Shown here: positions 1 through 64,000 of the stretch, piece by piece
How positions within the stretch are numbered: the stretch's first letter is position 1
Layout: each line of letters starts with the position of its first letter
Source: Pyrinomonadaceae bacterium
Lineage (GTDB): Bacteria > Acidobacteriota > Blastocatellia > Pyrinomonadales > Pyrinomonadaceae
DNA: 64,000 nucleotides
Direction of reading: 5' to 3'
Assembly (NCBI GenBank): GCA_014380365.1
Contig: JACMJZ010000032.1
Coordinates: forward strand, 1 to 64,000
Position numbers and translations under genes: made by a program
The notes under the pieces: generated by a model
What the model saw: only the letters and a program-made list of their open reading frames with translations
The model's database searches: none
What the model was told of the DNA's origin: nothing

Positions 1-22
1 CAATTTTCTTTCAGGAGAAACC

Positions 23-1447
23 ATGAACCCTAAGACTGTCTTGAAATATGCCTCTGACCAGGGCGCAAAATTCGTTTCGGTTCGATTCACGGACCTGCCA
101 GGCTCCTGGCACCACTTAACATTTCCCATCGCCGAGTTGGGCGAAGCCCAGTTTGAAGACGGCTTTGGTTTCGACGCGTCGTCGATTCGCGGTTGGGCTG
201 CCATTCATGAATCAGACATGCTGTTGGTTCCCGACGCCTCGCGTTACTGGATGGACCCGTTTGCGGAGCACGCGACATTGTGCGTCGTCGGAAATGCCGT
301 TGATCCCATAACCAAGGAAGGTTACGCTTTCGACCCGCGCTCAGTAGCAGTACGTGCCGAGAATTACTTGAAGTTTACCGGTCTGGCGGACATTGCTTAC
401 TTCGGGCCGGAAGCTGAATTCTTCGTTTTCGACTCAGTAAAGTTTCATAACGAACAACAGTCAGCCGGCTATTCAATTGATTCCGATGAAGGCCACTGGA
501 ACAGCGGTCGTGATGCCAATGAATTTATGGGCTCGAATCTTGGTTACCGGATTCGCCCGAAGGAAGGTTATGTGCCGGTTCCGCCAACGGACGCGCTTAG
601 CGATCTGCGGTCTGAGATTTCGTTGACTCTAGGCGACTGCGGCGTCAGGGTAGAATGTCATCATCATGAAGTAGCTACCGCCGGTCAATGTGAAATTGAC
701 TTTCGCTTTTCGACGCTGCTCGGCACCGCTGACAATCTCCAAATCTTTAAGTACGTAGTGCGCAACACGGCCAACAAGTATGGCAAGGCGGCGACTTTTA
801 TGCCGAAGCCGTTGTTCGGCGACAATGGTTCGGGAATGCACGTGCACCAATCGCTGTGGCAAGGCGAGAAGCCACTTTTCGCAGGCGACGGCTACGCGGG
901 CCTGTCGGAGATGGCGCGTTACTACATCGGCGGACTTCTGAAACACGCGGCGGCAATCGTGGCCTTTGCGGCGCCTACGACTAATAGCTACAAGCGTCTG
1001 GTCCCGGGCTTCGAAGCGCCAGTCAACCTTGCCTATTCGGCCAGGAACCGCTCGGCCGCGATTCGCATTCCCATGTTCTCGACCAGCCCGAAATTGAAAC
1101 GTCTTGAGTTTCGCCCGCCCGATCCTTCATGCAATGCTTATCTCGCATTTTCGGCCATGCTGCTGGCTGGTATTGACGGAATTCAGAACCGCATCGATCC
1201 GGGCGAGCCGCTGGAAAAGGACATCTACGATCTGTCGCCGGAAGAACTCAAAGACGTGCCGACCCTGCCTGGTTCGCTTGATGAGTCGTTGAAGGCTCTG
1301 GAAGCAGACCATGAGTTTCTGCTGAAAGGCGATGTATTCAGCACGCAGTTGATCGAGCGCTGGATTACCTACAAGCGGGAGAAGGAGATAACTCCACTAC
1401 GAATGCGCCCGCATCCCCTGGAGTTTTCGCTTTACTTCGACATCTAG
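23..1447 (+). CDS. glnA: Glutamine synthetase, type I (adenylylation-regulated)
   Basis: Makes glutamine from glutamate, ammonia and ATP in the cytoplasm. The 474 aa length matches bacterial GSI. Visible family motifs are GPEAEFF for metal binding, GSGMHVHQS near the ATP site, NRSAAIRIP and EFRPPDPS. Tyr402 in the context DIYDLSPEE matches the adenylylation site of the GSI-beta class, which fits glnE lying directly downstream. The ATG is preceded by an AGGAGA ribosome site 5-6 bases away. Only 22 bases of upstream sequence are present, so the promoter lies outside the window. A 7-bp-period repeat fills the gap to glnE. Identification is firm. Confidence 0.97.
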
Positions 1448-1452
1448 AAGAA

Positions 1453-1558
1453 CAAGTCCAAAGTCCAAAGTCCAAGGTCCAACATTATCTGATCAATGTT
1501 GGACTTTGGATTGTATGGAGTGAACTTTGGACATTGGACATGGGACTTTGGACTTGGG
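1453..1558. repeat. 7-bp-period inverted repeat arrays, locus P1
   Basis: The left arm repeats AAGTCCA (variants end in AAA or AAG). The right arm carries the complement (ACTTTGG-type) in several copies, so the transcript could fold back. It occupies nearly the whole glnA-glnE gap and ends about 20 bases before the glnE start. The unit is nearly the same as at 17289-17379. Confidence 0.9.
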
Positions 1559-1577
1559 TGGGGCGTAATATGTCCGC

Positions 1578-4496
1578 GTGCAAACACTCGACCCGAAAGT
1601 GGAGTCTTTACTCGCCGACCTTCCCGACGAGAAGGGCGCGAGGCACTTTTTGGAGCGCCTGGCGACCGAGCAGCCGCCTGTATTTCAAAAACTCACCCGC
1701 GACTCTGCTCTGCTCTCTGACGTGTTAGCGCTCGCTGCCTGGAGCCCGCTGCTGGCCACCACCCTCGAACAGAATCCTGATTACCTGTCCTGGCTCCGGC
1801 GCGAGCGACTCGATGCTCGCGTCAGAACTCGTGAACAACTAAAGGAATCACTTGGGCGGTTTGCGCTCACCCATTCATCCCTGTCGACACCAGTGTTGTT
1901 CGCACGATTCCGGCGGCGCGAATTGCTGCGCATCTATCTGCACGACGTCAGGCGCGCGCATACTCTCGTCGAGACAACAGAAGAGTTATCAAATCTCGCT
2001 GACGCGATTCTCGATTACGCGTTGAATCTCGCCCGGCAAGACCTGGACAATAAATACGGCGCGCCGCTACACAATGATGAGCGAGGACGCGTCGCGACCG
2101 CGGAGTTTAGCATCGTCGCCCTCGGTAAACTCGGTTCCTGCGAACTCAACTACTCCTCGGATATCGATCTGCTTTTCCTCTATTCCGACGAAGGGGAAAC
2201 GGCAGGGTCAGGCGAGCGCGACAAGCTCTCCAACCGCGAATATTTCAACAAACTAGCCGAGACGGTCAGCAAGCTAGTGGGCCAGCCGGCAGGAGAGGGT
2301 GCGGCTTATCGCGTTGATTTGCGTTTGCGGCCACACGGCCGCGTCGGCGCGCTGGCGTGTTCGCTTAACGAAGCTCTTAAGTATTATGAAAAATCCGCGC
2401 AGCCCTGGGAGCTCCAGGCTTTGATTCGGAGCCGTGCCGCGGCGGGTTCCGACGCGCTCTTTGCACGTTTTGCCGCCGCCGTCGAGGTCAACATCTACCG
2501 ACCTGATATTTCGATTACTGAAGCGTTAGCAAGCGTGCGGCTGGCGAAGCAGAAGATAGATAGAAAAATCGAACTCAGAAATGAGGGCTTCAACGTAAAA
2601 CTACAACGAGGCGGAATTAGAGAGATTGAGTTTATTGCCCAGGCGCTTCAGTTGGCACACGGAGGCCGCGACGAATGGTTGAGGGTAGCGCACACCGTCA
2701 TTAGTCTCGGACGACTAGCCGAGCGGGGTCTTATTTCAGAGCGGGAGCGCTCGGGGTTGTCCGAGGCCTATGTCTTTCTGCGCACGCTTGAGCACCGTTT
2801 GCAGATGGAACATGGACTGCAAACTCACACGGTGCCGCAAGCGGAGATGCAAAGGACGCTGGTTGCCCGGCGCATGGGCTTTGTTGGTCAGCCACCGTAT
2901 GGCGAGCTCATTGAATTTGAAAACGCTTTGGCGTCCAACACGACCGCGGTGCGGAAGGCTTACGATCGCGTATTTGCAAATGCTGACAGCGATGAAAGCG
3001 AAACTCACGGCGATGGCCGGCCGCAAAGTGAAGCGACTGGTCATGGACCGGGTAACGGCCGGACTGGCTCAATAGGTTTGGCTGTTCAAAGTTTTATTTC
3101 GCATCTCCGGCCCGCAGACAATGAGGCGCAGCCGACGGTGGAATCGTTGACGCAACTATTGAGCGAAGCTGTGCGCGACTCCATGAATCCTCAGCGCGCG
3201 AGGATGCTGACCAACCGCGTGGCCGCGTCGCTCCAAAGATCCGAGGGCACGATTGAGTTTTCAGAGAAACACCTTGCCAATCTGTTGCGACTTTGTGGAT
3301 CGTCAGAGTTGCTCGGCGAAATGGTGGCGAGCAATCCAAACTTAATCTCCTCTCTCTCAACCGACGACACACAGTTCAGACGTCGAGACTATCGCGCCCA
3401 GCTTCGCGCGTGTGTTGACGCTGAAAAAAACTTTCCCGCGGAAATCTCCGCCTTGCGGCGGGAATGGTCGAAGTTGCTGATCGAGATTGGCGCCAGGGAT
3501 GCTGCCGGAGAAATCTCGCTGACGCAGTCGAATCATTTTCAGACCGAGCTGGCCGTGGCCAGTATTAATGTTGCCTACCTGATCGCGCGGCGTGAAATGG
3601 TGCGGCGTTATGGTCGGATGGACGGTGGTCCGCGGCTAACAGTTCTAGCTGTCGGGCGGCTGGCGAGTGGCGGGGTTGATTACGGTTCCGATCTTGATGT
3701 CATTCTCGTTTACGACTCGCTCGTCTCATCTCCCGTCGGTTCTCTCATGCAGGACGAGGCCTACTCTCGTCTCTGCGAATTAATGTTGGCTGCGCTATCC
3801 AGCGTTACTCGCGATGGTTATCTTTATCGAGTCGACCTCAGGCTGCGCCCTGACGGCAAGAATGGCCCGCTCGTCACCAGCTCGGAGAGTTTTCTCGACT
3901 ACGTAAGACAGCGCAGCGCCGTTTGGGAATGGCTGGCCTACGTCAAACTACGAGCTGTGGCCGGCGATTTGGAGCTGGGACGAATGGTCGAAACGCACGC
4001 GCGCCATGCGATTCATGAGCAGGCGAGGGAAGTAACTCCGGAAGAGCTACCCGCAGAAACGCGGCGCATGCGCGAGCGTCTGGAATTGGAGAAAGGTGGT
4101 CGCGGGCGGCAGAAGGGGATCGACATCAAGTATGGGCGCGGCGGGATGCTCGACGTTTACTTTTCTGCTCGTTATCTTCAGCTCCGCGACGACGTGGCTG
4201 ATGAGGGTGACGACCGTTCGACTCGCGCCACCTTAGAGCGGCTTGAAGCAAACGGGTCTTTAGAATCTTCCGACTTTGAGGCGCTCACCCGGGGTTATGA
4301 ACTGCTTCGCGCTGCGGATCATTATCAAAGACTGATTGTAGGAAAGGTTGCGACATTGCCGTCAACGGACCATCCCGCGTTCCGGGAAATTGCGAAGAAG
4401 CTCGGCTTCGAATCGGCGGCTGAGTTCGGTGAAACCTTAGGGGAGCGGATGCAGGCGATACGTGAGGCTTACGATCGGATCACTGGCACAGATTAA
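1578..4496 (+). CDS. glnE: Bifunctional glutamine synthetase adenylyltransferase / adenylyl-removing enzyme
   Basis: Adds AMP to, and removes it from, the regulatory tyrosine of glutamine synthetase in response to nitrogen status. At 972 aa it has the usual full length with two nucleotidyltransferase halves: SSDIDLLF at about residues 193-200 (deadenylylase half) and GSDLDVIL at about 703-710 (adenylylase half), each followed by its helical region. The start is a GTG at 1578, the first start codon past the repeat array; no strong ribosome site is visible. Its target glnA lies just upstream on the same strand, so a glnA-glnE operon is likely. The stop overlaps the 3' end of the convergent zinc-ribbon gene by 4 bases. 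Confidence 0.96.
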   Translation: MQTLDPKVESLLADLPDEKGARHFLERLATEQPPVFQKLTRDSALLSDVLALAAWSPLLATTLEQNPDYLSWLRRERLDARVRTREQLKESLGRFALTHSSLSTPVLFARFRRRELLRIYLHDVRRAHTLVETTEELSNLADAILDYALNLARQDLDNKYGAPLHNDERGRVATAEFSIVALGKLGSCELNYSSDIDLLFLYSDEGETAGSGERDKLSNREYFNKLAETVSKLVGQPAGEGAAYRVDLRLRPHGRVGALACSLNEALKYYEKSAQPWELQALIRSRAAAGSDALFARFAAAVEVNIYRPDISITEALASVRLAKQKIDRKIELRNEGFNVKLQRGGIREIEFIAQALQLAHGGRDEWLRVAHTVISLGRLAERGLISERERSGLSEAYVFLRTLEHRLQMEHGLQTHTVPQAEMQRTLVARRMGFVGQPPYGELIEFENALASNTTAVRKAYDRVFANADSDESETHGDGRPQSEATGHGPGNGRTGSIGLAVQSFISHLRPADNEAQPTVESLTQLLSEAVRDSMNPQRARMLTNRVAASLQRSEGTIEFSEKHLANLLRLCGSSELLGEMVASNPNLISSLSTDDTQFRRRDYRAQLRACVDAEKNFPAEISALRREWSKLLIEIGARDAAGEISLTQSNHFQTELAVASINVAYLIARREMVRRYGRMDGGPRLTVLAVGRLASGGVDYGSDLDVILVYDSLVSSPVGSLMQDEAYSRLCELMLAALSSVTRDGYLYRVDLRLRPDGKNGPLVTSSESFLDYVRQRSAVWEWLAYVKLRAVAGDLELGRMVETHARHAIHEQAREVTPEELPAETRRMRERLELEKGGRGRQKGIDIKYGRGGMLDVYFSARYLQLRDDVADEGDDRSTRATLERLEANGSLESSDFEALTRGYELLRAADHYQRLIVGKVATLPSTDHPAFREIAKKLGFESAAEFGETLGERMQAIREAYDRITGTD

Positions 4497-4687
4497 GTCA
4501 GGCTTTCGCCGCCCCGAGATTCAAACCAACAGCGGGTGCACCACTGATGCAATGACTCACGTTCCGCCGCTTCGTAGTCCGCTGAAGCGGGCAAGCGTTT
4601 CACCACCTCTCGTTCGTCCTCGCTCAGTTCATGCCAGCCGCGCAATACTCCTTCGTAACACTTGGGACACTTTTTGTTCATTATCAT
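4493..4687 (-). CDS. Small zinc-ribbon protein of unknown function
   Basis: A 64 aa protein with two CxxC knuckles (CPKC near residue 8 and CTRC near residue 50) and an acidic, charged middle, consistent with a single treble-clef or rubredoxin-like zinc fold. It converges on glnE and overlaps its last 4 bases. I do not recognise a named family. The Cys spacing and codon pattern make it a credible gene rather than a shadow of the opposite strand, which is non-coding here. Confidence 0.7.
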   Translation of the reverse strand: MIMNKKCPKCYEGVLRGWHELSEDEREVVKRLPASADYEAAERESLHQWCTRCWFESRGGESLT

Positions 4688-4845
4688 TTAAAGCCCTTCG
4701 CGGAATAGCATGTTTACCTCAGACTCCCAATCGTGTAAGTTATCTTAGCTCGTTTGTTTGCAACAAGCAGGATGTTTGCAACGTAAAACGAGAGTCGGGC
4801 ATCGATAAGTTGAGATCACGCGATATCGCACATAAGGGATGGTAC

Positions 4846-5361
4846 ATGTTTCGGATTAAAGCTTCATACACAGGGCAGTTGGAATTGAAAACCACTTTGG
4901 AACGCGCTCGTGAGTTCTTCGGCGAGATGCGCAACTTCGCCGACTTGATGCCGGGCATCGAGGGAATTCGCAAGGAAGCCGGCGGCATCATGCGTTGGGC
5001 CGTACGCGCTGACGTGCCGGTGATTGGCGCGGTACACGCAAGCTTCGCGGTTACGAAGACGGAGGACGGACCGGAGAGATTGGAATGGTCACCGGCGCGC
5101 TCCGAAATGAAAAACTATCTTCGCTACGCGGCCGCTTTCGAAGAGCGCGGGCAAAAAGTTTTGATAAAGATCGCGCAGCACGTTGAGCTTCGCCGGCCAC
5201 ATGCGAAAGACCTGCATCGCCTCGCGGCCCTGGTTGGTGAAGGGGCTATCAGCTCGGAAATGCAGAAGCGCGTTGGTGAAATGATTAGAACGTTCCTTGA
5301 ACGCGCGCGAGTTCAACTCGAAGGCGAGACTATTGGCGAGCGTGAGGCAGAAGCTGTATAG
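4846..5361 (+). CDS. SRPBCC-family (START-like) protein
   Basis: A 171 aa cytoplasmic protein beginning MFRIKAS with an AAGGGA ribosome site about 9 bases upstream; the open frame extends further upstream but that part has no coding character. The pattern of a strand-rich N-terminus, a helix of LERAREFFGEMRNFADLMPG type and alternating strands up to a long C-terminal helix is that of the SRPBCC helix-grip ligand-binding fold. The ligand cannot be predicted. It stands alone between a convergent small gene and a palindromic spacer. Confidence 0.75.
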   Translation: MFRIKASYTGQLELKTTLERAREFFGEMRNFADLMPGIEGIRKEAGGIMRWAVRADVPVIGAVHASFAVTKTEDGPERLEWSPARSEMKNYLRYAAAFEERGQKVLIKIAQHVELRRPHAKDLHRLAALVGEGAISSEMQKRVGEMIRTFLERARVQLEGETIGEREAEAV

Positions 5362-5385
5362 CAACGCTGCAGAAGAATTCAATCC

Positions 5386-5523
5386 GCGGGGGTAAACCAC
5401 CTTTCCTCACCCCGAGCTGATTTCAGTTGAATGAATCACTCCACGCTCGAAAGCCATTCAATCACAAAATCGAAGAATTCAACTTGGAGAGTCTCGCAGT
5501 CAGGAACGGTGGTTCACCCCCGC
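5386..5523. repeat. Palindromic intergenic element with 16-bp terminal inverted arms
   Basis: The arms GCGGGGGTAAACCACC (5386-5401) and GGTGGTTCACCCCCGC (5508-5523) are inverted copies with one mismatch. GAAGAATTC words recur just outside the left arm and within the element. No second copy was seen in the window. Confidence 0.75.
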
Positions 5524-5552
5524 TCTTTAATTTGCCGCTGCTCAGTTCGCCT

Positions 5553-5580
5553 GGAGGACAGGCAGGAATGTCTGTCCTAC
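5553..5580. repeat. Palindromic repeat family A, copy 1 (single hairpin)
   Basis: Contains GGACAGGCAGGAATGTCTGTCC. On the minus strand it begins TAGGACAGACATTCC, and the TAG is the stop codon of the PIG-L gene. Other copies lie at 18012-18073 and 45946-46027. Confidence 0.88.
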
Positions 5581-8123
5581 CGGTGCCCGTAACTAATCAT
5601 ATTCGCAAACATCCGATACGCGCCTGGCACCCCGGCGCGCAACTGCCGGTACCAAACCATACTCGTATAGATGTAGTTTCCCTTACCGTATTGTGCGACG
5701 AGCAAGCCGCCGGTTAAGGGAGTCTCTCCGGGATCGTTGGTTGTGAATAGCGCCGTGTAATGCGGGTCCCAGGTTTTCGGATAATAGAGCCCGCGCTCCT
5801 GAATCCAGCTGTTAAAATCCGCAGGCCTTATCCGGTTCGGAAAAGCGAGCAGCGCATGACGTGGCTGGATGAACTTGATTGGCGCGGTCTCCACAGTAAC
5901 GCGTTCACCGCCGAGCGTAATCGGGTAGGGCGCGAGTTGAGGCCGATTTTTCTTCGCGTCAGGATTCCATTCGTTATCTTTGTGATAGAAGACGACGAGT
6001 GTCCCGCCCGCGTTAACAAAATCCAGTAAACGTGAATTTGCGGCAATCAACTCCGGATGAGCTTCGTAGCCGCGATTGTCAATGATGATTGTTTGGTACG
6101 CGCTGAGATCCCCTTTCTGAGCGTCTTCGATGCTCAACGGTTTGGCGCTAACCCCCAAGGCGGAGAGCGACCTTGCCAATGTTTCATCGAAGCTGGGCAA
6201 GAATCCCACACGCAGATTTCCCGCAACGCGAGCGTCACTGTAGATCATCCTGATCGGACGTTCAGTCACAGTTCCCGCCGAGCCTTCCGACTCGACCGAA
6301 AGATTAAGCTGGTCCGGATTCGCTCTTGTTGACCGCCTTGATGGCGCAGCAAATGGCATGGCATTCGACTTTAGTGTTACTTCTCGAGTTTCAATCGTCG
6401 CAAGCGCGAGCCTGCTTCCGGTTTCGAAGCGACGCTGCTTCCGACTACCTATCGCAAGGTTCCCTTTGAACGGCGCATCCAGGTTGTTCATTAGGGTGAC
6501 CTTGAACGTCAGCGCTTGATTGCGTGTTGCCGGCGTCCAAACATAGGGTGACGGCGAGACGCTCTTAATTTCCACCGCAGGCGCTACATCTCGCGCGAGA
6601 TCGGTGTGGAGGGAAAACTTAGCGCCATCGATCTCCAGGTCCGCAATCGCTTCAACGCGTGTACCAAATAACAAGCCGTCGTAAAGGTGCTCTTCCCTGG
6701 GGACGGTGAAGGTGGCAGTCCTGGGAGTGGTTCGATCAACTGTCACAGTCGTTTCCGTATCCGGCAACAGTTGATCTGCCGCTTTCAATTGCGAGTCCTC
6801 GCCCCAACTATTGAAACGGAGCGCGTTGATTTGAAGCGTTCGCACGCCCGGGTTCGTGATTCCGATAGAGAAAGTTGTGTTCACGCCGGGAACTAACGCC
6901 CTGGCGCGCGAGCCCAGTGTCAAAGAAACTCCGGACGCCACGCCGAGCGCCCTGGCGATTCGATCTTCGATTAACTGCGACCGGTGACGATCTGTGGCGG
7001 TCGTGTCTGATGAATTCTGTCCTGCGCGCCAATCGATCAAGCTGGCAAGCACGCGCTCAGGCTGATCGACAAACTCCGTTAACGAGCGGCCGTCGATCTT
7101 AGGCGGCGCAAACTCTTCCCCTATCGCCTCGGGTGTTTCCAGTTCCAATCCCGCGACCGGCGTAGTCGCATTCTCCGGCAGCGGGGGAGCGTTCTTGGCC
7201 TGGCGAGTAAGCCGGTAGCGGATCAATGGCAACTGTGTTGCTTCGATCCGGCGCGCCCTCAACATCTCCGCGATCGACCCCGGCCATGGCCCTTGCGAAG
7301 CGTGCTGCTGTAGCGCCGCGAGCGCTTGTTCCGCGAAAGACCTTCCGCGTACTGGATCGATTTCGTTTGGATCAATCGCAAAGATTCTTTCAGACGTTTT
7401 CTGGCCGTCGGGCAGCTGACCGGTTGCGCCAGCGAAGGCTCTTACAAACATTCTCTGTGCCTGCCAGGGTTTGAGTTGAGTTAGTTGCTCGGGGAACCGT
7501 TTGGGATCAGCGGCTGCGTCGAAGGCTTCGAGTAGTAACTGGCCGGTCGCCTGATGATGGCCATGACCGCGCGACGTATCGTGATTTGTGATGATTACGT
7601 CTGGGCGCAGCTCGCGAATCTTCAAGACCATCCGCCGCAGTGCTTCATCGCGTCCCCAGATTTTAAACGTCTCGTCCGCTGACTTTGAAAAGCCGAAGTC
7701 TCTCAGCCCGAGGAAAAAGGGCGTTGAGCCCTGAATCTGTGCAGCCTTGATAGTCTCTTCGGTGCGAATCACTCCGAGCTCTTCATAAAGCTCCGGGCCA
7801 ACTGCATTCTGCCCGCCTTCGCCAAACGTCGTAAACAGACTGACGGTGTGAACGCCATATTTTCGTCTCAGTACCGTTAACGTGGTCCCGTCTTCATCGT
7901 CCGGATGCGCGGCTACGCACATCACAGTGTAGGCATTCGTGAGGTCAAGCAGCGCCTGATGGAGATCGGCTTTGTTGACCGCTTCAATGGGCGGCGTTGG
8001 GGAAGTGGGAGTCTCCTGAGCACGCGCGCGATGAAACACCCGAAACGCCGGGACCAAAGTAAGCGCCAGCGTAAAGATTAGGAGAATTAAATAGACCGAT
8101 CGTCTAGAGGTGTGCTGGTTCAT
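5577..8123 (-). CDS. Secreted PIG-L (LmbE-like) deacetylase with C-terminal glutamine-amidotransferase-like domain
   Basis: An 848 aa protein with an N-terminal signal segment (hydrophobic residues about 11-27, then ARAQE). The zinc-binding PIG-L motif AHPDDE sits at residues 72-77, and the second metal motif HDTSRGHGHH at 181-190. The middle resembles an Ig-like or NPCBM-type beta domain, and the last roughly 230 residues contain a ThuA/GATase1-like fold (YQTIIIDNRGYEAH, GGTLVVFYHK). The family removes acetyl groups from N-acetylglucosamine-type sugars; the substrate of this periplasmic version is unknown. The stop codon TAG is the first triplet of a family-A repeat. Confidence 0.85.
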   Translation of the reverse strand: MNQHTSRRSVYLILLIFTLALTLVPAFRVFHRARAQETPTSPTPPIEAVNKADLHQALLDLTNAYTVMCVAAHPDDEDGTTLTVLRRKYGVHTVSLFTTFGEGGQNAVGPELYEELGVIRTEETIKAAQIQGSTPFFLGLRDFGFSKSADETFKIWGRDEALRRMVLKIRELRPDVIITNHDTSRGHGHHQATGQLLLEAFDAAADPKRFPEQLTQLKPWQAQRMFVRAFAGATGQLPDGQKTSERIFAIDPNEIDPVRGRSFAEQALAALQQHASQGPWPGSIAEMLRARRIEATQLPLIRYRLTRQAKNAPPLPENATTPVAGLELETPEAIGEEFAPPKIDGRSLTEFVDQPERVLASLIDWRAGQNSSDTTATDRHRSQLIEDRIARALGVASGVSLTLGSRARALVPGVNTTFSIGITNPGVRTLQINALRFNSWGEDSQLKAADQLLPDTETTVTVDRTTPRTATFTVPREEHLYDGLLFGTRVEAIADLEIDGAKFSLHTDLARDVAPAVEIKSVSPSPYVWTPATRNQALTFKVTLMNNLDAPFKGNLAIGSRKQRRFETGSRLALATIETREVTLKSNAMPFAAPSRRSTRANPDQLNLSVESEGSAGTVTERPIRMIYSDARVAGNLRVGFLPSFDETLARSLSALGVSAKPLSIEDAQKGDLSAYQTIIIDNRGYEAHPELIAANSRLLDFVNAGGTLVVFYHKDNEWNPDAKKNRPQLAPYPITLGGERVTVETAPIKFIQPRHALLAFPNRIRPADFNSWIQERGLYYPKTWDPHYTALFTTNDPGETPLTGGLLVAQYGKGNYIYTSMVWYRQLRAGVPGAYRMFANMISYGHR

Positions 8124-8134
8124 GGACTTGTTTT

Positions 8135-8352
8135 GCGGCTTTGCCGCCGCACAGTGCGGAAAGGCTCTGCCTTTCCGGCGTGCGGTTTTTGTTTTCTTTC
8201 ATGAGGCTCTGCCTCATGAATAAGAGGCGCAGCCTCCAATCAATTTAAGAGACTCGACGGTAAGGCAAAGCCTTACCGCACTGTGCGGCGGCAAAGCCGC
8301 AGGCGAACATTGACTGATACAGCCCAATTGGCGGTGCGCGGCAAAGCCGCAA
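8135..8352. repeat. Palindromic repeat family C, copy 1 (hairpin train)
   Basis: Built from nested small hairpins: GCGGCTTTGCCGC, GGAAAGGCTCTGCCTTTCC, ATGAGGCTCTGCCTCAT, GAGGCGCAGCCTC and GTAAGGCAAAGCCTTAC, closed by GCACTGTGCGGCGGCAAAGCCGC, the complement of the opening arm. A further GCGGCAAAGCCGC copy follows. The same element reappears inside the TolC-type gene at 37411-37581. It fills the gap between the PIG-L gene and the ABC permease. Confidence 0.93.
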
Positions 8353-8362
8353 AGAATCTCTG

Positions 8363-10078
8363 TCAGGCGCGAGATCTTTCCAGTCGCGTGGCCACCATCA
8401 TGATTATTCCGATTATCAGCATCAGCACCACTCCGTAGGCTGCCGCCGTTCCCAAGTTAAACTCCCGCAGTTCCGACGCGATGGCAATCGACACCGGCCG
8501 ATTATTCGGCACGAAGATCAACACCGACGCCACATATTCGCCCAGCGCAATTACAAAGGCCAGCAGAGTCCCGGCGACCGCACCGGGCCAAACGAGTGGC
8601 AATGTAACGCGGGTCAACCTGCGCCACCAGCGCGCGCCAAGACTACTCGCCGCTTCTTCGAGCGCTGCGTCCAACTGTTCCATGCTCGCCTGCAAGGCGC
8701 GGACAACCAGCGGCATGAACCGCAGAAAGTAGACCACGGGCAGAATCCAAAACGTACCAACGAGTATGAAAGAACCGAGGAGGGGAGACGTTTGACCGTA
8801 GGCTTCGGCGATAGAAACTGCAACTACAGTCCCGGGCAGGGCCCACGGCACCAGTATCAACCACGAAAGCACGCGCTTCCAGTTTCGTCCACCCTTGCGC
8901 GCCATCACGGCGGCCACACAAAAACTCCAAACCAGCGCGGCACCCGCCGCGATTGCCGACATCGACAAGCTGTTAAGAAAAACTTCGCTGGCGCGCGGAT
9001 CGGAAAAGATCTTTGCGTAGTTTGCGACGGTGTACGAAGGAGGCAACGTCTGCACAGTCCATTGTCCTTCGCTGGCAAAACTGACAAGCACCAGCGTGGC
9101 CACCGGCAAAACGAGGATTAAGGAAAAGATAACCCCACCAGCAATCGCAAGCGCGCGCGCCCGACCGCCGGTGATGGCCTGGCGTTTTTTGGTCGCACCC
9201 TTGAGTGCGGAAGCAGCAAACTTTCGCGTGCCTTCGTAACGCTGAAACACGACAAGCGCGCTCAGTGAGATCAACGCCAGGATCACAGTTTCCGTTACGG
9301 CGACTCCGGCATCGCCGCGCTGCCGCGCCGTGTAGATTTCCAAAGTGAGCACGCGAACGCTGCCCCCAAAGAGGAGTGGCGCACTGAATGAAGCCATCGA
9401 TGTCATGAAAGTAAGCAAGGCTGCGGCAATCAGTGACGGTGTTAGTTGCGGCAAGACCACGCGCGCGAGTACACGCAGTCTGCCGGCGCCGAGGCTTTGG
9501 GCCGCCTCGGCGAGCGAAGCGTCGATGCGGCGCAGGCCCGCGCCGGTCAGCATGTAGAAGAAGGGGTACATCGTGTAAGTGTGAAAAAACAGCAAGGCCG
9601 GCCAACCGCGCAGCGACCAGGGTGAGTTTTCAAGACCGAAGATTGACTGAGCGAAGCGCGCGAGTATGCCCGACTCGCCAAAGAGAAAAATGAAAGCTAT
9701 CGTGCCGACCAGAGGCGGGAGAACCAGGGGCAAGGCCGCCAGCGTGGCAAACAGACGACGGGCTGGGAAAGCATAGCGCTCAAACAGAAAGGCGAGCGGA
9801 ACACCGACCGCCGCGCAGAACAACACTGTAAGGATTGAGACCCCGACGCTGGCAAATATCGATTCCAGAACAATGCTCTGCGACAGCACTTGGCGGTAGT
9901 TTGCCAGTGACCAACCGGCGTCGCTCTGCAGAGACGCGATTACGACATGAAGGTTTGGGTAAAGGACGCCGTAGAGCAGAACGACGCCGACGATGAGCCA
10001 GGGGAGGAGACGCGGAGAAGGGGAGAAGCGGCTACGCGGCGACGGGAACTGGGAAGTTGGCAATTCGTACATATGCAC
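8363..10078 (-). CDS. ABC transporter permease, iron(III)-type, two fused permease domains
   Basis: Forms the inner-membrane channel of a binding-protein-dependent importer. At 571 aa it contains two BPD_transp_1 modules of about six helices each; EAA-loop-like stretches are visible at LAEAAQSLGAGRLRVLARVVLPQ and again at LEEAASSLGARWWRRLTRVTLPL. This duplicated layout is typical of the FbpB/ThiP class. It is the third gene of a set with the ATPase (10274-11380) and the binding lipoprotein (11427-12467). A repeat element separates it from the ATPase gene. Ferric iron is the likely substrate by family, but thiamine or a related solute cannot be excluded. Confidence 0.88.
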   Translation of the reverse strand: MHMYELPTSQFPSPRSRFSPSPRLLPWLIVGVVLLYGVLYPNLHVVIASLQSDAGWSLANYRQVLSQSIVLESIFASVGVSILTVLFCAAVGVPLAFLFERYAFPARRLFATLAALPLVLPPLVGTIAFIFLFGESGILARFAQSIFGLENSPWSLRGWPALLFFHTYTMYPFFYMLTGAGLRRIDASLAEAAQSLGAGRLRVLARVVLPQLTPSLIAAALLTFMTSMASFSAPLLFGGSVRVLTLEIYTARQRGDAGVAVTETVILALISLSALVVFQRYEGTRKFAASALKGATKKRQAITGGRARALAIAGGVIFSLILVLPVATLVLVSFASEGQWTVQTLPPSYTVANYAKIFSDPRASEVFLNSLSMSAIAAGAALVWSFCVAAVMARKGGRNWKRVLSWLILVPWALPGTVVAVSIAEAYGQTSPLLGSFILVGTFWILPVVYFLRFMPLVVRALQASMEQLDAALEEAASSLGARWWRRLTRVTLPLVWPGAVAGTLLAFVIALGEYVASVLIFVPNNRPVSIAIASELREFNLGTAAAYGVVLMLIIGIIMMVATRLERSRA

Positions 10079-10169
10079 CGTGTCGCTGCTTCCCGGTCCG
10101 CCTAAAATCTTACCGCGAAGCGGTTTCGACCCGTAGGGTAGGGGTTTCTGGCGGAAAGAATCGTCTGCA

Positions 10170-10250
10170 TTTCAGGTGCATAGAGTACAAGCTTTAGCTT
10201 GCGTGTCCGGGCGGCGGCAACCTAAAGGTTGTACTCTATACGCTTGTAGG
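10170..10250. repeat. Palindromic repeat family E, copy 1
   Basis: Arms CATAGAGTACAAGCTTTAGC and AACCTAAAGGTTGTACTCTA flank GCGTGTCCGGGCGGCGG. A near-identical copy lies at 39351-39437. It sits between the ATPase and permease genes of the ABC importer. Confidence 0.92.
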
Positions 10251-10273
10251 GTCGCGCGTTCCGGTTGCACACT

Positions 10274-11380
<1,107 letters not shown>

Positions 11381-11426
11381 CAGTAAATCCGATTTTTTCG
11401 GCCCACGGGATTGTTAGTGTTTCGCC

Positions 11427-12467
11427 TCATTTCTTACTGCGTCCGCGAATCTCGGTATCCCAGTACCGCAGCCAGTCGCTGCTCTGCTTGCGCAGCAGAT
11501 CCCAGTCGAGCGGCATCTCGTTGACACGTTCATTCATCCAGGGCGGCAACTGACTGCGATCCAAGTCTGTGCGTACCGGAATCCTATAATATTTTTTCGC
11601 CGCGAGTGTCAGATTATCGGGCGTCGTGACAAACTCATAAAACCGTTTCGCCTCTTCCTCATTCGCCCCGCCGCGAACGATGGCGATGCCGTCGGTGATG
11701 ACAGGCGTGCCGCTGGTGGCAAACACGTACCCGATCGGAAATCCTTTCTGCTCTTTGTAGATCCAAACGTCAGGCAGATTCCATAGACTGACGACACCTT
11801 CGCGTCGCACCAACTTCTGCATCAACAGCGTGCCGTCGGCTGTGTACTCGTGAACATTTGCGTCGAGGCGCCGCAGCCAATCATAGCCCTGATCGGGCGA
11901 GCCCGTATCTTTGTAAAAGCGCCAGATCATAGCGCCAAAGATTGCGCGCATCGAATCCGACGGATTCGGATTTCGAATCAGGATCTTGTTACGCCACTTT
12001 GGATCGAGCACATCGTCCCAATCCTTCGGCGCATCCTCCGGCTTTACCGCGTCGCTGTTGTAAACGATCACTTCCGGCGTTTGATAAGTTCCAAACCAAC
12101 GATCTTGCGTGTCGCGACTCGACTTGGGAACACTGTCTGCCCAGGTGGGCCGATAGGGCGCGAGGAGATTTTCGTCGGCGGCAGTTTGAAACGTAGTGTG
12201 GGCTGCACCCCACCACAGATCGGCCTGAGGCCGGTTGCGTTCCGCGCGCACTCGTTCGAGGATTTCGCGAGACCCCATGTCGAGAAACTGCACTTCAACT
12301 TCCGAATGGATGGCTTTGTAGCGCGCGATAAAGTCGCGCAACAAGTCCTGGCCATGCGGCGTGTAGATTAGGAGTCTGCGAGCTGGAGGTCCGCCCGCGC
12401 GATTACATGAAACGAGGAGTGCCGAAACACAAATAGCAAGAAATAGAAGATAAGCTTTGACGCGCAT
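11427..12467 (-). CDS. Iron(III)-type ABC transporter substrate-binding lipoprotein
   Basis: A 346 aa periplasmic binding protein starting MRVKAYLLFLAI, with a lipobox ending LLVSC, so it is probably anchored to the membrane. The body (LLIYTPHGQDLLRDFIARYK, then ADLWWGAAHTTFQ, then VIVYNSD) is that of family 1/AfuA-type iron-binding proteins. The open frame runs 78 codons further upstream, but that part is encoded by the palindromic element at 12577-12671 and is unlikely to be translated, because it would bury the signal peptide. It heads the three-gene importer operon. Confidence 0.86.
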   Translation of the reverse strand: MRVKAYLLFLAICVSALLVSCNRAGGPPARRLLIYTPHGQDLLRDFIARYKAIHSEVEVQFLDMGSREILERVRAERNRPQADLWWGAAHTTFQTAADENLLAPYRPTWADSVPKSSRDTQDRWFGTYQTPEVIVYNSDAVKPEDAPKDWDDVLDPKWRNKILIRNPNPSDSMRAIFGAMIWRFYKDTGSPDQGYDWLRRLDANVHEYTADGTLLMQKLVRREGVVSLWNLPDVWIYKEQKGFPIGYVFATSGTPVITDGIAIVRGGANEEEAKRFYEFVTTPDNLTLAAKKYYRIPVRTDLDRSQLPPWMNERVNEMPLDWDLLRKQSSDWLRYWDTEIRGRSKK

Positions 12468-12576
12468 CAAGTTGAATAGTGACCTGCTGTTAGAATGCGG
12501 GCAATGTAGCATATAGTTTAAATCCGCTGCGACTGGGTGTTCGAGAAAAGCACTCCAGGTTTTGATGATCTCTTTG

Positions 12577-12671
12577 GGTCCTTTGTGCTCTCTGTGTCTC
12601 TGCGGTGAAAAACGCTGGCAAAGATTCACTTCAGATTCACCACAGAGAGCACGGAGGACGCACAGAGAGAT
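12577..12671. repeat. Palindromic repeat, CACAGAG type (family I)
   Basis: The left half has CTTTGTGCTCTCTGTGTCTC and GCGGTGAA. The right half carries the complement, TTCACCACAGAGAGCACGG followed by GACGCACAGAGAG. It lies between divergent genes and opens spurious N-terminal extensions on both. Confidence 0.85.
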
Positions 12672-12694
12672 CTGAAATAGAGGATCAGAGTAGG

Positions 12695-13000
12695 ATGACA
12701 CCTAAGCCAAAAAAGGGAATTGTTAAGCGAGGCGCATGGGAGATTACCAAAAAACTCCTGAAGGCGATTCCCGTCATCGGCCCGGTTTTCACCGTTGGCT
12801 TTGCCGGCCGCGACATTCAGAAGAAGGGTTTGGGCCCGGGCGCGCTTCATGTAGCGCTGGATGTGACGCCGGTGGTGGGAACGGCCAAGAATGTTCTGGA
12901 ACTCTTTACCGGCGATATCATTCCCGATAAGAGACCCCAAAACGCGAATGAGGCTACGCCGCCTCCCAACGCGGGTGAGAACACGATCCTGCCGAGTTAA
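12695..13000 (+). CDS. Small conserved-looking hypothetical protein
   Basis: A 101 aa basic protein ([19 protein letters not shown]) with a glycine-rich hydrophobic middle ([16 protein letters not shown], then [24 protein letters not shown]) that could form two short membrane-associated helices, and a Pro/Asn-rich tail. The start is chosen at the ATG with a GAGTAGG ribosome site, just past the repeat. It overlaps the 3' end of gatA by 4 bases in convergent orientation. Family unknown. Confidence 0.6.
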
Positions 13001-14487
13001 TTATCAACACAAATTGGCGGGCGCTCAGTAAACGGACGCGCCATTTCATACGCGTGGGCGAGCTTGAAGAGCGTCGGCTCCGACCAGTAAGCACCTAGTA
13101 GTTGAAAACCGATGGGCAGCCGGTTTGACGAAAGACCACAGGGAACGCTGATTCCCGGAATGCCTGCCAGGTTTGCTGTGACGGTGTAGATATCGTTCAA
13201 GTACATCGCGAGCGGATCGTCTGACTTCTCTCCAATCAAAAACGCAGGCGTGGGCGAGGTCGGCGTGATAATCGCGTCGCAGCTCTCGAAAGCTTTGCTG
13301 AAGTCTTCCTTGAGCAACGAACGCACTTGCTGGGCTTTCCCGTAATACGCTTCGTAGTACCCAGCGGACAACACATACGTGCCCAACATAATTCGCCGTT
13401 TAACTTCCGCCCCAAATCCTTCCTCGCGAGTTTTCCGGTACATCTGTCTGAGCTCCGGCGCGTCTTTCGCGCGATAGCCGTAACGAGCGCCATCGAAACG
13501 CGCCAGGTTTGAAGATGCCTCGGCGGTTGCGATGATGTAGTACACGGCGATGCTGTACTTCGCGTTGGGTAGTTCAACATCGACCACCTCGGCGCCCAAG
13601 TCACGATAGACATCCACGACCGCTTCGACCGACGCGCGCACTTCGGTATCCAGTCCGTCACCAAACAGCGACCGCGGAAATCCGATCCGCGCTCCCTTAA
13701 GGTCGTTCGCGTCGTTCGTCAATCCAGCGGTGTAGTTTGGAACAGGAACAGCGGCGGTGGTTGCGTCGTGGGTGTCGCGCCCGGAGACTATTCCCAGCAC
13801 GCGCGCTACGTCTTTTGTGTTTCGCCCAAATATGCCGACTTGATCCAGCGACGACGCAAACGCGACTAGTCCATAGCGCGAGTTGCGGCCGTAAGTTGGT
13901 TTCAAACCAACCACTCCGCAGAGCGCCGCCGGTTGTCGCACCGACCCGCCCGTATCTGAACCTAATGCAATAGGCACGATGCCCGCCGCAACCGCTGCCG
14001 CGGAACCGCCCGATGAGCCGCCGGGAACGCGCGATGTGTCCCAGGGATTCTTGACTGGGCCAAAGGCGGAGTTCTCGTTGGACGAACCCATGGCAAACTC
14101 GTCGCAGTTAGTCTTGCCGACGAGAACTGCGCCCGCGGCCAGCAATCGATCAATCACGGTGGCGTTATAGGGTGGATGGTAATCGCCGAGGATGCGAGAG
14201 CCGCAGGAGGTTTGCATGCCGCGCACGCAGATGTTGTCTTTGATCGCGACTGGAATTCCCGCGAGGGCAGGAACTGAGGTCCCGTCGCCATTTTGCGACC
14301 ACAAGCTCTTATCGATTTCTTCAGCGCGCGTCATGGCGCCGTTACGATCTATTTGCAAGAACGCGTTGAGGGGTTCGTTGAGCTTTTCCGCCGCGTCCAC
14401 TGAAGATTCAACAACGGCGCGCGCGGTGGTCTCGCCGCTGCTAATGCGGTTCTTCAGTGCTTCAATGTCGTCGTTGACTGGAGTCAT
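12997..14487 (-). CDS. gatA: Asp-tRNA(Asn)/Glu-tRNA(Gln) amidotransferase subunit A
   Basis: Hydrolyses glutamine and passes ammonia to GatB to convert mischarged Glu-tRNA(Gln) or Asp-tRNA(Asn). At 496 aa it is full length. The amidase-signature Ser-cisSer-Lys triad can be placed at Lys83 (AIKDN), Ser158 (GGSSGG) and Ser182 (TGGSVR). The adjacent upstream gene on this strand is gatC; gatB is not in the window. The 103-base gap to gatC holds a half copy of a palindromic repeat (family D). Confidence 0.96.
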
Positions 14488-14522
14488 TGGTTGTTAACTG
14501 CTTGCTTCGTTCCGAATTGCGA

Positions 14523-14548
14523 GCCCTCCCTGACGGTCGGGCTTCTGC
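14523..14548. repeat. Half copy of palindromic repeat family D
   Basis: Carries GCCCTCCCTGACGGTCGGGC, matching the right half of the full 77-base elements at 60245-60321 and 60499-60575. The left half is absent. It lies in the gatC-gatA gap. Confidence 0.8.
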
Positions 14549-14590
14549 TTGGCTGCTGCGCCATTGCCTACAGGCCACTGCCCACTGGCT

Positions 14591-14887
14591 TCACAGCACT
14601 TTCGGCACGCGGAAGTGTCCTGCAGCTGCCTCGGGGGCTTCGGCAAGGGCCAGCTCCTGGCCCAACGAAGGAGTCGCTACATCATCGCGTGCGGAATCGG
14701 TAGCTTTGCCTTCCGGCGTGAGTCCACCGAGAGAAGGCTCAACGTTGGCGATGGCGACTTCATTCAGTTGCTCGACGTAGGCAACGATGTCGGCCATCTG
14801 TGGCGCAAAAATCTTCAACTCCTCCGGCGTGATTTCCATGTGCGCCAGGTGCGCAATCTTTTCAACGTCAGTTTCGGTAATAGGCAT
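14591..14887 (-). CDS. gatC: Asp-tRNA(Asn)/Glu-tRNA(Gln) amidotransferase subunit C
   Basis: A 98 aa subunit that wraps GatA and GatB together. The N-terminus ITETDVEKIAHLAHMEITPEE and the AYVEQLNEV stretch are typical of the family, as is the C-terminal RVPKVL. The start codon lies only about 9 bases from a long GGTTTCA tandem array, and no clear ribosome-binding site is left between them, so initiation may be weak or depend on the array's structure. Confidence 0.93.
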   Translation of the reverse strand: MPITETDVEKIAHLAHMEITPEELKIFAPQMADIVAYVEQLNEVAIANVEPSLGGLTPEGKATDSARDDVATPSLGQELALAEAPEAAAGHFRVPKVL

Positions 14888-14896
14888 CTGTCTTTT

Positions 14897-14985
14897 GGTT
14901 TCAGGTTTCAGGTTTCAGGTTTCAGGTTTCAGGTTTCAGGTTTCAGATCTGAGATCTGAGATTCTAGATTTGAGATCTCAGATCC
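14897..14985. repeat. 7-bp-period array, locus P2 (two different units chained)
   Basis: About seven perfect copies of GGTTTCA are followed directly by about six copies of GATCTGA and variants (GATTCTA, GATTTGA, GATCTCA). Both halves keep the 7-base period. The GATCTGA half is partly self-complementary. It abuts the gatC start. Confidence 0.95.
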
Positions 14986-15009
14986 GTGTTTGGCACTCCT
15001 GCCTCCTGC

Positions 15010-15471
15010 TTACTGCTTTTCAACACGTCTGATACAACTCGTCGCTGCACCCAGAAAGGCGCGCCGCAGCCCAACGTCTTCGATCTCGGCGGCAACACTA
15101 ACCAATTCCACGGGAACCGCCTGGTCAATTTCCGCTTTCACGGACTCTTGCGCCGGCCAGTTAAGCATTAGCGACGCCGCCAATGCTTTCGGATCAACAC
15201 GCAACTCAATTGACTTGACCAACGCCTGACCCAGCACGTAGTTCAACCGAGAAAGTAATTGCCCGCGCATCTGTTCGAGTTGCTTCTTCCACAGATTGTC
15301 TTCCACTGCCACTATCAGTTTCTGTTCGCGAAGTTGGATCGGAACAGCATGGCTGCTCAGCCCCTCGCCCACGGCCTGTTTCCACATCGCGACACAAGCC
15401 GCTTCGGCGACCTCTTCCGGCGCACCCGATACCTTTAGTAACGCAGGCAAGACTTTATTCAAACTGTCCAT
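15010..15471 (-). CDS. DUF721 family protein (DciA-like)
   Basis: A 153 aa protein starting MDSLNKVLPALLKVSG. The central part (AVGEGLSSHAVPIQLREQKLIVAVEDNLWKKQLEQMRGQLLSRLNYVLG) has the KH-like DUF721 pattern. Members related to DciA help load the replicative helicase; whether this copy does so cannot be told from sequence alone. The C-terminal region after about residue 100 is longer than the core domain and ends CIRRVEKQ. Confidence 0.8.
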   Translation of the reverse strand: MDSLNKVLPALLKVSGAPEEVAEAACVAMWKQAVGEGLSSHAVPIQLREQKLIVAVEDNLWKKQLEQMRGQLLSRLNYVLGQALVKSIELRVDPKALAASLMLNWPAQESVKAEIDQAVPVELVSVAAEIEDVGLRRAFLGAATSCIRRVEKQ

Positions 15472-15610
15472 TCGATGGCTGCCCCGGAAGCGCTGTTTGC
15501 GATTCCTGCGCTTGAAACTAGAATCTCGAAGTTGAAATCGAAATGATTCTGGAGTGTAGCGGAGATTTGTTTAGCCCGACAAGCGGAGCCCGATTGCCGA
15601 CTTGTAGTTT

Positions 15611-15705
15611 TCCTTTGCGACTCTTTGCGCCAACTTTGCGCTCTGCGGTCAAGTTCTGGTTTTTACCGCTAAGGACGCAAAGGACTCGTAAAGGAACGCA
15701 AAGGA
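15611..15705. repeat. Palindromic repeat, TTTGCG/CGCAAA type
   Basis: The left half repeats CCTTTGCGACTCTTTGCG. The right half has the complement, GGACGCAAAGGACTCGTAAAGG then AACGCAAAGGAG. It ends about 30 bases before the maf start. Confidence 0.82.
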
Positions 15706-15733
15706 GTTCGGGCTTATTAACTGGAGAATCACA

Positions 15734-16303
15734 TTGCTAAAAGAAAAAATCACCCTGGCTTCCAGGTCTCCGCGCCGTGCGGAGATTCTTCAGGCGGTTG
15801 CGTGGCCGTTTGAACAAATTGCGGCAAACGTCGACGAAACCCGGCATGAATCGGAAGACGCGATTGTCTACGTTAAGCGGTTGGCGCTAACGAAAGCGGA
15901 AACAGTGGCAAGCCGGCTCAGTGAGGGGCTGGTGCTGGGGGCGGATACGGTTGTCGTTGTAGCAGGAGAAATCCTGGGACAACCGCGCGACGATGAAGAT
16001 GCGCGCCGTATGCTAAGACTGCTGAACGGAAAATGGCACGAGGTGTTGACCGGCGTGGCGCTGGTGCGTGCGGGCGATGCTCAACGAACGCTGGTCGATC
16101 ACGAATCGACTCGCGTGCGTTTCTGCGAAATGACCGCCGAGGAGATTGACTGGTACGTTGCCACCGGTGAACCGAGCGACAAAGCCGGCGCTTACGCGAT
16201 ACAAGGACAAGGCGCGATTCTTATTGAAGAGATTGGGGGCGACTACTTCAATATCGTGGGCCTGCCGATTCGGTTAGTTTATGAGTTGGCCCGCAGGATT
16301 TGA
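15734..16303 (+). CDS. maf: Maf-family nucleoside triphosphate pyrophosphatase
   Basis: Hydrolyses non-canonical or dTTP/UTP-type nucleotides to monophosphates, limiting their incorporation. The 189 aa length is normal. Family motifs are the N-terminal LASRSPRRAEIL, the DETRHES region, GADTVVVVAGEILGQP and the C-terminal YAIQGQGAILIEEIGGDYFNIVGLP. The start is TTG with CTGGAGA upstream; no ATG lies nearer the conserved N-terminus. It is a single gene preceded by a palindromic repeat and followed by a terminator-like repeat. Confidence 0.93.
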   Translation: MLKEKITLASRSPRRAEILQAVAWPFEQIAANVDETRHESEDAIVYVKRLALTKAETVASRLSEGLVLGADTVVVVAGEILGQPRDDEDARRMLRLLNGKWHEVLTGVALVRAGDAQRTLVDHESTRVRFCEMTAEEIDWYVATGEPSDKAGAYAIQGQGAILIEEIGGDYFNIVGLPIRLVYELARRI

Positions 16304-16346
16304 GTCAAAAGCCACTGGTTTAGTCTCGGCTCTTGTAGTTAGCAAA

Positions 16347-16485
16347 GAGCGGGGGCAAGCCCGCCTTCCCAACTGCAAGCTGATTCTCATTAACTCTTTG
16401 ATCCCCGCTTGAGAGACCCTAACTAGATCAGCGTAGCACCCACAGCAGCTCGCTGTCGGGAAGGCGGGCTTGCCCCCGCTTTTTC
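16347..16485. repeat. Palindromic repeat family F, copy 1; right arm resembles a terminator
   Basis: Arms AGCGGGGGCAAGCCCGCC and GGCGGGCTTGCCCCCGCT are inverted copies about 100 bases apart. The right arm itself folds (GCGGG...CCCGC) and is followed by TTTTT on the plus strand, so it could end the maf transcript. Copy 2 is at 42819-42897. Confidence 0.9.
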
Positions 16486-16498
16486 GGTCTGAAAAGAC

Positions 16499-17281
16499 TT
16501 AGGACAACACAGTGCCGCCGTCGACGCTGATTGCCTGACCGTTGATCCCGCGCCCGTCTTCCGAAGCCAATAACAAAGCCAGCGATGCGACTTCTTCTGA
16601 AGTGATCAGCCGATTCTGTGGACTCATTTTCAGGATTGAGGCCATCGCCTCATCCGCCGATCGTCCGGTTTTCTTCGTTATGTTTTCCACACCGCGCGTT
16701 GTCATGTCTGTATCCACATAACCGGGACAGATGGCGTTGACCGTTATCCCCTTCGCCGCGACTTCAACTGCGCTCGACCGCGTTAACCCGATTAGGCCGT
16801 GCTTGGAAGCAGAGTAGGCTGAGATATACGGCGCGCCCGTTTTGCCGGCGATTGACGCCATGTTGATGATGCGGCCCCATCCACGCTCGATCATTTCGGG
16901 CAACGCCGCACGCGTGCAATAAAAACTCCCGCTCAAGTTAATAGCGAGATGACGATTCCAGAAGTCGTCGTCAGTTCGAGCTATCGGCGCGCTCTCGGCA
17001 ATCCCCGCGTTGTTTACCATAATGTCCGGCCCACGCCCGAAGCGCTCACGGACGCTGGCAAACATTCGCCCAACGCTCCCAACGTCTGACACGTCGCACA
17101 CCACGGCCAGCGCGTCGGTTTGAAACTGGCTGACGATTTCGCGTGAGACTTGTTCAACCTGATCGAGCGTGCGCGCGGCGACTGCCACCTGCGCGCCCTC
17201 GCCGGCGAAAGCTAGCGCGATAGCGCGGCCAATGCCGCGACCGCCGCCCGTGATTAATGCAATCCTTTTTTTAAGCTTCAT
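16499..17281 (-). CDS. Short-chain dehydrogenase/reductase (FabG-like)
   Basis: A 260 aa NAD(P)-dependent oxidoreductase with the classical SDR pattern: TGGGRGIG cofactor loop near the N-terminus, NNAG, an active-site Ser in INMASIAGK, YSASK with catalytic Tyr and Lys, and a C-terminal GQAISVDGG. This is the 3-oxoacyl-ACP/3-hydroxyacyl-CoA reductase type. The start MKLKKR at 17281 is chosen because the upstream extension is encoded by the 7-bp array. It lies last in the minus-strand series after the box genes and may supply a hydroxyacyl-CoA dehydrogenase step, though this is inference. Confidence 0.88.
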   Translation of the reverse strand: MKLKKRIALITGGGRGIGRAIALAFAGEGAQVAVAARTLDQVEQVSREIVSQFQTDALAVVCDVSDVGSVGRMFASVRERFGRGPDIMVNNAGIAESAPIARTDDDFWNRHLAINLSGSFYCTRAALPEMIERGWGRIINMASIAGKTGAPYISAYSASKHGLIGLTRSSAVEVAAKGITVNAICPGYVDTDMTTRGVENITKKTGRSADEAMASILKMSPQNRLITSEEVASLALLLASEDGRGINGQAISVDGGTVLS

Positions 17282-17288
17282 CGGTTGT

Positions 17289-17379
17289 AGTCCAAGGCCC
17301 AAGGCCCAAAGTCCAAGGTCCAAGGTCAGGTAATCAGAGGTCGAATCTGACTTTGGACCTTGGACATTAGACTTTGGAC
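17289..17379. repeat. 7-bp-period inverted repeat arrays, locus P3
   Basis: The left arm repeats GTCCAAG and GCCCAAG/GCCCAAA. The right arm repeats CTTTGGA and CCTTGGA, its complement. It begins 7 bases from the SDR start and ends about 10 bases from the YceI stop, filling the gap. The unit matches locus P1. Confidence 0.93.
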
Positions 17380-17389
17380 GCCGTTAAAG

Positions 17390-17989
17390 TTACTGCGGGC
17401 TGGCGGCGCGGGTGATGATGTTCAACTCAATCTCCACCATGTCGCCGAGAAAATTTGGGTTATCGGGCCGGCCCCAGTTAATGCCAAAGTCTTTGCGGTT
17501 GAGCGTCGTGCGAGCCGTTAGGCCGAGCGTGGTCTTGCCGGTCTTCGCGTCGCGGGTGACACCGTTAATAGTGAAGGGAAGCGCGATCTCCTTCGAGACG
17601 CCGTGCATTGTGAAAGTGCCGTGGGCGGTGAGGCTCTTCCCTTTTTTCACGATGCTCGTACTCTTGAACGTGATTTCCGGATTCTTCTCCGCGTCGAAGA
17701 AGTCTGGGTTACGCAGGTGCGCATCACGGCGTTCTACTCCGGTGTCGATACTGGCGGTCTTGATGACCGCGTTAACTGAGGACTTCGTGACGTCCTTGTC
17801 ATCGTAAACAATCGTCACCGCGAAATCAGTGAACTTGCCGCGCACGAACGAAAGGCCGCCGGCGATGGGAATCGAAAAGCCGACGTTGGAATGGTTGACA
17901 TCGGTTTCGTACTTCGTCACCGCACCGAAAAATGGGGTGGCGGCAATTATTACCGCGAGTAGGGAAGGCACAAAAAGCTTTCTTCGCAT
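17390..17989 (-). CDS. YceI-family periplasmic protein
   Basis: A 199 aa protein with a signal peptide (LFVPSLLAVIIAATPFFGAVT) followed by the YceI lipocalin-like barrel: YETDVNHSNVGFSIP, SSVNAVIKTASIDTGVERRDAHLRNPDFFDAEKNPEITFKS and FGINWG near the end. Family members bind isoprenoid-like lipids in the periplasm; the ligand here is unknown. It sits between the SDR gene and the enoyl-CoA hydratase genes on the same strand. Confidence 0.9.
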   Translation of the reverse strand: MRRKLFVPSLLAVIIAATPFFGAVTKYETDVNHSNVGFSIPIAGGLSFVRGKFTDFAVTIVYDDKDVTKSSVNAVIKTASIDTGVERRDAHLRNPDFFDAEKNPEITFKSTSIVKKGKSLTAHGTFTMHGVSKEIALPFTINGVTRDAKTGKTTLGLTARTTLNRKDFGINWGRPDNPNFLGDMVEIELNIITRAASPQ

Positions 17990-18011
17990 TGAATATTTCT
18001 CCTCTAAAGAT

Positions 18012-18073
18012 GTAGGACAGGCATTCCTGCCTGTCAGTTTCGTGAAGAGGACAGACTGGAAAGTCTGTCCTAC
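18012..18073. repeat. Palindromic repeat family A, copy 2
   Basis: Two hairpins: GTAGGACAGGCATTCCTGCC and GGACAGACTGGAAAGTCTGTCC ending CTAC. It lies 4 bases past the stop of the enoyl-CoA hydratase gene at 18077. Confidence 0.9.
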
Positions 18074-18076
18074 TTA

Positions 18077-18865
18077 CTATCGTCCGGTAAACTTCGGCAG
18101 GCGCTTCTCCAGAAACGCTCTCACGCCTTCGCAGCCGTCCAGAGATTCAAAGCAGCGCATCTGCGCTTCCGTTTCGTAACGCAGCATCTCGTCCAGCTCC
18201 GCGGCCTGACTCATGTAGACAGCATGCTTGGCAGCGGCAATTGCAATTGGCGGTGCATCTCGAAGCCGCTCTGCCAACCCGCGCGTCGCTGCTTCTAATT
18301 CACTGGGCTCCACCACGTAGTTCACAATTCCCAGCCGGTGTGCCTCTGCGGCGTCCATCGAGTCTCCGAGGAAAAACATCTCGCACGCCTTGTTTGGCGT
18401 AACGAGTCGCGGCAGAAAATAAGTGCCGCCCCAATCCGGATGCAGTCCAACTTTCGCGAACGACTGGCTAAAGGTGGCGTTAGTCGAAGCAATGCGAAGA
18501 TCACACGCGAAGGCGAGATTACAACCCGCGCCAGACGCTGGCCCGTTAATAGAAGCAATCACGGGTTTGGTCATCTGGCGAATCGCGGTAACCACTCGGC
18601 GCGCCGAACCAAGCAAACGAGAAAACTCCTCCGCATCGCGACGTTCGATCAGTTCGGCCATCGCGGCGATATCGCCGCCGGCGCAAAATGCCCGCCCCGC
18701 TCCGGTGATTACTACGACGTGAACACTGCGATCGCTGCTGGCCGATTCAAGCGCCTCCGCCAGGTCACGTCGCATGTGTCCGGCAAGCGCGTTCAACTTC
18801 TCCGGACGATTGAGGGTTATCGTCGTGATGCCGGAGTCTTCAGCGATGTCGATGTTGTCGTACAT
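18077..18865 (-). CDS. Enoyl-CoA hydratase/isomerase family protein (PaaG-like)
   Basis: A 262 aa crotonase-fold protein that would hydrate or isomerise an enoyl-CoA. Visible are the oxyanion-hole segments GRAFCAGGDIAAM and NGPASGAGCNLAFACDLRIAS, and the C-terminal MRCFESLDGCEGVRAFLEKRLPKF typical of the 1,2-epoxyphenylacetyl-CoA isomerase side of the family. The start MYDNIDIAED at 18865 excludes six array-encoded residues. It lies downstream of boxC-boxB and another hydratase on the same strand, consistent with a later step of ring-product oxidation. Confidence 0.87.
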   Translation of the reverse strand: MYDNIDIAEDSGITTITLNRPEKLNALAGHMRRDLAEALESASSDRSVHVVVITGAGRAFCAGGDIAAMAELIERRDAEEFSRLLGSARRVVTAIRQMTKPVIASINGPASGAGCNLAFACDLRIASTNATFSQSFAKVGLHPDWGGTYFLPRLVTPNKACEMFFLGDSMDAAEAHRLGIVNYVVEPSELEAATRGLAERLRDAPPIAIAAAKHAVYMSQAAELDEMLRYETEAQMRCFESLDGCEGVRAFLEKRLPKFTGR

Positions 18866-18866
18866 T

Positions 18867-18939
18867 CGAGTTTCGAGTTTCAAGTTTCAAGTTTCAAGTT
18901 TCAAGTTCGGCAATTAACTCGAAAACTCGGAACTCGAGA
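18867..18939. repeat. 7-bp-period arrays, locus P4
   Basis: The left arm repeats GAGTTTC then AAGTTTC. The right part (AACTCGAAAACTCGGAACTCGAG) is its approximate complement. It fills the whole gap between the two enoyl-CoA hydratase genes, one base from the downstream start codon. Confidence 0.92.
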
Positions 18940-19770
18940 CTATTTACCCTTGAATTCCGCTTTGCGCTTATTCACGTAGGCGTCGAGACCTTCTTTCGCG
19001 TCCTCGGATTGGAATAGTTGCTGTTGTAGCTCGCGCTCAAGCGCCAGCGCCGACTCAAAAGAAACCTCCGCGCCGGTTTGAACGCTGCGTTTGATTCGGC
19101 CAACGGCGCCTGCCGCCTTGTTTGGCAAAGTGAACTGCCCCGCGTACTCCGTAACCGCTTGCATAAACTGCTCGCCAGTTTCCGCGTCAATAATCTGGTT
19201 AACGATTCCCAGCTCCTCACCGCGTTCGAAATCAAACAGTTGGCCGGTAGCCATCAACTCGATTGCCTTCGACTTACCGACGATGCGCAGCAACCGCTGC
19301 GTGCCGCCGGTGCCCGGAAGAACGCCGAGGGAAACTTCGGGCAGTCCCATCTTGCCGGCGTTGCGTCGGGCAATACGAATGTCCGCAGCCATTGCGACTT
19401 CCAAACCGCCGCCGACGCAATGACCGTTGATCGCCGCGATCACCAGCTTGGGAGTTTGCTCCAGTCGAGACAGTGTTTCATTGGCGTGCAGACAGAAATA
19501 GTATTTGAACGTCGGGGTGACGCTCTGGAGCATGTTGATGTTCGCGCCGGCGCAGAAAAACTTTTCGCCGTTGCCGGTAAGCACGATCACCTGGACAGTT
19601 TCGTCCATGCGCGCGTCGAGAATCCGCGCGTCCAGCGCCTGCATCATTTCGTGCGTGTAGGTGTTTGCCGGCGGATCGTTCAGGGTCAGGAACGCAATGC
19701 CATCCTGCGCGCGATACTGGACCAGCTCGCTGGTAGGTTTCGTTTCTCGAGCTTGAGCTTCAGCCATCAA
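18940..19770 (-). CDS. Enoyl-CoA hydratase family protein of the box cluster
   Basis: A 276 aa crotonase. The segment FFCAGANINMLQSVTPTFKY closely resembles FCAGANIYMLSTSSHAFKV in the BoxC protein nearby, and NGHCVGGGLEVAMAADIRIA provides the second oxyanion-hole half. PEVSLGVLPGTGGTQRL is the conserved loop with the catalytic Glu region. Its likeness to BoxC and its position suggest that it acts on a CoA ester from aerobic benzoyl-CoA breakdown. The exact substrate is inference. Confidence 0.87.
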   Translation of the reverse strand: MMAEAQARETKPTSELVQYRAQDGIAFLTLNDPPANTYTHEMMQALDARILDARMDETVQVIVLTGNGEKFFCAGANINMLQSVTPTFKYYFCLHANETLSRLEQTPKLVIAAINGHCVGGGLEVAMAADIRIARRNAGKMGLPEVSLGVLPGTGGTQRLLRIVGKSKAIELMATGQLFDFERGEELGIVNQIIDAETGEQFMQAVTEYAGQFTLPNKAAGAVGRIKRSVQTGAEVSFESALALERELQQQLFQSEDAKEGLDAYVNKRKAEFKGK

Positions 19771-19789
19771 TTACTCCGTAACGCAAGCT

Positions 19790-19877
19790 GTGGCACGCGC
19801 ATCTTGCGCGTGATTCACGGGCGGGTCGAGCACCCCAGCGGGGCTCCTCCGCCGGGGACCCCGCACGCCCGTGCCAC
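19790..19877. repeat. Palindromic repeat family G, copy 1
   Basis: Opens GTGGCACGCGCATCTTGCGC and closes CGCACGCCCGTGCCAC, with an internal GC-rich hairpin. Copy 2 lies at 47485-47534 in inverted order. It lies between the hydratase and TetR genes. Confidence 0.88.
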
Positions 19878-19884
19878 TCTCATT

Positions 19885-20610
19885 TCAAAGCGAGCCGCGC
19901 CAAACACTCATGGGCTCGCGAGTAGTTTTCGCGGCGAAGTCTAGTTCTTCTGTCAGTGATCCGGCAACAAAGCCGCGCAGGAATAAGCGCGTCACATTAT
20001 CAACCAGTTCCGACACTTTAAGCTTTCCGCGCGGGTCATACCAGTTATAGATCCAGTTCATCATTCCAAACAGCGCGTAAGTTGCCACAGTTAGATCGAT
20101 TTGAGCTGTGCTGCCCCGAGTGCCCGCCTGTTTCTGCTGAATCTCTTTAAGAATCTTTGTGGCGAGCTTAGTGTATTTGTCTTTCTTGGTCGAGACGTGC
20201 GTGTGCAGGTCCCCCGCCAGAGATTCGGCCTCGTGCGATAACACCTTCATCTCGGCCATGTTTGCCGCAAAGAACGAGAGGTGATTGTCGATGAATATCC
20301 GGAGCTTGCTTAAAGGATCGTTAACTTCACGCAGGCGCTCCTCCAGGCGTTCGAGCACGCGCCCGAAGCAATTGTCCTGGATCAGGAAGAGCAATTCTTC
20401 TTTGGATTTGCAATAGTGATAAAGGCCGGAGAGGCTAACGCCCGTGACGCGCGCGATGTCGCGCATCGTGGTGGAGTGGTAATTCTTCTCCGCAAAAATA
20501 CGCGCGGCGTTGCGGAGAATAAACTCCAGCTTCTGATCGTAACGGGAAATTTCGGATTTCGAAATTCGAATTTCGGATTTAGGTTTTGCTTGAATAGTCT
20601 CTTTCACCAC
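19885..20610 (-). CDS. TetR/AcrR-family regulator of the box cluster
   Basis: A 241 aa repressor-type protein with an N-terminal helix-turn-helix (IFAEKNYHSTTMRDIARVTGVSLSGLYHYCKSKEELLF) and a helical ligand domain. It lies between boxB and the enoyl-CoA hydratases, so an acyl- or aryl-CoA inducer is plausible; a candidate operator lies upstream of boxC. The only start codons before the conserved helix are GTGs at 20610 and 20607. Residues about 9-22 (KPKSEIRISKSEIS) are therefore encoded by the 7-bp repeat array, an unusual low-complexity leader. Confidence 0.88.
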   Translation of the reverse strand: MVKETIQAKPKSEIRISKSEISRYDQKLEFILRNAARIFAEKNYHSTTMRDIARVTGVSLSGLYHYCKSKEELLFLIQDNCFGRVLERLEERLREVNDPLSKLRIFIDNHLSFFAANMAEMKVLSHEAESLAGDLHTHVSTKKDKYTKLATKILKEIQQKQAGTRGSTAQIDLTVATYALFGMMNWIYNWYDPRGKLKVSELVDNVTRLFLRGFVAGSLTEELDFAAKTTREPMSVWRGSL

Positions 20611-20672
20611 TTAATTGTCCGACTCGAAGTGCAAGGAAATCCGCATTCCGAAATTCGCAATTCGAAATTCAC
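20543..20672. repeat. 7-bp-period inverted arrays, locus P5 (partly inside the TetR gene)
   Basis: The left arm (20543-20581) repeats ATTTCGG/ATTTCGA units within the TetR coding sequence. The right arm (20636-20672) repeats ATTCCGA/AATTCGA units and overlaps the TGA stop of boxB. Confidence 0.92.
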
Positions 20673-22066
20673 AAGCGGACGTATTCAAACTCGAAGGGCT
20701 TGCCCTTTACTCCTGCCGCGGGCGGCGCGATCCAGCCGGCAATCTTTCCCGGCTCGGTTACCGGCTTCATCAAGCTGCGTACGTATTCGCGATCCTCGAG
20801 TGTCGGTAACCATTCCGATTTGCGAGTCTCAAATTCTTCAGCGGTGATTAAGTTTCCCTCGATGTCGAAAGCGTGACCGGCGTATTCACCCACATGACGA
20901 TGAAACCGCGGGTTCGGCAAATATAGCCGCTCGCTTAGTCCCGCCTCCGTGAGCGTCTTGTTCCAGCGCGCCAGTCCCTTTTCGCAGTCTCTGACATACT
21001 CGCCACGGAGCACCTCGTTTAAGGCGTTACGCATTGGCACCTCGCGTTCCTTAACCTGGCCGTCCTCCACAACCTTCATCGTAAAGTCTTGATCGGCGAC
21101 AGTGTGATCCTCGTATTGCTCCTGCTCTTTGTAACGTCCTTTCAATCCCGCCGCGAAAAAGTCAGCCGAGTTTGAACTAATCTCACCACCAAAAAGATCC
21201 AGCGAGTAACTAAACCAAAAATTGATGTGCTTCTGAATAATGTCGAGCGGGATGCCGCCCAGCTCGCGCACCTCGCCTTCCTTCATCAGTTGCGCGGTTC
21301 GCTTCACGACGCGGTTGATGCCCGTGTCGCCGACGAACATGTGGTGGGCTTCTTCGGTCAGCATAAACTGGCAGGTGCGGGCGAGCGGTTCGAAGCCAGA
21401 CTCGGCCAGCGCCGATAGCTGATACTTGCCGTCGCGGTCCGTGAACATCGTGAAGCAGAAAAAGTTGAGCCAGTCGTCACAGGGCTGATTGAAGGCTTCG
21501 AGTATGCGCGGTTTGTCGGGATTTCCGCTGCGGCGCTCCAGCAACGCGTCAGCTTCATCGCGTCCGTCGCGTCCAAAGTACCGTTGCAGCAAGTAGACCA
21601 TCGCCCAGAGATGCCGGCCCTCCTCGACGTTAACCTGAAACAGATTGCGCAGGTCATACAACGAGGGACAGGTCTTGCCGAGTTCACGTTGCTGCTCGAC
21701 GGAGGCAGGCTCCGTGTCGCCCTGGGTGACGATGATTCGGCGCAGGGAATTGCGAAATTCGCCGGGCACTTCCTGATAGGCGGGCTGGCCCAGGTTGTCA
21801 CCAAAACCAATGGTGGCGCCGGGCGCAGCGGGCTTAAGAAAGATGCCCCAACGGTAGTCAGGCATCTTTACGTAGTCGAAGTTCGCCCAGCCGTCCGGCT
21901 CGACGCTGATCGCGGTGCGCAGGTAGACGTCTTTGGTTTGGAAACCATCGGGGCCCATCTCCTGCCACCAGTCGAGATAGTTTGGCAGCCACCTCTCCAG
22001 GGCGCGCTGAAGCTTTTTGTCTTCGTTGAGATTTACGTTGTTTGGTATTCGTTCGTATAAGTTCAT
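20669..22066 (-). CDS. boxB: Benzoyl-CoA 2,3-epoxidase, BoxB subunit
   Basis: The di-iron oxygenase subunit that epoxidises benzoyl-CoA in the aerobic hybrid pathway. At 465 aa it is the normal length. Family features are NYLDWWQEMGPDGFQTKDVYLRTA, VNVEEGRHLWAMVYLL (a carboxylate-bridged iron-binding EEGRH) and FMLTEEAHHMFVGDTGINRV (the second iron-ligand set, EEAHH). It follows boxC on the same strand; the reductase boxA and the CoA ligase are not in the window. The stop codon coincides with the edge of a repeat array. Confidence 0.95.
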   Translation of the reverse strand: MNLYERIPNNVNLNEDKKLQRALERWLPNYLDWWQEMGPDGFQTKDVYLRTAISVEPDGWANFDYVKMPDYRWGIFLKPAAPGATIGFGDNLGQPAYQEVPGEFRNSLRRIIVTQGDTEPASVEQQRELGKTCPSLYDLRNLFQVNVEEGRHLWAMVYLLQRYFGRDGRDEADALLERRSGNPDKPRILEAFNQPCDDWLNFFCFTMFTDRDGKYQLSALAESGFEPLARTCQFMLTEEAHHMFVGDTGINRVVKRTAQLMKEGEVRELGGIPLDIIQKHINFWFSYSLDLFGGEISSNSADFFAAGLKGRYKEQEQYEDHTVADQDFTMKVVEDGQVKEREVPMRNALNEVLRGEYVRDCEKGLARWNKTLTEAGLSERLYLPNPRFHRHVGEYAGHAFDIEGNLITAEEFETRKSEWLPTLEDREYVRSLMKPVTEPGKIAGWIAPPAAGVKGKPFEFEYVRL

Positions 22067-22073
22067 AGTTAAC

Positions 22074-22192
22074 CTGGGAGCGCAGACATCCTGTCTGCAA
22101 ATGAGCGCGAAGCGCGAACGGCGGCTTTTGCCGCCAATCTATTTCGTGAGGCTGCGCCGCGCGGTTGCAGGCAGAATGCCTGCGCTCCCAGC
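22074..22192. repeat. Palindromic repeat family B, copy 1
   Basis: Opens CTGGGAGCGCAGACATCCTG and closes GGCAGAATGCCTGCGCTCCCAG, with internal GCGCGAAGCGCG and GGCGGCTTTTGCCGCC hairpins. It fills the boxC-boxB gap, 1 base from the boxC stop. Copy 2 is at 44952-45058. Confidence 0.92.
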
Positions 22193-22193
22193 C

Positions 22194-23828
22194 TCAGGTT
22201 CTTTTGAAATCGAAGTGTGCCAGCGTGGGTTTTCCGTAGTTTGTAAGTGCGCCCTCCGGACCAACTGCATTCGGTCGCTGGAATATCCAGTTTTGCCAGG
22301 CGGTCAAACGCCCGTAGATTTTTGTGTCCATCGTTTCCGGCCCACCGAAGCGCAGCGACGCCTCCATGCCCGTTAAAGCGTCCGGCGACAAAGAAGTTCT
22401 TTCCTCAATCGCCACGCGAATCTCGTCTTCCCAATCCAGTTCGTCGGGAACGAAAGTAATCAATCCTGCTTCATCAGCTTCCTCGGCGTTGAATGATCCG
22501 TCATGCGCGAGAACCTGATCAACTTTTTCCGCGTTGGCCAGAAAGCGCGACTGCAAGCGCGTCAAGCCGTTGCTCATCGGCAGCGCGTTGGCGTTCAGCG
22601 TTGATACCGAGACCGACGCCTGCCCTGCATCCGGATCGTTGAGCATGTAACTTCGATCCGAAGCCAACAACAGTTCGAGCAGGTTTCCGGCAAAGCAACT
22701 CCCCGGCTCAACGATCGCGAAGAAACTCTTCGCCGTTAGATCGAACCGGCGAAGCACTCGAGCCATGTATAGAAGTATCTCGCGCACCAGCCAGTTGTCT
22801 TTGTTCGCATCGAGAGTCTTATCTACGGCGAGCACGTTGGCGGAATCGCCAACTGTGCGGACGCAAACAAGTCCGATCTCGGGTTCGTTCACGCGAAGAT
22901 GGAGCAGGGCATCATCCAACTCGCGATAAGCCTGAAGCGGCCAGTAGGAATCGCCAAGTTCCTGAATCTCCGCTGGAGTTGTAGGTACACCAGCTTCGGG
23001 CGCAGTCACGGTCAGGTCTGCATAACGCCGCTCGCGGTTCAAAATCAGATTTACGTATTTGTACTCAACACCGGCGGGCTTGATTTCTTTTTGCAGTGGA
23101 TTGAGCTTGATGCCTCCGCTCGGGTCGTTGTGACCGTTAGCGTTGGCGATTTTGCTGACGCGTGCATCGATAGATTCCTGAAACTTGCTCGTCGGGAAAT
23201 AGTCATCAATCAGTCCCCACTCCTTTGCGCGTTTCCCTTTCAACCCTTCTGCCAGCGTGGAGAAAACATCGGCTCGGTCGCGACGCACTTTTCTTTTATC
23301 AACCAGACGGGTCAGGCCACCGGTGCCTGGCAGAACGCCAAGGAGGGGAACCTCGGGGAGCGAGATGGCTGAGTTGCCGTCGTCGACGAGGTAGATTTCG
23401 TCGCAAGCAATTGCCAGCTCGTAGCCTCCGCCGGAAGCCGTCCCATTGAGCGCGGCGATATAGCGTCGCCCCGAATGAAGTGAATCGTCTTCGATCGAAC
23501 AGCGCGTTTCATTTGTGAACTTGCAGAAGTTTACTTTGAATGCGTGCGACGAAGTGCTCAGCATGTAAATATTCGCACCGGCGCAGAAGATGCGCGGCTT
23601 AAGACTGGTAACGACAACGGCCTTTACTTCAGGATGCTCAAAACGCAGCCTCTGGACGACGTCGGCCAGCTCGATATCCACGCCAAGGTCGTAAGAGTTG
23701 AGCTTCAGCTTGTAGCCCTCAGCGAGCGTAACATCTTCCTGAACATCCATCGTCAGGGTTGCAACCGCACCCTCGAACTTAAGTTTCCAGTGTTTGTATT
23801 GTTCAGGTGACGTCTCGAAGTTGATCAT
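22194..23828 (-). CDS. boxC: Benzoyl-CoA-dihydrodiol lyase (2,3-epoxybenzoyl-CoA dihydrolase)
   Basis: Opens the ring of 2,3-epoxybenzoyl-CoA hydrolytically, releasing formate. At 544 aa it has the expected double-crotonase length. The first crotonase core shows RIFCAGANIYMLSTSSHAFK and NGTASGGGYELAIACDEIYLV; a second, diverged half follows (SCFAGNLLELLLASDRSYML). The ATG has GAGGAG upstream. It heads a minus-strand cluster (boxC, boxB, tetR, two enoyl-CoA hydratases) behind a clear promoter and an inverted-repeat operator. Confidence 0.95.
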   Translation of the reverse strand: MINFETSPEQYKHWKLKFEGAVATLTMDVQEDVTLAEGYKLKLNSYDLGVDIELADVVQRLRFEHPEVKAVVVTSLKPRIFCAGANIYMLSTSSHAFKVNFCKFTNETRCSIEDDSLHSGRRYIAALNGTASGGGYELAIACDEIYLVDDGNSAISLPEVPLLGVLPGTGGLTRLVDKRKVRRDRADVFSTLAEGLKGKRAKEWGLIDDYFPTSKFQESIDARVSKIANANGHNDPSGGIKLNPLQKEIKPAGVEYKYVNLILNRERRYADLTVTAPEAGVPTTPAEIQELGDSYWPLQAYRELDDALLHLRVNEPEIGLVCVRTVGDSANVLAVDKTLDANKDNWLVREILLYMARVLRRFDLTAKSFFAIVEPGSCFAGNLLELLLASDRSYMLNDPDAGQASVSVSTLNANALPMSNGLTRLQSRFLANAEKVDQVLAHDGSFNAEEADEAGLITFVPDELDWEDEIRVAIEERTSLSPDALTGMEASLRFGGPETMDTKIYGRLTAWQNWIFQRPNAVGPEGALTNYGKPTLAHFDFKRT

Positions 23829-23876
23829 GAAGCTCCTCTTGATTGGACTGCCCGGTTCGCTACAGTTTCCTAAATT

Positions 23877-23890
23877 CGAACGCTTGTTCG
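23877..23890. promoter_or_regulatory. Candidate TetR operator upstream of boxC
   Basis: CGAACGCTTGTTCG is an inverted repeat (CGAAC/GTTCG, 4-base spacer) inside a wider symmetric GTTTCC...GGAAAC frame. It lies just downstream of the predicted -10 box, where a bound repressor would block transcription. It resembles sites of PaaR/FadR-type TetR regulators. The regulator at 19885-20610 is the obvious candidate. Confidence 0.6.
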
Positions 23891-23900
23891 GGAAACGGAA

Positions 23901-23929
23901 ATACTAGCCCAGCGCTGGATTTCGTTCAA
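23901..23929 (-). promoter_or_regulatory. Predicted sigma-70 promoter of the box cluster
   Basis: On the minus strand TTGAAC (23924-23929) is separated by exactly 17 bases from TAGTAT (23901-23906), ahead of boxC. The operator-like repeat follows at about +5 to +20. Confidence 0.6.
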
Positions 23930-24060
23930 GTTGCCGTCGATCCAGAACGTATGACTTCTTTCATCCACCGTACGAGCGCCTCGATCGGGCGTTCCTTGAC
24001 ACTTTCGCCGTGTGACGCGTAGGGTTTCGCTCCGATGGTCTCGGGTTTTGTGCGTACAGG
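23926..24060 (-). pseudogene. Possible gene remnant (45-codon open stretch, no start)
   Basis: Reading from just after a TAG, the minus strand encodes about 44 residues of protein-like composition (KPETIGAKPYASHGESVKERP, IEALVRWMKEV) ending at a TGA that overlaps the predicted boxC -35 box. No start codon or ribosome site exists in this frame. It may be the 3' end of a decayed gene cut off by the repeat at 24081. Chance coding is not excluded. Confidence 0.25.
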
Positions 24061-24080
24061 CTAATTTTGTAGTACGGCGC

Positions 24081-24129
24081 CGATCTGAAATTGAAGATCT
24101 GAGATCGGAAATTTGAAATTTGGGATTCA
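24081..24129. repeat. 7-bp-period array, locus P6
   Basis: Repeats GATCTGA, GATCGGA, AATTTGA and AATTTGG units. It ends 6 bases before the tRNA-Sec gene. Confidence 0.85.
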
Positions 24130-24135
24130 AGGCAC

Positions 24136-24234
24136 GGAGGCGAATCTGTTCTGGTGAACGGCGCGGTCTTCAAAACCGTCAGTGAGACTGTGAGAACAGG
24201 CTCAGGTAGGTTCGATTCCTACACGCCTCCGCCA
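24136..24234 (+). tRNA. selC: tRNA-Sec (anticodon TCA)
   Basis: A 99-base tRNA with encoded CCA. The acceptor GGAGGCG pairs with CGCCTCC, with an A-A at the eighth position. The D stem has 6 pairs (CTGTTC/GAACGG, TGGT loop), as in bacterial tRNA-Sec. The anticodon stem GCGGT/ACCGT holds the loop CTTCAAA, anticodon TCA at 24170-24172. A long variable arm and the T arm GTAGG-TTCGATT-CCTAC complete it. The discriminator base is G. It is flanked on both sides by 7-bp arrays. selB lies 27 kb away on the same strand. Confidence 0.96.
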
Positions 24235-24239
24235 ACGGC

Positions 24240-24340
24240 GAAAGGATGAAGGATGAATTATGAAGGATGAATCCAAGCCGCGACAGCACCGTTAACATCC
24301 GGCTATCCGATTCATCCTTCATCCTTCTGACTTCATAATT
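24240..24340. repeat. 7-bp-period inverted arrays, locus P7
   Basis: The left arm repeats AAGGATG (with AATTATG). The right arm repeats TTCATCC, then TTCTGAC and TTCATAA. It begins 5 bases after tRNA-Sec and ends 4 bases before the dprA start codon. Confidence 0.93.
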
Positions 24341-24344
24341 TGCT

Positions 24345-25478
24345 ATGCGTGATTGGGTTGCCCTCAACATGACCCCCGGCATCGGACCTCGCGCCGCAGC
24401 CAAGCTCCTCGAGCGTTTCGGATCTGCGGAGGCGGTTTACTCGGCCACGCGAGTCGAGCTTGAACGGTTGCGTCTGTTGCCCGAGGCCGTTGACAGCATC
24501 ATTGCTCGCGACCTCCACTCCAAGGCTGAGAGCGAGTTGGAAAACGTCAAGCAAATCGGTTGCGATATCCTGATTCTCGATGACGGGGTTTACCCCTCGT
24601 TGTTAAGAGAGATTTACGATCCGCCGATCACGCTTTACGTTAAAGGCGACTGGTCGGAATGTCTGGACCAGCCGTGCGTGGCGATTGTTGGCTCTCGTCG
24701 GTGTTCAACATATGGCCAAAACGCCGCGGTGATGCTGGCGCGGGACCTTGCCCAGCGCGGGGTGACGATCGTTTCGGGTTTTGCCCGCGGCATCGACGCG
24801 GCGGCGCATCGTGGTGCGCTTGAGGGCGGCGGCCGCACGATAGCTGTGCTGGGCACCGGCATCGACGAAGTTTATCCGCGCGACCATAAGAAGCTGGCGG
24901 AGGAAATATTGGATGGCGGCGGCGCGATGGTGACGCAGTTTCCCCTCGCCACTCCACCGGTCCCGGAAAACTTTCCATACCGCAACCGCATTATTAGCGG
25001 GTTGAGTCTGGGCGTAATCGTAGTTGAGGCGGCGGAAAACTCAGGTTCATTGATAACCGCGCGACTGGCCATCGAGCAGAACCGGGAAGTGTTTGCGGTG
25101 CCGGGTAATATCACTTCGCGAAATTCCTTTGGCACTAATTACCTGATCAAAGGCGCGGGCGCGAAACTCGTACAGCAGTGGCAAGACGTGGCCGCGGAGT
25201 TGCCGCCGCAGATCGCCGCGAAGCTTTTGCCGCCGCCGCTGGGCGAGGAAAAGAAGCAGAAATCGCTGGCTGATCAGTTGGCTCTCGTGCCTCAGGGGCT
25301 GTCGGGATTTGAACAGTCAGTTTTCAAATTGCTTTCGGCTGATAACCCGGCGCACATCGACGCGCTTGTCGATCAGAGCCGGCTGTCCATTTCTGATTTG
25401 ACCTCCGCGCTGTTAACGTTGGAAATGCGCGACCTGGTGCGGGCCCTGCCAGGAAAGTGTTTCGTGCGGAAGATGTAA
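24345..25478 (+). CDS. dprA: DNA-processing protein DprA
   Basis: Binds incoming single-stranded DNA during natural transformation and loads RecA. The 377 aa protein has an N-terminal helix-hairpin-helix-like part (ALNMTPGIGPRAAAKLLERFG), the Rossmann-type core with VGSRRCSTYGQ, VSGFARGIDAAAHRGALEGGG and GTGIDEVYPRDHKKL, and a C-terminal winged-helix domain (DNPAHIDALVDQSRLSISDLTSALLTLEMRDLV). It precedes topA on the same strand, a common pairing. The start lies 4 bases from an array, leaving no conventional ribosome site. Confidence 0.95.
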   Translation: MRDWVALNMTPGIGPRAAAKLLERFGSAEAVYSATRVELERLRLLPEAVDSIIARDLHSKAESELENVKQIGCDILILDDGVYPSLLREIYDPPITLYVKGDWSECLDQPCVAIVGSRRCSTYGQNAAVMLARDLAQRGVTIVSGFARGIDAAAHRGALEGGGRTIAVLGTGIDEVYPRDHKKLAEEILDGGGAMVTQFPLATPPVPENFPYRNRIISGLSLGVIVVEAAENSGSLITARLAIEQNREVFAVPGNITSRNSFGTNYLIKGAGAKLVQQWQDVAAELPPQIAAKLLPPPLGEEKKQKSLADQLALVPQGLSGFEQSVFKLLSADNPAHIDALVDQSRLSISDLTSALLTLEMRDLVRALPGKCFVRKM

Positions 25479-25484
25479 AAGGAC

Positions 25485-25590
25485 GAGTAAATGGTAAATG
25501 GTCAATGGTAAATAGAAGAAATCGCGCGGATATCGTCGCGAACATTGGGCACAGCCACCGCGATTTACCATTCACCATGCACCATTTACC
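25485..25590. repeat. 7-bp-period inverted arrays, locus P8
   Basis: The left arm repeats GTAAATG (with GTCAATG). The right arm repeats TTTACCA, TTCACCA and TGCACCA. It spans the dprA-topA gap, starting 6 bases after one gene and ending 9 before the next. Confidence 0.94.
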
Positions 25591-25599
25591 AAAATAGCA

Positions 25600-28128
25600 A
25601 TGGCAAAAAACTTAGTCATAGTTGAATCGCCGGCAAAGGCGAAGACGATTAACAAATACCTGGGGAAGGACTATCTGGTTAAGGCCTCGATAGGCCACAT
25701 TAAAGATCTGCCCACGAAAGGTCTGGGCGTCGACGTTGATGACGATTTCAAACCCACCTACGAAGTGATTCCCGATACCAGGAAACGCAACAACAAGAGA
25801 ATCGTTGCGGAGCTGAAGAAGGCTGCTAAGGAAGCGGACACTATCTACTTCGCCGCTGACCCGGACAGAGAAGGCGAAGCTATTTGCCAGCACCTGGCTG
25901 AAGAGATTGTTCCGAAGCGACCTGCCAAGGCCACGTTTCGCGTGATGTTTAATGAGATCACGAAGCGTGCGGTTAACGAAGCTTTTGAGCACCCGCGGCA
26001 AATCGATCAGAACCTGGTTGACTCGCAACAGGCGCGACGCGTGCTGGACCGACTGGTTGGTTACAAGGTTTCGCCGCTGCTGTGTCGCACAGTCGGCGGA
26101 AAACTAAGCGCCGGGCGAGTGCAGTCGGTGGCGCTGCGAATGGTGGTTGAGCGCGAACGCGAGATTGAGCAGTTTATTAAGACTGAGTATTGGACGATAT
26201 CCGCAAATCTCCTTGCCCACTTGCCACCCGCATTCGATGCGCGACTCTTCAAAGTTGGCGAACAAACCGTCAAGACCGGTGGTTTCGACCAGGATATCAA
26301 GCGCGGCGAGATTCTAATCAACGACGAAGCCAAAGCTGCCGAGCTGGTCGCCGAAGCAAACCTGCAAACGTTCGTAGTCAGCGAAGTAACCAGGAAAGAG
26401 CGCAAGCGTAACCCTGTTCCGCCCTTCATCACTTCGAAGTTGCAGCAAGAGGCTGCGCGCAAACTTGGTTGGGCCGTGAAACGGACGATGATGATTGCGC
26501 AGAAGCTTTACGAAGGCATCGAGATTGGCGCGGAGGGTTCCGTCGGGCTGATCACCTACATGCGCACCGACTCGACGCGTGTTTCCGACGCGGCGTTGGG
26601 TGAGATGAGGGATTTCATCAGCAAGCAGTACGGCGCTGCATACCTGCCGGAAAAAGCAATTCACTATCGCTCGAAGAAGGACGCGCAGGATGCCCACGAG
26701 GCAATTCGTCCCACCGATGTCGTGCGCACTCCCGACTCGCTCGCAAAGTATTTGAACAACGACGAGCTGCGCCTTTATCGTTTGATCTGGCAGCGCATGG
26801 TGGCTTCACAGATGACCCCCGCGCTGTTTGATCAGACTACTATCGACATTGCCGCCGGCCGTTTCATATTCCGCGCAACGGGTTCGGTGCAGAAGTTTGA
26901 CGGCTTCCTGAAGCTTTATCAGGAGGGCCGTGACGAGAAAACCGAAGAAGATGAAGAGGCCGAGCGCACGCTCCCGCCGGTTGAAAAGGGCGAAACCCTT
27001 GGCCTTAACCAGATCACGCCCGAACAGCACTTTACTGATCCTCCTCCCCCCTTTACTGAAGCTACTTTGGTGAAGGCCCTGGAGGAAAAGGGAATCGGCC
27101 GTCCGTCAACGTACGCGGCGATCATGACGACGATTCTGGCGCGCGAGTATGTCGAGAAGCTCGAGGGGCGTTTCCATCCCACCGAGCTGGGAAAGACGGT
27201 TAACGACCTGCTGATCGAGGGCGGATTTGCCGATCTATTTAATGAGACTTACACGGCGCGGATGGAAGAAGAGCTGGACAGCGTCGAGGAAGGCAAACTC
27301 AAGTGGACCGACGCGCTGCACGAATTTTACGGAAAATTTTCCAGCGACCTGATTAAGTTCACCGAGTACACCACGCGGATCAAAGTCGAAGAGATACCCA
27401 CTGACGAGGTCTGTCTAAAGTGTGAGACGAAAGGCATGGTGAGGAAGCGGGGTCGCTTCGGTAAGTATCTCAAGTGTTTGAATTGCGGAGCCTCGCGCGA
27501 CGCCGAGCCGAAGGCGGCTTCCGATGGTAAGAACGGCACCGAATCGGCTGGCGGCGGGGAGGCTGCTGCTGAACCGGAAGTTTGCGAGCTGTGCGACAAG
27601 CCTATGCAGTTGAAGCGCGGACGCTTTGGTCCGTTTCTCGGTTGCACGGGATATCCCGAGTGCCGCAACATTCGCAAGATTGCCAAGAGCGGCGTGGCCG
27701 CGCCCGCGCCAGTGCCCCTGGATGAGAAGTGCCCTGTCGACGACGCGCAGTTGGTGAGGCGCTTCGGCCGCTTTGGCGAGTTTATCTCCTGCTCAAACTA
27801 TCCGAAGTGCAAGTACATCAAGCAGGAATCGACGGGAGTGCACTGCGCCCGGCCGGGATGCAAAGGCGAGCTGGTGGTGAAGAAGTCGAAGCGCGGCAAA
27901 GTGTTCTATGGCTGCGGCACCTACCCTGATTGCGATCGGGTTTATTGGGACAAGCCCGTGGCCGAGGTTTGCCCCAAATGCAACGCGCCATTTTTGTTAG
28001 AGAAGACAACGAAGAAGCAGGGCACGTTTCGACACTGCGCCAACGAAGACTGCGGTTATAGTTCAAACGATCCCACGGGCGAGCTGGCGAAAGAAAAGCC
28101 GGCGAAGAAGAGCAAGAAGGCCAGCTAG
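25600..28128 (+). CDS. topA: DNA topoisomerase I
   Basis: Relaxes negatively supercoiled DNA by single-strand passage. At 842 aa it includes the Toprim domain ([17 protein letters not shown] and [11 protein letters not shown]), the catalytic Tyr320 in [10 protein letters not shown], and from about residue 605 a tail of five zinc ribbons (CLKC...CLNC, CELC...C, CPVD...C, CARPGC...C, CPKC...C), the first missing none of its four Cys. A Lys-rich end follows. The start MAKNLVIVE sits just past the repeat array. Cotranscription with dprA is likely. Confidence 0.97.
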
Positions 28129-28213
28129 AGGCTTTTTGGTTGTTGGTTTGACTGAATGCAGCTTCAACGAAACACACGCCTTTAAATTCAAAACCAAAAG
28201 CACGGGAGAGACC

Positions 28214-29923
28214 ATGATGCAACGACCGAGCTCCGCAGCCGCAGTTGTGCTGCTGTTCATTTTCCTCGTTTCGCCGAGCGTGAGCTTTGCGCAACAGCCA
28301 TCCCCGAGTCCCGCGCCCGAGACGCGTCCGGCGCCACCCCAAACACCGGCCAGGGATCCGAACGATCCCATCGAGCGAATAAAAGACGAAGGCATGAACC
28401 GTTCGCAGGTCATGCAAACTTTGAGCTACCTCAGCGATGTCATCGGCCCGCGTCTGACAGCGTCGCCCGGGATGAAACGATCCAATGAGTGGACTCGTGA
28501 CCAACTCACAAAGTGGGGTTTGCAAAACGCGCATCTTGAACCTTGGGGTCCATTCGGCCGCGGCTGGTCACTAAAGCGTTTTTCGGCCCAGGTGGTTGAA
28601 CCATTAACGATTCCCTTGATTGCTTATCCGAAAGCCTGGTCACCGGCCACCGGCGGCGCAGTTACCGCCCAGGTAATCTACATCGACGCGAAGGACGAGA
28701 CGGAGTTGCTGAAGTTCAAAGGCAAACTCAAAGGGGCGATTGTGCTCACCGGAGCTAAGCTTGAGGTGAAGGCTCGTTTTGAAGCCCCTAGCACCCGCCT
28801 CAATGAAAAGGATCTGCTGACTCTGGCTGATGCGCCTGAGCCTCAGCCTCGAGCCCGCGGCGGGCGCCGTTCTCAGCAAACACCCGAGCAAAGAGCTGCA
28901 AGATTGTTTTCCTCAAAGAAGCTTCAATTCTTCCACGAGGAAGGCGCCGCCGTGTTGGTTGATGCGAGTCGATTGGGCGACGGTGGGACAATCTTTGTGG
29001 CGGCGGCAGCAGTGCCGCAGCCGGTAGTTGATGAGCCCTTCGCTCCAAACGCACCGAGGCAAATTCAGGCGTATGACAAGAACGCGCCGAAAATTATTCC
29101 CCAGTTGATGATGTCGGTCGAACATTACAACCGCATCGTGCGCATGATCGAAGCCGGCGAAAAGGTGAAGATGACTGTCGACCTGGCAGTGGATTGGCAC
29201 GACGCCGACCCGATGGCCTACAACACCATCGCGGAAATTCCGGGGACGGATCTGAAGGATGAAGTGGTGATGCTGGGTGGCCACATGGACTCGTGGCACG
29301 GCGGAACTGGCGCTACGGATAACGCGGCGGGAGTTTCAGTGGCGATGGAGGCGGTACGCATTCTTCAAGCGTTGAATCTGAAACCGCGCCGGACTATTCG
29401 AGTCGCGTTGTGGAGCGGCGAGGAGCAAGGCTTACTCGGATCGCGCGCTTACGTGGCAAAGCACTTGGGCGGAATGATAACTCCCACCCAGCACGCGGCC
29501 TCTCCGGCGCCGCCTCTCGCTCCGTCTTTGGTCACAAAACCCGCGTATGAAAAATTTAGCGGATACTTCAATCTTGATAACGGGACCGGAAAGATCCGGG
29601 GAGTCTATCTGCAAGGCAACGAGGCAGTGCGTCCGCTGTTTCGTCAGTGGCTCGCGCCGTTTCGCGACATGGGTGCGGCCACACTCTCAATCTCTAATAC
29701 CTCCGGTACCGACCATCTCTCGTTTGATGGGATCGGGTTGCCGGGATTTCAGTTTATTCAGGATGAGATTGAATACGACACCCGCACCCACCATTCGAAT
29801 CAGGATGTCTTCGATCGAATTCAAGCCGACGATATGAAGCAAGCAGCGACGATCATGGCGGCGTTTGTTTACAACGCGGCGATGAGAGATGAGAAGCTAC
29901 CGCGTAAGCCGGTAAGTCGGTGA
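28214..29923 (+). CDS. Secreted M28-family aminopeptidase with PA domain
   Basis: A 569 aa exported metallopeptidase. It has a signal peptide ([21 protein letters not shown]), a Pro-rich linker, an N-terminal M28 portion interrupted by a protease-associated domain (residues about 140-290, [17 protein letters not shown]), then the zinc site: His357 in GGHMDSW, Asp369 in TDNAAG, the Glu pair 403-404 in SGEEQG, and a late His near [12 protein letters not shown]. It probably trims amino acids from peptides outside the cytoplasm. The start MMQRPSS has GGGAGAG upstream; earlier in-frame codons are non-coding. Confidence 0.9.
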
Positions 29924-29980
29924 GGTAGCAGGGCTCAGCAGGCGAAGCCCGTGACCAGTGATAAGGCTTGGCAGGGAAAC

Positions 29981-30049
29981 GATCCACGAGGTTCGACGAA
30001 ACAACACCAAAAGAAAGAATTCGTGATAGTTCGTGTTATTTCGTGGATC
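29981..30049. repeat. Palindromic repeat family H, copy 1
   Basis: Opens GATCCACGAGGTTCG and closes TTATTTCGTGGATC, with TTCGTGATAGTTCGTG inside. Related copies lie at 58964-59030 and, as a half, at 47598-47620. Confidence 0.82.
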
Positions 30050-30078
30050 CTGTTCCGCCACTTGTGCACAGCTCACAA

Positions 30079-30109
30079 GAAAAAAGGCGAGCCGGGTGAG
30101 ACTCGCCTT
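30079..30109 (-). terminator. Rho-independent terminator of the DUF883/holin/DUF3618 operon
   Basis: On the minus strand the stem AAGGCGAG/CTCGCCTT with a 10-base loop is followed by TTTTTT, 25 bases past the last stop codon. Confidence 0.8.
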
Positions 30110-30133
30110 AGTTAGGTGAAGTTCGGAATAAAG

Positions 30134-30793
30134 CTAACCGGAGCGATCGCCAGCACCCTGATAACCAGAAGACGCCACTTCGCCCGTTCCCATAGATGCC
30201 CCAGACGACAATTGACGACCTGACTTGTCAGACAGGTCCACGCCGATCCAGCCTCTGATCTTGTTCAGCAGGAGCGGAAGCACGACTGTCTGCGCCGTCG
30301 TTGATAGTTCTTCGACGAGTCTGTCGCCGAGCGATCCTGCTTCTTTACTTAGCCGGTCATAAGCTGATGTTTCCTTGAAGCGTTCAATGAGGCCGGGTCC
30401 TTCGTCGTGTCCGTTTGCGTTCGTGGTCGCCTTCGCAGACGCCGCGCCGACTGGTTCAGCGATGAGAGGTCGCGCATAGGTCTCAGAAGTTGCAGACACG
30501 TAATCGCGTCTGTCATCTTCGGTTAACGCTGCGGCGATTCCATAACCCACGAAGAACCCCACCCCGGCGGCGCCGAGGGTCCAGGCGACGGGTTGCCTCT
30601 TGAAGTGCTCGCGCCAATCGAGCGCGTCCTTCACGTTCTCATACTTTTCAGTCACCGTGTCTTTGATCTCGGTAACTGTATTGGAAATGGAGTCGCGCGC
30701 CTCTTCCATGCGACGCTGGAGATCGGCCTTGGAAGGATCTTCATCCTCCACTTCGCGCGCGCGGGCCAGTCCTAGAGTTCGTTCTTCAGCCAT
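30134..30793 (-). CDS. DUF3618-like membrane-anchored protein
   Basis: A 219 aa protein. The N-terminal helix SKADLQRRMEEARDSISNTVTEIKDTV resembles the DUF3618 repeat; a single hydrophobic segment (VAWTLGAAGVGFFVGYGIAAAL) follows at about residues 70-92, then a charged, low-complexity soluble part. It is the last gene of a three-gene operon and its start overlaps the preceding gene by 22 bases. The ribosome site AAAGGA is clear. Probably an envelope-associated stress protein; the molecular role is unknown. Confidence 0.7.
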   Translation of the reverse strand: MAEERTLGLARAREVEDEDPSKADLQRRMEEARDSISNTVTEIKDTVTEKYENVKDALDWREHFKRQPVAWTLGAAGVGFFVGYGIAAALTEDDRRDYVSATSETYARPLIAEPVGAASAKATTNANGHDEGPGLIERFKETSAYDRLSKEAGSLGDRLVEELSTTAQTVVLPLLLNKIRGWIGVDLSDKSGRQLSSGASMGTGEVASSGYQGAGDRSG

Positions 30794-31218
30794 TGCTTGT
30801 CCTTTCTAAGCTCTTCCACCGTTCGGTCTGGAACGAGATTTTGTTTCGCTAACTTGCTCTTCACCGCCGAGATGATTATCGAGCCGACGATAAGATACAA
30901 AACACCCGCGGTCACAAACCCAATCGCGTAACGCGCCGGCTGGGTCAGATTCGTTTCGGCGAAGAGCGTCGATATCCCGAATGCCAACGCGACATTCAGC
31001 AGCGCAAAACCAATGGCAGCGACAATGCCACCCACGGCGATCATGATACCGCCCCGGGCGTAGGCATTCGCCTCTTCCTTGAGTTCGACCTTGAGCAAAC
31101 TCACTTTGGTATCGAACAGCTGCACGACGTCGTCTCCCAAACGTGTGAACAACGTCGGGAGACTTTCATTCTCAACCTTGGGCGTTATCGCCGTTGCGGC
31201 GCTGGCGGAAGTAGCCAT
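30772..31218 (-). CDS. Phage-holin-family (holin-X/YqjE-like) membrane protein
   Basis: A 148 aa protein with an amphipathic N-terminal helix (LPTLFTRLGDDVVQLFDTKVSLLKVELKEEA), two strong membrane spans (IMIAVGGIVAAIGFALLNVAL and YAIGFVTAGVLYLIVGSIII) and a charged tail. This is the pattern of the PF07332-type family, which despite the name is a chromosomal membrane protein often paired with DUF883 proteins. Not phage here: no other phage gene is near. The ribosome site AAAGGAGAG is strong. Confidence 0.82.
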   Translation of the reverse strand: MATSASAATAITPKVENESLPTLFTRLGDDVVQLFDTKVSLLKVELKEEANAYARGGIMIAVGGIVAAIGFALLNVALAFGISTLFAETNLTQPARYAIGFVTAGVLYLIVGSIIISAVKSKLAKQNLVPDRTVEELRKDKQWLKNEL

Positions 31219-31267
31219 TGCTTGTCTCTCCTTTCAAACGAACCTGTGCGGTCACGCTTCGGCGGTC

Positions 31268-31645
31268 TTAGGAACGCCGCCCTCTCAAAATCAACCCGAC
31301 GAGTAAGCCGGCGGCGGCCGAAATCAGAATGGCCTGACCAGGATTCTTGCGCGCATAGTCCTTCGCGTTTTCGGCAATCTCGGCATAGTCGGCGTTCTGA
31401 AGTTCTTTAAACTTATCACCAACAACTCCGATCTTATCGGTGACGAATTCCTTCGCCTGGCCCGCGACTTCGGTAATTTTCTCGCCATACTGCTGCGCAG
31501 TTTGTGCGAGACCCGTGGCTGTGGCGGTGCCGGTTGCGGCGCCTGAGAATCCGGTTGCTGCGCGATCGCTCAGCGAGCTTCCTGTCTGACCACCGCTGGT
31601 GTCAGGCGTTGTTCCGGGGAAATCTGTTCCTCTATTTTGCGACAT
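31268..31645 (-). CDS. DUF883/YqjD-like membrane-tethered protein
   Basis: A 125 aa protein with a Ser/Thr/Gly-rich N-terminus, a long amphipathic helix (AQQYGEKITEVAGQAKEFVTDKIGVVGDKFKEL) and the C-terminal signature RKNPGQAILISAAAGLLVGLILRGRRS, a tail anchor typical of the YqjD/ElaB/DUF883 group. Relatives tether to the inner membrane and bind ribosomes in stationary phase. First gene of the three-gene operon, with a strong AAGGAG ribosome site. Confidence 0.82.
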   Translation of the reverse strand: MSQNRGTDFPGTTPDTSGGQTGSSLSDRAATGFSGAATGTATATGLAQTAQQYGEKITEVAGQAKEFVTDKIGVVGDKFKELQNADYAEIAENAKDYARKNPGQAILISAAAGLLVGLILRGRRS

Positions 31646-31945
31646 GCTGGTTGACTCCTTTTGAATGCGATTGTTTTCGATGTTTGTCTTGAACTTCGGC
31701 CGTTGAAACTGCGCGCAGAAGTTATCGCAGTGTAATTAGCAAACAATGTGCCGAGTTAGAACGGCGCGGCCTATTGACTCTAAGGCCTTAGTTTAGTGGG
31801 TCGGAAGGTCGGTTTGAGCATTAGAAAGCGTTCGTCTGTTCTTGTTGCGAAAGGGTACAAGTCAGGATTGTCGGCGACGGCTTTCATACAATGGACATCA
31901 GGCGGGTGCAAATGAATGGCGAACATGAAAAGGGAGATTCCGGCC

Positions 31946-31986
31946 TTGACAGTACCTCCGGGCAAGTGGTAAGTAAGTACTTACTT
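31946..31986 (+). promoter_or_regulatory. Promoter with perfect 16-bp palindrome (TetR operator) of the RND operon
   Basis: TTGACA at 31946-31951 is followed after 18 bases by TAAGTA. The perfect palindrome AAGTAAGTACTTACTT (31971-31986) overlaps the -10 box and start region. Its placement before a TetR gene suggests autorepression. The rest of the 370-base stretch from 31646 shows no gene that I can support. Confidence 0.7.
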
Positions 31987-32018
31987 TGAACCCGTCGAGG
32001 CTTCATCGAGGATATTTT

Positions 32019-32762
32019 TTGAACAAAGAAACAACAATCAGCAAATCAGCTGCAGCGGTTGCGAGCGTAGCGCCAGCGCCAGTGCCGGCGCGGATGGCCG
32101 CGGAAGACCGTCGCCACCAGATTCTGCGCGTGGCCGTCACCCTGTTTTCACAGCGAGGTTTTGGCGGCACCACAACAAAAGAGATTGCCCAGGCGGCTGG
32201 GGTGTCGGAGGCGATGGTCTTTCGCCATTACGCCACGAAACACGAACTCTATAGCGCCATCCTCGATCACAAGGCTTGCTCAGGCGACCAGATGAATCCC
32301 GAGGAGTTGGTAGCCGAGGCGCTCAAACAGAAGGACGACCGGGCGGTATTTGAACGGTTGGCCCTGGGTGCGCTTGAGCACCATGAGATCGATCCGGAGT
32401 TTCAGCGTTTGCTGCTCCATTCCGCCCTGGAGAAGCACGAGCTGGCGGAGATGTTCTTCGAGAAGTTTCTGCGTCGCGTTTACGAGTTGCTTGGCGGGTA
32501 CATCGCCGAGCGCCAACGCGATGGCGCGATGATTAAGATTGACCCGGCAATTATTGTGCGCGCCTTCGTAGGCATGATTATTCATCACTCACTTAACAAC
32601 AATCTTTGGGATCCAGAACGTCGGCTGTTGAATATTACTAACCAGGAAGCGGCTAAGCAGTTTACCGCGATCCTTCTGAACGGAATTAGCCCCAGCAGCA
32701 CGGCTACGCCATCTGGAAGTTCTGCTAAGAGTTCCGCTAACTTTTCTTCGAGAAAGAAATAG
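32019..32762 (+). CDS. TetR/AcrR-family regulator of the RND efflux operon
   Basis: A 248 aa repressor-type protein with an Ala/Pro-rich leader and then the TetR helix-turn-helix (FSQRGFGGTTTKEIAQAAGVSEAMVFRHYATKHELYSAI). The TTG at 32019 is chosen because GAGGA precedes it by 6 bases; an upstream TTG at 31986 would lie inside the operator palindrome. The C-terminal ligand domain is helical and ends in a Ser-rich tail. It is followed 3 bases later by the efflux adaptor gene, so it is cotranscribed with its presumed target and likely controls it through the upstream palindrome. Confidence 0.88.
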   Translation: MNKETTISKSAAAVASVAPAPVPARMAAEDRRHQILRVAVTLFSQRGFGGTTTKEIAQAAGVSEAMVFRHYATKHELYSAILDHKACSGDQMNPEELVAEALKQKDDRAVFERLALGALEHHEIDPEFQRLLLHSALEKHELAEMFFEKFLRRVYELLGGYIAERQRDGAMIKIDPAIIVRAFVGMIIHHSLNNNLWDPERRLLNITNQEAAKQFTAILLNGISPSSTATPSGSSAKSSANFSSRKK

Positions 32763-32765
32763 GCA

Positions 32766-34043
32766 ATGTCATCTTCTCCGTCTCCGCAATCCTGGCGGCC
32801 TTTTCCGTTTTTGTTGCTGGCAATTCTCGTCGTAGCACTTCCGCTGATAGGCATTTCCTGCGGCGGCTCCAAGGCCAACGTTCGGAATGACGAGTCGAAT
32901 GCTGCCGTGCAACCAGCGGCAGTCGACGTGACGACGGCGGCGGTAATTGTTCGTGAGCTGCCTCGTTACTTTGAAGCGACGGGAAGTTTGACTGGCGACC
33001 AGCAAACGGATGTTGCCCCATCCGTCGCCGGCAAAGTGGTGGCGATTGGCGTTGAGCTGGGCAGCTATGTTAAGCGCGGGCAAATGATTGTTCGACTCGA
33101 CGACGTGGATGCAAAACTCCGTGTGCAACAGGCCGTGGCCCAGGTGGAACAGTCAAAAGCTGCGTTGCGTCAGGCGGAAGAGAAGGTCGGCGTGCGACCG
33201 GGCCAGTCTTACGATCTAAACAAAGTTCCTGAAGTGGCAAACGCGCGAGTCGCGCTCGAGCTGACGGAAAAGAATTTGCGCCGCGCCGAGAAGTTGATTG
33301 AATCCGGCGACGTTTCCAAATCGATGTATGACCAGCAAAAGGCGCAACGCGACCAACTCAAGGAGGTTTATGAATCAGCGCTATCTTTGGCGCGCCAAAA
33401 TTTCGCGGCGGTGGCCACAGCTCGTGCAAACGTGGCCAACGCGGAAAGCCAGCTTGGATTAGCGCGCAGGAGTCTTTCCTATGCGCTGGTGTTTTCACCC
33501 ATCGATGGATTTGTGTCCGAGCGGACAGCAGACCTGGGCGAGTACGTATCGCCCTCGACTAAAGTCGCGACCATCGTTCGCATCAATCCTTTGCGAGTGA
33601 GAATCGACATCCCGGAGCAAGCAATACCCTCGGTAACAGTTGGCCAATCGGTGTCGGTAACAACGAGCGCGTGGCCCGACAAGAATTTTAGTGGACGCGT
33701 CGCGCGCATCTCGCCAAACGTCACGCCAACCTCGCGAACCATGACCGTCGAAGCAGAAATTGAAAACGGCAGCGGCGCGCTGAAGCCGGGCCAGTTTGCG
33801 ACTGTGCGGATACTTCAGTCGCGCGCTGAGCCGGCCGTGCTGGTTCCGTCGCGCGCGGTGCGTACGGAATCGGGCGTCAGCCGTGTGTTTGTAATCAAGG
33901 ATGGCCGCGCCCAGGAGCGACTTGTCCAACTCGGGCAATCGGAAGGTGATTTGGTTGAGATCAAAGGCGGCGTCGCGGCTGATGAACTAGTGGCCACGAG
34001 CAATATTGAACAGTTGGGCGACGGGATGGCGGTAAAGCAATAA
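32766..34043 (+). CDS. RND efflux periplasmic adaptor (membrane fusion lipoprotein)
   Basis: A 425 aa adaptor linking the RND pump to the outer-membrane channel. The N-terminus has a hydrophobic stretch ending in the lipobox-like ISCGG. A biotinyl-lipoyl half-motif (VAPSVAGKVVAIGVELGSYVKRGQMIVRLDD), a long coiled coil (residues about 115-225), the second lipoyl half (LVFSPIDGFVSERTADLGEYVSPSTKVATI) and the beta-barrel domain follow. This order is that of HlyD/AcrA-type proteins. It lies between its regulator and the pump gene. Confidence 0.92.
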   Translation: MSSSPSPQSWRPFPFLLLAILVVALPLIGISCGGSKANVRNDESNAAVQPAAVDVTTAAVIVRELPRYFEATGSLTGDQQTDVAPSVAGKVVAIGVELGSYVKRGQMIVRLDDVDAKLRVQQAVAQVEQSKAALRQAEEKVGVRPGQSYDLNKVPEVANARVALELTEKNLRRAEKLIESGDVSKSMYDQQKAQRDQLKEVYESALSLARQNFAAVATARANVANAESQLGLARRSLSYALVFSPIDGFVSERTADLGEYVSPSTKVATIVRINPLRVRIDIPEQAIPSVTVGQSVSVTTSAWPDKNFSGRVARISPNVTPTSRTMTVEAEIENGSGALKPGQFATVRILQSRAEPAVLVPSRAVRTESGVSRVFVIKDGRAQERLVQLGQSEGDLVEIKGGVAADELVATSNIEQLGDGMAVKQ

Positions 34044-34045
34044 TC

Positions 34046-34132
34046 GTTTCGAGTTCCGAGTTCCGAGTTTCGAGTTAGAAATATCCGAATCGGACGCGAA
34101 CTCGAAACTCGAAACTTGGAACTCGAAACTAG
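34046..34132. repeat. 7-bp-period inverted arrays, locus P9
   Basis: The left arm repeats GTTTCGA and GTTCCGA. The right arm repeats CTCGAAA and CTTGGAA. It occupies the entire adaptor-pump gap, 2 bases from one stop and 6 from the next start. Confidence 0.94.
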
Positions 34133-34138
34133 TATCAG

Positions 34139-37100
34139 ATGCAAAAGTTAGCTGAAATCTGCGTCAGGCGTCCGGTGTTTGCGACGATGCTGATCCTGAG
34201 TCTGACAGTTGTCGGGCTCTTTTCCTACAACTCCTTGGGCGTCGATCTGTTCCCGAAGATCGATTTACCGACCATCACCGTTACCATCCTCAATCCCGGC
34301 GCGTCGCCGCAGGAAGTGGAAACGGAAATAACCGACAAAGTTGAAGGCGCCGTCAACACCATTAGCGGCATCGACGAGCTGCGATCAACTTCGGTAGAGG
34401 GCGTTTCCCAGGTCTTCATAACCTTCCTGCTCGAGAAAAACCCCGACACCGCCTCGGCTGAAGTTCGCAATAAAGTTGATCTAATCGTCAACGAACTTCC
34501 CGTCACCGCCGAGCAGCCGATCGTGCAGAAGTTGGACACGGACGCGGCGCCGGTGGTGCGTATTGCGGTTTCCGCGCCGCGCTCACAGCGCGAAGTCACC
34601 GACGTTGCCGACAAAAAGATCAAGCAACAGATTGAATCGATTAACGGAGTCGGCGAGGTCCAGATCATCGGCGGTCGGGAGCGCGAGATCCAGATTTGGG
34701 TCGATCCCGACAAGCTGCGCGCATTCAACGTCACCGTAGCGCAGGTTGCGGATGCGGTGCGCGCGCAAAACATGGAGGTCCCGGGCGGACGTGTAGACGA
34801 AGGAACTCGCGAGCTGACTGTGCGAACAATGGGCCGGATCATCGAGCCGGCGGAGTTTAATAACCTGGTCGTCGGCAGCCGCGGCGACTATTCCGTAAAG
34901 TTGAGCGATGTCGGTTATGCGGAAGACGGTGCTGAAGAGCCGCGCACGGAAGCGCGACTCAACGGACAGCCCGCCGTCACGTTAATCGTCTCCAAACAGT
35001 CTGGTCAGAATACGGTGGCAGTTGCGGAGGCTGTCAAGGCGCGCCTCGACGAACTGCAAAAGACCTTGCCTGCCGGTTACAAAACGCAGGTCGTCGGCGA
35101 TCAGTCAATCTTTATCAAAGCTTCAATCGAGTCGATCCAAACGCACCTGATCGAAGGCAGCATACTCGCGGCCATCGTTGTCTTCATTTTTCTCTGGAGC
35201 TTCAGGTCAACCTTGATTGCGGCCACCGCGATACCCACGTCGTTGATTGCCACCTTCGGACTGATGGCCGCGATGGGCTTCACCCTGAATCAGATCACCA
35301 TGCTCGCCCTGACGTTGATGGTCGGAATTGTCATCGACGACGCGATCGTGGTCCTGGAAAACATTTTTCGCTATGTCGAAGAGAAGGGAATGCATCCGTT
35401 TCAGGCGGCAATTGAAGGCACCAAAGAAATTGGCATGGCTGTGATGGCGACTACGCTGTCGCTGCTTGCCGTTTTCCTGCCCGTCGGTTTCATGGGCGGC
35501 ATTGTGGGCCGGTTCATGTCGTCGTTTGGTCTGACCTCGTCCTTCGCCATCGCTGTTTCGCTTCTGGTTTCGTTCACGCTAACTCCGATGCTGGCGGCGC
35601 GTTTGATTAAGCGCAGTAACGACGCTGAAGAGGGACCGATTGAGCGGCGGATCGAACCTGCCGATCACGGCTCGAAGCAATCGCGATTCTATCGTCCGGT
35701 CGATCTTACTTATACCTGGATGTTGAGATGGTCAATGGCGCATCGCTGGGTGATAGTCGTGGCCTGCCTGCTTGTGATCATCAGCATCGTGCCGCTCTTC
35801 ATGTTCGTGGGGAAAAACTTCCTGCCCGTCGACGACCAATCGCAGTTTGAGCTCAACGTGCGCGCGCCGGAAGGACAGACGCTGGCTGCGACATCTGCGC
35901 TGGCCGAACGCATCTCCGCGGATGTGAGGAAGCTGCCGGGCGTCTCTGACACGTTGACGACGATCGGCGGGGGCCAGCAGCAACAGGTCAACGTCGCGAC
36001 CATTTACGTCAAGATGCGGCCGTTGGATGAACGAAGTGTGACGCAAGAGGAAGCGATGCTGCGTACACGTTCGGAGATTCTGGCGAAGTATCTCAAAGAG
36101 TTTCCGGGACAGCTGCGAACGAGCGTGCAGCAAGTCGCCGCGATTTCCGGGGGTGGCTTCCGTAATGCTGACCTGCAGTACGTAATCGGCGGTCCGGACC
36201 TGGCCAAGCTCACCGAATACTCCGAAGCAATGCTGGCGAAGATGAAGACGATTCCCGATGTGGTGGACGCGGATTCAACGCTGATCACCGGCAAGCCCGA
36301 GCTGCGAGTTGTCATCGACCGGCAGCGTGCCGCGGACCTGGGTGTGCGCGTGTCTGATATCGCTCAAGCTTTGAACACGCTCGTGGCCGGCCAGAAGGTT
36401 TCGACATTTAACGCGGGCACCGATCAGTATGACGTGCGGGTGCGGGCAATTGGAGAATTTCGCGCGAGCGTGGAGGGACTCAATCGGATGATTGTTACCT
36501 CGTCGAAGATTGGCTGGGTCAGCCTCGACAATCTCGTTCGCATTCAAGAGGGCACTGGGCCGTCAGCAATTGAGCGCCTTAACCGGCAGCGACAGGTGAT
36601 GTTGTTGGGAAACGTGAGGCCGGGTGGTTCGCAGGCAGACGTGATCGATAAGATGAACCAGTTTGCCAAAGAAATAAAAATTGATCCTTCCTATTCGACC
36701 GGACTGGCTGGGCGCTCGAAAGAGTTAGGCAAGGCTGGTTACTACTTCGGCCTGGCTTTCCTTCTTTCATTCGTCTTCATGTACATGGTTCTGGCTGCGC
36801 AGTTTGAATCGTTCATACACCCGATCACGATCCTGCTGACGCTGCCGCTGGCAATCCCTTTCGGCATCGTCTCACTACTAATCACCGGCCAGACAGTAAA
36901 CATATTTTCCGGCCTGGGATTGCTGCTGCTCTTCGGGGTAGTCAAGAAAAACGCAATTCTGCAAATCGATCACACGAACCAGTTGCGCGCACAGGGTATG
37001 GAGAGGCTCGAAGCAATCATTCGCGGAAACCGCGATCGCCTCCGCCCGATCCTGATGACAACCATCGCGCTGGTCGCCGGAATGTTGCCTCTGACGATTT

Positions 37101-37339
37101 CCAGTGGACCCGGTTCGGGTACGAATCGCTCAATCGGCGTGCTGGTGGTTGGCGGGCAATCTCTTTGTTTGTTGCTCACGCTGCTGGCCGTACCGGTTTT
37201 CTATTCACTCTTCGACGACCTGGGCAAAAGCAGGGTTTGGGGAATGATTGGCTCTGGGGTGACGGGAGCATTTGATCGCGTGCGACGCAAGGCAGCAAGC
37301 GCGACGGCGTCGATTATAGGTTTGGTTTCGAAGCAGTAG
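34139..37339 (+). CDS. RND-family efflux pump, inner-membrane transporter
   Basis: A 1066 aa HAE1/AcrB-like pump driven by protons, exporting hydrophobic compounds. It starts with a cytoplasmic-edge helix (CVRRPVFATMLILSLTVVGLFSYNSLGVDLFPKIDLPTI), has two large periplasmic porter loops, and carries the proton-relay pair in GIVIDDAIVVLENIF of the fourth helix. The C-terminal helices include FVFMYMVLAAQFESFIHPI and GLLLLFGVVKKNAILQIDH. No metal-specific signature is seen, so a multidrug-type substrate is most likely. Ribosome site not evident because an array abuts the start. Confidence 0.95.
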   Translation: MQKLAEICVRRPVFATMLILSLTVVGLFSYNSLGVDLFPKIDLPTITVTILNPGASPQEVETEITDKVEGAVNTISGIDELRSTSVEGVSQVFITFLLEKNPDTASAEVRNKVDLIVNELPVTAEQPIVQKLDTDAAPVVRIAVSAPRSQREVTDVADKKIKQQIESINGVGEVQIIGGREREIQIWVDPDKLRAFNVTVAQVADAVRAQNMEVPGGRVDEGTRELTVRTMGRIIEPAEFNNLVVGSRGDYSVKLSDVGYAEDGAEEPRTEARLNGQPAVTLIVSKQSGQNTVAVAEAVKARLDELQKTLPAGYKTQVVGDQSIFIKASIESIQTHLIEGSILAAIVVFIFLWSFRSTLIAATAIPTSLIATFGLMAAMGFTLNQITMLALTLMVGIVIDDAIVVLENIFRYVEEKGMHPFQAAIEGTKEIGMAVMATTLSLLAVFLPVGFMGGIVGRFMSSFGLTSSFAIAVSLLVSFTLTPMLAARLIKRSNDAEEGPIERRIEPADHGSKQSRFYRPVDLTYTWMLRWSMAHRWVIVVACLLVIISIVPLFMFVGKNFLPVDDQSQFELNVRAPEGQTLAATSALAERISADVRKLPGVSDTLTTIGGGQQQQVNVATIYVKMRPLDERSVTQEEAMLRTRSEILAKYLKEFPGQLRTSVQQVAAISGGGFRNADLQYVIGGPDLAKLTEYSEAMLAKMKTIPDVVDADSTLITGKPELRVVIDRQRAADLGVRVSDIAQALNTLVAGQKVSTFNAGTDQYDVRVRAIGEFRASVEGLNRMIVTSSKIGWVSLDNLVRIQEGTGPSAIERLNRQRQVMLLGNVRPGGSQADVIDKMNQFAKEIKIDPSYSTGLAGRSKELGKAGYYFGLAFLLSFVFMYMVLAAQFESFIHPITILLTLPLAIPFGIVSLLITGQTVNIFSGLGLLLLFGVVKKNAILQIDHTNQLRAQGMERLEAIIRGNRDRLRPILMTTIALVAGMLPLTISSGPGSGTNRSIGVLVVGGQSLCLLLTLLAVPVFYSLFDDLGKSRVWGMIGSGVTGAFDRVRRKAASATASIIGLVSKQ

Positions 37340-37410
37340 GCGAGTTGGCGATACGCTTCTACCATGTTAGTGAGTTTGACCAATGATTGAAGTCAAAACA
37401 GATTCTGAAT

Positions 37411-37581
37411 TGCGGCTTTGCCGCAGCACAGTGCGGAAAGGCTCAGCCTTTCCGGCAGCTTCTGGAATTGAATCGCGCGAGGCTGCGTCTCGCCTGATGG
37501 GTCGAGGCGTAGCCTCATTAGAAGAAAGGAATCTCACGGAAAGGCGGAGCCTTTCCGCACTGTGCGGCGGCAAAGCCGCGG
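37411..37581. repeat. Palindromic repeat family C, copy 2, inside a coding frame
   Basis: Same hairpin train as 8135-8352: TGCGGCTTTGCCGC, GGAAAGGCTCAGCCTTTCC, GAGGCTGCGTCTCGCC, GAGGCGTAGCCTC, GGAAAGGCGGAGCCTTTCC and GCACTGTGCGGCGGCAAAGCCGC. All 57 codons stay open in the TolC-type gene frame. Confidence 0.94.
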
Positions 37582-39311
37582 CCCTGGTCTTTACGTTCTT
37601 GCTGTGTTCCGTGGCGGTTGTTGCTCAGACGGCGACGCCAACTCCTTCTCCCACCCCGCAGGAATTGCAGGTTCCGCAGATCGCTCCGGACTTTCGTCCC
37701 ACGCAGCGGCCGCTGCCCGAACTCGGTCGCGTTGGGGTGGAGATGGATCTACAGAGGCCAATCTCGGTTCGCGAAGCGCTCGCGATGGCGCTCGAAAACA
37801 ACAAGGACATTGAGGTAGCGCGGCACAACGTCAAGATTGCCGAGTTTGATTTGACAGGTGCGCGCGGTGCCTACGATCCGCGTTTGAGTTCCTCTTCATA
37901 TTACGAACGCATCGTGACACCAATCTCCAGTTTTCTAAGTGGCGGTTCGGATGGCGCGGTAACGCAGACAGATTACACGGCAACTGCCAGGGTTGAAGGT
38001 CTGGCGCCCAAATTTGGCGGTAACTATCGTTTGGATTTCTCCTCCATCCGGTTAACGTCGAACAATCAGTTTACGGCACTCAATCCGCAGTATCCGACCG
38101 GCCTGACCTTCAGCTACACGCAGCCGCTGCTTAGAGGATTGCGTTTTGACAACAGTCGCCGGTCGATTGAGATCGCCAAGAAGAATCTGTCGCTGACTGA
38201 TGCGCAGTTTCGGCAGCGGGCAATCGAAACCATTACAAACGTCCAGCGCGCTTATTGGGACCTTGTCTTCTCGCTCAGAAATCTACAGGTGCAGCGAGAC
38301 GCGGTGCGCGATGCTCGAACGCAACTCGAACATAACCAACGGCTGGTGGCCGAAGGCTCATTGGCTCCGATCGATGTAGTCGCGGCCGAGGCACAGGTGG
38401 CTGGTTTCGAGCAGACTCTCTTTAGCTCACTCGAAGATGTGTCGCGAGCCGAGAATAGTTTGAAGAACCTGATTGCTGAAAACCAACAGTCCGACATCTG
38501 GAAGCTTTCCCTGGTGCCCACCGATTCTGTGGATCTCGCCCCTCCGACCATCTCTCTGCCCGAAGCTATGAAAGCTGCGATGGACAACCGGCCAGAGCTG
38601 CAGGTGTCAACCGTAGCCCGCGAGATCAATCAGATCGATCAGAAGTATTTCCGCGACCAGACAAAGCCGGCCATTGACCTCGTTGGCAGCTACGGCATGG
38701 TTGGTTTGGCGGGGTCAGCCAGTGGCGGGGTGAACCCATTCACGTCGTCTTCAGTCGAGTTGCGGGATCGCGTGAATCTGCTTCTTGATCGCGCGCAACT
38801 GCCGCTGCTAACCCCGCAGCCGGCGCAAGGCATTTCGCAGGATCTGATTGGTGGTTACAACCAGTCGATCCAGAATTTGCTCGGCAACAACTTCAATAAT
38901 TTTCGCGTTGGGGTGCAGATTAACCTGCCGCTCAGGAACCGCACGGCGCAGGCGCAGTTGGGTCGTTCATTGGTTGAGGGCAAGCGTATTGCCACGCAGC
39001 GTGAGCAGCTTGAACAGACGATCCAGGTTGAAGTCAGAAATGCTTTGCAGGCAGTGCGGAGTGCAGAGGCGCGTCTGCGCGCGTCGGGCATCGCGCGCAA
39101 CGCGAGCGAGCAGCAGTATCAAAGCGAACAAAGAAAACTCGACGCTGGTCAGTCGACAGTATTCCTGGTGCTGGAGCGCCAAACTGCTTTGACCACCGCA
39201 CGCGGAAACGAGCTCAAGGCCCAAACGGATCTCAACAAAGCGATCGCCGAGTTGCAGCGAGCAACGGGCAATGCACTGACGACGAACAGTATCGTCGTTC
39301 GTGTGCGGTAA
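37497..39311 (+). CDS. TolC-family outer-membrane efflux protein
   Basis: Outer-membrane channel partner of the RND pump; about 605 aa. The export signal core LVFTFLLCSVAVVAQ is followed by a Thr/Pro-rich linker and two TolC-type repeats (ISVREALAMALENNKDIEVARHNV, then LPEAMKAAMDNRPELQVSTVAR, with long helices). The N-terminus is odd: the frame is open from ATG 37383, and the last plausible ATG is 37497, so the n-region of the signal peptide (SLSALCGGKAAA) is encoded by a palindromic repeat. No start exists between the repeat and the hydrophobic core. It ends the tetR-adaptor-pump-channel operon. Confidence 0.9.
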   Translation: MGRGVASLEERNLTERRSLSALCGGKAAALVFTFLLCSVAVVAQTATPTPSPTPQELQVPQIAPDFRPTQRPLPELGRVGVEMDLQRPISVREALAMALENNKDIEVARHNVKIAEFDLTGARGAYDPRLSSSSYYERIVTPISSFLSGGSDGAVTQTDYTATARVEGLAPKFGGNYRLDFSSIRLTSNNQFTALNPQYPTGLTFSYTQPLLRGLRFDNSRRSIEIAKKNLSLTDAQFRQRAIETITNVQRAYWDLVFSLRNLQVQRDAVRDARTQLEHNQRLVAEGSLAPIDVVAAEAQVAGFEQTLFSSLEDVSRAENSLKNLIAENQQSDIWKLSLVPTDSVDLAPPTISLPEAMKAAMDNRPELQVSTVAREINQIDQKYFRDQTKPAIDLVGSYGMVGLAGSASGGVNPFTSSSVELRDRVNLLLDRAQLPLLTPQPAQGISQDLIGGYNQSIQNLLGNNFNNFRVGVQINLPLRNRTAQAQLGRSLVEGKRIATQREQLEQTIQVEVRNALQAVRSAEARLRASGIARNASEQQYQSEQRKLDAGQSTVFLVLERQTALTTARGNELKAQTDLNKAIAELQRATGNALTTNSIVVRVR

Positions 39312-39350
39312 AAAGCAGCGTCAACTTCTCAACAGACAGCGCGGCGGGCC

Positions 39351-39437
39351 TCAGCATTCAGGTGTATAGAGTACAAGCTTTAGCTTGCGTGTTTGGGCGG
39401 GCCGCAACCTAAAGTTTGTACTCTATATGCCTGTACG
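39351..39437. repeat. Palindromic repeat family E, copy 2
   Basis: Same arms as 10170-10250 (TATAGAGTACAAGCTTTAGC and CTAAAGTTTGTACTCTATA), lying after the TolC-type gene. Confidence 0.92.
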
Positions 39438-39503
39438 CGGCGGTAGAGCCGCTATTCCACTTGCGGTTTCTGGAGTTGGCTGAACCACTGAAGGGATATT
39501 GTT

Positions 39504-39971
39504 ATGGACGATAAACAGATCCTTGAGACCTGGGAGATTCACAATCGCATCAATCTTTATTTGCTCGAGGCCACAGAGCCCGCAGCTCTCAACAGCGTGT
39601 CTGCCTCGAAAGGGCGAACCGTTGGCGAGCAATTTGCTCACCTTCACAATGTCAGGCTGATGTGGCTCAAGGCCTCGGCGCCGGAACTCCTGGCAGGCTT
39701 AGCCAAGATCGAAAAGGAGCAGGCTCGCGATAAGAAGTTCCTGCGGAAGTCGCTAGAGAATTCGAGTAAGGCTATTGGGTTACTGCTCAGTCAAAGCCTG
39801 AAGCAAGGCGGCAAGGTGAAGGGATTCAAGCCGCACGTGGTCGCGTTTCTGGGTTATCTCATCTCACACGAGTCGCATCATCGCGGTCAGATTATTCTCT
39901 CGTTAAAACAGGCGGGAACGGTCTTGGACAAAAAGATTCTCTACGGAATTTGGGAATGGGGTGTGAGATGA
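39504..39971 (+). CDS. DinB-superfamily protein
   Basis: A 155 aa four-helix protein with metal-ligand histidines in the pattern of the DinB/YfiT fold: EQFAHLHNVRLMWLK (first His pair), and ISHESHHRGQI near residue 125 (the diagnostic HxxHHRGQ). Relatives include bacillithiol S-transferases and damage-induced proteins of unknown activity. Two bacillithiol biosynthesis genes lie a few kilobases away, which makes a thiol-transferase role worth considering, but the sequence alone does not show it. Confidence 0.85.
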   Translation: MDDKQILETWEIHNRINLYLLEATEPAALNSVSASKGRTVGEQFAHLHNVRLMWLKASAPELLAGLAKIEKEQARDKKFLRKSLENSSKAIGLLLSQSLKQGGKVKGFKPHVVAFLGYLISHESHHRGQIILSLKQAGTVLDKKILYGIWEWGVR

Positions 39972-39987
39972 AGACCGCCAGCCTCCG

Positions 39988-40140
39988 TTAGCCCATGGCT
40001 TCCAAAATCACAAATCCTCCATAGCAAGCCACTACAACCAGAATGCCCACGATGATGTACCAGGGAGTGAGTTTTGTTCTACACGCAGGACAGCGAACTC
40101 TGGACCAGCGGGAACGTCGGCCACAGGTTGGGCACTTCAT
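39988..40140 (-). CDS. Small zinc-ribbon membrane protein
   Basis: A 50 aa protein: an N-terminal zinc knuckle pair (CPTC...CPAC, residues 3-20) followed by a single membrane span (WYIIVGILVVVACYGGFVILEA). The start MKCPTC at 40140 is preferred because it places the first Cys pair at the N-terminus, as usual for such mini-proteins. Function unknown. Confidence 0.6.
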   Translation of the reverse strand: MKCPTCGRRSRWSRVRCPACRTKLTPWYIIVGILVVVACYGGFVILEAMG

Positions 40141-40199
40141 ACTGTTATCCCCGGATTCAAAACTTTCCAAAACTTAATAGGGTGCTTGCTCTGGCTTCG

Positions 40200-41132
40200 T
40201 TACCTTATCATATGGCGCTCCGCCGTTGGCCGTCGCAAAACTATCCACAGTGGCCAATGGTCGGAGAGTTTGATCGTACGATCTATTCCGTGGCTGGTTG
40301 ACTCAAGACTTCGCAGCCAGATCCAGTCGAGTTTTAGTTCAATTGGCATAAACAGAACGCGGGTGAAGAAAGTGGATTCTTCAGCAAATGGTGTTTGAAA
40401 TCTTTCACCGATGAAGAGTTTGAAAGTCTTATCTATCACGGCCGGTTCCCAGGTATTCAGATCGCCGAGAATGATTGCCGGCATATCTTTGCTATGACCC
40501 GCCAGATCATCAATGACAGCTTTCATCTGTTCGATCTTGCGTGCCTCCTTAAGCCGAGTCTCCCCATGGACGGAATAAACTCGGACGGAAACGCGGCCGA
40601 GTTTCACCGTTGCTCCCAGCGCCACTCTTCGTCGCCCACCCGGACCTGGATGAGGCAGGATCACACGGCGAACATCTTCCAGCGGGTAGGCGCTCAAGAT
40701 GCAGACGCCGGTCTCTTCTTCTTTCTCTCCGGCAGTGGTGGGTGGGGCGGCCCAGGCGTAGTACATGCCCAGCTCACGGGCGAGAAGGGCGGCTGTGTTC
40801 TTATTCCCACTGCGTTTCTTGTTGCGGTCCACCTCCTGTAACCCGAGGATGGTAGCGTCGCCAATCTCGGGGTCTTCCTGAAAAAGTCTTGTCAGTTTCT
40901 TAAGATCGTCGCCGCTGCGCCAGCGGATGTTGTAGGAAACAACCTTGAGGTCCGCGGACGGCTGGAACGCCGCCCGTGCTTTCGGTGGCGATCCAATTTC
41001 AAGCAACTGCGATTCACGCTCAACGTGAGAACTCGTCGAGGTTTGCAAGAGTGGGGCTCCCTCCGAATATGGAGATAAGCAAGCCATGGCCGGCAATGCA
41101 ACCGCGAATAACAATCCCAACAATCTGTGCAT
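40200..41132 (-). CDS. Secreted endonuclease/exonuclease/phosphatase-family protein
   Basis: A 310 aa protein with a signal peptide (LLGLLFAVALPAMA, perhaps lipoprotein-type at Cys) and the EEP fold: VVSYNIRWR, ILGLQEVDRNKK with the metal-binding Glu, VYSVHGETR, ILGDLNTWEP with the catalytic Asp and Asn, and SDHWPLW at the C-terminus. Substrates of this superfamily range from DNA to sphingomyelin and inositol phosphates, so the reaction cannot be fixed. A TTG start at 41138 is possible. Confidence 0.88.
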   Translation of the reverse strand: MHRLLGLLFAVALPAMACLSPYSEGAPLLQTSTSSHVERESQLLEIGSPPKARAAFQPSADLKVVSYNIRWRSGDDLKKLTRLFQEDPEIGDATILGLQEVDRNKKRSGNKNTAALLARELGMYYAWAAPPTTAGEKEEETGVCILSAYPLEDVRRVILPHPGPGGRRRVALGATVKLGRVSVRVYSVHGETRLKEARKIEQMKAVIDDLAGHSKDMPAIILGDLNTWEPAVIDKTFKLFIGERFQTPFAEESTFFTRVLFMPIELKLDWIWLRSLESTSHGIDRTIKLSDHWPLWIVLRRPTAERHMIR

Positions 41133-41156
41133 GCTCAACCCCGGTTCCTTCGTGAC

Positions 41157-41921
41157 TTAGAATTCCAACCTTAGTCCGTCAAATGCCTCTATCGTTTCGC
41201 CGGACCAAAGCTTGCGCGCTTCACCGGCAAGATCGATGCCATCCCATTCCAGATAAAGATGCGTGAGCACCACCTTCTTCGGTTGAGCGTTTCTTGCTAT
41301 TTGCATTGCGTCTTTGAGTTCGAGGTGCTTCTCCACGGGCTTGTTTTGGTAGAACGCGCATTCCATTAACAGCACCGTAGTCTCTCTGGCAAACTCAGCC
41401 AACTCATCTGCATATCCAGTGTCGGAGGTATAGACGAGCACGCTGCCGCTTTTTTCTTTCAGGCGAATGGCCAGGCTTTCCTTGGTGTGCGGAGTAGAGA
41501 GGGTTGTTGCCAGAACGCCCGGGAGGATTTCAAACGGCATAGACGGTTCCACTTCGAAGAATTCGACCGGGAAGGGTTGCTCCCGGAGCCGATAATGGTT
41601 TGATTCGTCGATGGCTGACAGGAGTTTTGAAAAGCCCTCTGGTCCGTAAATCTTGAGAGGCTTTCTGCGCTGCTGAGTTTGCGGAGCGTTTCGCGTACCG
41701 AAGAGAAAGGGAGCCAGACCGGCGAAGTGGTCGAGGTGAAAATGGCTGATCCATATTGCGTCAAGGTCTGGCCAGTTGAGTTGCTCCTCGGCCATGCGAT
41801 GGGGAGCGTCCATACCGATGTCCAGTAAGAGGGAACCGCTGCCAGTTTCCAGCCAATACCCGCTGGCCGCACGGGCGACATGCGGAACGGCGGTACCTGA
41901 GCCGAGGACAACAAGTTTCAT
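41157..41921 (-). CDS. Metallo-beta-lactamase-fold hydrolase (RNase Z-like)
   Basis: A 254 aa MBL protein starting MKLVVLGSGTAVP, the usual RNase Z/arylsulfatase-type opening. The metal site HFHLDHFAG is at about residues 60-68, YTSDTGYAD supplies the bridging Asp and LTHLYLEWDG the last His. It lacks the extended exosite arm of true RNase Z, so a phosphodiesterase or unrelated esterase role is equally likely. It lies divergent from bshB1. Confidence 0.87.
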   Translation of the reverse strand: MKLVVLGSGTAVPHVARAASGYWLETGSGSLLLDIGMDAPHRMAEEQLNWPDLDAIWISHFHLDHFAGLAPFLFGTRNAPQTQQRRKPLKIYGPEGFSKLLSAIDESNHYRLREQPFPVEFFEVEPSMPFEILPGVLATTLSTPHTKESLAIRLKEKSGSVLVYTSDTGYADELAEFARETTVLLMECAFYQNKPVEKHLELKDAMQIARNAQPKKVVLTHLYLEWDGIDLAGEARKLWSGETIEAFDGLRLEF

Positions 41922-42052
41922 AACCTCAATTGTAACGCACGCCTGTTAGTTTGCGATTCGCGCTCCAGCATCTAGTGGTGTCTACTTGTGTTGATTGGAT
42001 TCGAATCATACATCTTCGTCCGCTAACGGTCGTGCGTTACAATCATCAGGTA

Positions 42053-42799
42053 ATGGACGTATCACAATTCGAACTGGACGCGCTTGGAGTCTTTTCACAT
42101 CCGGACGACGCGGAGCTTTCCATATCGGGCACCTTGCTCAGGTTGAAGTCGCTCGGGTATCGCACCGGCGTACTCGACATGACGCGCGGCGAGATGGGGA
42201 CGCGCGGCACACCGGAAACGCGTTCTGAAGAAGCGGTGGCGGCAGCACGCATCATGAAGCTTGATTTGCGGCTCAACCTGGGACAGCCGGATGGGCACAT
42301 TTGGAACACGGAGAAAGCGCGTACGGCGGTTGTTCGGGTTCTGCGTTCACATAAGCCAAAGATATTGCTCACGACGCATTGGGACGATCCTCATCCGGAC
42401 CACGCCAACACCTGTCACATTGTGCGCGAGGCTGCGCGCCTGGCCACGATGGCCCGTTACGATGAAGAAGGGCAACAGGCCCCGGTGCGTATGCCGGCAA
42501 TCATGCATTCGCTTTTCTCCCGCCACACGGCGCCGTCTTTCATTGTTGATGTATCTGAGTTTGTCGCGGAGAAGATGGCCGCGATCAAAGCGCACGCGTC
42601 GCAGTTTTATTGTCCGGAATCGAAGGAACCGGAAACGCGAATTAGTGACAAGGGTTTTCTGGATGAGATTGAATATCGGATGCGCTACTTTGGTTCGTTG
42701 ATTGGCGTCGAAGCTGGCGAGCCGTTTTACGTGCGGGAAGCTCTGAACGTTGACGACCCGGTAGCGCTGCTCACGCGACCGATGAATATATACTCTTGA
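42053..42799 (+). CDS. bshB1: Bacillithiol biosynthesis deacetylase
   Basis: Removes the acetyl group from N-acetylglucosaminyl-malate, the second step of bacillithiol synthesis. The 248 aa protein has the PIG-L zinc motif SHPDDAE at residues 14-20, GEMGTRGTPETRSEEA, and HWDDPHPDHANT with the third metal ligand; the C-terminal YRMRYFGSLIGVEAGEPF is characteristic of BshB1. The start MDVSQF is the first codon of the conserved part; the frame upstream is non-coding. bshA lies 5 kb downstream on the same strand; bshC is not in the window. Confidence 0.9.
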   Translation: MDVSQFELDALGVFSHPDDAELSISGTLLRLKSLGYRTGVLDMTRGEMGTRGTPETRSEEAVAAARIMKLDLRLNLGQPDGHIWNTEKARTAVVRVLRSHKPKILLTTHWDDPHPDHANTCHIVREAARLATMARYDEEGQQAPVRMPAIMHSLFSRHTAPSFIVDVSEFVAEKMAAIKAHASQFYCPESKEPETRISDKGFLDEIEYRMRYFGSLIGVEAGEPFYVREALNVDDPVALLTRPMNIYS

Positions 42800-42818
42800 G
42801 CCGCAACGGCAGCTTTTT

Positions 42819-42897
42819 AAGAGCGGGGGCAAGCCCCCTTCCTGACCTTGAGACTTCAAACAGGTAAATCAGTCGGAAAGGGGGCTTGCCCCCGCTA
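42819..42897. repeat. Palindromic repeat family F, copy 2
   Basis: Arms AGCGGGGGCAAGCCCCCTTCC and GGGGGCTTGCCCCCGCT, as at 16347-16485 but with a shorter centre. Lies between convergent genes. Confidence 0.9.
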
Positions 42898-42913
42898 CGA
42901 TCACGCACCATGC

Positions 42914-44830
42914 TCACTTGTCGCTGAGGACCTCGCGCGCGATGGAAATGAGCGCTGTAGCACGCGGAGCATCGGCTTCAAAGTTTTGAGCCAGTCCGAC
43001 CGCGCGCTGATAGTCCTCTTTAGTCAGCGCTCGAAACATCGACGGCAGATCAAAGTTTTCGGTGGAGTGGGTCTGCATCGAAGTCATGTAAGGGGTTTGC
43101 AACCGCAGCATCAGCCGGCTGTCTTCGCCGCTGAAGTCCTCGACTGAATTTGCCGCTCTCACCGCCTCACCCACCATTTCCCAGGCGCGATTACGGTCGA
43201 GCAGGTAGAAAGCGTTAGCCACGCCAATTAGCGCGCGAGGCCGGTCAGCATCAGAACCGCCAATGCGGCGAGCCTCCGTCGCTGCCTCGTCTGCCAGTTC
43301 GATAGCTCTCGGGCGGTCCGTCTCAGTCAACTGGCGAGCAACCTGGCTCAACGCCCAAACTCTGTGGAAATGACTCAACTCCCCAGCGCGAGCCAGCGCT
43401 ATCGCTTCATCCAACTTTTTCTTTTCAATGTAGTGGATAACCAGTGTGCCGTCGACATAGGGGCGCGTCTGCTTGCGTAAGTCGGAATCCTCCAGCTTCT
43501 CCAGGAAGTCGCGCGCGCGCGGGTCGCCTCGCTCCAGCGTGCGCATCGTCAGATCCATGTAAAGCCGATCGCGTTCCGCTGAAGTCTTGGCGCGACTGAT
43601 TTGATCGAGCAGCGACTGTTCCGTATCCTCCGGTTCTTCCTCAGGCCGAATGCCCCGCTTCATCATATTGTCGTCGCGTTTTCTGATCTCCTCACGCACG
43701 CTCGCCGACAGCGCCGAAAGTTGTCCGCGGACCATCTCCGTTGTTGCCTTCGGGGCATACTGTTCGAACAGCGGAAAAAGACGCTTCATGATGAGGTATT
43801 TGCCTTCGACGCCGGAGGTGGTTTTATCCTGCTCGGGCGGAGCCAGCGGGCGCATTAGGATTTGTGAAGCCACGCTGAAAAAGGCGCGGCGCATTTCCGG
43901 AGTCGTAACTGGCAGCGGCCCCGGTCGGCCCATTTGCGACGTGTTGGTGCCGCCACTGCGATCGATGGTCATGAACATCTGCGGGGTAAAAAGATATGAG
44001 CTGAGCAGCGAGACCGTGTTGGCGTCAGCCTGAGCGTCTGCCGCGGCCACGCCCAGCAGTCGTTGATATCGCAGATCAGCAGCGGCAGCGTCCTTGTCTC
44101 TGAGTGAAGCCAGGAAACTCAGGCCCTGCATTGACACTCCAGTGAGCGCCGGATCGGCAAACTCAAGCGCGCGCGGAACATCAGCTTCCAAAAGTTGACG
44201 GGCCAGGCGCAAGCGTTGCGCCATCGCCTCCGGTAAGCCTGAACTGTTTCGCCTTCCGGGCTCCGGCGTATCAGAACTATTCTGGGCTTTGTCGCGCTTT
44301 AGCTTCTCGAGCAACTCTTCGCCAAGAGCGCGGTCTCGTTTGGCCGCCAACCGCAGAACTTCTGCGCGGAGATCCGGCGGCTGCGAACCGGCGGCTCCCC
44401 GGCCACCAGTTTGCTGGCGCTGCATGTCTTCTCTAAACAGTCGATTCGCTTCTTCGTCGGCCACGTGGGCGGCGTCCCAGGCTTTTTGGAAAAGCGTGCG
44501 GCTTTGATCTGGATCGGCGTCCCACAAGCCATCGGCGATGCGCGCAAGTGTGCGGGCGCGCAGTTTCTGATCGCGAAAGCTGCGAGCATCGTTGGAGAGG
44601 GAGATTAACAACGAGAGCGCCAATGCTCGTTGCTGTTCGGCCTTGGCCTTTTCCGCGGCTGAAAGTTTCTTCTTCGAAGCAGGCTTGGCTGGACTCGAGA
44701 CAGGCGCTGGTTGCGCGATAGTTTTCTCCGACGTTTCCTGGGCCTTGAAAGCCGGCGCTGCCGCAATGAGAAGGAGGAAACTGACAAGCAGAGTTGAAAC
44801 TACGGACGACCGGGAAGAGCTGTGGGACAT
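42914..44830 (-). CDS. Large secreted helical-repeat protein of unknown function
   Basis: A 638 aa protein that I do not recognise. A signal peptide (STLLVSFLLLIAAAPAFKAQE) is followed by a Pro/Lys/Ala-rich linker and then almost wholly alpha-helical sequence with TPR-like or HAT-like spacing (ARTLARIADGLWDADPDQSRTLFQKAWDAA; LSQVARQLTETDRPRAIELADEAATEARRI; LIGVANAFYLLDRNRAWEMVGEAVRAAN). It is probably periplasmic. The ATG at 44830 with GGAGAACC upstream is chosen; the longer frame runs into the family-B repeat. Confidence 0.75.
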   Translation of the reverse strand: MSHSSSRSSVVSTLLVSFLLLIAAAPAFKAQETSEKTIAQPAPVSSPAKPASKKKLSAAEKAKAEQQRALALSLLISLSNDARSFRDQKLRARTLARIADGLWDADPDQSRTLFQKAWDAAHVADEEANRLFREDMQRQQTGGRGAAGSQPPDLRAEVLRLAAKRDRALGEELLEKLKRDKAQNSSDTPEPGRRNSSGLPEAMAQRLRLARQLLEADVPRALEFADPALTGVSMQGLSFLASLRDKDAAAADLRYQRLLGVAAADAQADANTVSLLSSYLFTPQMFMTIDRSGGTNTSQMGRPGPLPVTTPEMRRAFFSVASQILMRPLAPPEQDKTTSGVEGKYLIMKRLFPLFEQYAPKATTEMVRGQLSALSASVREEIRKRDDNMMKRGIRPEEEPEDTEQSLLDQISRAKTSAERDRLYMDLTMRTLERGDPRARDFLEKLEDSDLRKQTRPYVDGTLVIHYIEKKKLDEAIALARAGELSHFHRVWALSQVARQLTETDRPRAIELADEAATEARRIGGSDADRPRALIGVANAFYLLDRNRAWEMVGEAVRAANSVEDFSGEDSRLMLRLQTPYMTSMQTHSTENFDLPSMFRALTKEDYQRAVGLAQNFEADAPRATALISIAREVLSDK

Positions 44831-44951
44831 AATGGTTCTCCCTACGAAATAAGTCGATTGTGGAAGATGCGTTGGGCAGACGGAGTCGGAGGAATAAACG
44901 TAACGCGCGGGAGTTAGTTCCAAAAGAACTTTCGTGCTTTTGAGGGGGTGT

Positions 44952-45058
44952 GCTGGGAGCGCAGACATCCTGTCTGCAATGAGCGCGGAGCGCGAACAAT
45001 CCCATCTCGTTAGTCTCTTTGGTAAAGAAAGGCAGACAGGATGTCTGCGCTCCCAGCC
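44952..45058. repeat. Palindromic repeat family B, copy 2
   Basis: Arms GCTGGGAGCGCAGACATCCTG and CAGGATGTCTGCGCTCCCAGC are perfect inverted copies about 65 bases apart. Confidence 0.94.
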
Positions 45059-45071
45059 TAACGCTCCCGGC

Positions 45072-45638
45072 CTAGACTGCGACAACTTCGAGTTCAGGAT
45101 CGATCTCCTGTTTGAGCATGCCCTCGATAGCCATCAAGGTTCCGGTCAGCGAGCTCGGGCAACTACCGCACGCGCCCTGGTAGCGAATACTCAAGGTGTG
45201 CTCCTTCAACCCGAGCACTTCGAGATAGCCGCCATCGCCCATCAGTGCCGGCCTGACTTTCTCATCGAGAATCTCGTTAATTTTTAGCAGGCGAGGATCG
45301 TCGCTGGTGATGGCGGCGATGGCGCCCCCAACGGCCGCGGCTGCCGCCGCCGTTGCTCCGGGCGAGTTAACCGCTTCTGCTGCTCGAATCGGAACCGCCA
45401 AAATGGGGAGTAGATCGTCCCAGTCGCCCTGGTCTTCTTTTTCGACGGTAATCATGCGGTCCATGTAGAACACTGACACCACATGTTCCACGTCAAACAA
45501 CGCCTTAGCCAGAGCATCGCCCTGCGCCTGCTCGGCGGAACTATATGAGTGCGCGGTGCCGTTGCTGACGGCTTCTCGCAGGATGAATTTGACCGCGTTA
45601 GGATTAGGTGTTTCTTCGATATCACTGATTTTTGGCAT
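45072..45638 (-). CDS. Nfu/NifU-type iron-sulfur cluster carrier
   Basis: A 188 aa protein with the Nfu N-terminal domain ([49 protein letters not shown]), an Ala-rich linker and the NifU C-terminal domain ([20 protein letters not shown], then [25 protein letters not shown]). The CxxC pair (Cys-Gly-Ser-Cys) binds a 4Fe-4S cluster between two subunits. It delivers clusters to target enzymes in the cytoplasm. Confidence 0.92.
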
Positions 45639-45945
45639 TGCTCAGTCTCCGCCTGTATATAACTGCTATCAATAAAAGGCCTTCTGGAACGTTGGTTTCC
45701 AGGGGACATTATAGCCCCTTTGGGAATTAAGCGCAGTGTAGCGACCAGCTCGTGGCCAGGGCTGAATTTGCCGGGCCGTGGGGTTCAAAAAAAGGCTGGT
45801 CGAAGCTGCGAAATTATTGCCTGGAAACTATTGCCAAAGAGGCAAAGCGGGCATATACTCCGCCCCTCACTTGCCCCCCCTTCCAAGTAAGGTGAGCCAA
45901 GCTGAGATGAGGCGGGTGATTGCGAGGGTCACCTGCCTCGCATTT

Positions 45946-46027
45946 TGTAGGACAGGCATTCCTGCCTGTCCCTCCTCCCCGAGATGGCTCTTTCGAATCC
46001 AGCGACCGACAGGAATGTCTGTCCTAC
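45946..46027. repeat. Palindromic repeat family A, copy 3
   Basis: GTAGGACAGGCATTCCTGCC at the left and GACAGGAATGTCTGTCCTAC at the right. The right end read on the minus strand gives TAGGACAGAC, whose TAG is the stop of the gene at 46024-46569. Confidence 0.92.
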
Positions 46028-46569
46028 TTTGGCGTGGCAAAGTCTTCGACCAGGAGAACCCACCTCCACCTGTCGCCCGTCTTGAAGGCGCCTAGCCGAA
46101 TCAAATAAAGATCAACAGGCCGCCCCTTTTTTAACCGGCGCCTAAGCTGAGGCAGAACTCTCTTGTTGACGACCAACCAGTGGTTCAAGCCAGCTTCGTT
46201 AAATAGGACATCGGTTTTGTACTGGACGGTGTAATGGTTAAGACTGCCGGCATAAAGATTTGACCATTGCGAGATAACATCTTTCTTGAGTTGAGGGAGG
46301 GGTCGCGCCGTGCCTTTGTAGATAACTCTCACCCGGGAGGGAAGCAGGTCGCCGTGCACCAGCGTGGTGGCGTCCCCTTTCCTGTCATCGTCTCGTTCGC
46401 TCGCGATAGCGGATCCCACTTCGGCAATTTCCTTCAGCGTACGAAGCTTGTAGTCCTCGGGCGTGCGGGCCTTCTTAGGTCGGGGACCGAGCGAGTCTTG
46501 CCCGTGAGCGAGAGTGCTACCGAAAAGAAGGGTTAGGAGTAGGGCTAAAAAAACTGGCTTATGTTTCAT
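46024..46569 (-). CDS. Secreted hypothetical protein
   Basis: A 181 aa exported protein (signal KPVFLALLLTLLFGSTLAHGQ) with a charged region, then a short mixed alpha/beta domain (VHGDLLPSRVRVIYKGTARPLPQLKKDVISQWSNLYAG, YTVQYKTDVLFNEAGLNHWLVVNKR). Family not recognised. The ATG at 46569 has GAAGGA 8 bases upstream. The stop codon is supplied by a palindromic repeat. Confidence 0.7.
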   Translation of the reverse strand: MKHKPVFLALLLTLLFGSTLAHGQDSLGPRPKKARTPEDYKLRTLKEIAEVGSAIASERDDDRKGDATTLVHGDLLPSRVRVIYKGTARPLPQLKKDVISQWSNLYAGSLNHYTVQYKTDVLFNEAGLNHWLVVNKRVLPQLRRRLKKGRPVDLYLIRLGAFKTGDRWRWVLLVEDFATPK

Positions 46570-46611
46570 TGCTTGCATCCTTCGGATGTTACGGGTCAAG
46601 TCCCTCAGTTT

Positions 46612-46680
46612 GGGCTTGGAGTACCGCCTTCAGGCGACATCCCTGAGACAAAACCCGCCTCAAGGCGTTACTCCAAACCA
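46612..46680. repeat. Palindromic repeat, GGAGTACCGCCTTCAGGCG type
   Basis: Arms TTTGGGCTTGGAGTACCGCC and GGCGTTACTCCAAACC are approximate inverted copies. Single copy in this window. Confidence 0.75.
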
Positions 46681-46693
46681 AAGATATTCCGGC

Positions 46694-47464
46694 TCAGGGC
46701 CCGTCGGTAATTGTGAACTTAATGTCTCTGCTGCTTTCAGACAGCTTCTTGTCCGCGCTGTTGTAAGCCGTCACCTGCCAGCGATAAGTGCCTTTTGCCA
46801 ACGGCTTGTCGATGTCGAAGGAAGTGTCGTCGACACGTTCGCCGATGTAGGGAGACGTGACGGTGGCGTCGTCGGCGTAAATGCTTAACTTGTAGTAAGC
46901 CGCATCGGGATACGGCTCCCACTTGAGCGCCAGATTTTGCGCGCTAACTTTCGCACCAGCCTTCGGGTCAAGCAGCTTGAGATCGCCTTTGAAGAGATGC
47001 GTCGGCGTGATGAATAAAGTCTTATCCGCAGCGACTTCGTATTTAGCTGAACTGATCCCGGCGATCCCTGTCGTCGCAAAGACAGACGAGTCAGTATCAA
47101 ACACCTTGGCTAGCAAACCCTGGTAGACTTTGGGTTCCACGTTAGCGATTACATACTCGCCTTCTTTATCGGTCCGCGCAGTGTAGGTCTTTCCGCCGCA
47201 ACCCCCAAAATATTGATTGAATGTTTCGCATAACTTAACCTCAATATTCTCCGCGGGCTTGCTGTTATATAAAACCAGTCCCTGCACATTGCCGGTCCCC
47301 GGCGCTGGCTTAACCTTCTCGACTCCCGGCGCGGTGCTGTCTACCGAAACAGGCGACGACGTGGATTCGCTCGTGGACCGCGAATTTTTGTTGAGATTGC
47401 AACTCGTTAACCCGGCGGCAGCAATCAGGCAGATGCAGATCAGCACAATTTTGGTGGATGTCAT
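46694..47464 (-). CDS. Lipoprotein with carboxypeptidase-regulatory-like and FnIII-like domains
   Basis: A 256 aa lipoprotein: signal peptide ending in the lipobox LTSC (Cys about residue 22), a Ser/Thr linker, a carboxypeptidase-regulatory-like beta sandwich (GNVQGLVLYNSKPAENIEVKLCE, TDKEGEYVIANVEPKVYQG) and a C-terminal fibronectin-III-like domain (LALKWEPYPDAAYYKLSIYAD, AKGTYRWQVTAYNSADKKL). Likely anchored to the outer membrane or exposed in the periplasm. No catalytic residues are seen. The longer frame upstream reads into a palindromic repeat. Confidence 0.78.
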   Translation of the reverse strand: MTSTKIVLICICLIAAAGLTSCNLNKNSRSTSESTSSPVSVDSTAPGVEKVKPAPGTGNVQGLVLYNSKPAENIEVKLCETFNQYFGGCGGKTYTARTDKEGEYVIANVEPKVYQGLLAKVFDTDSSVFATTGIAGISSAKYEVAADKTLFITPTHLFKGDLKLLDPKAGAKVSAQNLALKWEPYPDAAYYKLSIYADDATVTSPYIGERVDDTSFDIDKPLAKGTYRWQVTAYNSADKKLSESSRDIKFTITDGP

Positions 47465-47484
47465 GGAATGAACCTTTCGTTTTT

Positions 47485-47534
47485 GTGGCACGGGCGTCCC
47501 GCCCGTGAATCACGCGCAAGATGCGCGTGCCACA
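47485..47534. repeat. Palindromic repeat family G, copy 2
   Basis: GTGGCACGGGCGTCCCGCCC followed by GCGCAAGATGCGCGTGCCAC, the same words as 19790-19877 in the opposite order. Confidence 0.88.
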
Positions 47535-47597
47535 CGCGAATAGACTTGCAATGGAATAATAACCGATGTCGGGCCGGCGAAGACCAGCGGAAGCAAA

Positions 47598-47812
47598 CGA
47601 TCCACGAAATGACACGAAACAGGGATGAAGCGCCAAAGGCGCGGAATATAATAGCCTGGGGCAGCGCCCCCGGTAGCGAAAGCAAGAATAGCAGAGCTCT
47701 GAAGGAGCGAAATCTCGCGTTCGATGTCGAGCCTTCAGCGCTCCACGCCTTTTCCAACTTAACCCCCTGGGGCGTTGCCCCAGAGGGTTGCATCACGCGC
47801 CTTTGGCGCTTT
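47598..47812. repeat. Composite repeat: half family-H element plus a long palindrome
   Basis: GATCCACGAAATGACACG (half of family H) precedes a palindrome opening AGCGCCAAAGGCGCG and CTGGGGCAGCGCC and closing GGCGTTGCCCCAG and CGCGCCTTTGGCGCT. It ends 64 bases before bshA and gives it a false N-terminal extension. Confidence 0.85.
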
Positions 47813-47876
47813 ACAGGTAAATCTATTGGGCGTTCTACGCTGGCGTCTCGCGGTCAAAACCTCTAGCCTCTCAGTC

Positions 47877-49016
47877 ATGAACATCGGCATCACGGTTTAT
47901 CCAACCTACGGCGGCAGCGGAATTGTTGGCTCCGAGTTGGGCAAGGAACTGGCGGAACGCGGACATACAGTTCACTTCATCTCTTCGTCGCTGCCGACCC
48001 GACTCACCAAACTCAGCGAGCGCGTCCGTTTCCATCAGGTGAAGATGATGTCGTATCCGCTGTTTGAGCATCAGCCGTACACGCTGGCGCTCGCGAGCAT
48101 GATGGCGAAAGTGGCGGAAACTGAAAATCTCGATCTGCTCCACGTGCACTACGCGATTCCTCATTCAATTAGCGCGATCCTGGCGCGCGAGTCGCTTAAG
48201 CCGAACCACTATGTTCCTGTCATCACAACGCTGCACGGAACCGACATTACGCTCGTAGGCGCAGACCCTTCGTATCTGCCCATCACGCGTTATGGTATTG
48301 CACAATCAGACGGCGTGACTGCCATTTCGCATTATCTGAAGCATGAGACTGAGGAGACATTTCAGTTTGACGACATCGAGGTGATCCCAAATTTTGTTTG
48401 CAAGTCGGAATACGCGCGCCACCCGGTGGAAGAGTTGCGGGCGTCGCTGGCGCCTCAGAATGAACCACTGCTGGTTCACGTTTCAACCCTGCGTCCGGTG
48501 AAGCGCCCGGTTGATTGCGTTGAAATACTTGCGCGCGTTTTGAAGAAGGGAATCAAGACGCGGTTAGTGATGGTCGGCGATGGCAGCGAGCGCGCCACTT
48601 GCGAACAGCGCGCACGCGACTTGGGTATATTCGATCAGTGTGTGTTCGTGGGCGAGCAACCGAATATCGTTGAGTACCTCTCAGTCGCTGACGTGTTGCT
48701 GCTTCCATCGGAGCAGGAATCGTTTGGCCTGGCCGCCCTCGAGGCGATGGCGTGTGAAGTACCGGTGGTGGCTTCGCGAGTTGGCGGGGTGCCGGAAGTA
48801 GTGACGGACGGCGAGACTGGGTTTCTCAGCAACGTTGGGGATACGGACAAGATGGCTGAAGACGCGGCGCGCCTGCTGTCTGACGAAGAACTACGGCGCC
48901 AGATGGGTTCACGCGCGCGCGAATCCGCGCTGGCCCGTTACAATACTGATATTGTGATTCCGAAGTACATTGAGTTTTACGAGAAAGTATTGAAAAAGAA
49001 ATCGGAGGCGACTTAG
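47877..49016 (+). CDS. bshA: N-acetyl-alpha-D-glucosaminyl L-malate synthase
   Basis: First step of bacillithiol synthesis: a GT4 transferase joining N-acetylglucosamine from UDP-GlcNAc to malate. The 379 aa protein starts MNIGITVYPTYGGSGIVGSELG, which contains the BshA-type glycine-rich loop; TTLHGTDITLVG and the GT4 donor site PSEQESFGLAALEAMACEVPVVAS follow. It matches BshA better than other GT4 enzymes over its whole length. The upstream frame is repeat-encoded. Its TAG stop is immediately followed by the GTG of the VWA gene, indicating translational coupling. Confidence 0.9.
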   Translation: MNIGITVYPTYGGSGIVGSELGKELAERGHTVHFISSSLPTRLTKLSERVRFHQVKMMSYPLFEHQPYTLALASMMAKVAETENLDLLHVHYAIPHSISAILARESLKPNHYVPVITTLHGTDITLVGADPSYLPITRYGIAQSDGVTAISHYLKHETEETFQFDDIEVIPNFVCKSEYARHPVEELRASLAPQNEPLLVHVSTLRPVKRPVDCVEILARVLKKGIKTRLVMVGDGSERATCEQRARDLGIFDQCVFVGEQPNIVEYLSVADVLLLPSEQESFGLAALEAMACEVPVVASRVGGVPEVVTDGETGFLSNVGDTDKMAEDAARLLSDEELRRQMGSRARESALARYNTDIVIPKYIEFYEKVLKKKSEAT

Positions 49017-51212
49017 GTGAACAAGCAATTCCTCATCTCAGCACTTACAATCCAACTAGTCCTCGTCCAGATGGTGCTCCCCGGCTCAGCGCAAACGTTA
49101 CCCGCACCGCAACAGCGGCCCACAGCTTCCCAAAGCGTACCGCAACAACCGGCCCGGCAAGACGACGATGACGTTGTCAAGATCACGACAAACCTCGTTC
49201 AGGTTGATGCAGTGGTCACCGAGAAGAACGGACGACCGGTGACCGATCTTCGTCCTGAGGAAGTCGAGATACGCGAGGACGGCAAACCGCAGAAGATTAC
49301 AAACCTTTCGTACGTTGTGCTGGACTCCATAGCAAATCCGGCGCGCACGGAGCCAGCGAAGCCGATTGACAAGACTGCCCCGGTTCCTCCTGTTCGCCTG
49401 CGGCCGGAGGAAGTGCGCCGCACGATGGCGCTGGTAGTTGACGATCTTGGGCTATCGTTTGAAAGCGCACACTTCGTGCGCCAGGCTCTGAAGAAGTTCC
49501 TTGACCAGCAAATGCAGCCCAACGATTTGGTGGCGATCATTCGCACGGGCGGCGGCATGGGCGCCTTGCAGCAGTTTACGTCTGATAAGCGGCAATTGTA
49601 TGCGGCGGTTGAGAAGGTGAAGTGGAACCCGACGGGGCGCGGCGGGATTGGCGCCTTTGCGCCGCTCGGCGGCTCGGCTTCCTCGCCGTCACAAACGGAA
49701 TCCGCTAATGCCGATTTGGATCAATTTCGCGAAGATATTTTCGCGGTGGGCACCTTGGGCGCCGTGCATTATATCGTGCGCGGTTTGCGAGAATTGCCGG
49801 GACGTAAGTCAGTGGTGCTCATCTCTGACGGACTTAGGATATTCAACCGCTCCGACCCGGGCGGAAGCGGACGCATTTTGGCGGCGCTGCGAAACCTGAC
49901 CGATCTCGCTAATCGCGCGTCAGTCGTGATCTACACGCTTGACGCGCGGGGACTGCAGGCCCTCAGCCTGACCGCGGCCGACTCCACCGCAGAAATGACT
50001 ACGGCTCAGATCGAACAAAGCCTGAGCGACCGCCGCACCGATTTTTTTGAATCGCAAAACGGTCTGAATTATCTGGCCCAGCAAACCGGCGGATTAGCCA
50101 TTCGTAATAGCAACGACCTCGCTGGCGGGATCAGGCGCGTAGTTGACGACCAGAAAGGCTATTACCTCATCGCGTATCGCCCGGATGAATCGACCTTTGA
50201 CCGGGTCAACGGACGGCGGAAGTTTCACAAACTCGCATTGAAGGTGACGCGACCCGGCAAGTTTAATATTCGCATGCGAAATGGTTTTTTTGGGGTTACT
50301 GACGAGCAGTCGGCATCGGCCACGCAAACTCCCGCACAACAGTTGTTCACGGCGCTCACCTCGCCTTTTGGCGCGACAGGGGTTCAGGTGCGGCTAACCT
50401 CGCTCTTTGCGAACGATCTGAAGATTGGTTCATTCATGCGCTCAATGCTGCACGTCAGAGGTCGCGATCTCACCTTTACGGATGAACCCGATGGCTGGCA
50501 CAAAGCGGTCTTCGATATAGTGGCCGTCACGTTTGGCGACAACGGCGTAGTTGTGGATCAACTTAACCGCACCCACACGATTCGCGTGAAAGGCAAGACC
50601 TACGAACGCATTCTTAGTTCAGGTTTCACTTACAACTTGACCGTTCCGATTAAGAAGGCCGGCGCCTACCAACTTCGGACGGCGCTGAGAGACTTGCCTT
50701 CGAGTCGCCTCGGTTCAGCTAACCAGTTTATTGAAGTGCCGGATCTGAAGAAGAACCGATTGACGATCTCCGGAATATTGGCGACGGGAATGAGGGCCGA
50801 CGCATATAAGAAAAGTCTCAGCGCGCCAACTCAGGCAGCGAATCCGGATGAGATAATCGAGGAGCTGGACTCAAATGCTGGCGCGGCGCTTCGCATGTTC
50901 AAGACTGGGTCAGTTCTGGTCTATGGATTCGTTATTTACAATGCGCAGGTCGATAAAATATCCAGAAGGCCGCAATTGCAGACCCAGCTTCGTCTATTTC
51001 GTAACGGACAGCAGGTGTTCACTGGGCGGGAAATCGCTTTTGACGCAGCCAATCAAGTCGATCTAAAGCGACTTGAGGCGACCGGCGCTATCATGCTCGG
51101 CTCCGACCTGGGACCGGGTGAATACCAACTTCAAGTGATAGTCACTGATCCACTGGGTAAAGAGAAATACCGCGTCGCCACGCAATGGATCGACTTTGAA
51201 GTAGTCAAATAG
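49017..51212 (+). CDS. VWFA-related acidobacterial-type secreted protein
   Basis: A 731 aa exported protein: signal (FLISALTIQLVLVQMVLPGSAQ), Gln/Pro linker, a beta domain (VQVDAVVTEKNGRPVTDLRPEEVEIREDGKPQKI), then a von Willebrand A domain (RTMALVVDDLGLSFESAHFVRQALKKFL ... KSVVLISDGLRIFNRSD) and a C-terminal beta-rich half. This order defines the VWFA-related domain family that is greatly expanded in Acidobacteriota. Probable adhesion or scaffold role outside the cytoplasm. GTG start directly follows the bshA stop, with GGAGG 8 bases upstream. Confidence 0.87.
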   Translation: MNKQFLISALTIQLVLVQMVLPGSAQTLPAPQQRPTASQSVPQQPARQDDDDVVKITTNLVQVDAVVTEKNGRPVTDLRPEEVEIREDGKPQKITNLSYVVLDSIANPARTEPAKPIDKTAPVPPVRLRPEEVRRTMALVVDDLGLSFESAHFVRQALKKFLDQQMQPNDLVAIIRTGGGMGALQQFTSDKRQLYAAVEKVKWNPTGRGGIGAFAPLGGSASSPSQTESANADLDQFREDIFAVGTLGAVHYIVRGLRELPGRKSVVLISDGLRIFNRSDPGGSGRILAALRNLTDLANRASVVIYTLDARGLQALSLTAADSTAEMTTAQIEQSLSDRRTDFFESQNGLNYLAQQTGGLAIRNSNDLAGGIRRVVDDQKGYYLIAYRPDESTFDRVNGRRKFHKLALKVTRPGKFNIRMRNGFFGVTDEQSASATQTPAQQLFTALTSPFGATGVQVRLTSLFANDLKIGSFMRSMLHVRGRDLTFTDEPDGWHKAVFDIVAVTFGDNGVVVDQLNRTHTIRVKGKTYERILSSGFTYNLTVPIKKAGAYQLRTALRDLPSSRLGSANQFIEVPDLKKNRLTISGILATGMRADAYKKSLSAPTQAANPDEIIEELDSNAGAALRMFKTGSVLVYGFVIYNAQVDKISRRPQLQTQLRLFRNGQQVFTGREIAFDAANQVDLKRLEATGAIMLGSDLGPGEYQLQVIVTDPLGKEKYRVATQWIDFEVVK

Positions 51213-51285
51213 ATGCCGGGTGCCAGGTGTCGGGTGCCAGGTGCGAGGTGCTAGGTGTCAGGTGCCAGGTCGGGGATGCCAGATA
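51213..51285. repeat. 7-bp-period array, locus P10 left arm
   Basis: About nine units of GTGCCAG with variants GTGTCGG, GTGCGAG, GTGCTAG and GTGTCAG, starting at the VWA stop codon. Its complement forms the right arm at 51769-51834, on the far side of the four-helix gene. Confidence 0.94.
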
Positions 51286-51392
51286 TCGCATTGGATATTA
51301 GTTTCATGGATCAGGTGGCGGCTGGATATCAAGCTCCGGGCGGCTGACAATTCAAACTCGCAAGTAACGTTCGGTTCAGAAGGAGGACTCCC

Positions 51393-51749
51393 ATGAAAGG
51401 CTTTCGCGAATTGCGAGTTGGGCAGAAGGCAATGGACCCGGTTGAAAAGGTTTATCTTCTGACTCAGGATTTTCCCAGGCAAGAGACTTATGGACTGATG
51501 AGCCAGGTTCGGCGTGCGGTTATCTCAGTTCCTTCGAACATTGCAGAAGGGCATACGAGAGAGCACATCAAGGAGTACCTTCATCATCTTTCAATGGCCC
51601 AAGCCTCACTGGCAGAGGTTGAAACCCAACTCGAAATTGCAGCAAGATTAAAGTATCTGCGTTCCAATCAACTTGCAGAGTTACTGCCGGAGATCGGTTC
51701 TCTTGGAAAGCAGCTCTATGCTCTGCGCAACGCATTGATCCGAGCTTGA
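51393..51749 (+). CDS. Four-helix-bundle protein (23S rRNA intervening-sequence / bAvd-like)
   Basis: A 118 aa all-helical protein: FRELRVGQKAMDPVEKVYLLTQDFP, MSQVRRAVISVPSNIAEGHTR, EYLHHLSMAQASLAEVETQLEIA and LGKQLYALRNALI. This is the PF05635 pattern (S23p/IVP), whose members form pentameric basic bundles and include the Avd partner of diversity-generating reverse transcriptases. The ribosome site AAGGAGGA is very strong. It is not in an rRNA operon; instead it is the only gene between two 7-bp arrays of opposite orientation. Function in the cell is unknown for the family outside DGRs. Confidence 0.9.
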   Translation: MKGFRELRVGQKAMDPVEKVYLLTQDFPRQETYGLMSQVRRAVISVPSNIAEGHTREHIKEYLHHLSMAQASLAEVETQLEIAARLKYLRSNQLAELLPEIGSLGKQLYALRNALIRA

Positions 51750-51758
51750 GCCGTTGCG

Positions 51759-53771
51759 ATGCCTCTAACCGATACCCGACACCCGATACCCGGCACCCGG
51801 TCCTCCGACACCCGACACTCGGCACCCGATACCCTGGCTCCGCCCCACGCCCACTCCATCATTATTGGCACCGCTGGTCACATCGATCACGGTAAAAGCG
51901 CGCTAGTCGAGGCCTTGACCGGGAAAGATCCGGATCGCTTACCCGAAGAGAAGCGGCGCGGGATCACCATCGACCTTGGTTTTGCGGATCTGGCACTGGG
52001 CGACGTGCGAGTTGGGTTCGTCGATGTTCCTGGGCATGAACGTTTCGTAAAGAACATGCTGGCCGGCGTGCATGGCATCGATGCGGTGGCACTCGTGATC
52101 GCTGCTGATGAAGGCGTGATGCCTCAAACCCGCGAACACTTCGACATCTGCCGCTTGCTCGGCGTTCAAAAAGGCCTGGTCGTGATTACGAAAACGGACC
52201 TGGTCGAGGAGGACATGCTCCCACTCCTGCGCGGCGAAGCTGAAGAGTTGGTTTCCGGATCGTTTCTCGAAGGCGCGCCCGTTGTCCCGGTGAGCGCGCG
52301 GAGGGGCCAGGGTCTGGACGAGCTACGGATGATTCTTCGCAAGATCGCAGCGGAAGTCCCTGCCCGCTCGGCGGATTTTGTTACGAGACTCCCGGTTGAT
52401 CGGGCGTTCACGATGAAGGGCTTCGGCGCCGTAGTTACTGGAACCCTTGTCTCAGGCGAGATTTGCGAGGGCGCTGAACTGGAGCTGCTGCCGGAAGGTT
52501 TTCGCGTGCGCGCGCGGGGCGTGCAGGTGCATGGCGCGTCTGTGCGTTGCGCCCAGCCCGGTCAACGCACCGCCGTGAACCTTGCCGGCATAGACACGAG
52601 CGCAATCGAACGGGGCATGGTGCTGGCGCATGTCGGCCGTCTGGTCGCGACCCAAATTATCGACGTCGAATTGGGAGTTTTGCCGGGCGCTCCCCGAGCG
52701 ATTCGAACGCGCGCGCGAGTTCGCGTGCATCTTGGCTCCGCGGAAGCACTGGCTCGCGTCAGGGTGCTGAATTCCAGCAACGAAATCGCTCCCGGCGATA
52801 CCGGCTTTGCTCAACTACGACTCGAGAGTCCGGTGGTGGCTTTGCACGACGAGCGCTTTATCATTCGCTCATATTCACCCGCGCAGACCATTGCTGGCGG
52901 CCGTGTGCTCGATCCGTCGGCGACAAAACATCGCGGCAAGGAGTTAGCCAGCACCGCAGAGCGGTTGCGGACCCTGATGAATCCGCATCGACCGGCAAAG
53001 GTTGCCGCCTTTGTGCAAGCGTCTGGAGACAGCGGGCTGAAACTTGCGCAACTCGCCTCGCGAACGGGCTGGACCACGGAAGTGTTATCCCGAGTGGCCA
53101 GGGAGGCGCAAGCCGAGGGAAGTGTCCTTGATGTTGATGGCGTGTTTATCGCTCGCGAAAGTCTGGAACGTCTCTCCCGAGCGGCACTGGAGGAAGTTAG
53201 ACTCCATCACATGCGCCAGCCACTCTCGCGCGGCTTCGCCAGAGAGACACTCCGAGAGCGACACTTCGCTCACGCCCCCGCCGAGGTCTTCAGGGGCGTG
53301 CTGGCGGGACTGGAAAGCGAAGGCGTGCTAATCGCGGAAAAGGATTTGGTGCGCGCGGCGGAGCACAGCCTGGATCTGTCGGGCGCCGATGGCAAAACAA
53401 GCGATCGGATCACCGGAGTCTACCTGAACGCCGGACTTGAAACGCCTTCACTGGAACAGGTGATGGAACGCGCGGGCGTTGCCGCCGCTGAGCGAGCGCA
53501 TGGAAGGAAAATCCTGCAACGCCTGGTTGATAGTGGAATGTTAGTGCGTGTGCAAGGGGAGACGTTTATTCATCTTCACGCACTCGAACAATTGAAAACG
53601 CTGCTGAGTGAGTACGCGTCGATGCATGAGCCGGAGAGGCTTATCGATGTCGCCGCATTCAAGGAGTTGGCCTGCGTTTCGCGCAAATATGCGATTCCTT
53701 TGCTCGAATATCTCGACCGTGAGCGGATTACCCGTCGCGCTGGCGATGGGCGCGTTATCTTAAAGTTCTGA
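51759..53771 (+). CDS. selB: Selenocysteine-specific elongation factor SelB
   Basis: Carries Sec-tRNA to the ribosome at UGA codons marked by a SECIS hairpin. The 670 aa protein has the GTPase domain ([11 protein letters not shown] at 37-47, [13 protein letters not shown]), two beta-barrel domains and a C-terminal series of winged helices that bind SECIS RNA. The only ATG before the G1 motif is 51759, so residues about 4-26 ([20 protein letters not shown]) are encoded by the 7-bp repeat array. A CTG, ATC or ATT start nearer residue 26-34 is the alternative. tRNA-Sec lies at 24136-24234; selA and selD are not seen. Confidence 0.93.
51769..51834. repeat. 7-bp-period array, locus P10 right arm (inside selB frame)
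   Basis: Units GATACCC, GACACCC, GGCACCC and GACACTC in tandem, with one 8-base slip in the middle. This is the inverse complement of the left arm at 51213-51285. Confidence 0.94.
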
Positions 53772-53950
53772 GTACAGCGCTACGTTGATGTTGGGAAAGC
53801 GGTAAGCTCGAGCTTGCACTCTCAACCAGCAGCGCCCGAGACAAGCACTTGCGTTCCTCGATGTGCGGCGTTAACATGCTGCACATTGTTACCGAAAACG
53901 GCTTTATCCTTGAACCTTCATAGCAACTCATTAGCCGGAGGTAAACGAAA

Positions 53951-54160
53951 ATGAAAGATTTGATTGCTGCGGTGCTGGGTCTGGGTGCCGCTGTGGGTGC
54001 GATCTGGTTCTTCTATAAGTTTGTGACTTCCGTCGACCCAGCGGGTGGGCACAGCGACGGGTGGATTGCTTTAGGTCTGGCTGCCGTTGCTTTTGTGTGT
54101 GGGTTGCTCTACTTCCTGGGACACGTCAACAAGGAAGAGGAGATCCACATCACGCAGTAG
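53951..54160 (+). CDS. Small two-span membrane protein
   Basis: A 69 aa protein with two hydrophobic helices (LIAAVLGLGAAVGAIWFFYKFV; IALGLAAVAFVCGLLYFLG) and a charged tail. The ribosome site CCGGAGG precedes the ATG by about 8 bases. The region 53772-53950 upstream shows nothing else that I can support. Family unknown. Confidence 0.65.
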   Translation: MKDLIAAVLGLGAAVGAIWFFYKFVTSVDPAGGHSDGWIALGLAAVAFVCGLLYFLGHVNKEEEIHITQ

Positions 54161-54183
54161 AGCCGTTGCCTGAAGCGACAGCG

Positions 54184-54236
54184 TCCGACAAACTTCAGTT
54201 TGTCGCAGGCGCGACAAGCTAACGCTTATCGGACAA
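54184..54236. repeat. Palindromic repeat, TCCGACAAACTTCAGTTTGTCG type
   Basis: A perfect hairpin CGACAAACTTCAGTTTGTCG is followed by CGACAAGCTAACGCTTATCGGACAA, whose end complements the opening TCCGACAA. The rest of the 54161-54438 gap shows no gene. Confidence 0.82.
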
Positions 54237-54438
54237 GGTGGTTGATCGCTTCAATTGGCCGCTGGAAACGCCAGGTGCTCGCCGCGGTTGATTACTGATC
54301 GAAAACGAATCTTTGACGCCGTTTGTGCACAGATAGTAGATTCTGCCGTGCGCAAGCGGCGCTTACTTTGTCACTAGACGACAGTCACCCTGTCACTAGC
54401 CCGACGTCCCCAGGACAAACAGCCAGGAGCGAATATTC

Positions 54439-54780
54439 ATGGTTCTGACGGTGCTGCTTCAAACTTCAACCACTTTCCACCAGCCCAATCACTTCGTACC
54501 CGTATTTGTTGGGATGTTTCTGGCGGGCGCCATAGCCTGGCTGGTGGCCGCCGTGCTTGGCTTCGCCCGTGCTCGGGCGTTTGGTCCCTCGGCGAGATGG
54601 TTCTCGTTTGCCGCAGTTTGCCTGCTCTTGTTTCATCTTCAGTTTCTGGCCGCCGCCTTTGGCCTGCTTACTAATGACAACACTTTAGTGTTCAATATTC
54701 TGACGTTCTTTAATTTTTTCGTTCTGGTGGCCGCAATCTGCGCGATTATGGGCTTCATTAGATTGACAAGCCCGAAGTAA
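54439..54780 (+). CDS. Small integral membrane protein
   Basis: A 113 aa protein with four predicted spans or re-entrant segments (FVPVFVGMFLAGAIAWLVAAVLGFA; WFSFAAVCLLLFHLQFLAAAFGLL; LTFFNFFVLVAAICAIMGFI). AGGAGCG precedes the ATG at the right distance. No family recognised; no conserved polar residues suggest a reaction. Confidence 0.68.
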   Translation: MVLTVLLQTSTTFHQPNHFVPVFVGMFLAGAIAWLVAAVLGFARARAFGPSARWFSFAAVCLLLFHLQFLAAAFGLLTNDNTLVFNILTFFNFFVLVAAICAIMGFIRLTSPK

Positions 54781-54873
54781 AGTCCGCAGTGGTCAGTTTG
54801 TCGTTGCTGGCTGGAGGATTAATGGCGAATTGACGGCAAACAGGGTTTGTCGGACAGCGTCAGAACTCGATTG

Positions 54874-56673
54874 ATGGCGAAAAGAGTTTTAGCAATGGCC
54901 GCGCTCGCAATTGCTGTGGGCGCGGCGTTCTTTTTGGTTCGCGAGCGGGGCGAGGTGTTTAGCCGCTCGCGGTCAGACCTCTTCGTGCGCACGCAAGGAA
55001 CGCGATTCGTGATCCAGGGGCGACCGTTTCGCTTCGTGGGCGCCAACGTCTCTGTGATGTATCGCGACGAAGATCGCGCGCAAATGCCGGAGACTCTGGC
55101 GCGAGCTTCGCAGGCGGGAATTCGCGTGGCGCGAGTTTGGGCCTCGGGCGAAGGTGGCACGAACGACGTCGGTCCTCTGGCTGATTTTGCCGACTGGCCA
55201 CGCACTCACCCCGTTCGCTGGACGCCGGATAACTGGAATGAGGAAGCGTTAGTCCATCTCGATAAAGTGATCGCCGAGGCAGCGCGCCACAAACTTCTGG
55301 TGCAGCTCTGTCTGGCAAACTGGTGGCGCGATACAGGAGGCGTTACCCAGTACCTGCGGTGGGCCGGCATCGCTGACGCCGCTGACGATAAATATCCTTT
55401 CGGGATCAACCCCGAACGCGCGATGCTCTTCTACACAAACGCGGAGACGCGCCGGCTCTATCGCCAGCACCTCGAGAAGATCGTGACGCGACGCAATACG
55501 ATTACAGGGGTACTCTATCGCGACGATCCGACGATTTTTGGATGGGAGTTAATCAACGAAGGTCAGGCGGTGACGTCCCGGTGGCACGAAAGGCGCGCCT
55601 GGGTGGCGGAGATGAGCAACCATCTGCGCTCGCTGGATCCGAACCACATCATTACGTCAGGCGTTTGGGGTTACCGCGGTGCGGCGGAACGGCGCGAGTG
55701 GCTGGCCGATCATCAGTTACCGAACATCGATTATTGCGACGTTCATCATTATCCGAATCCTGATCGCGACGTTGCCGTCGACTCCCCCGCGGCCTTGCAC
55801 GACTTCGTTGATAACCGCATGGCCGCAGCTGTATCGCTTAAGAAGCCACTTGTGTTTGGCGAGTTTGGCATGGGCCCCGAAGGCTTTAACGGTTTCTCGC
55901 AAGTGGAGTGGTACCGCGCGTTCTTCGAGAGCAATATTCGAGCAGGCTCGGCTGGAGCGATGTTCTGGATTCTGACTCCCGACCCGGCGCGCGGGTATGG
56001 CGTTGCTTACACAACCGATCGCGATAAAGGGGTACTGGCTGAGGTCGCACGCGCTTCCCGTCAGTTTGATTCGCTGAAAGCCGCGAATCCGCCGGAACGA
56101 TTGACGGAGCCCGCTCGTCATTTGGTGCCTCGGCAGTATGCCTGGACTCGCGCCGTTGGCGATCCGGCAACTCTGCCGCTGATGATTGTCCGCGAAGATA
56201 AATCGATTCTGTATCGCTTCTCGCCGCGGATGGCGCGCTCTGCGCGCTTTGAAAAACTTGGCGAGGGCCCGGGTTACATTTGGGGTTTTGGCGCGGGCCA
56301 TCTTGAGTATGTTGTCCCTGCGCGTGAGGACCGTCGCCGCGTCAGTGAAATAATCGTGCGCGCGCACCTCCAGCCGGTGCTTCCGATTGACGCGAAACCC
56401 GCCGACATCCAGACGCGTGTCACCCTCTTTGTTAATGGGCGAGACTGCGGCTCGCGCCTGATCGCTGTAGAACCCGGCGGCCAGCCGCTGATTCAGGAGT
56501 GGCGCATTGATGGACTCTTCATCCGTCTACGCGCGATGCGCGGGTTACCCCTCACGATTCGCATCGCCGTCACTCCGGAATCTGACTGGCTCTACGGCGT
56601 GAACATCTCAAATTGGCCCGAAGGCTATGATTCGCATGACGCGAAGCCGGTGGAGGTTGAAGTGCGGCGGTGA
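54874..56673 (+). CDS. Membrane-anchored glycoside hydrolase, GH5-like (mannanase-type fold)
   Basis: A 599 aa protein with an N-terminal signal anchor (RVLAMAALAIAVGAAFFLV) and a TIM-barrel of clan GH-A. FRFVGANVSVMYRDEDR begins the barrel; the acid/base Glu lies in FGWELINEGQAVT (strand 4) and the nucleophile Glu in LVFGEFGMGPEGFNG (strand 7), with HHYPNPDRD between. The C-terminal 200 residues form a beta domain. It is most like endo-beta-mannanases and cellulases of GH5, but the substrate is not shown. ATG 54874 is preferred over the TTG at 54847. Confidence 0.82.
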   Translation: MAKRVLAMAALAIAVGAAFFLVRERGEVFSRSRSDLFVRTQGTRFVIQGRPFRFVGANVSVMYRDEDRAQMPETLARASQAGIRVARVWASGEGGTNDVGPLADFADWPRTHPVRWTPDNWNEEALVHLDKVIAEAARHKLLVQLCLANWWRDTGGVTQYLRWAGIADAADDKYPFGINPERAMLFYTNAETRRLYRQHLEKIVTRRNTITGVLYRDDPTIFGWELINEGQAVTSRWHERRAWVAEMSNHLRSLDPNHIITSGVWGYRGAAERREWLADHQLPNIDYCDVHHYPNPDRDVAVDSPAALHDFVDNRMAAAVSLKKPLVFGEFGMGPEGFNGFSQVEWYRAFFESNIRAGSAGAMFWILTPDPARGYGVAYTTDRDKGVLAEVARASRQFDSLKAANPPERLTEPARHLVPRQYAWTRAVGDPATLPLMIVREDKSILYRFSPRMARSARFEKLGEGPGYIWGFGAGHLEYVVPAREDRRRVSEIIVRAHLQPVLPIDAKPADIQTRVTLFVNGRDCGSRLIAVEPGGQPLIQEWRIDGLFIRLRAMRGLPLTIRIAVTPESDWLYGVNISNWPEGYDSHDAKPVEVEVRR

Positions 56674-56985
56674 CAGTCTGGTTAGAATTCAGAATGAGAT
56701 AATCGTTTCGAGCATCGATTGGGGAAGGTAACGAGATGCCAAAGTCTGGGTTCACTACGCGGCAAGTCGCAAGCTCACATTGATACTTAGCGGGTAGGAG
56801 CCCACCTATCCTCGCGGAGTTGTTGCTGGCACCGCTCCGGCAAGAGTCGAGATTCGTTCGAGACGTGGCTAAATAAACGAACGATAATTCCTCACGGTCA
56901 TAACGAATAAAAACTTCCGCGGAGGGTTACTGTTCCGACTCACTGCGGGCGAACAGACTGCCCCGAGGATGACGGGTGACGGTTT
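56674..56985. other. 312-base intergenic region with hairpin after a short open frame
   Basis: Contains a 15-codon ORF from ATG 56736 (AAGG upstream) ending at TGA 56781-56783. Seven bases later a hairpin GCGGGTAGG-AGCCCA-CCTATCCTCGC (two bulged bases) occurs. No larger gene is supportable. Confidence 0.4.
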
Positions 56986-58728
56986 TTAGCCAGCGGTGCC
57001 CAAACGGCGGGCCGTTTCGGCGACAACTTCCTTTGTTCTTTGATCGAGCCAATATATGGAGGCGGAAGGCACGGACCCGAGCGAAACTGTAAACGTTGGG
57101 GCTCCGGCTTGTTGGAGTGCCGAGACGATTGCTTCGTTGCTGAAATAGCCGCGGCCTCGTGCGTCTACAATAAAGTCTCCCTCCCGCAGCTGAGCCAATG
57201 CCTGCGGATCGGAAATGGAAAGGAAAACCAGATCCGGACGGTTGGCACGCCCGGCGTAGTATGAGGCAAGTCCAGGAGTTTCACTCGCAACCTGCGCCCC
57301 CGGTTGCGCGCGTTTTGCTATCTCATACACCACGTCACGGACGCTCGCATCGTAAAACTCATCGTGAGGAAAATAGTAACCCCTTTTTGCTTCACCGCCG
57401 CCAAGAGCATTGGTGTACAGGCGGAAGTGTGGCGCGGCGCTAGCTAACGCACTCACCGAAGTTGCCACCACGAGTACCGCCAGGGCGGGACGCGCGTACA
57501 CTTTGGGCCACTCAGCGGAGAGCAAAGAAGAAAGCTGTTCACCGAGCCAACGTCCCACGGCTTGCACGCCGATCGCTGCGGTAATCAGTACAGCCGGCAA
57601 TATGGTCGTAAAGTAACGAGTAAACTTTCCGCCGCCAAAGCTGAACGTCATCATCCACAGGAACATCCACATGAAAATGAAGTAACGTCCGTCGCCGAGC
57701 TTGCGCCGGAATAGCAGCGGAAGGCCCACTACGCATCCCATGGCAGTTAACAACGGCAGTTTGACTAATATGAAGAGGTGGTAGAAATACCAGGGTATTC
57801 CGTTTAGCCAGTCGGTGAAGCGATGCGAGTAGAGCTTGCCCATGAACTCATAACCGTCGTGACCGACAAGCTTTTGTCCGGCGAACTGACCCATCTGGAT
57901 CCAGGTGGCCGGCAACAGAATCGTCGGATTTAAAATTACAAACACCACACCCATCACTCCGTAGTACATCAGCAATCGCTTTTTTCCGAGGCGCCAACGC
58001 GTTGCCGGGACCCCCTGGAAGACCGCGTAGTAGGCGATGGATACGGTGAGAAGCTGAGGCACGTATTTTGACGCCATCATTGCGCCAAACGCGGCAGCGG
58101 ATGCCCAGTAATATTTTTGCGCGCGGTGTGTGGATTGGGTTTTCTCAGCAACGCGTTGACCGTAGAGCCAAAAGGTATTGCCGAGCAGAAAGAAGAACAG
58201 CAGGAAAGAGTCTTCTTTTGCGATGCGATTAAACCCGATGGCCATGGGGTCAAAGGTCCACAGCGCCGCCGCAATCAATCCGACTTCAGCGCCGAATAAT
58301 TCTGCGGCAAGCAGGTAGATGAGAATTGCCGTGAGCGCGCCAAAAACAGTAGCGGGAAAACGCAGGGCGGATTCGCGTGAGATATGCTTCCGGCCACCAA
58401 GAGAGGGAATGCTGTTCCACTTGTCGGCGACGACCAGGCTTCCAGTCAAGAGGGCTTTCATGAGGAGCGGGTGCTCGCTGTTTGCCGAGGTCAGTCCGTG
58501 CGCGCGATAGTCACCGACGGCTTGAAGCTTGTTGAGTTCGTCTTCACTCAAACCTTCAGCGCTGAGACTGGAAACCCGAACCCCAAACCCGGCCAGGACA
58601 AGGAACGCAAGTGTCGCAATAAGCAGCCTGCGGTTAACGGTGACGATGCCTCGCTTCGCGAAGAACTCCGGTCTCAAACCCGCGGTGATGGTTGATTCAG
58701 CTCTGGCTGCCAAATGTTTACTCCCCAA
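56986..58728 (-). CDS. GT39/ArnT-type membrane glycosyltransferase
   Basis: A 580 aa polytopic protein with about a dozen spans. After the first span an acidic loop (LSEDELNKLQAVG) provides the aspartate/glutamate motif typical of the GT-C fold; FPATVFGALTAILIYLLAAELFG and FNRIAKEDSFLLFFFLLGNTFWLYGQ match the dolichyl-phosphate-mannose-protein-mannosyltransferase superfamily. A periplasmic C-terminal domain follows. It probably moves a sugar from a lipid carrier to an envelope acceptor. The TTG at 58728, with GGAG 8 bases before, is the best start. Confidence 0.82.
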   Translation of the reverse strand: MGSKHLAARAESTITAGLRPEFFAKRGIVTVNRRLLIATLAFLVLAGFGVRVSSLSAEGLSEDELNKLQAVGDYRAHGLTSANSEHPLLMKALLTGSLVVADKWNSIPSLGGRKHISRESALRFPATVFGALTAILIYLLAAELFGAEVGLIAAALWTFDPMAIGFNRIAKEDSFLLFFFLLGNTFWLYGQRVAEKTQSTHRAQKYYWASAAAFGAMMASKYVPQLLTVSIAYYAVFQGVPATRWRLGKKRLLMYYGVMGVVFVILNPTILLPATWIQMGQFAGQKLVGHDGYEFMGKLYSHRFTDWLNGIPWYFYHLFILVKLPLLTAMGCVVGLPLLFRRKLGDGRYFIFMWMFLWMMTFSFGGGKFTRYFTTILPAVLITAAIGVQAVGRWLGEQLSSLLSAEWPKVYARPALAVLVVATSVSALASAAPHFRLYTNALGGGEAKRGYYFPHDEFYDASVRDVVYEIAKRAQPGAQVASETPGLASYYAGRANRPDLVFLSISDPQALAQLREGDFIVDARGRGYFSNEAIVSALQQAGAPTFTVSLGSVPSASIYWLDQRTKEVVAETARRLGTAG

Positions 58729-58963
58729 CCCTATTTCTCCGTGCTAAATAGTCGCACGACAGACGTTCGATCGTAGCTACCCAGCGATGATAATTTTGTG
58801 GTAGGCGACGAGACGCCTTCGGGGGGCTCCTGCATCAATTTTTCTGACTCCAATTAACGATAGCAAAAAATTGTCTGGCAAGGCGGCGAAAATGCGATGA
58901 TAAGCGGAAATCAAGAATAACATGCGAGGCACTCAGGAAATAGAAGTCATAACCCAAATAAAA

Positions 58964-59030
58964 TCGATCCACGAAATTCACGAAGTCACTCCAGGGATAT
59001 TCTGTTAGTTAGGGTGATTTCGTGAATCGT
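58964..59030. repeat. Palindromic repeat family H, copy 2
   Basis: CGATCCACGAAATTCACGAAG and GGTGATTTCGTGAATCG form the arms. It lies in the 331-base divergent gap 58729-59059, in which no gene is visible. Confidence 0.82.
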
Positions 59031-59059
59031 CGTTTCTTTCAAAACTTTGCTGAAACGAG

Positions 59060-60505
59060 ATGGTAAACATAGACGATTCCGACTCCACCACTAAATTGCA
59101 ACCGCGGCTGGCGCGACGGCTGGGGCTTTTTGACGCCACCATGATCGTGATGGGCGGCATCATCGGCTCGGGGATTTTCATGAATCCGTCCGTCGTCGCG
59201 CGTCAGGTCACGACGCCGTTTTTGATTCTTGGTGTTTGGGTGCTGGGTGGACTCGTAGCGCTAATCGCCGCCTTCATCTGGGCCGAGTTGGCGGCGCTAC
59301 GCCCTGAAGTTGGCGGCCAGTACGCTTATCTTCGCGAAGCCTATCATCCGCTGGTCGCGTTTCTCTACGGTTGGGGACTGCTGCTCGTTATTCAAACCGG
59401 CGGCATGGCGGCCGTCGCCGTAACCTTCGCACGTTATTTTCTCGAACTGACTCGCGCGCCGGTTTCAGACTCCGTCGTGGCGATGACTGCCCTCGGCGGA
59501 CTGACTTTGATCAACTGCCTTGGGGTGCGCACCGGGAGCACCGTGCAGAGCGTGCTGATGGTGTTGAAGATTCTTGCGATTATCGCGCTAATCGGATGTG
59601 GATTTTTCCTGGTCATTCCCCAGACAGGATCGGTAGGTGAAGCGATAGCTCCTGTTGCACTCCTCGACCAGCCGGCCTCATTCGATTTGATCACAGCGGT
59701 GGGCGCGGCGATGGTTCCGGTACTATTCGCTTTCGGCGGCTGGCAGACCGCCAGCTTCGTGGCCGGAGAGATACGCGATGCGCGAAAAAATCTGCCGCGC
59801 GCTCTCGTGGTCGGCGTCATCGGCGTCATCGTTCTTTACCTGGCGGTGAACTTCGTTTGCCTGCGGGTCTTGGGAGTTGCGGGACTTGCCGCCACGAGCA
59901 CGCCCGCGTCTGATGTGATGCGTTTCGCACTGGGTCCAGCCGGCGCCCGTGCCCTCGCCGCCGGAATCGCCATTTCCACGTTGGGATTCCTGAGTCAGGG
60001 AATGCTGACAGCGCCGCGGGTTTACTTTGCGATGGCTAAAGACGGATTGTTTTTCAAGAGTGTGGGACGACTACACCCGAAGACGCAGGTGCCTATCATA
60101 GCTATCGCCTTGCAGGGAATCCTCGCAATGATAATTGCGCGCTCGGGCAGCTACGATAAGATTCTGAATTACGTTGTCTCAGTAGACTTCATCTTCTTTG
60201 GGGCGACAGCCGTTTGCATTTTCGTTTTTCGCCGAAGAGAAGCGGCAGTAGCCCAACCGTTCGGGAGGGCGTCGTCCGCTGCGACGCCCCCGCACGCCCT
60301 CCCTGACGGTCGGGCCGCTGCACCGAGCGACGTGGGACGAATCACGCGAGTACCGGGACACCCGCTGACTACGTTGGCGTTCATTGCTATCTGCTGGTTG
60401 GTGGTAATCAATACTGTCTACCGGTATCCGGAGAACACTTTGATAGGCCTGGCAATCCTGGTGGCTGGGATCCCCTTCTTCTTTTTTTGGCGTAGGCGGC
60501 AGTAG
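59060..60505 (+). CDS. APC-family amino acid permease with repeat-encoded cytoplasmic loop
   Basis: A 481 aa, 12-span amino acid transporter: LGLFDATMIVMGGIIGSGIFMNP begins helix 1 with the unwound substrate-binding GSGIF; FGGWQTASFVAGEIRDARKNLPRAL is the conserved helix 6-7 loop. The substrate is undetermined. Between helix 10 and helix 11 (FRRREA ... RVPGHPLTT) relatives usually have only a few residues, but here about 28 extra residues are encoded by a 77-base palindromic repeat. A second copy of the same repeat supplies the TAG stop codon. Confidence 0.9.
   Translation: MVNIDDSDSTTKLQPRLARRLGLFDATMIVMGGIIGSGIFMNPSVVARQVTTPFLILGVWVLGGLVALIAAFIWAELAALRPEVGGQYAYLREAYHPLVAFLYGWGLLLVIQTGGMAAVAVTFARYFLELTRAPVSDSVVAMTALGGLTLINCLGVRTGSTVQSVLMVLKILAIIALIGCGFFLVIPQTGSVGEAIAPVALLDQPASFDLITAVGAAMVPVLFAFGGWQTASFVAGEIRDARKNLPRALVVGVIGVIVLYLAVNFVCLRVLGVAGLAATSTPASDVMRFALGPAGARALAAGIAISTLGFLSQGMLTAPRVYFAMAKDGLFFKSVGRLHPKTQVPIIAIALQGILAMIIARSGSYDKILNYVVSVDFIFFGATAVCIFVFRRREAAVAQPFGRASSAATPPHALPDGRAAAPSDVGRITRVPGHPLTTLAFIAICWLVVINTVYRYPENTLIGLAILVAGIPFFFFWRRRQ
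60245..60321. repeat. Palindromic repeat family D, copy 1 (in frame inside the APC permease)
   Basis: GCAGTAGCCCAACCGTTCGG then GAGGGCGTCG and the complement CGACGCCCC...CCCTCCCTGACGGTCGGGC ending GCTGC. It is 77 bases, the same size as copy 2. Confidence 0.94.
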
Positions 60506-60575
60506 CCCGACCGTTAGGGAGGGCGTCGCCTGTTACGACGTCCCTGCACGCCCTCCCTAACGGTCGGGCTACTGC
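60499..60575. repeat. Palindromic repeat family D, copy 2 (supplies the permease stop codon)
   Basis: GCAGTAGCCCGACCGTTAGG...CCTAACGGTCGGGCTACTGC, a near-perfect palindrome of 77 bases. The TAG at its fifth base (60503-60505) ends the permease gene. Confidence 0.95.
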
Positions 60576-60650
60576 CCCACAGAGGCTGGGCACAGAGAGG
60601 ACTGAAACTTGGACACTACGGGTGACGGAAGAAAGGCGGACGTTTCATAG

Positions 60651-61739
60651 ATGACTTGGAAACGCGAAGCGACCGCTTCTGAATACATGTACTGGGCCAA
60701 GACTAGTTCGCGCGCGCGCTTCAATCTGGCCACTAGCGGGCTCGCGAATTTGAAGTTGCAGGATTTGCAGGTCTCTTTAGACGATCTCGAAATGACTGGC
60801 GATACGGGCTATGGTTACGCGCCGCTGGTTGACGCGCTGGCTGAAAGGTATCGCGTCGAACGCGAGTGCGTTGTCACGGCCGCCGGCACTTCATTTGCGA
60901 ATCATCTCGCGTTGGCGGCGCTGATCGAGCCGGGCGACGAGATCTTGCTTGAAAGTCCGGCCTATGAACCACTACTCGCCACCGCGCGGTTCCTGGGCGC
61001 TCAAGTGAAACGCTTCCAACGTAAGTTTGAGAACGGGTTTCGATTAACGGCCGCTGAGATCGAGCCGCATTTAAGTCCCCAGACGAAGCTGATCGTGCTG
61101 ACTAACCTCCACAATCCCACCGGCGTTGCGGCGGACATGGGCGACTTGAAAGAAATCGGAGAGTTAGCATGGAAGCGAAATGCTCGCGTCTTAATTGATG
61201 AAGTTTATCTGGAAATGCTTTTCGAGGAATCGCCTCAAACCGCTTTTCATCTGGGCCCCGAGTTTGTTGTTACGAGCAGTTTGACTAAAGCTTTCGGACT
61301 TAGCGGCCTGCGTTGTGGCTGGATTCTCGCCGCGCCCGAACTCGCCAAGTCAATGTGGCGACTAAACGATCTCTTCGCCGCCACCCCGGTGCACGCCGGT
61401 GAACGACTGAGCGTCACCGCGCTACAACAGTTGCCGGCTATCGCCGAGCGCTCGCGCCAGCGGCTGGATGAGAATCGTGGACTGTTGAATCAGTTTCTTG
61501 ACGGGCGGGATGATCTGGAGGTAGTCCGTCCGCCATTCGGCTCGATCATGTTTCCGCGCGTAAAAGACGAGACAGCAGACAAGTTAATCGCACTGCTGCG
61601 AGAGAAGTATGAAACGTCAGTGGTGCCGGGCAGGTTCTTTGAGATGCCGGCCCATTTTCGCGTCGGGCTAGGTGGCGACAGGGAAACGCTCGCGGAAGGC
61701 CTCGATCGGTTGGGTTCAGCTCTTGACGATCTCAGGTAA
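60651..61739 (+). CDS. PLP-dependent aminotransferase, class I/II
   Basis: A 362 aa fold-type I enzyme. Visible are the PLP phosphate region AAGTSFANHLAL, the Asn-Pro motif TNLHNPTGV, DEVYLE with the Asp that contacts the pyridine nitrogen, and the Schiff-base lysine in SSLTKAFGLSGLRCGW. The N-terminal substrate arm is short. The sequence is of the aspartate/aromatic aminotransferase superfamily; the donor and acceptor cannot be assigned. It follows the APC permease on the same strand, so both may serve amino acid use. Confidence 0.88.
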   Translation: MTWKREATASEYMYWAKTSSRARFNLATSGLANLKLQDLQVSLDDLEMTGDTGYGYAPLVDALAERYRVERECVVTAAGTSFANHLALAALIEPGDEILLESPAYEPLLATARFLGAQVKRFQRKFENGFRLTAAEIEPHLSPQTKLIVLTNLHNPTGVAADMGDLKEIGELAWKRNARVLIDEVYLEMLFEESPQTAFHLGPEFVVTSSLTKAFGLSGLRCGWILAAPELAKSMWRLNDLFAATPVHAGERLSVTALQQLPAIAERSRQRLDENRGLLNQFLDGRDDLEVVRPPFGSIMFPRVKDETADKLIALLREKYETSVVPGRFFEMPAHFRVGLGGDRETLAEGLDRLGSALDDLR

Positions 61740-61831
61740 GGAACCGTGAGGTTGTGTATTGGTCATCCTCGATTGCGGCTGAGCCGCGCTTGGTTCATTG
61801 GAGATTCAAACTGAAGGGAATAGGTTCAGCC

Positions 61832-61857
61832 ATCAAGGCTAGCGATCAAGGCTAGCG
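61832..61857. repeat. 13-bp tandem duplication at the 3' end of a gene
   Basis: ATCAAGGCTAGCG occurs twice in direct tandem. The second copy contains the stop codon of the minus-strand gene at 61852; the first would have supplied the same stop, so it looks like a recent slippage event. Confidence 0.8.
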
Positions 61858-62550
61858 ATCACGACGCTGCTTAATGAGATTCTTAACCAGGAGCAAATGG
61901 TGCAGAGTCTCAGCCGCCTCGATTCCAGCGGCCTCAGGCGTGATCCTGATGGGTGTGCCGTTGGGCCAGCCGCTTTTCTGCATTCTACCGCCGCCAATGG
62001 TCTGGAAATAAATCTTGCCGTTCACGTGCTTCTTCCCAGTACGCGGAGCAAACGCAAAGTATTCGATTTCAAGATCCGGCGAGTTCAGAACAATAGTTCC
62101 GCTCTGGTAGTTATTCATATCAAACTTTAGTAAGACGACGAATGCGTCTCGTTCGGACTTCGCGCGCGCGCGCGCCTGGGCTTGCTTAAGGTCACCAATC
62201 GAAGTGCAGTCGACGTTGATAAAGTCAGTCAGGCGTTTGAAGAAGCTGGCGGAGATCACGTCTTCGTTCAGAAGACGCTTCGAGGTTGGCTGCCGCGCAA
62301 ACAGGAGTTTCACTTTCACCTGAAGCTGAAGAGTTCCGGCGGATGTTGCCGCCTCTACTCTAGCCGTTTCCGCTGCACTAGGCGGTGGGGGGCTGGGGCT
62401 GACAGTTGGCTGGCCCGTATTGCGCCGTCCCGACTGCGCCGAAGCTTCGATCACGAAGCTCGCGGCCAGGAATCCGGCTACGGCGATTAAAAGCCAAGGT
62501 CTGAGACTTCGAAGCAGATCAGGAAGGAGGAAACTGTGAAACACGTTCAT
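61852..62550 (-). CDS. Secreted hypothetical protein
   Basis: A 232 aa protein with a late signal segment (PWLLIAVAGFLAASFVIEASAQSG), a Ser/Pro-rich linker and a soluble domain of mixed structure (LQVKVKLLFARQPTSKRLLNEDVIS, AFVVLLKFDMNNYQSGTIVLNSPDLEIEYFAF, KKHVNGKIYFQTIGGGRM). The pattern of short strands suggests a periplasmic beta-rich protein. Family not recognised. GGAGG lies 7 bases before the ATG, so the start is well supported. Confidence 0.7.
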   Translation of the reverse strand: MNVFHSFLLPDLLRSLRPWLLIAVAGFLAASFVIEASAQSGRRNTGQPTVSPSPPPPSAAETARVEAATSAGTLQLQVKVKLLFARQPTSKRLLNEDVISASFFKRLTDFINVDCTSIGDLKQAQARARAKSERDAFVVLLKFDMNNYQSGTIVLNSPDLEIEYFAFAPRTGKKHVNGKIYFQTIGGGRMQKSGWPNGTPIRITPEAAGIEAAETLHHLLLVKNLIKQRRDR

Positions 62551-62692
62551 CGGGCCTCCGCAATAAAACTGTCATTTCCGCTGGTTGGTTCCTTAGACGC
62601 CGGCGATCTTATACAAGGTTGCGTGCTGCTGAACAATGGGCGCAAGCGTGCACCAAACCAGCCCCGCCGAGCAACATGGGCTACTTTACCGA

Positions 62693-64000
62693 TCACGGTT
62701 TTAAGCTCCGTTCAATTGCGGCCTTCAACCCTTCATAGGAAGGATCGGTAACTCGTCTGCCGTTAACAAAGAACACGGGCGCGCTCGAAACCCCAACCCT
62801 TTGCCCGTCGAGCCGATCGCGCAGGATCTTGTCTGCAAACTTGCCGCTGTCCAGGGCGGAGTCAAACCGCGTCCGATCCAACCCCAACGTACTCGCGTAT
62901 TGTTTGAGCCGGTCGACCTGAAGCGCTGCCTGATTGCGATAGAGGAGCGCCACATAATCCCAGTACTTGCCCTGCTCGCGTGCGGCTTCCGCAGCTTCAG
63001 CGGCTTTCGCGGAGTTCTCGTACTGCGCGAGGGGAAAATCCCTGACTACGAATCTTACGCGAGTGCCATATTCCGCAATCAAGCGTTCGACCACAGAGTA
63101 TTGTTTCGCGCAATTTGGACACTGAAAGTCGGTGAACTCAATCACAGTGACTGACGTACCTGGGTTTCCCCGAGCGGGTTGATCGTCCACCGCAATTTGA
63201 TACAACGGTTGCTGTGGAGGAGTCAGAAACATCTGGACTTGTGCCGCGCTGCGCAACCGCGCGGCGAAGTCTGACTGAGCGCTGGTTAACGCCCGCTCTT
63301 TGAGATACTCAAGAAGTTGCGTTTTGACCTGGGCAAACTCGCCGTTAATCCGCTCCCGGTTTTCGTTGTAAAACTTCAGTGCGTCAGCCTCAGAAATCGC
63401 CGGGACCTTTGCAGTCACTTCGGTTGCCAGCAGCGAAGTCGTAGTGATGGCCCGCTTTTTTGCTTCCTGCTCAAGGAGTGCGTCGTTAATTCTTACGTCA
63501 ATCTCCCGCTTGCGTAGTTCGTAGACTGATTCCTGTACGCTGAAAATCAAAGGCTTCAAACTGTCCTCAACGTCGCCGGAAGTAATGTTCTTGGCGTTGA
63601 CGGTGGCAAAGACGCGCGCTCGCGCAGCCGGGGTCAGGCCTGGCGTTACCGCTTCGTTCGAAATCTTGAGCACGCCCGCGGCTCGCAGCCGGTCGGCCAG
63701 CTTCTTCGCAGCATCTCGCTGCCTTTGGTCAGTGAGGTAACCGATAATGTCCTGCCTGACGTTAGTAAACTCGGAAGTGATCCGTGCCTTGTTTTGATCG
63801 TAGAAGGCCCGCGCTTCGGCCTCCGTGGGCGCAGCCACCTTCGCGACCACCTCGGCTTCCAGCAGTTTTGTAGTATTCATTCCGCGCTTCTTCGCTTCAG
63901 CTTCCAGCAGAAAAGAATTGATTTGCAGGTCCACTTCGCGCGTGCGTGCGTCGATGACCTGTTGCTGAAGGTCCCGGATGCGCTTTTGAGTCTCTTCGCT
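62693..64000 (-). CDS. SurA-like/thioredoxin fusion protein, 5' end outside the window
   Basis: Partial: the frame is open to the window edge, giving 435 visible residues. Two tandem modules of about 110 residues (REVDLQINSFLLEAEAKKRG... and REIDVRINDALLEQEAKKRA...) are clearly duplicates and resemble the SurA/PpiC N-terminal chaperone region. The C-terminal ~180 residues form a DsbA-type thioredoxin domain with the redox motif CPNC in TDFQCPNCAKQYSVVERL and a cis-Pro region SSAPVFFVNGR. Likely a periplasmic or lipid-anchored thiol oxidoreductase or foldase. Confidence 0.83.
   Translation of the reverse strand, partial: SEETQKRIRDLQQQVIDARTREVDLQINSFLLEAEAKKRGMNTTKLLEAEVVAKVAAPTEAEARAFYDQNKARITSEFTNVRQDIIGYLTDQRQRDAAKKLADRLRAAGVLKISNEAVTPGLTPAARARVFATVNAKNITSGDVEDSLKPLIFSVQESVYELRKREIDVRINDALLEQEAKKRAITTTSLLATEVTAKVPAISEADALKFYNENRERINGEFAQVKTQLLEYLKERALTSAQSDFAARLRSAAQVQMFLTPPQQPLYQIAVDDQPARGNPGTSVTVIEFTDFQCPNCAKQYSVVERLIAEYGTRVRFVVRDFPLAQYENSAKAAEAAEAAREQGKYWDYVALLYRNQAALQVDRLKQYASTLGLDRTRFDSALDSGKFADKILRDRLDGQRVGVSSAPVFFVNGRRVTDPSYEGLKAAIERSLKP

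Follow-up and report, generated by a model that had tools for sequence, protein, structure and literature searches.

Described heptamer repeats and the array between dciA and gatC

Intergenic hairpins between co-transcribed genes are familiar from REP/BIME elements, and REP sequences have no period of seven. The arrays analysed here would also form intergenic hairpins, but they have a period of seven and no body or ends common to the copies. Heptanucleotide repeats known as STRR were reportedly described in cyanobacteria by Mazel in 1990. In the sections of the published accounts covered here, the GGGAATC heptamer repeats of Xanthomonas have a period of seven, are dispersed, and lie mostly in intergenic sequence between co-oriented ORFs, near the ORFs (PMC4692102). 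TAACTGA direct repeats of Beggiatoaceae, cyanobacteria and Bacteroidetes are described as intergenic and often within nucleotides of a start codon, and 36 sets are split by related 7-mers (PMC4679880, sections covered). Both papers, in these sections, cite Mrazek 2007 for the over-representation of heptanucleotides among long prokaryotic SSRs and for slippage as a proposed origin of bacterial heptamers; polymerase-contact slippage was proposed to account for the length of seven in long SSRs (Mrazek 2007, as cited in both papers).

Compared with the covered part of the Xanthomonas account, our arrays share the period, the dispersal, the mostly intergenic location and the convergent inverted pairs; unlike the single G-rich, G-quadruplex-forming unit of Xanthomonas, they comprise many units under a degenerate consensus, and their pairs also lie between tRNA genes (PMC4692102). 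They resemble the TAACTGA repeats, as set out in the sections covered, in period, intergenic position, proximity to start codons and the presence of related 7-mers within one set, but TAACTGA is one dominant unit that is rarely inverted, whereas many units and frequent convergent pairs are found here (PMC4679880). The LSSR/STRR accounts covered contain no Acidobacteriota example and no common consensus or polarity, unlike the arrays reported here. A literature search for heptamer or heptanucleotide repeats together with Acidobacteria found no paper, subscription journals being mostly outside its coverage. Repeats of seven bases, also as convergent pairs, are already known; what is new is that many units obey one consensus, that their polarity is fixed across Acidobacteriota and that hairpins occupy tRNA gaps.

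The window, a stretch of 64,000 nucleotides (contig C8:1-64000 of the genome labelled G000), contains dciA (PF05258, 15010..15471), gatC (PF02686, 14591..14887) and gatA (Amidase, PF01425, 12997..14487), all assigned by domain matches and all on the minus strand. Its GatA is nearest (83%) to the MAGs Chloracidobacterium sp. UBA6041 and Blastocatellia bacterium MGR_bin138, followed by Pyrinomonadaceae MAGs (79 and 78%) and Pyrinomonas methylaliphatogenes (72%); judging by these matches, this soil-type bacterium is an acidobacterium of the Pyrinomonadaceae neighbourhood. The period-7 array occupies positions 14897..14984 and much of the dciA-gatC gap; on the coding (minus) strand it starts 25 bases past the dciA stop codon and stops 9 bases short of the gatC start. 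Read directly from the sequence, 14897..14945 consists of seven exact GGTTTCA units and 14946..14984 reads GATCTGA GATCTGA GATTCTA GATTTGA GATCTCA GATC. The initial annotation had described two heptamers joined in one array with the phase kept, and this is confirmed: no base is gained or lost at 14945/14946, and the 7-base step is continuous. It had also counted about six GATCTGA-type units; the repeat type holds, but the count is five whole units plus 4 bases.

The array is far outside chance expectation. The lag-7 segment 14897-14984 scores 55, compared with a maximum of 12 over 60 first-order Markov simulations of the window, and the window contains 18 lag-7 segments where the same simulations gave a mean of 0.5 and a maximum of 4. 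TRF reports the array as two rows, one of 7.1 copies at 100% match and one of 5.7 copies at 80% match. The array belongs with the heptameric tandem SSRs of the LSSR/STRR type, having 7-bp units placed head to tail beyond chance expectation. A CRISPR array is ruled out by the contiguity of the units, which have no unique spacers between them, and the array contains no GGG and so lacks the G-rich, G-quadruplex type of unit. No terminator-like site (GC-rich stem plus T run) was found within 14888-15009. Folding predicts a 14-bp RNA stem within the diverged sub-array (14944..14986, minus strand; 14986-14973 pairing with 14957-14944), and the fold of the entire dciA-gatC gap has a z of -2.65. Elsewhere in the window, an Acido-Lenti-1 RNA (RF01687) match at 47629-47673 (minus strand) scores 38.1 bits against a cut-off of 37.

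A genome-wide class with one degenerate consensus and a fixed strand

We scanned 853 kb (17%) of the 4.98-Mb draft genome for further arrays. At score 12 this sample holds 92 lag-7 segments; lags 14, 21 and 28 come next, as multiples, and each of the other lags from 3 to 30 that are not multiples of seven gave 0-11 segments. Array density in the sample is 127 per Mb, and the genome holds some hundreds of intergenic heptad arrays, of which the gatC array is one. Lowering the score to 10 gave 122 arrays; two that were not flanked by genes on both sides were dropped, and gene context was counted for the other 120. With genes called by a simple home-made codon-score script, a non-standard tool, 103 of the 120 arrays are intergenic, and the arrays are therefore dispersed and mainly intergenic, as in the LSSR/STRR type. 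A gene boundary is no more than 40 bases away for 93 of the 120, and 25 of these 93 are at tRNAs. Co-directional gaps are preferred, with 81 of 89 arrays but 72% of intergenic bases, whereas divergent gaps, with 19% of intergenic bases, are avoided (4/89). Counted per gap of 40-400 bp, an array is present in 63/375 co-directional and 2/47 divergent gaps.

Units aligned by rotation, in the direction that leads from the closest gene boundary into the gap, yielded the consensus RKDYSRR with 4.30 bits, compared with 3.15-3.27 bits when strands were flipped at random and 2.36-2.58 bits when columns were shuffled. On the outward strand, 58 of 93 arrays have a majority unit that fits this consensus at 7/7 positions; on the other strand 6 of 93 do. 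Dinucleotide and trinucleotide counts on the outward strand of the arrays are strongly skewed (AG 369 vs CT 53; GT 314 vs AC 39; AGT 177 vs ACT 11), and the corresponding counts at 994 array-free boundaries are AG 2574 vs CT 2268 and GT 2113 vs AC 1901. At other Acidobacteriota-dominated loci, the 5' arms, oriented by arm order alone, gave AG 264 vs CT 39 and GT 286 vs AC 18. Among 117 family genomes, 104 contain the consensus as a tandem triple more often than the mirror image of that triple (median ratio 2.4). The consensus is not universal, the mirror pattern being at least as common in the remaining 13/117. The mirror triple is the commoner one in G105, G108, G027, G026 and G028, for example, which may follow a different heptamer rule. 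We also considered whether the consensus is linked to the published heptamers of Beggiatoaceae, Xanthomonas and Nostoc, and rejected this: each fits at 6/7 positions outward, but 45% of random heptamers reach at least 6.

The consensus changes how the two halves of the gatC array should be read. The initial annotation had called GGTTTCA and GATCTGA two different heptamers. Placed in the consensus register they become GTTTCAG and ATCTGAG, which are alike at positions 2, 4, 6 and 7 and so are not unrelated words. Their three differing sites all change at one unit boundary. Since both units are variants of one loose seven-base pattern, a switch in step is ordinary for such arrays.

Convergent pairs, tRNA gaps and turnover in relatives

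Arrays less than 400 bp apart are mostly inverted copies of one family, with a mean inverted score of 16.0 for 21 neighbouring pairs vs 4.8 for random pairs. Within a pair, one arm begins at or near a stop codon and the other stops a few bases before the next start. Thirty-four of 36 pairs in the window's own genome are convergent, and the remaining two have a tRNA gene between the arms. Pairs in other genomes, oriented with weights from the own genome, are convergent in 29 of 34 cases, one of the 29 being a poly-G/poly-C run that is to be discounted. Convergent, closely spaced pairs of the Xanthomonas kind therefore occur in the class, the gatC array itself having only its internal 14-bp hairpin. 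The covered part of the Xanthomonas account counts 70 and 75 inverted pairs that converge, describes the same outward preference for them, and gives few heptamer pairs in Nostoc (PMC4692102).

Six convergent pairs in the window are predicted to form RNA hairpins, with fold z from -9.3 to -1.7. Two belong to the GTCCAAA family, at 1454..1558 between co-directional ORFs (z -6.3) and at 17292..17379 (z -6.2). The pair at 34046..34130 (GTTTCGA family) has the strongest predicted fold (z -9.3) and that at 20549..20670 (ATTTCGG family) a weak one (z -1.7). The other two lie at 24242..24327 between tRNA-Sec and dprA (AAGGATG family, z -4.6) and at 25487..25591 between dprA and topA (GTAAATG family, z -5.4). 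The tRNA-Sec gene (24136-24234, plus strand) also has a heptad array 13 bases upstream; the convergent pair lies just downstream of the gene, and dprA follows. Further along, two arrays (51214-51270 and 51766-51834) flank a small ORF within 51214..51834, in opposite orientation as judged by eye.

At locus L165, 27 tRNA genes lie on one strand at 5555-12312, with an internal 392-aa ORF and heptad arrays in many of the gaps. Arrays are present in 16 of the 26 gaps of at least 25 bp in this cluster. Because arrays lie between tRNA genes, the feature is not tied to translation, and a pure translation signal is unlikely as the whole story: the same convergent pairs occupy the tRNA-cluster gaps. Plausibly, selection tolerates the hairpins and may even retain them, as structures that insulate co-transcribed genes from one another or serve in RNA processing.

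We also asked how the arms of a pair relate to each other. Arm-to-arm copying, scored as mirrored variant order, was rejected, as 4 of 49 pairs reached p<0.05 (Fisher p 0.98). Exact mirrors are few (39/39 at L137 8784-8960 and 30/30 at C5b 191650), and the unmirrored variant order argues, for most pairs, against compensation and against copying between arms. The L137 site consists of perfect 39-base inverted heptad arms around a 99-base spacer, with the flanks inverted too, and resembles the termini of a larger palindromic element.

Orthologous gaps were compared at 30 family loci, including the window's own; three without a gatC match, one without a dciA match and two with a dciA end that could not be placed were left out, leaving 24 measurable. 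A heptad array or pair is present in the dciA-gatC gap of 11 of these (G000, G086, G104, G001, G113, G115, G118, G021, G036, G109 and G039), which span eight genera and have gaps of 36-123 bp and units such as GATTTTG, GCAGTTG, AGTTTTC and GATCTGA. The 13 gaps without an array comprise ten of 4-24 bp and three of 350-697 bp; G100, scored as lacking an array, has a short one overlapping the end of dciA. Two loci of genus g19 (L122 and L124) have ~700 bases between dciA and gatC, perhaps with a small gene. The dprA-topA gap, 121 bp with a convergent pair in the window, measures 4 bp in G097 and G093 (between protein matches), and a single array in the window at 18865..18907 (TTCAAGT, GTTTCRA family) corresponds to a convergent pair of the GTTTCRA family in the orthologous gap of G100.

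Given that differing arrays occupy one orthologous gap in 11 of 24 genomes, the period outlasts any single sequence, and presence and absence across relatives indicate that arrays are gained and lost whereas their period and polarity reappear. The claim of the initial annotation that the period and not the sequence is maintained therefore stands in part: period 7 with varying units is found genome-wide, in relatives and in one orthologous gap, but a loose motif persists too. Period and loose motif persist, rather than period alone.

Origin of the unit switch

The initial annotation had argued that simple replication slippage would not be expected to change the unit while keeping phase. This argument fails, because a unit altered by point mutation and then multiplied by 7-base slippage necessarily stays in phase, and because in-phase switches are found repeatedly in this genome and in related ones and have been published for Beggiatoaceae. 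The search for other unit-switch arrays that the annotation had suggested was run and showed such switches to be common: GTGTCGG changes to GTTTCAG in phase at C5b 10541, further in-phase switches lie at C20b 16444, C5b 309784, L148 and L175, and L213 holds GGATCAG, GTACCAG and GTGTCAG units in step. Also at L213 (2235-2343), TACTGAG and AAATGAG alternate as a 14-base higher-order repeat. Junctions between unlike blocks keep the consensus register in 9 of 19 cases, several of the other ten being separate arrays with a spacer, and among the 35 arrays that have five or more whole units, 7 have a first and a last unit differing at three or more positions.

We consider it probable that the gatC array arose by 7-base replication slippage and point mutation within an intergenic heptad class that has one degenerate consensus. 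The GATCTGA half would be the older, mutated and diverged part, the seven exact GGTTTCA units would represent a recent expansion of one variant, and the array may have grown by replication slippage in 7-base steps, accompanied by point mutation. Phase would be kept because each added unit is 7 bases long and homologous to its neighbour. Exact copies directly beside diverged ones argue for slippage with mutation, as do the 7-nt indels by which Cyanothece strains differ and the TAACTGA sets interrupted by related 7-mers in the sections covered of PMC4679880. Against it, the switch retains no stepwise intermediate, the three differing positions having all changed within a single unit. Neighbour similarity does not add to this evidence: in a detection-independent lag test on 33 arrays, identity was 0.799 at lag 7 and 0.776 at lag 21 (p 0.13, not significant), and a similarity gradient along arrays was set aside, its permutation test being positive but detection-biased. 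Slippage alone leaves the fixed convergent polarity, the consensus common to many loci and the shared family of both arms unexplained.

An unlikely alternative to slippage is that arrays at different loci exchanged sequence in register, by ectopic recombination or gene conversion, and so brought the two halves together, the common positions setting the register and homology keeping the phase. The sharpness of the switch, the alternating units of L213 and the presence of GTTTCAG and ATCTGAA-type arrays elsewhere in the own genome (C5b 10541, C20b 16424) are consistent with such an exchange, but four common bases out of seven offer little homology. Used as a query against its own genome, the array returned itself and partial, diverged matches, and the best of these, at 90% over only 58 bases, also counts against recombination. 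There is thus no second copy that would point to a misjoin, and an assembly join at the switch is scarcely credible. Draft assemblies may well collapse short repeats, but the switch with its flanks has no second copy, and in-phase switches occur at independent loci and in independent assemblies. It is very unlikely that the arrays are dispersed copies of a small MITE- or REP-like mobile hairpin, with units that drifted later. Fixed polarity, lineage-specific gap filling and the same heptamers at many loci would fit it (the GTCCAAA 18-mer occurs 38 times in G000, 57 in G100 and 0 in G086), but none of the body, palindrome or ends expected to be common to REP/BIME or MITE copies was found for the 32 spacers tested in 853 kb; these have no dispersed copies, the one strong match set being a spacer that holds tRNA genes.

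Unmirrored arms and unique spacers leave room for a directional process working at both gap edges, in which DNA ends or a hairpin would be extended by repeated copying of a short template and then rejoined. We regard this as improbable, even though the convergence of 34 of 36 pairs (with a tRNA gene between the arms of the other two), the same family but differing variant order on both arms, the outward-strand bias and consensus in unrelated families, and the repeated gain at one gap all favour it. No enzyme for it was found among the candidates Ku, RVT_1 and Y1_Tnp: Ku is present in only 21/116 family genomes and absent from the most array-rich ones, RVT_1 is present in 34/116 and absent from array-rich genomes such as G003, G050 and G030, and Y1_Tnp count is uncorrelated with array density overall (rho 0.14, p 0.13). 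By this distribution, none of the three is required as the generating machine. Genus g23 taken alone shows a weak correlation with Y1_Tnp count (rho 0.36, p 0.026, 39 genomes). This comparison set 117 pattern rows against searches of 116 family genomes, with G073, missing from the Y1_Tnp rows, scored as lacking all three, and its array densities were based on rounded genome sizes. The window's own genome has three Ku matches, with sites given as C23:22804-23346 and C5:388316-389666. A stronger version, in which Acidobacteriota heptads are laid by a directional machine from the gap edges inward with RKDYSRR as its recognition consensus, so that convergent pairs with unique spacers result, and switches mark changes of template rather than slippage, is a speculation that we hold to be quite improbable.

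The preference of bacterial tandem repeats for seven bases is an old open question. The genome studied here and related ones combine a unit that can vary as long as it fits a consensus with a strand set by the edge of the gap and with repeated filling of the same gap; slippage, directed writing and selection on hairpins are therefore separable by comparison of close strains.

Follow-up and report, generated by a model that had tools for sequence, protein, structure and literature searches.

The window, by which we mean the whole stretch of 64,000 nt of Pyrinomonadaceae DNA that was analysed, carries an amino acid permease gene followed by an aminotransferase-like ORF, and two copies of one palindromic element, D1 and D2, lie within the permease gene and at its 3' end. 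The nearest permeases among named records come from Pyrinomonadaceae (Acidobacteriota) MAGs. The features are as follows.

59060..60505, + strand: APC-superfamily amino acid permease (AA_permease_2), 481 aa, TAG stop at 60503-60505 (Pfam PF13520, E=6e-53; AF2 model pTM 0.83)
60242..60324 (core 60245-60321), no strand: D1, REP doublet within the permease, in frame, residues about 396-421
60248..60270, + strand: left REP of D1, GTAGCCCAACCGTTCGGGAGGGC
60296..60318, - strand: right REP of D1, GCGGCCCGACCGTCAGGGAGGGC
60496..60578 (core 60499-60575), no strand: D2, REP doublet at the permease 3' end, source of the stop codon
60502..60524, + strand: left REP of D2, GTAGCCCGACCGTTAGGGAGGGC, whose TAG (60503-60505) is the permease stop
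60550..60572, - strand: right REP of D2, the same 23-mer, inverted
60651..61739, + strand: aminotransferase-like ORF downstream of the permease, with D2 in between
14523..14545, - strand: single REP of the GAAG subtype in the gap between gatC (about 14594-14914) and gatA (13003-14493)

The repeat unit of D1 and D2 is 83 nt long and 86% identical between the two, with 12 of the 83 positions different. Each consists of two inverted copies of one REP (GGGGCAGTAGCCCGACCGTNAGGGAGGGC), that is, a GTAG-tagged REP doublet (REPIN/BIME), in which inverted 23-nt units GTAGCCCGACCGTNAGGGAGGGC flank a 25-nt spacer. The arms of D2 (29 nt) are 100% complementary and those of D1 (28 nt) 82%, and RNA folding gave -68 kcal/mol (z -11) for D2 and -53 (z -5) for D1. 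A 25-nt REP pattern with at most three mismatches matched the window four times, always within D1 or D2, and was found in none of 100 shuffles; the only other REP of the window is the isolated GAAG-type unit in the gatC-gatA gap. The initial annotation had described the same palindromic element at D1 and D2, with coordinates that proved right, and a half copy in the gatC-gatA gap, which is the unit at 14523-14545 on the minus strand. An Rfam search at the gathering threshold gave no family at D1 or D2; elsewhere in the window it placed a selenocysteine tRNA at 24136-24230 (RF01852, 69.7 bits) and an Acido-Lenti-1 RNA at 47629-47673 (minus strand), the latter with a score barely over that threshold.

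The closest relative of D1 is D2 and vice versa, their differences are mainly transitions, and their spacers agree at 19 of 25 positions, which none of 20000 shuffles equalled. The common spacer shows that one of the two was copied directly from the other; no second pair of GTAG doublets with as good a spacer match was found. The same closeness and common spacer would also follow from a local duplication of DNA, or a duplication made by the assembly, with no mobility involved. We regard this as very improbable, since homology ends at the REP ends, the flanks are unrelated and about 100 further copies lie elsewhere in the genome. An assembly artefact, the objection that had been raised beforehand against the element, is unlikely given the 12 differences, the differing flanks and a position inside a 316-kb contig.

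A search of the whole genome, as the initial annotation had proposed, gave 107 matches to the strict core pattern and none to the reversed pattern. When sites were called at up to three mismatches per unit, 98 element sites comprising 145 units were obtained (44 doublets, 52 singles, one triple and one direct pair), and all 44 doublets have the +- order, with none in -+. The consensus, CGGGGCAG[TA]AGCCCGACCGTNAGGGAGGGC, is sharp and spans CGGGGCAG to GGGC, the base following CCGT being free. A single REP folds as GCCC-GA-CC-GTTA-GG-GA-GGGC, a short stem interrupted by GA/GA, and the foot occurs as GTAG, GAAG, GTGG, CTAG or TTAG. The spacers of most GTAG doublets are mutually unrelated, so copying may often involve one REP alone; some [CT]TAG doublets have a short spacer motif in common, and copying of a whole doublet is shown for D1/D2 only. 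The pattern is patchily distributed, being found in 53 of the 119 genomes compared from this taxonomic family, with 107 copies here, 0-7 in congeners, 165 in genome G106 and 15-153 in genus g29. In G106 the spacing of the doublets hardly varies (about 62 or about 100 nt between the starts of the units), and their interior is conserved in part.

D1 is read in frame and codes for 26 residues (396-421) in the loop between TM10 and TM11. The insert in the loop between helices 10 and 11 is thus as the initial annotation had it, though with 26 residues and not about 28. The linker from FRxR to VPGHP has 37 residues here vs 12-17 in orthologues of the same genus, which are without the REP and represent empty sites, a net gain of 20-25 residues. 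Counted with anchors, the linker runs from 16 to 47 residues across a wider set of orthologues, and a few distant ones have a linker as long as the present one without any REP, so the short linker that had been ascribed to relatives holds for the genus and not for all of them. The alignment of orthologues, likewise proposed beforehand, does establish an insertion relative to the genus; its exact edges and the frame-restoring net change are not placeable, because linker length varies even within the genus. No target-site duplication was seen at D1 or D2. Such a duplication is not expected from HuH single-strand transposition, as established for IS200/IS605.

The variation in linker length indicates that the permease loop tolerates length change. 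The loop containing D1 is also predicted to be disordered, a point that had been suggested for checking: in the AlphaFold2 model residues 401-413 and 418-429 have pLDDT below 50, with confident helices on either side. The persistence of D1 might then be explained by the REP sequence being free of stops in most reading frames and by its landing in a disordered, length-tolerant loop. Read in the D1 frame, 9 of the 11 codons that differ between D1 and D2 are non-synonymous, so there is no sign of constraint on the D1 peptide; as D2 is non-coding, this comparison only says that constraint is not visible. D1 is most likely a neutral, tolerated extension of the linker.

D1 does not stand alone among in-frame copies. 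G114 (genus g29) carries a REP in this permease loop too, as well as a doublet at the stop codon of the gene. Its congeners have neither of them, and the loop REP of this second genus is an independent insertion. Four further genes hold in-frame REPs, namely transketolase, penicillin-acylase-like, acyl-CoA-ligase-like and RlmD-like genes, and alignments to PDB structures show additional residues where the REP lies, or close by, in the ligase-like and RlmD-like genes, with the acylase-like gene less clear there. In this genome the transketolase linker has a perfect REP, and a unit of another repeat family, ATCAGAACCGGGAGCGGTAGCGACCGGGT, directly adjoins this GTAG REP (L110 from about 2061, minus strand; G000:C34:16460, G000 being this genome); inverted pairs of the other family are also present at C5:93779/93832 and C27:21417/21481. 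Five congeners have a degenerate REP-like stretch in the transketolase linker, agreeing at 21-23 of 27 positions and coding for AVARPLGRV or nearly so, where random 110-nt windows nearly all reach 12-17 of 27 only. Since this stretch remains in five genomes with almost no other REPs, linkers derived from REPs can persist. We tentatively speculate that REPs are a recurrent source of linkers in Pyrinomonadaceae, the permease loop and the transketolase linker being hit repeatedly or by two or more REP families and decayed copies persisting as conserved in-frame peptides.

Both the retention of AVARPLGRV at one position of the transketolase linker and the independent arrival of a REP in the permease loop of G114 could also be taken as signs that D1 is a functional, selected protein segment, an exapted linker rather than a tolerated passenger. 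We find this unlikely for D1, considering the mostly non-synonymous differences between D1 and D2, the predicted disorder of the loop and the 16-47 residues seen among orthologues.

At the other end of the gene, the GTAG of D2 gives the permease its TAG stop at 60503-60505, one frame off from D1, in keeping with the initial annotation, which had read the stop in a different frame from D1. In 49 of 93 distinct relatives the start of the aminotransferase overlaps the permease stop as ATGA; here the conserved YMxWAK motif of the aminotransferase is found 181 nt downstream of the permease stop, and D2 stands between the two genes and breaks the overlap. Translational coupling of permease and aminotransferase would be expected to be lost through D2. 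With both a stop codon and a strong 3' hairpin supplied at the permease end, and with the overlap broken, D2 probably changes either this coupling or the stability of the mRNA 3' end. Long palindromes of other sequence directly follow the permease stop in G107, G106 and one Verrucomicrobia MAG.

Stop codons supplied in this way recur in the genome. A simple codon-usage caller was applied to 406 kb around known copies, and by this measure 5 of the 98 sites lie clearly in frame inside genes, the intragenic count that had also been called for, and 23 of 98 hold or touch a stop codon; a 152-aa ORF at C7:328880 was rejected as an intragenic site because the ORF is weak. Eight sites end an ORF by the TAG of GTAG, as D2 does, seven of them with a -GQ C-terminus. 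One could ask if insertion is directed, with a target sequence or replication context favoured by the RAYT in the permease loop and at the 3' end. The present genome and G114, which are of different genera, each carry a loop REP and a doublet at the stop, and in G117 a palindrome of another family lies just past the permease stop. Many genome copies sit at gene ends generally, however, and tolerance together with survivorship accounts for repeated survivors, which makes directed insertion an unlikely explanation.

For the tolerated insertion of a mobile REP, the candidate mover is a RAYT. In G118 inverted REPs of a closely similar variant stand close on both sides of a RAYT gene, and in G046 a homologue is bracketed by GTAG-subtype REPs with the same core as D2. 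One homologue of the G118 RAYT was found in the present genome, the assembly of which is 95% complete (C9:187-672, 52% identical); it is preceded by one REP and followed by three in inverted orientation, of the [CT]TAG subtype and not the GTAG of D1/D2. The motifs are NHFH...YVLYGQ in G118 and NHVH...YVLLGQ at C9, with T-H-x-H instead of N-H-x-H in G046. It seems most likely that such a HuH/Y1 transposase recognises the GTAG-foot hairpin as single-stranded DNA and spreads the REP family, and we infer from the bracketing that the RAYT moves the REPs. Against this stand the [CT]TAG REPs around the C9 gene, which are not the exact GTAG subtype, and G106, where no Y1/RAYT gene was detected beside 165 REP copies and which is absent among the G118 RAYT matches listed.

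Other genes were considered as movers and set aside. This genome has seven Y1_Tnp genes, and those of the NF047646 type that were examined lie near other palindromes; a truncated IS200-like gene (C8:100458) lies more than 1 kb from two copies, too loose for a cognate mover, and near the IS200-like genes of relatives no matching REP was seen. Further RAYT-type genes occupy four loci of this genome, of which at least two have separate palindromes of their own on both sides.

The family agrees closely with the GTAG REPs as presented in the main text of Di Nocera 2013 (PMC3733652), which have the GTAG tag, an imperfect hairpin, inverted dimers and a location close to gene 3' ends, as well as TAG stops derived from the tag and dimers inside ORFs coding for 20-30 residues, the last two reported from other phyla, with Opitutus terrae richest in intragenic GTAG copies. 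Here too we find an imperfect palindrome of 20-40 nt with a 5' GTAG foot, dispersed in high copy, with doublets in one orientation, mostly intergenic near 3' ends and with RAYTs flanked by the same REP (G046, G118, and a sister subtype at C9). The present elements differ in their host, a member of the Pyrinomonadaceae, and in a foot that is GTAG, GAAG, GTGG or [CT]TAG by subtype; the core of the D1/D2 REP is not printed in that main text. As in the REPINs of Bertels and Rainey (2011, PMC3116915) and in BIMEs, two inverted REPs form one element, and one RAYT is expected per REP type (PMC3116915); unlike REPINs, the GTAG doublets here have mostly unrelated spacers. The RAYTs resemble the class 3 TnpA-Y1 HuH proteins (Quentin 2018, PMC6006769) in N-H-x-H and Y----Q motifs, a length of about 170 aa, presence in Acidobacteria and a gene bracketed by many-copy hairpins. 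The foot reported for class 3 is CnGA, in contrast to GTAG/GAAA/[CT]TAG here, so this likeness is one of motif only.

The in-frame palindromic insertion had been compared with the Rickettsia palindromic elements (RPEs). The comparison is apt for palindromic inserts in frame in protein genes, a likeness and not a membership, drawn from descriptions rather than sequences; a GTAG-tagged doublet with a matching RAYT family belongs with REP/REPIN. RPEs have another tag, no dedicated transposase known and a host of another phylum, and the main text of PMC3733652 describes RPE-4 and RPE-6 as CGTC REPs, a type without dedicated transposase. That the element is a relative of RPEs is therefore extremely improbable. 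As intragenic and stop-codon GTAG REPs were described in 2013, the present locus is a case of a known kind and not an RPE-like novelty.

Taken together, it is highly probable that D1 and D2 are REP doublets of a family scattered over the genome and most likely spread by a RAYT, D1 as a tolerated insertion and D2 as a stop codon and 3' hairpin. With this locus, GTAG REPs that are linked to RAYTs and have intragenic copies are now seen in a family of Acidobacteriota, the Pyrinomonadaceae, as well, and a likely cognate transposase family can be named for them. It also provides natural parallel cases of a mobile hairpin entering the same protein loop in separate lineages; with these one can test directly if REPs insert blindly or are guided to a site, and if selection ever acts on the peptides that REPs encode.
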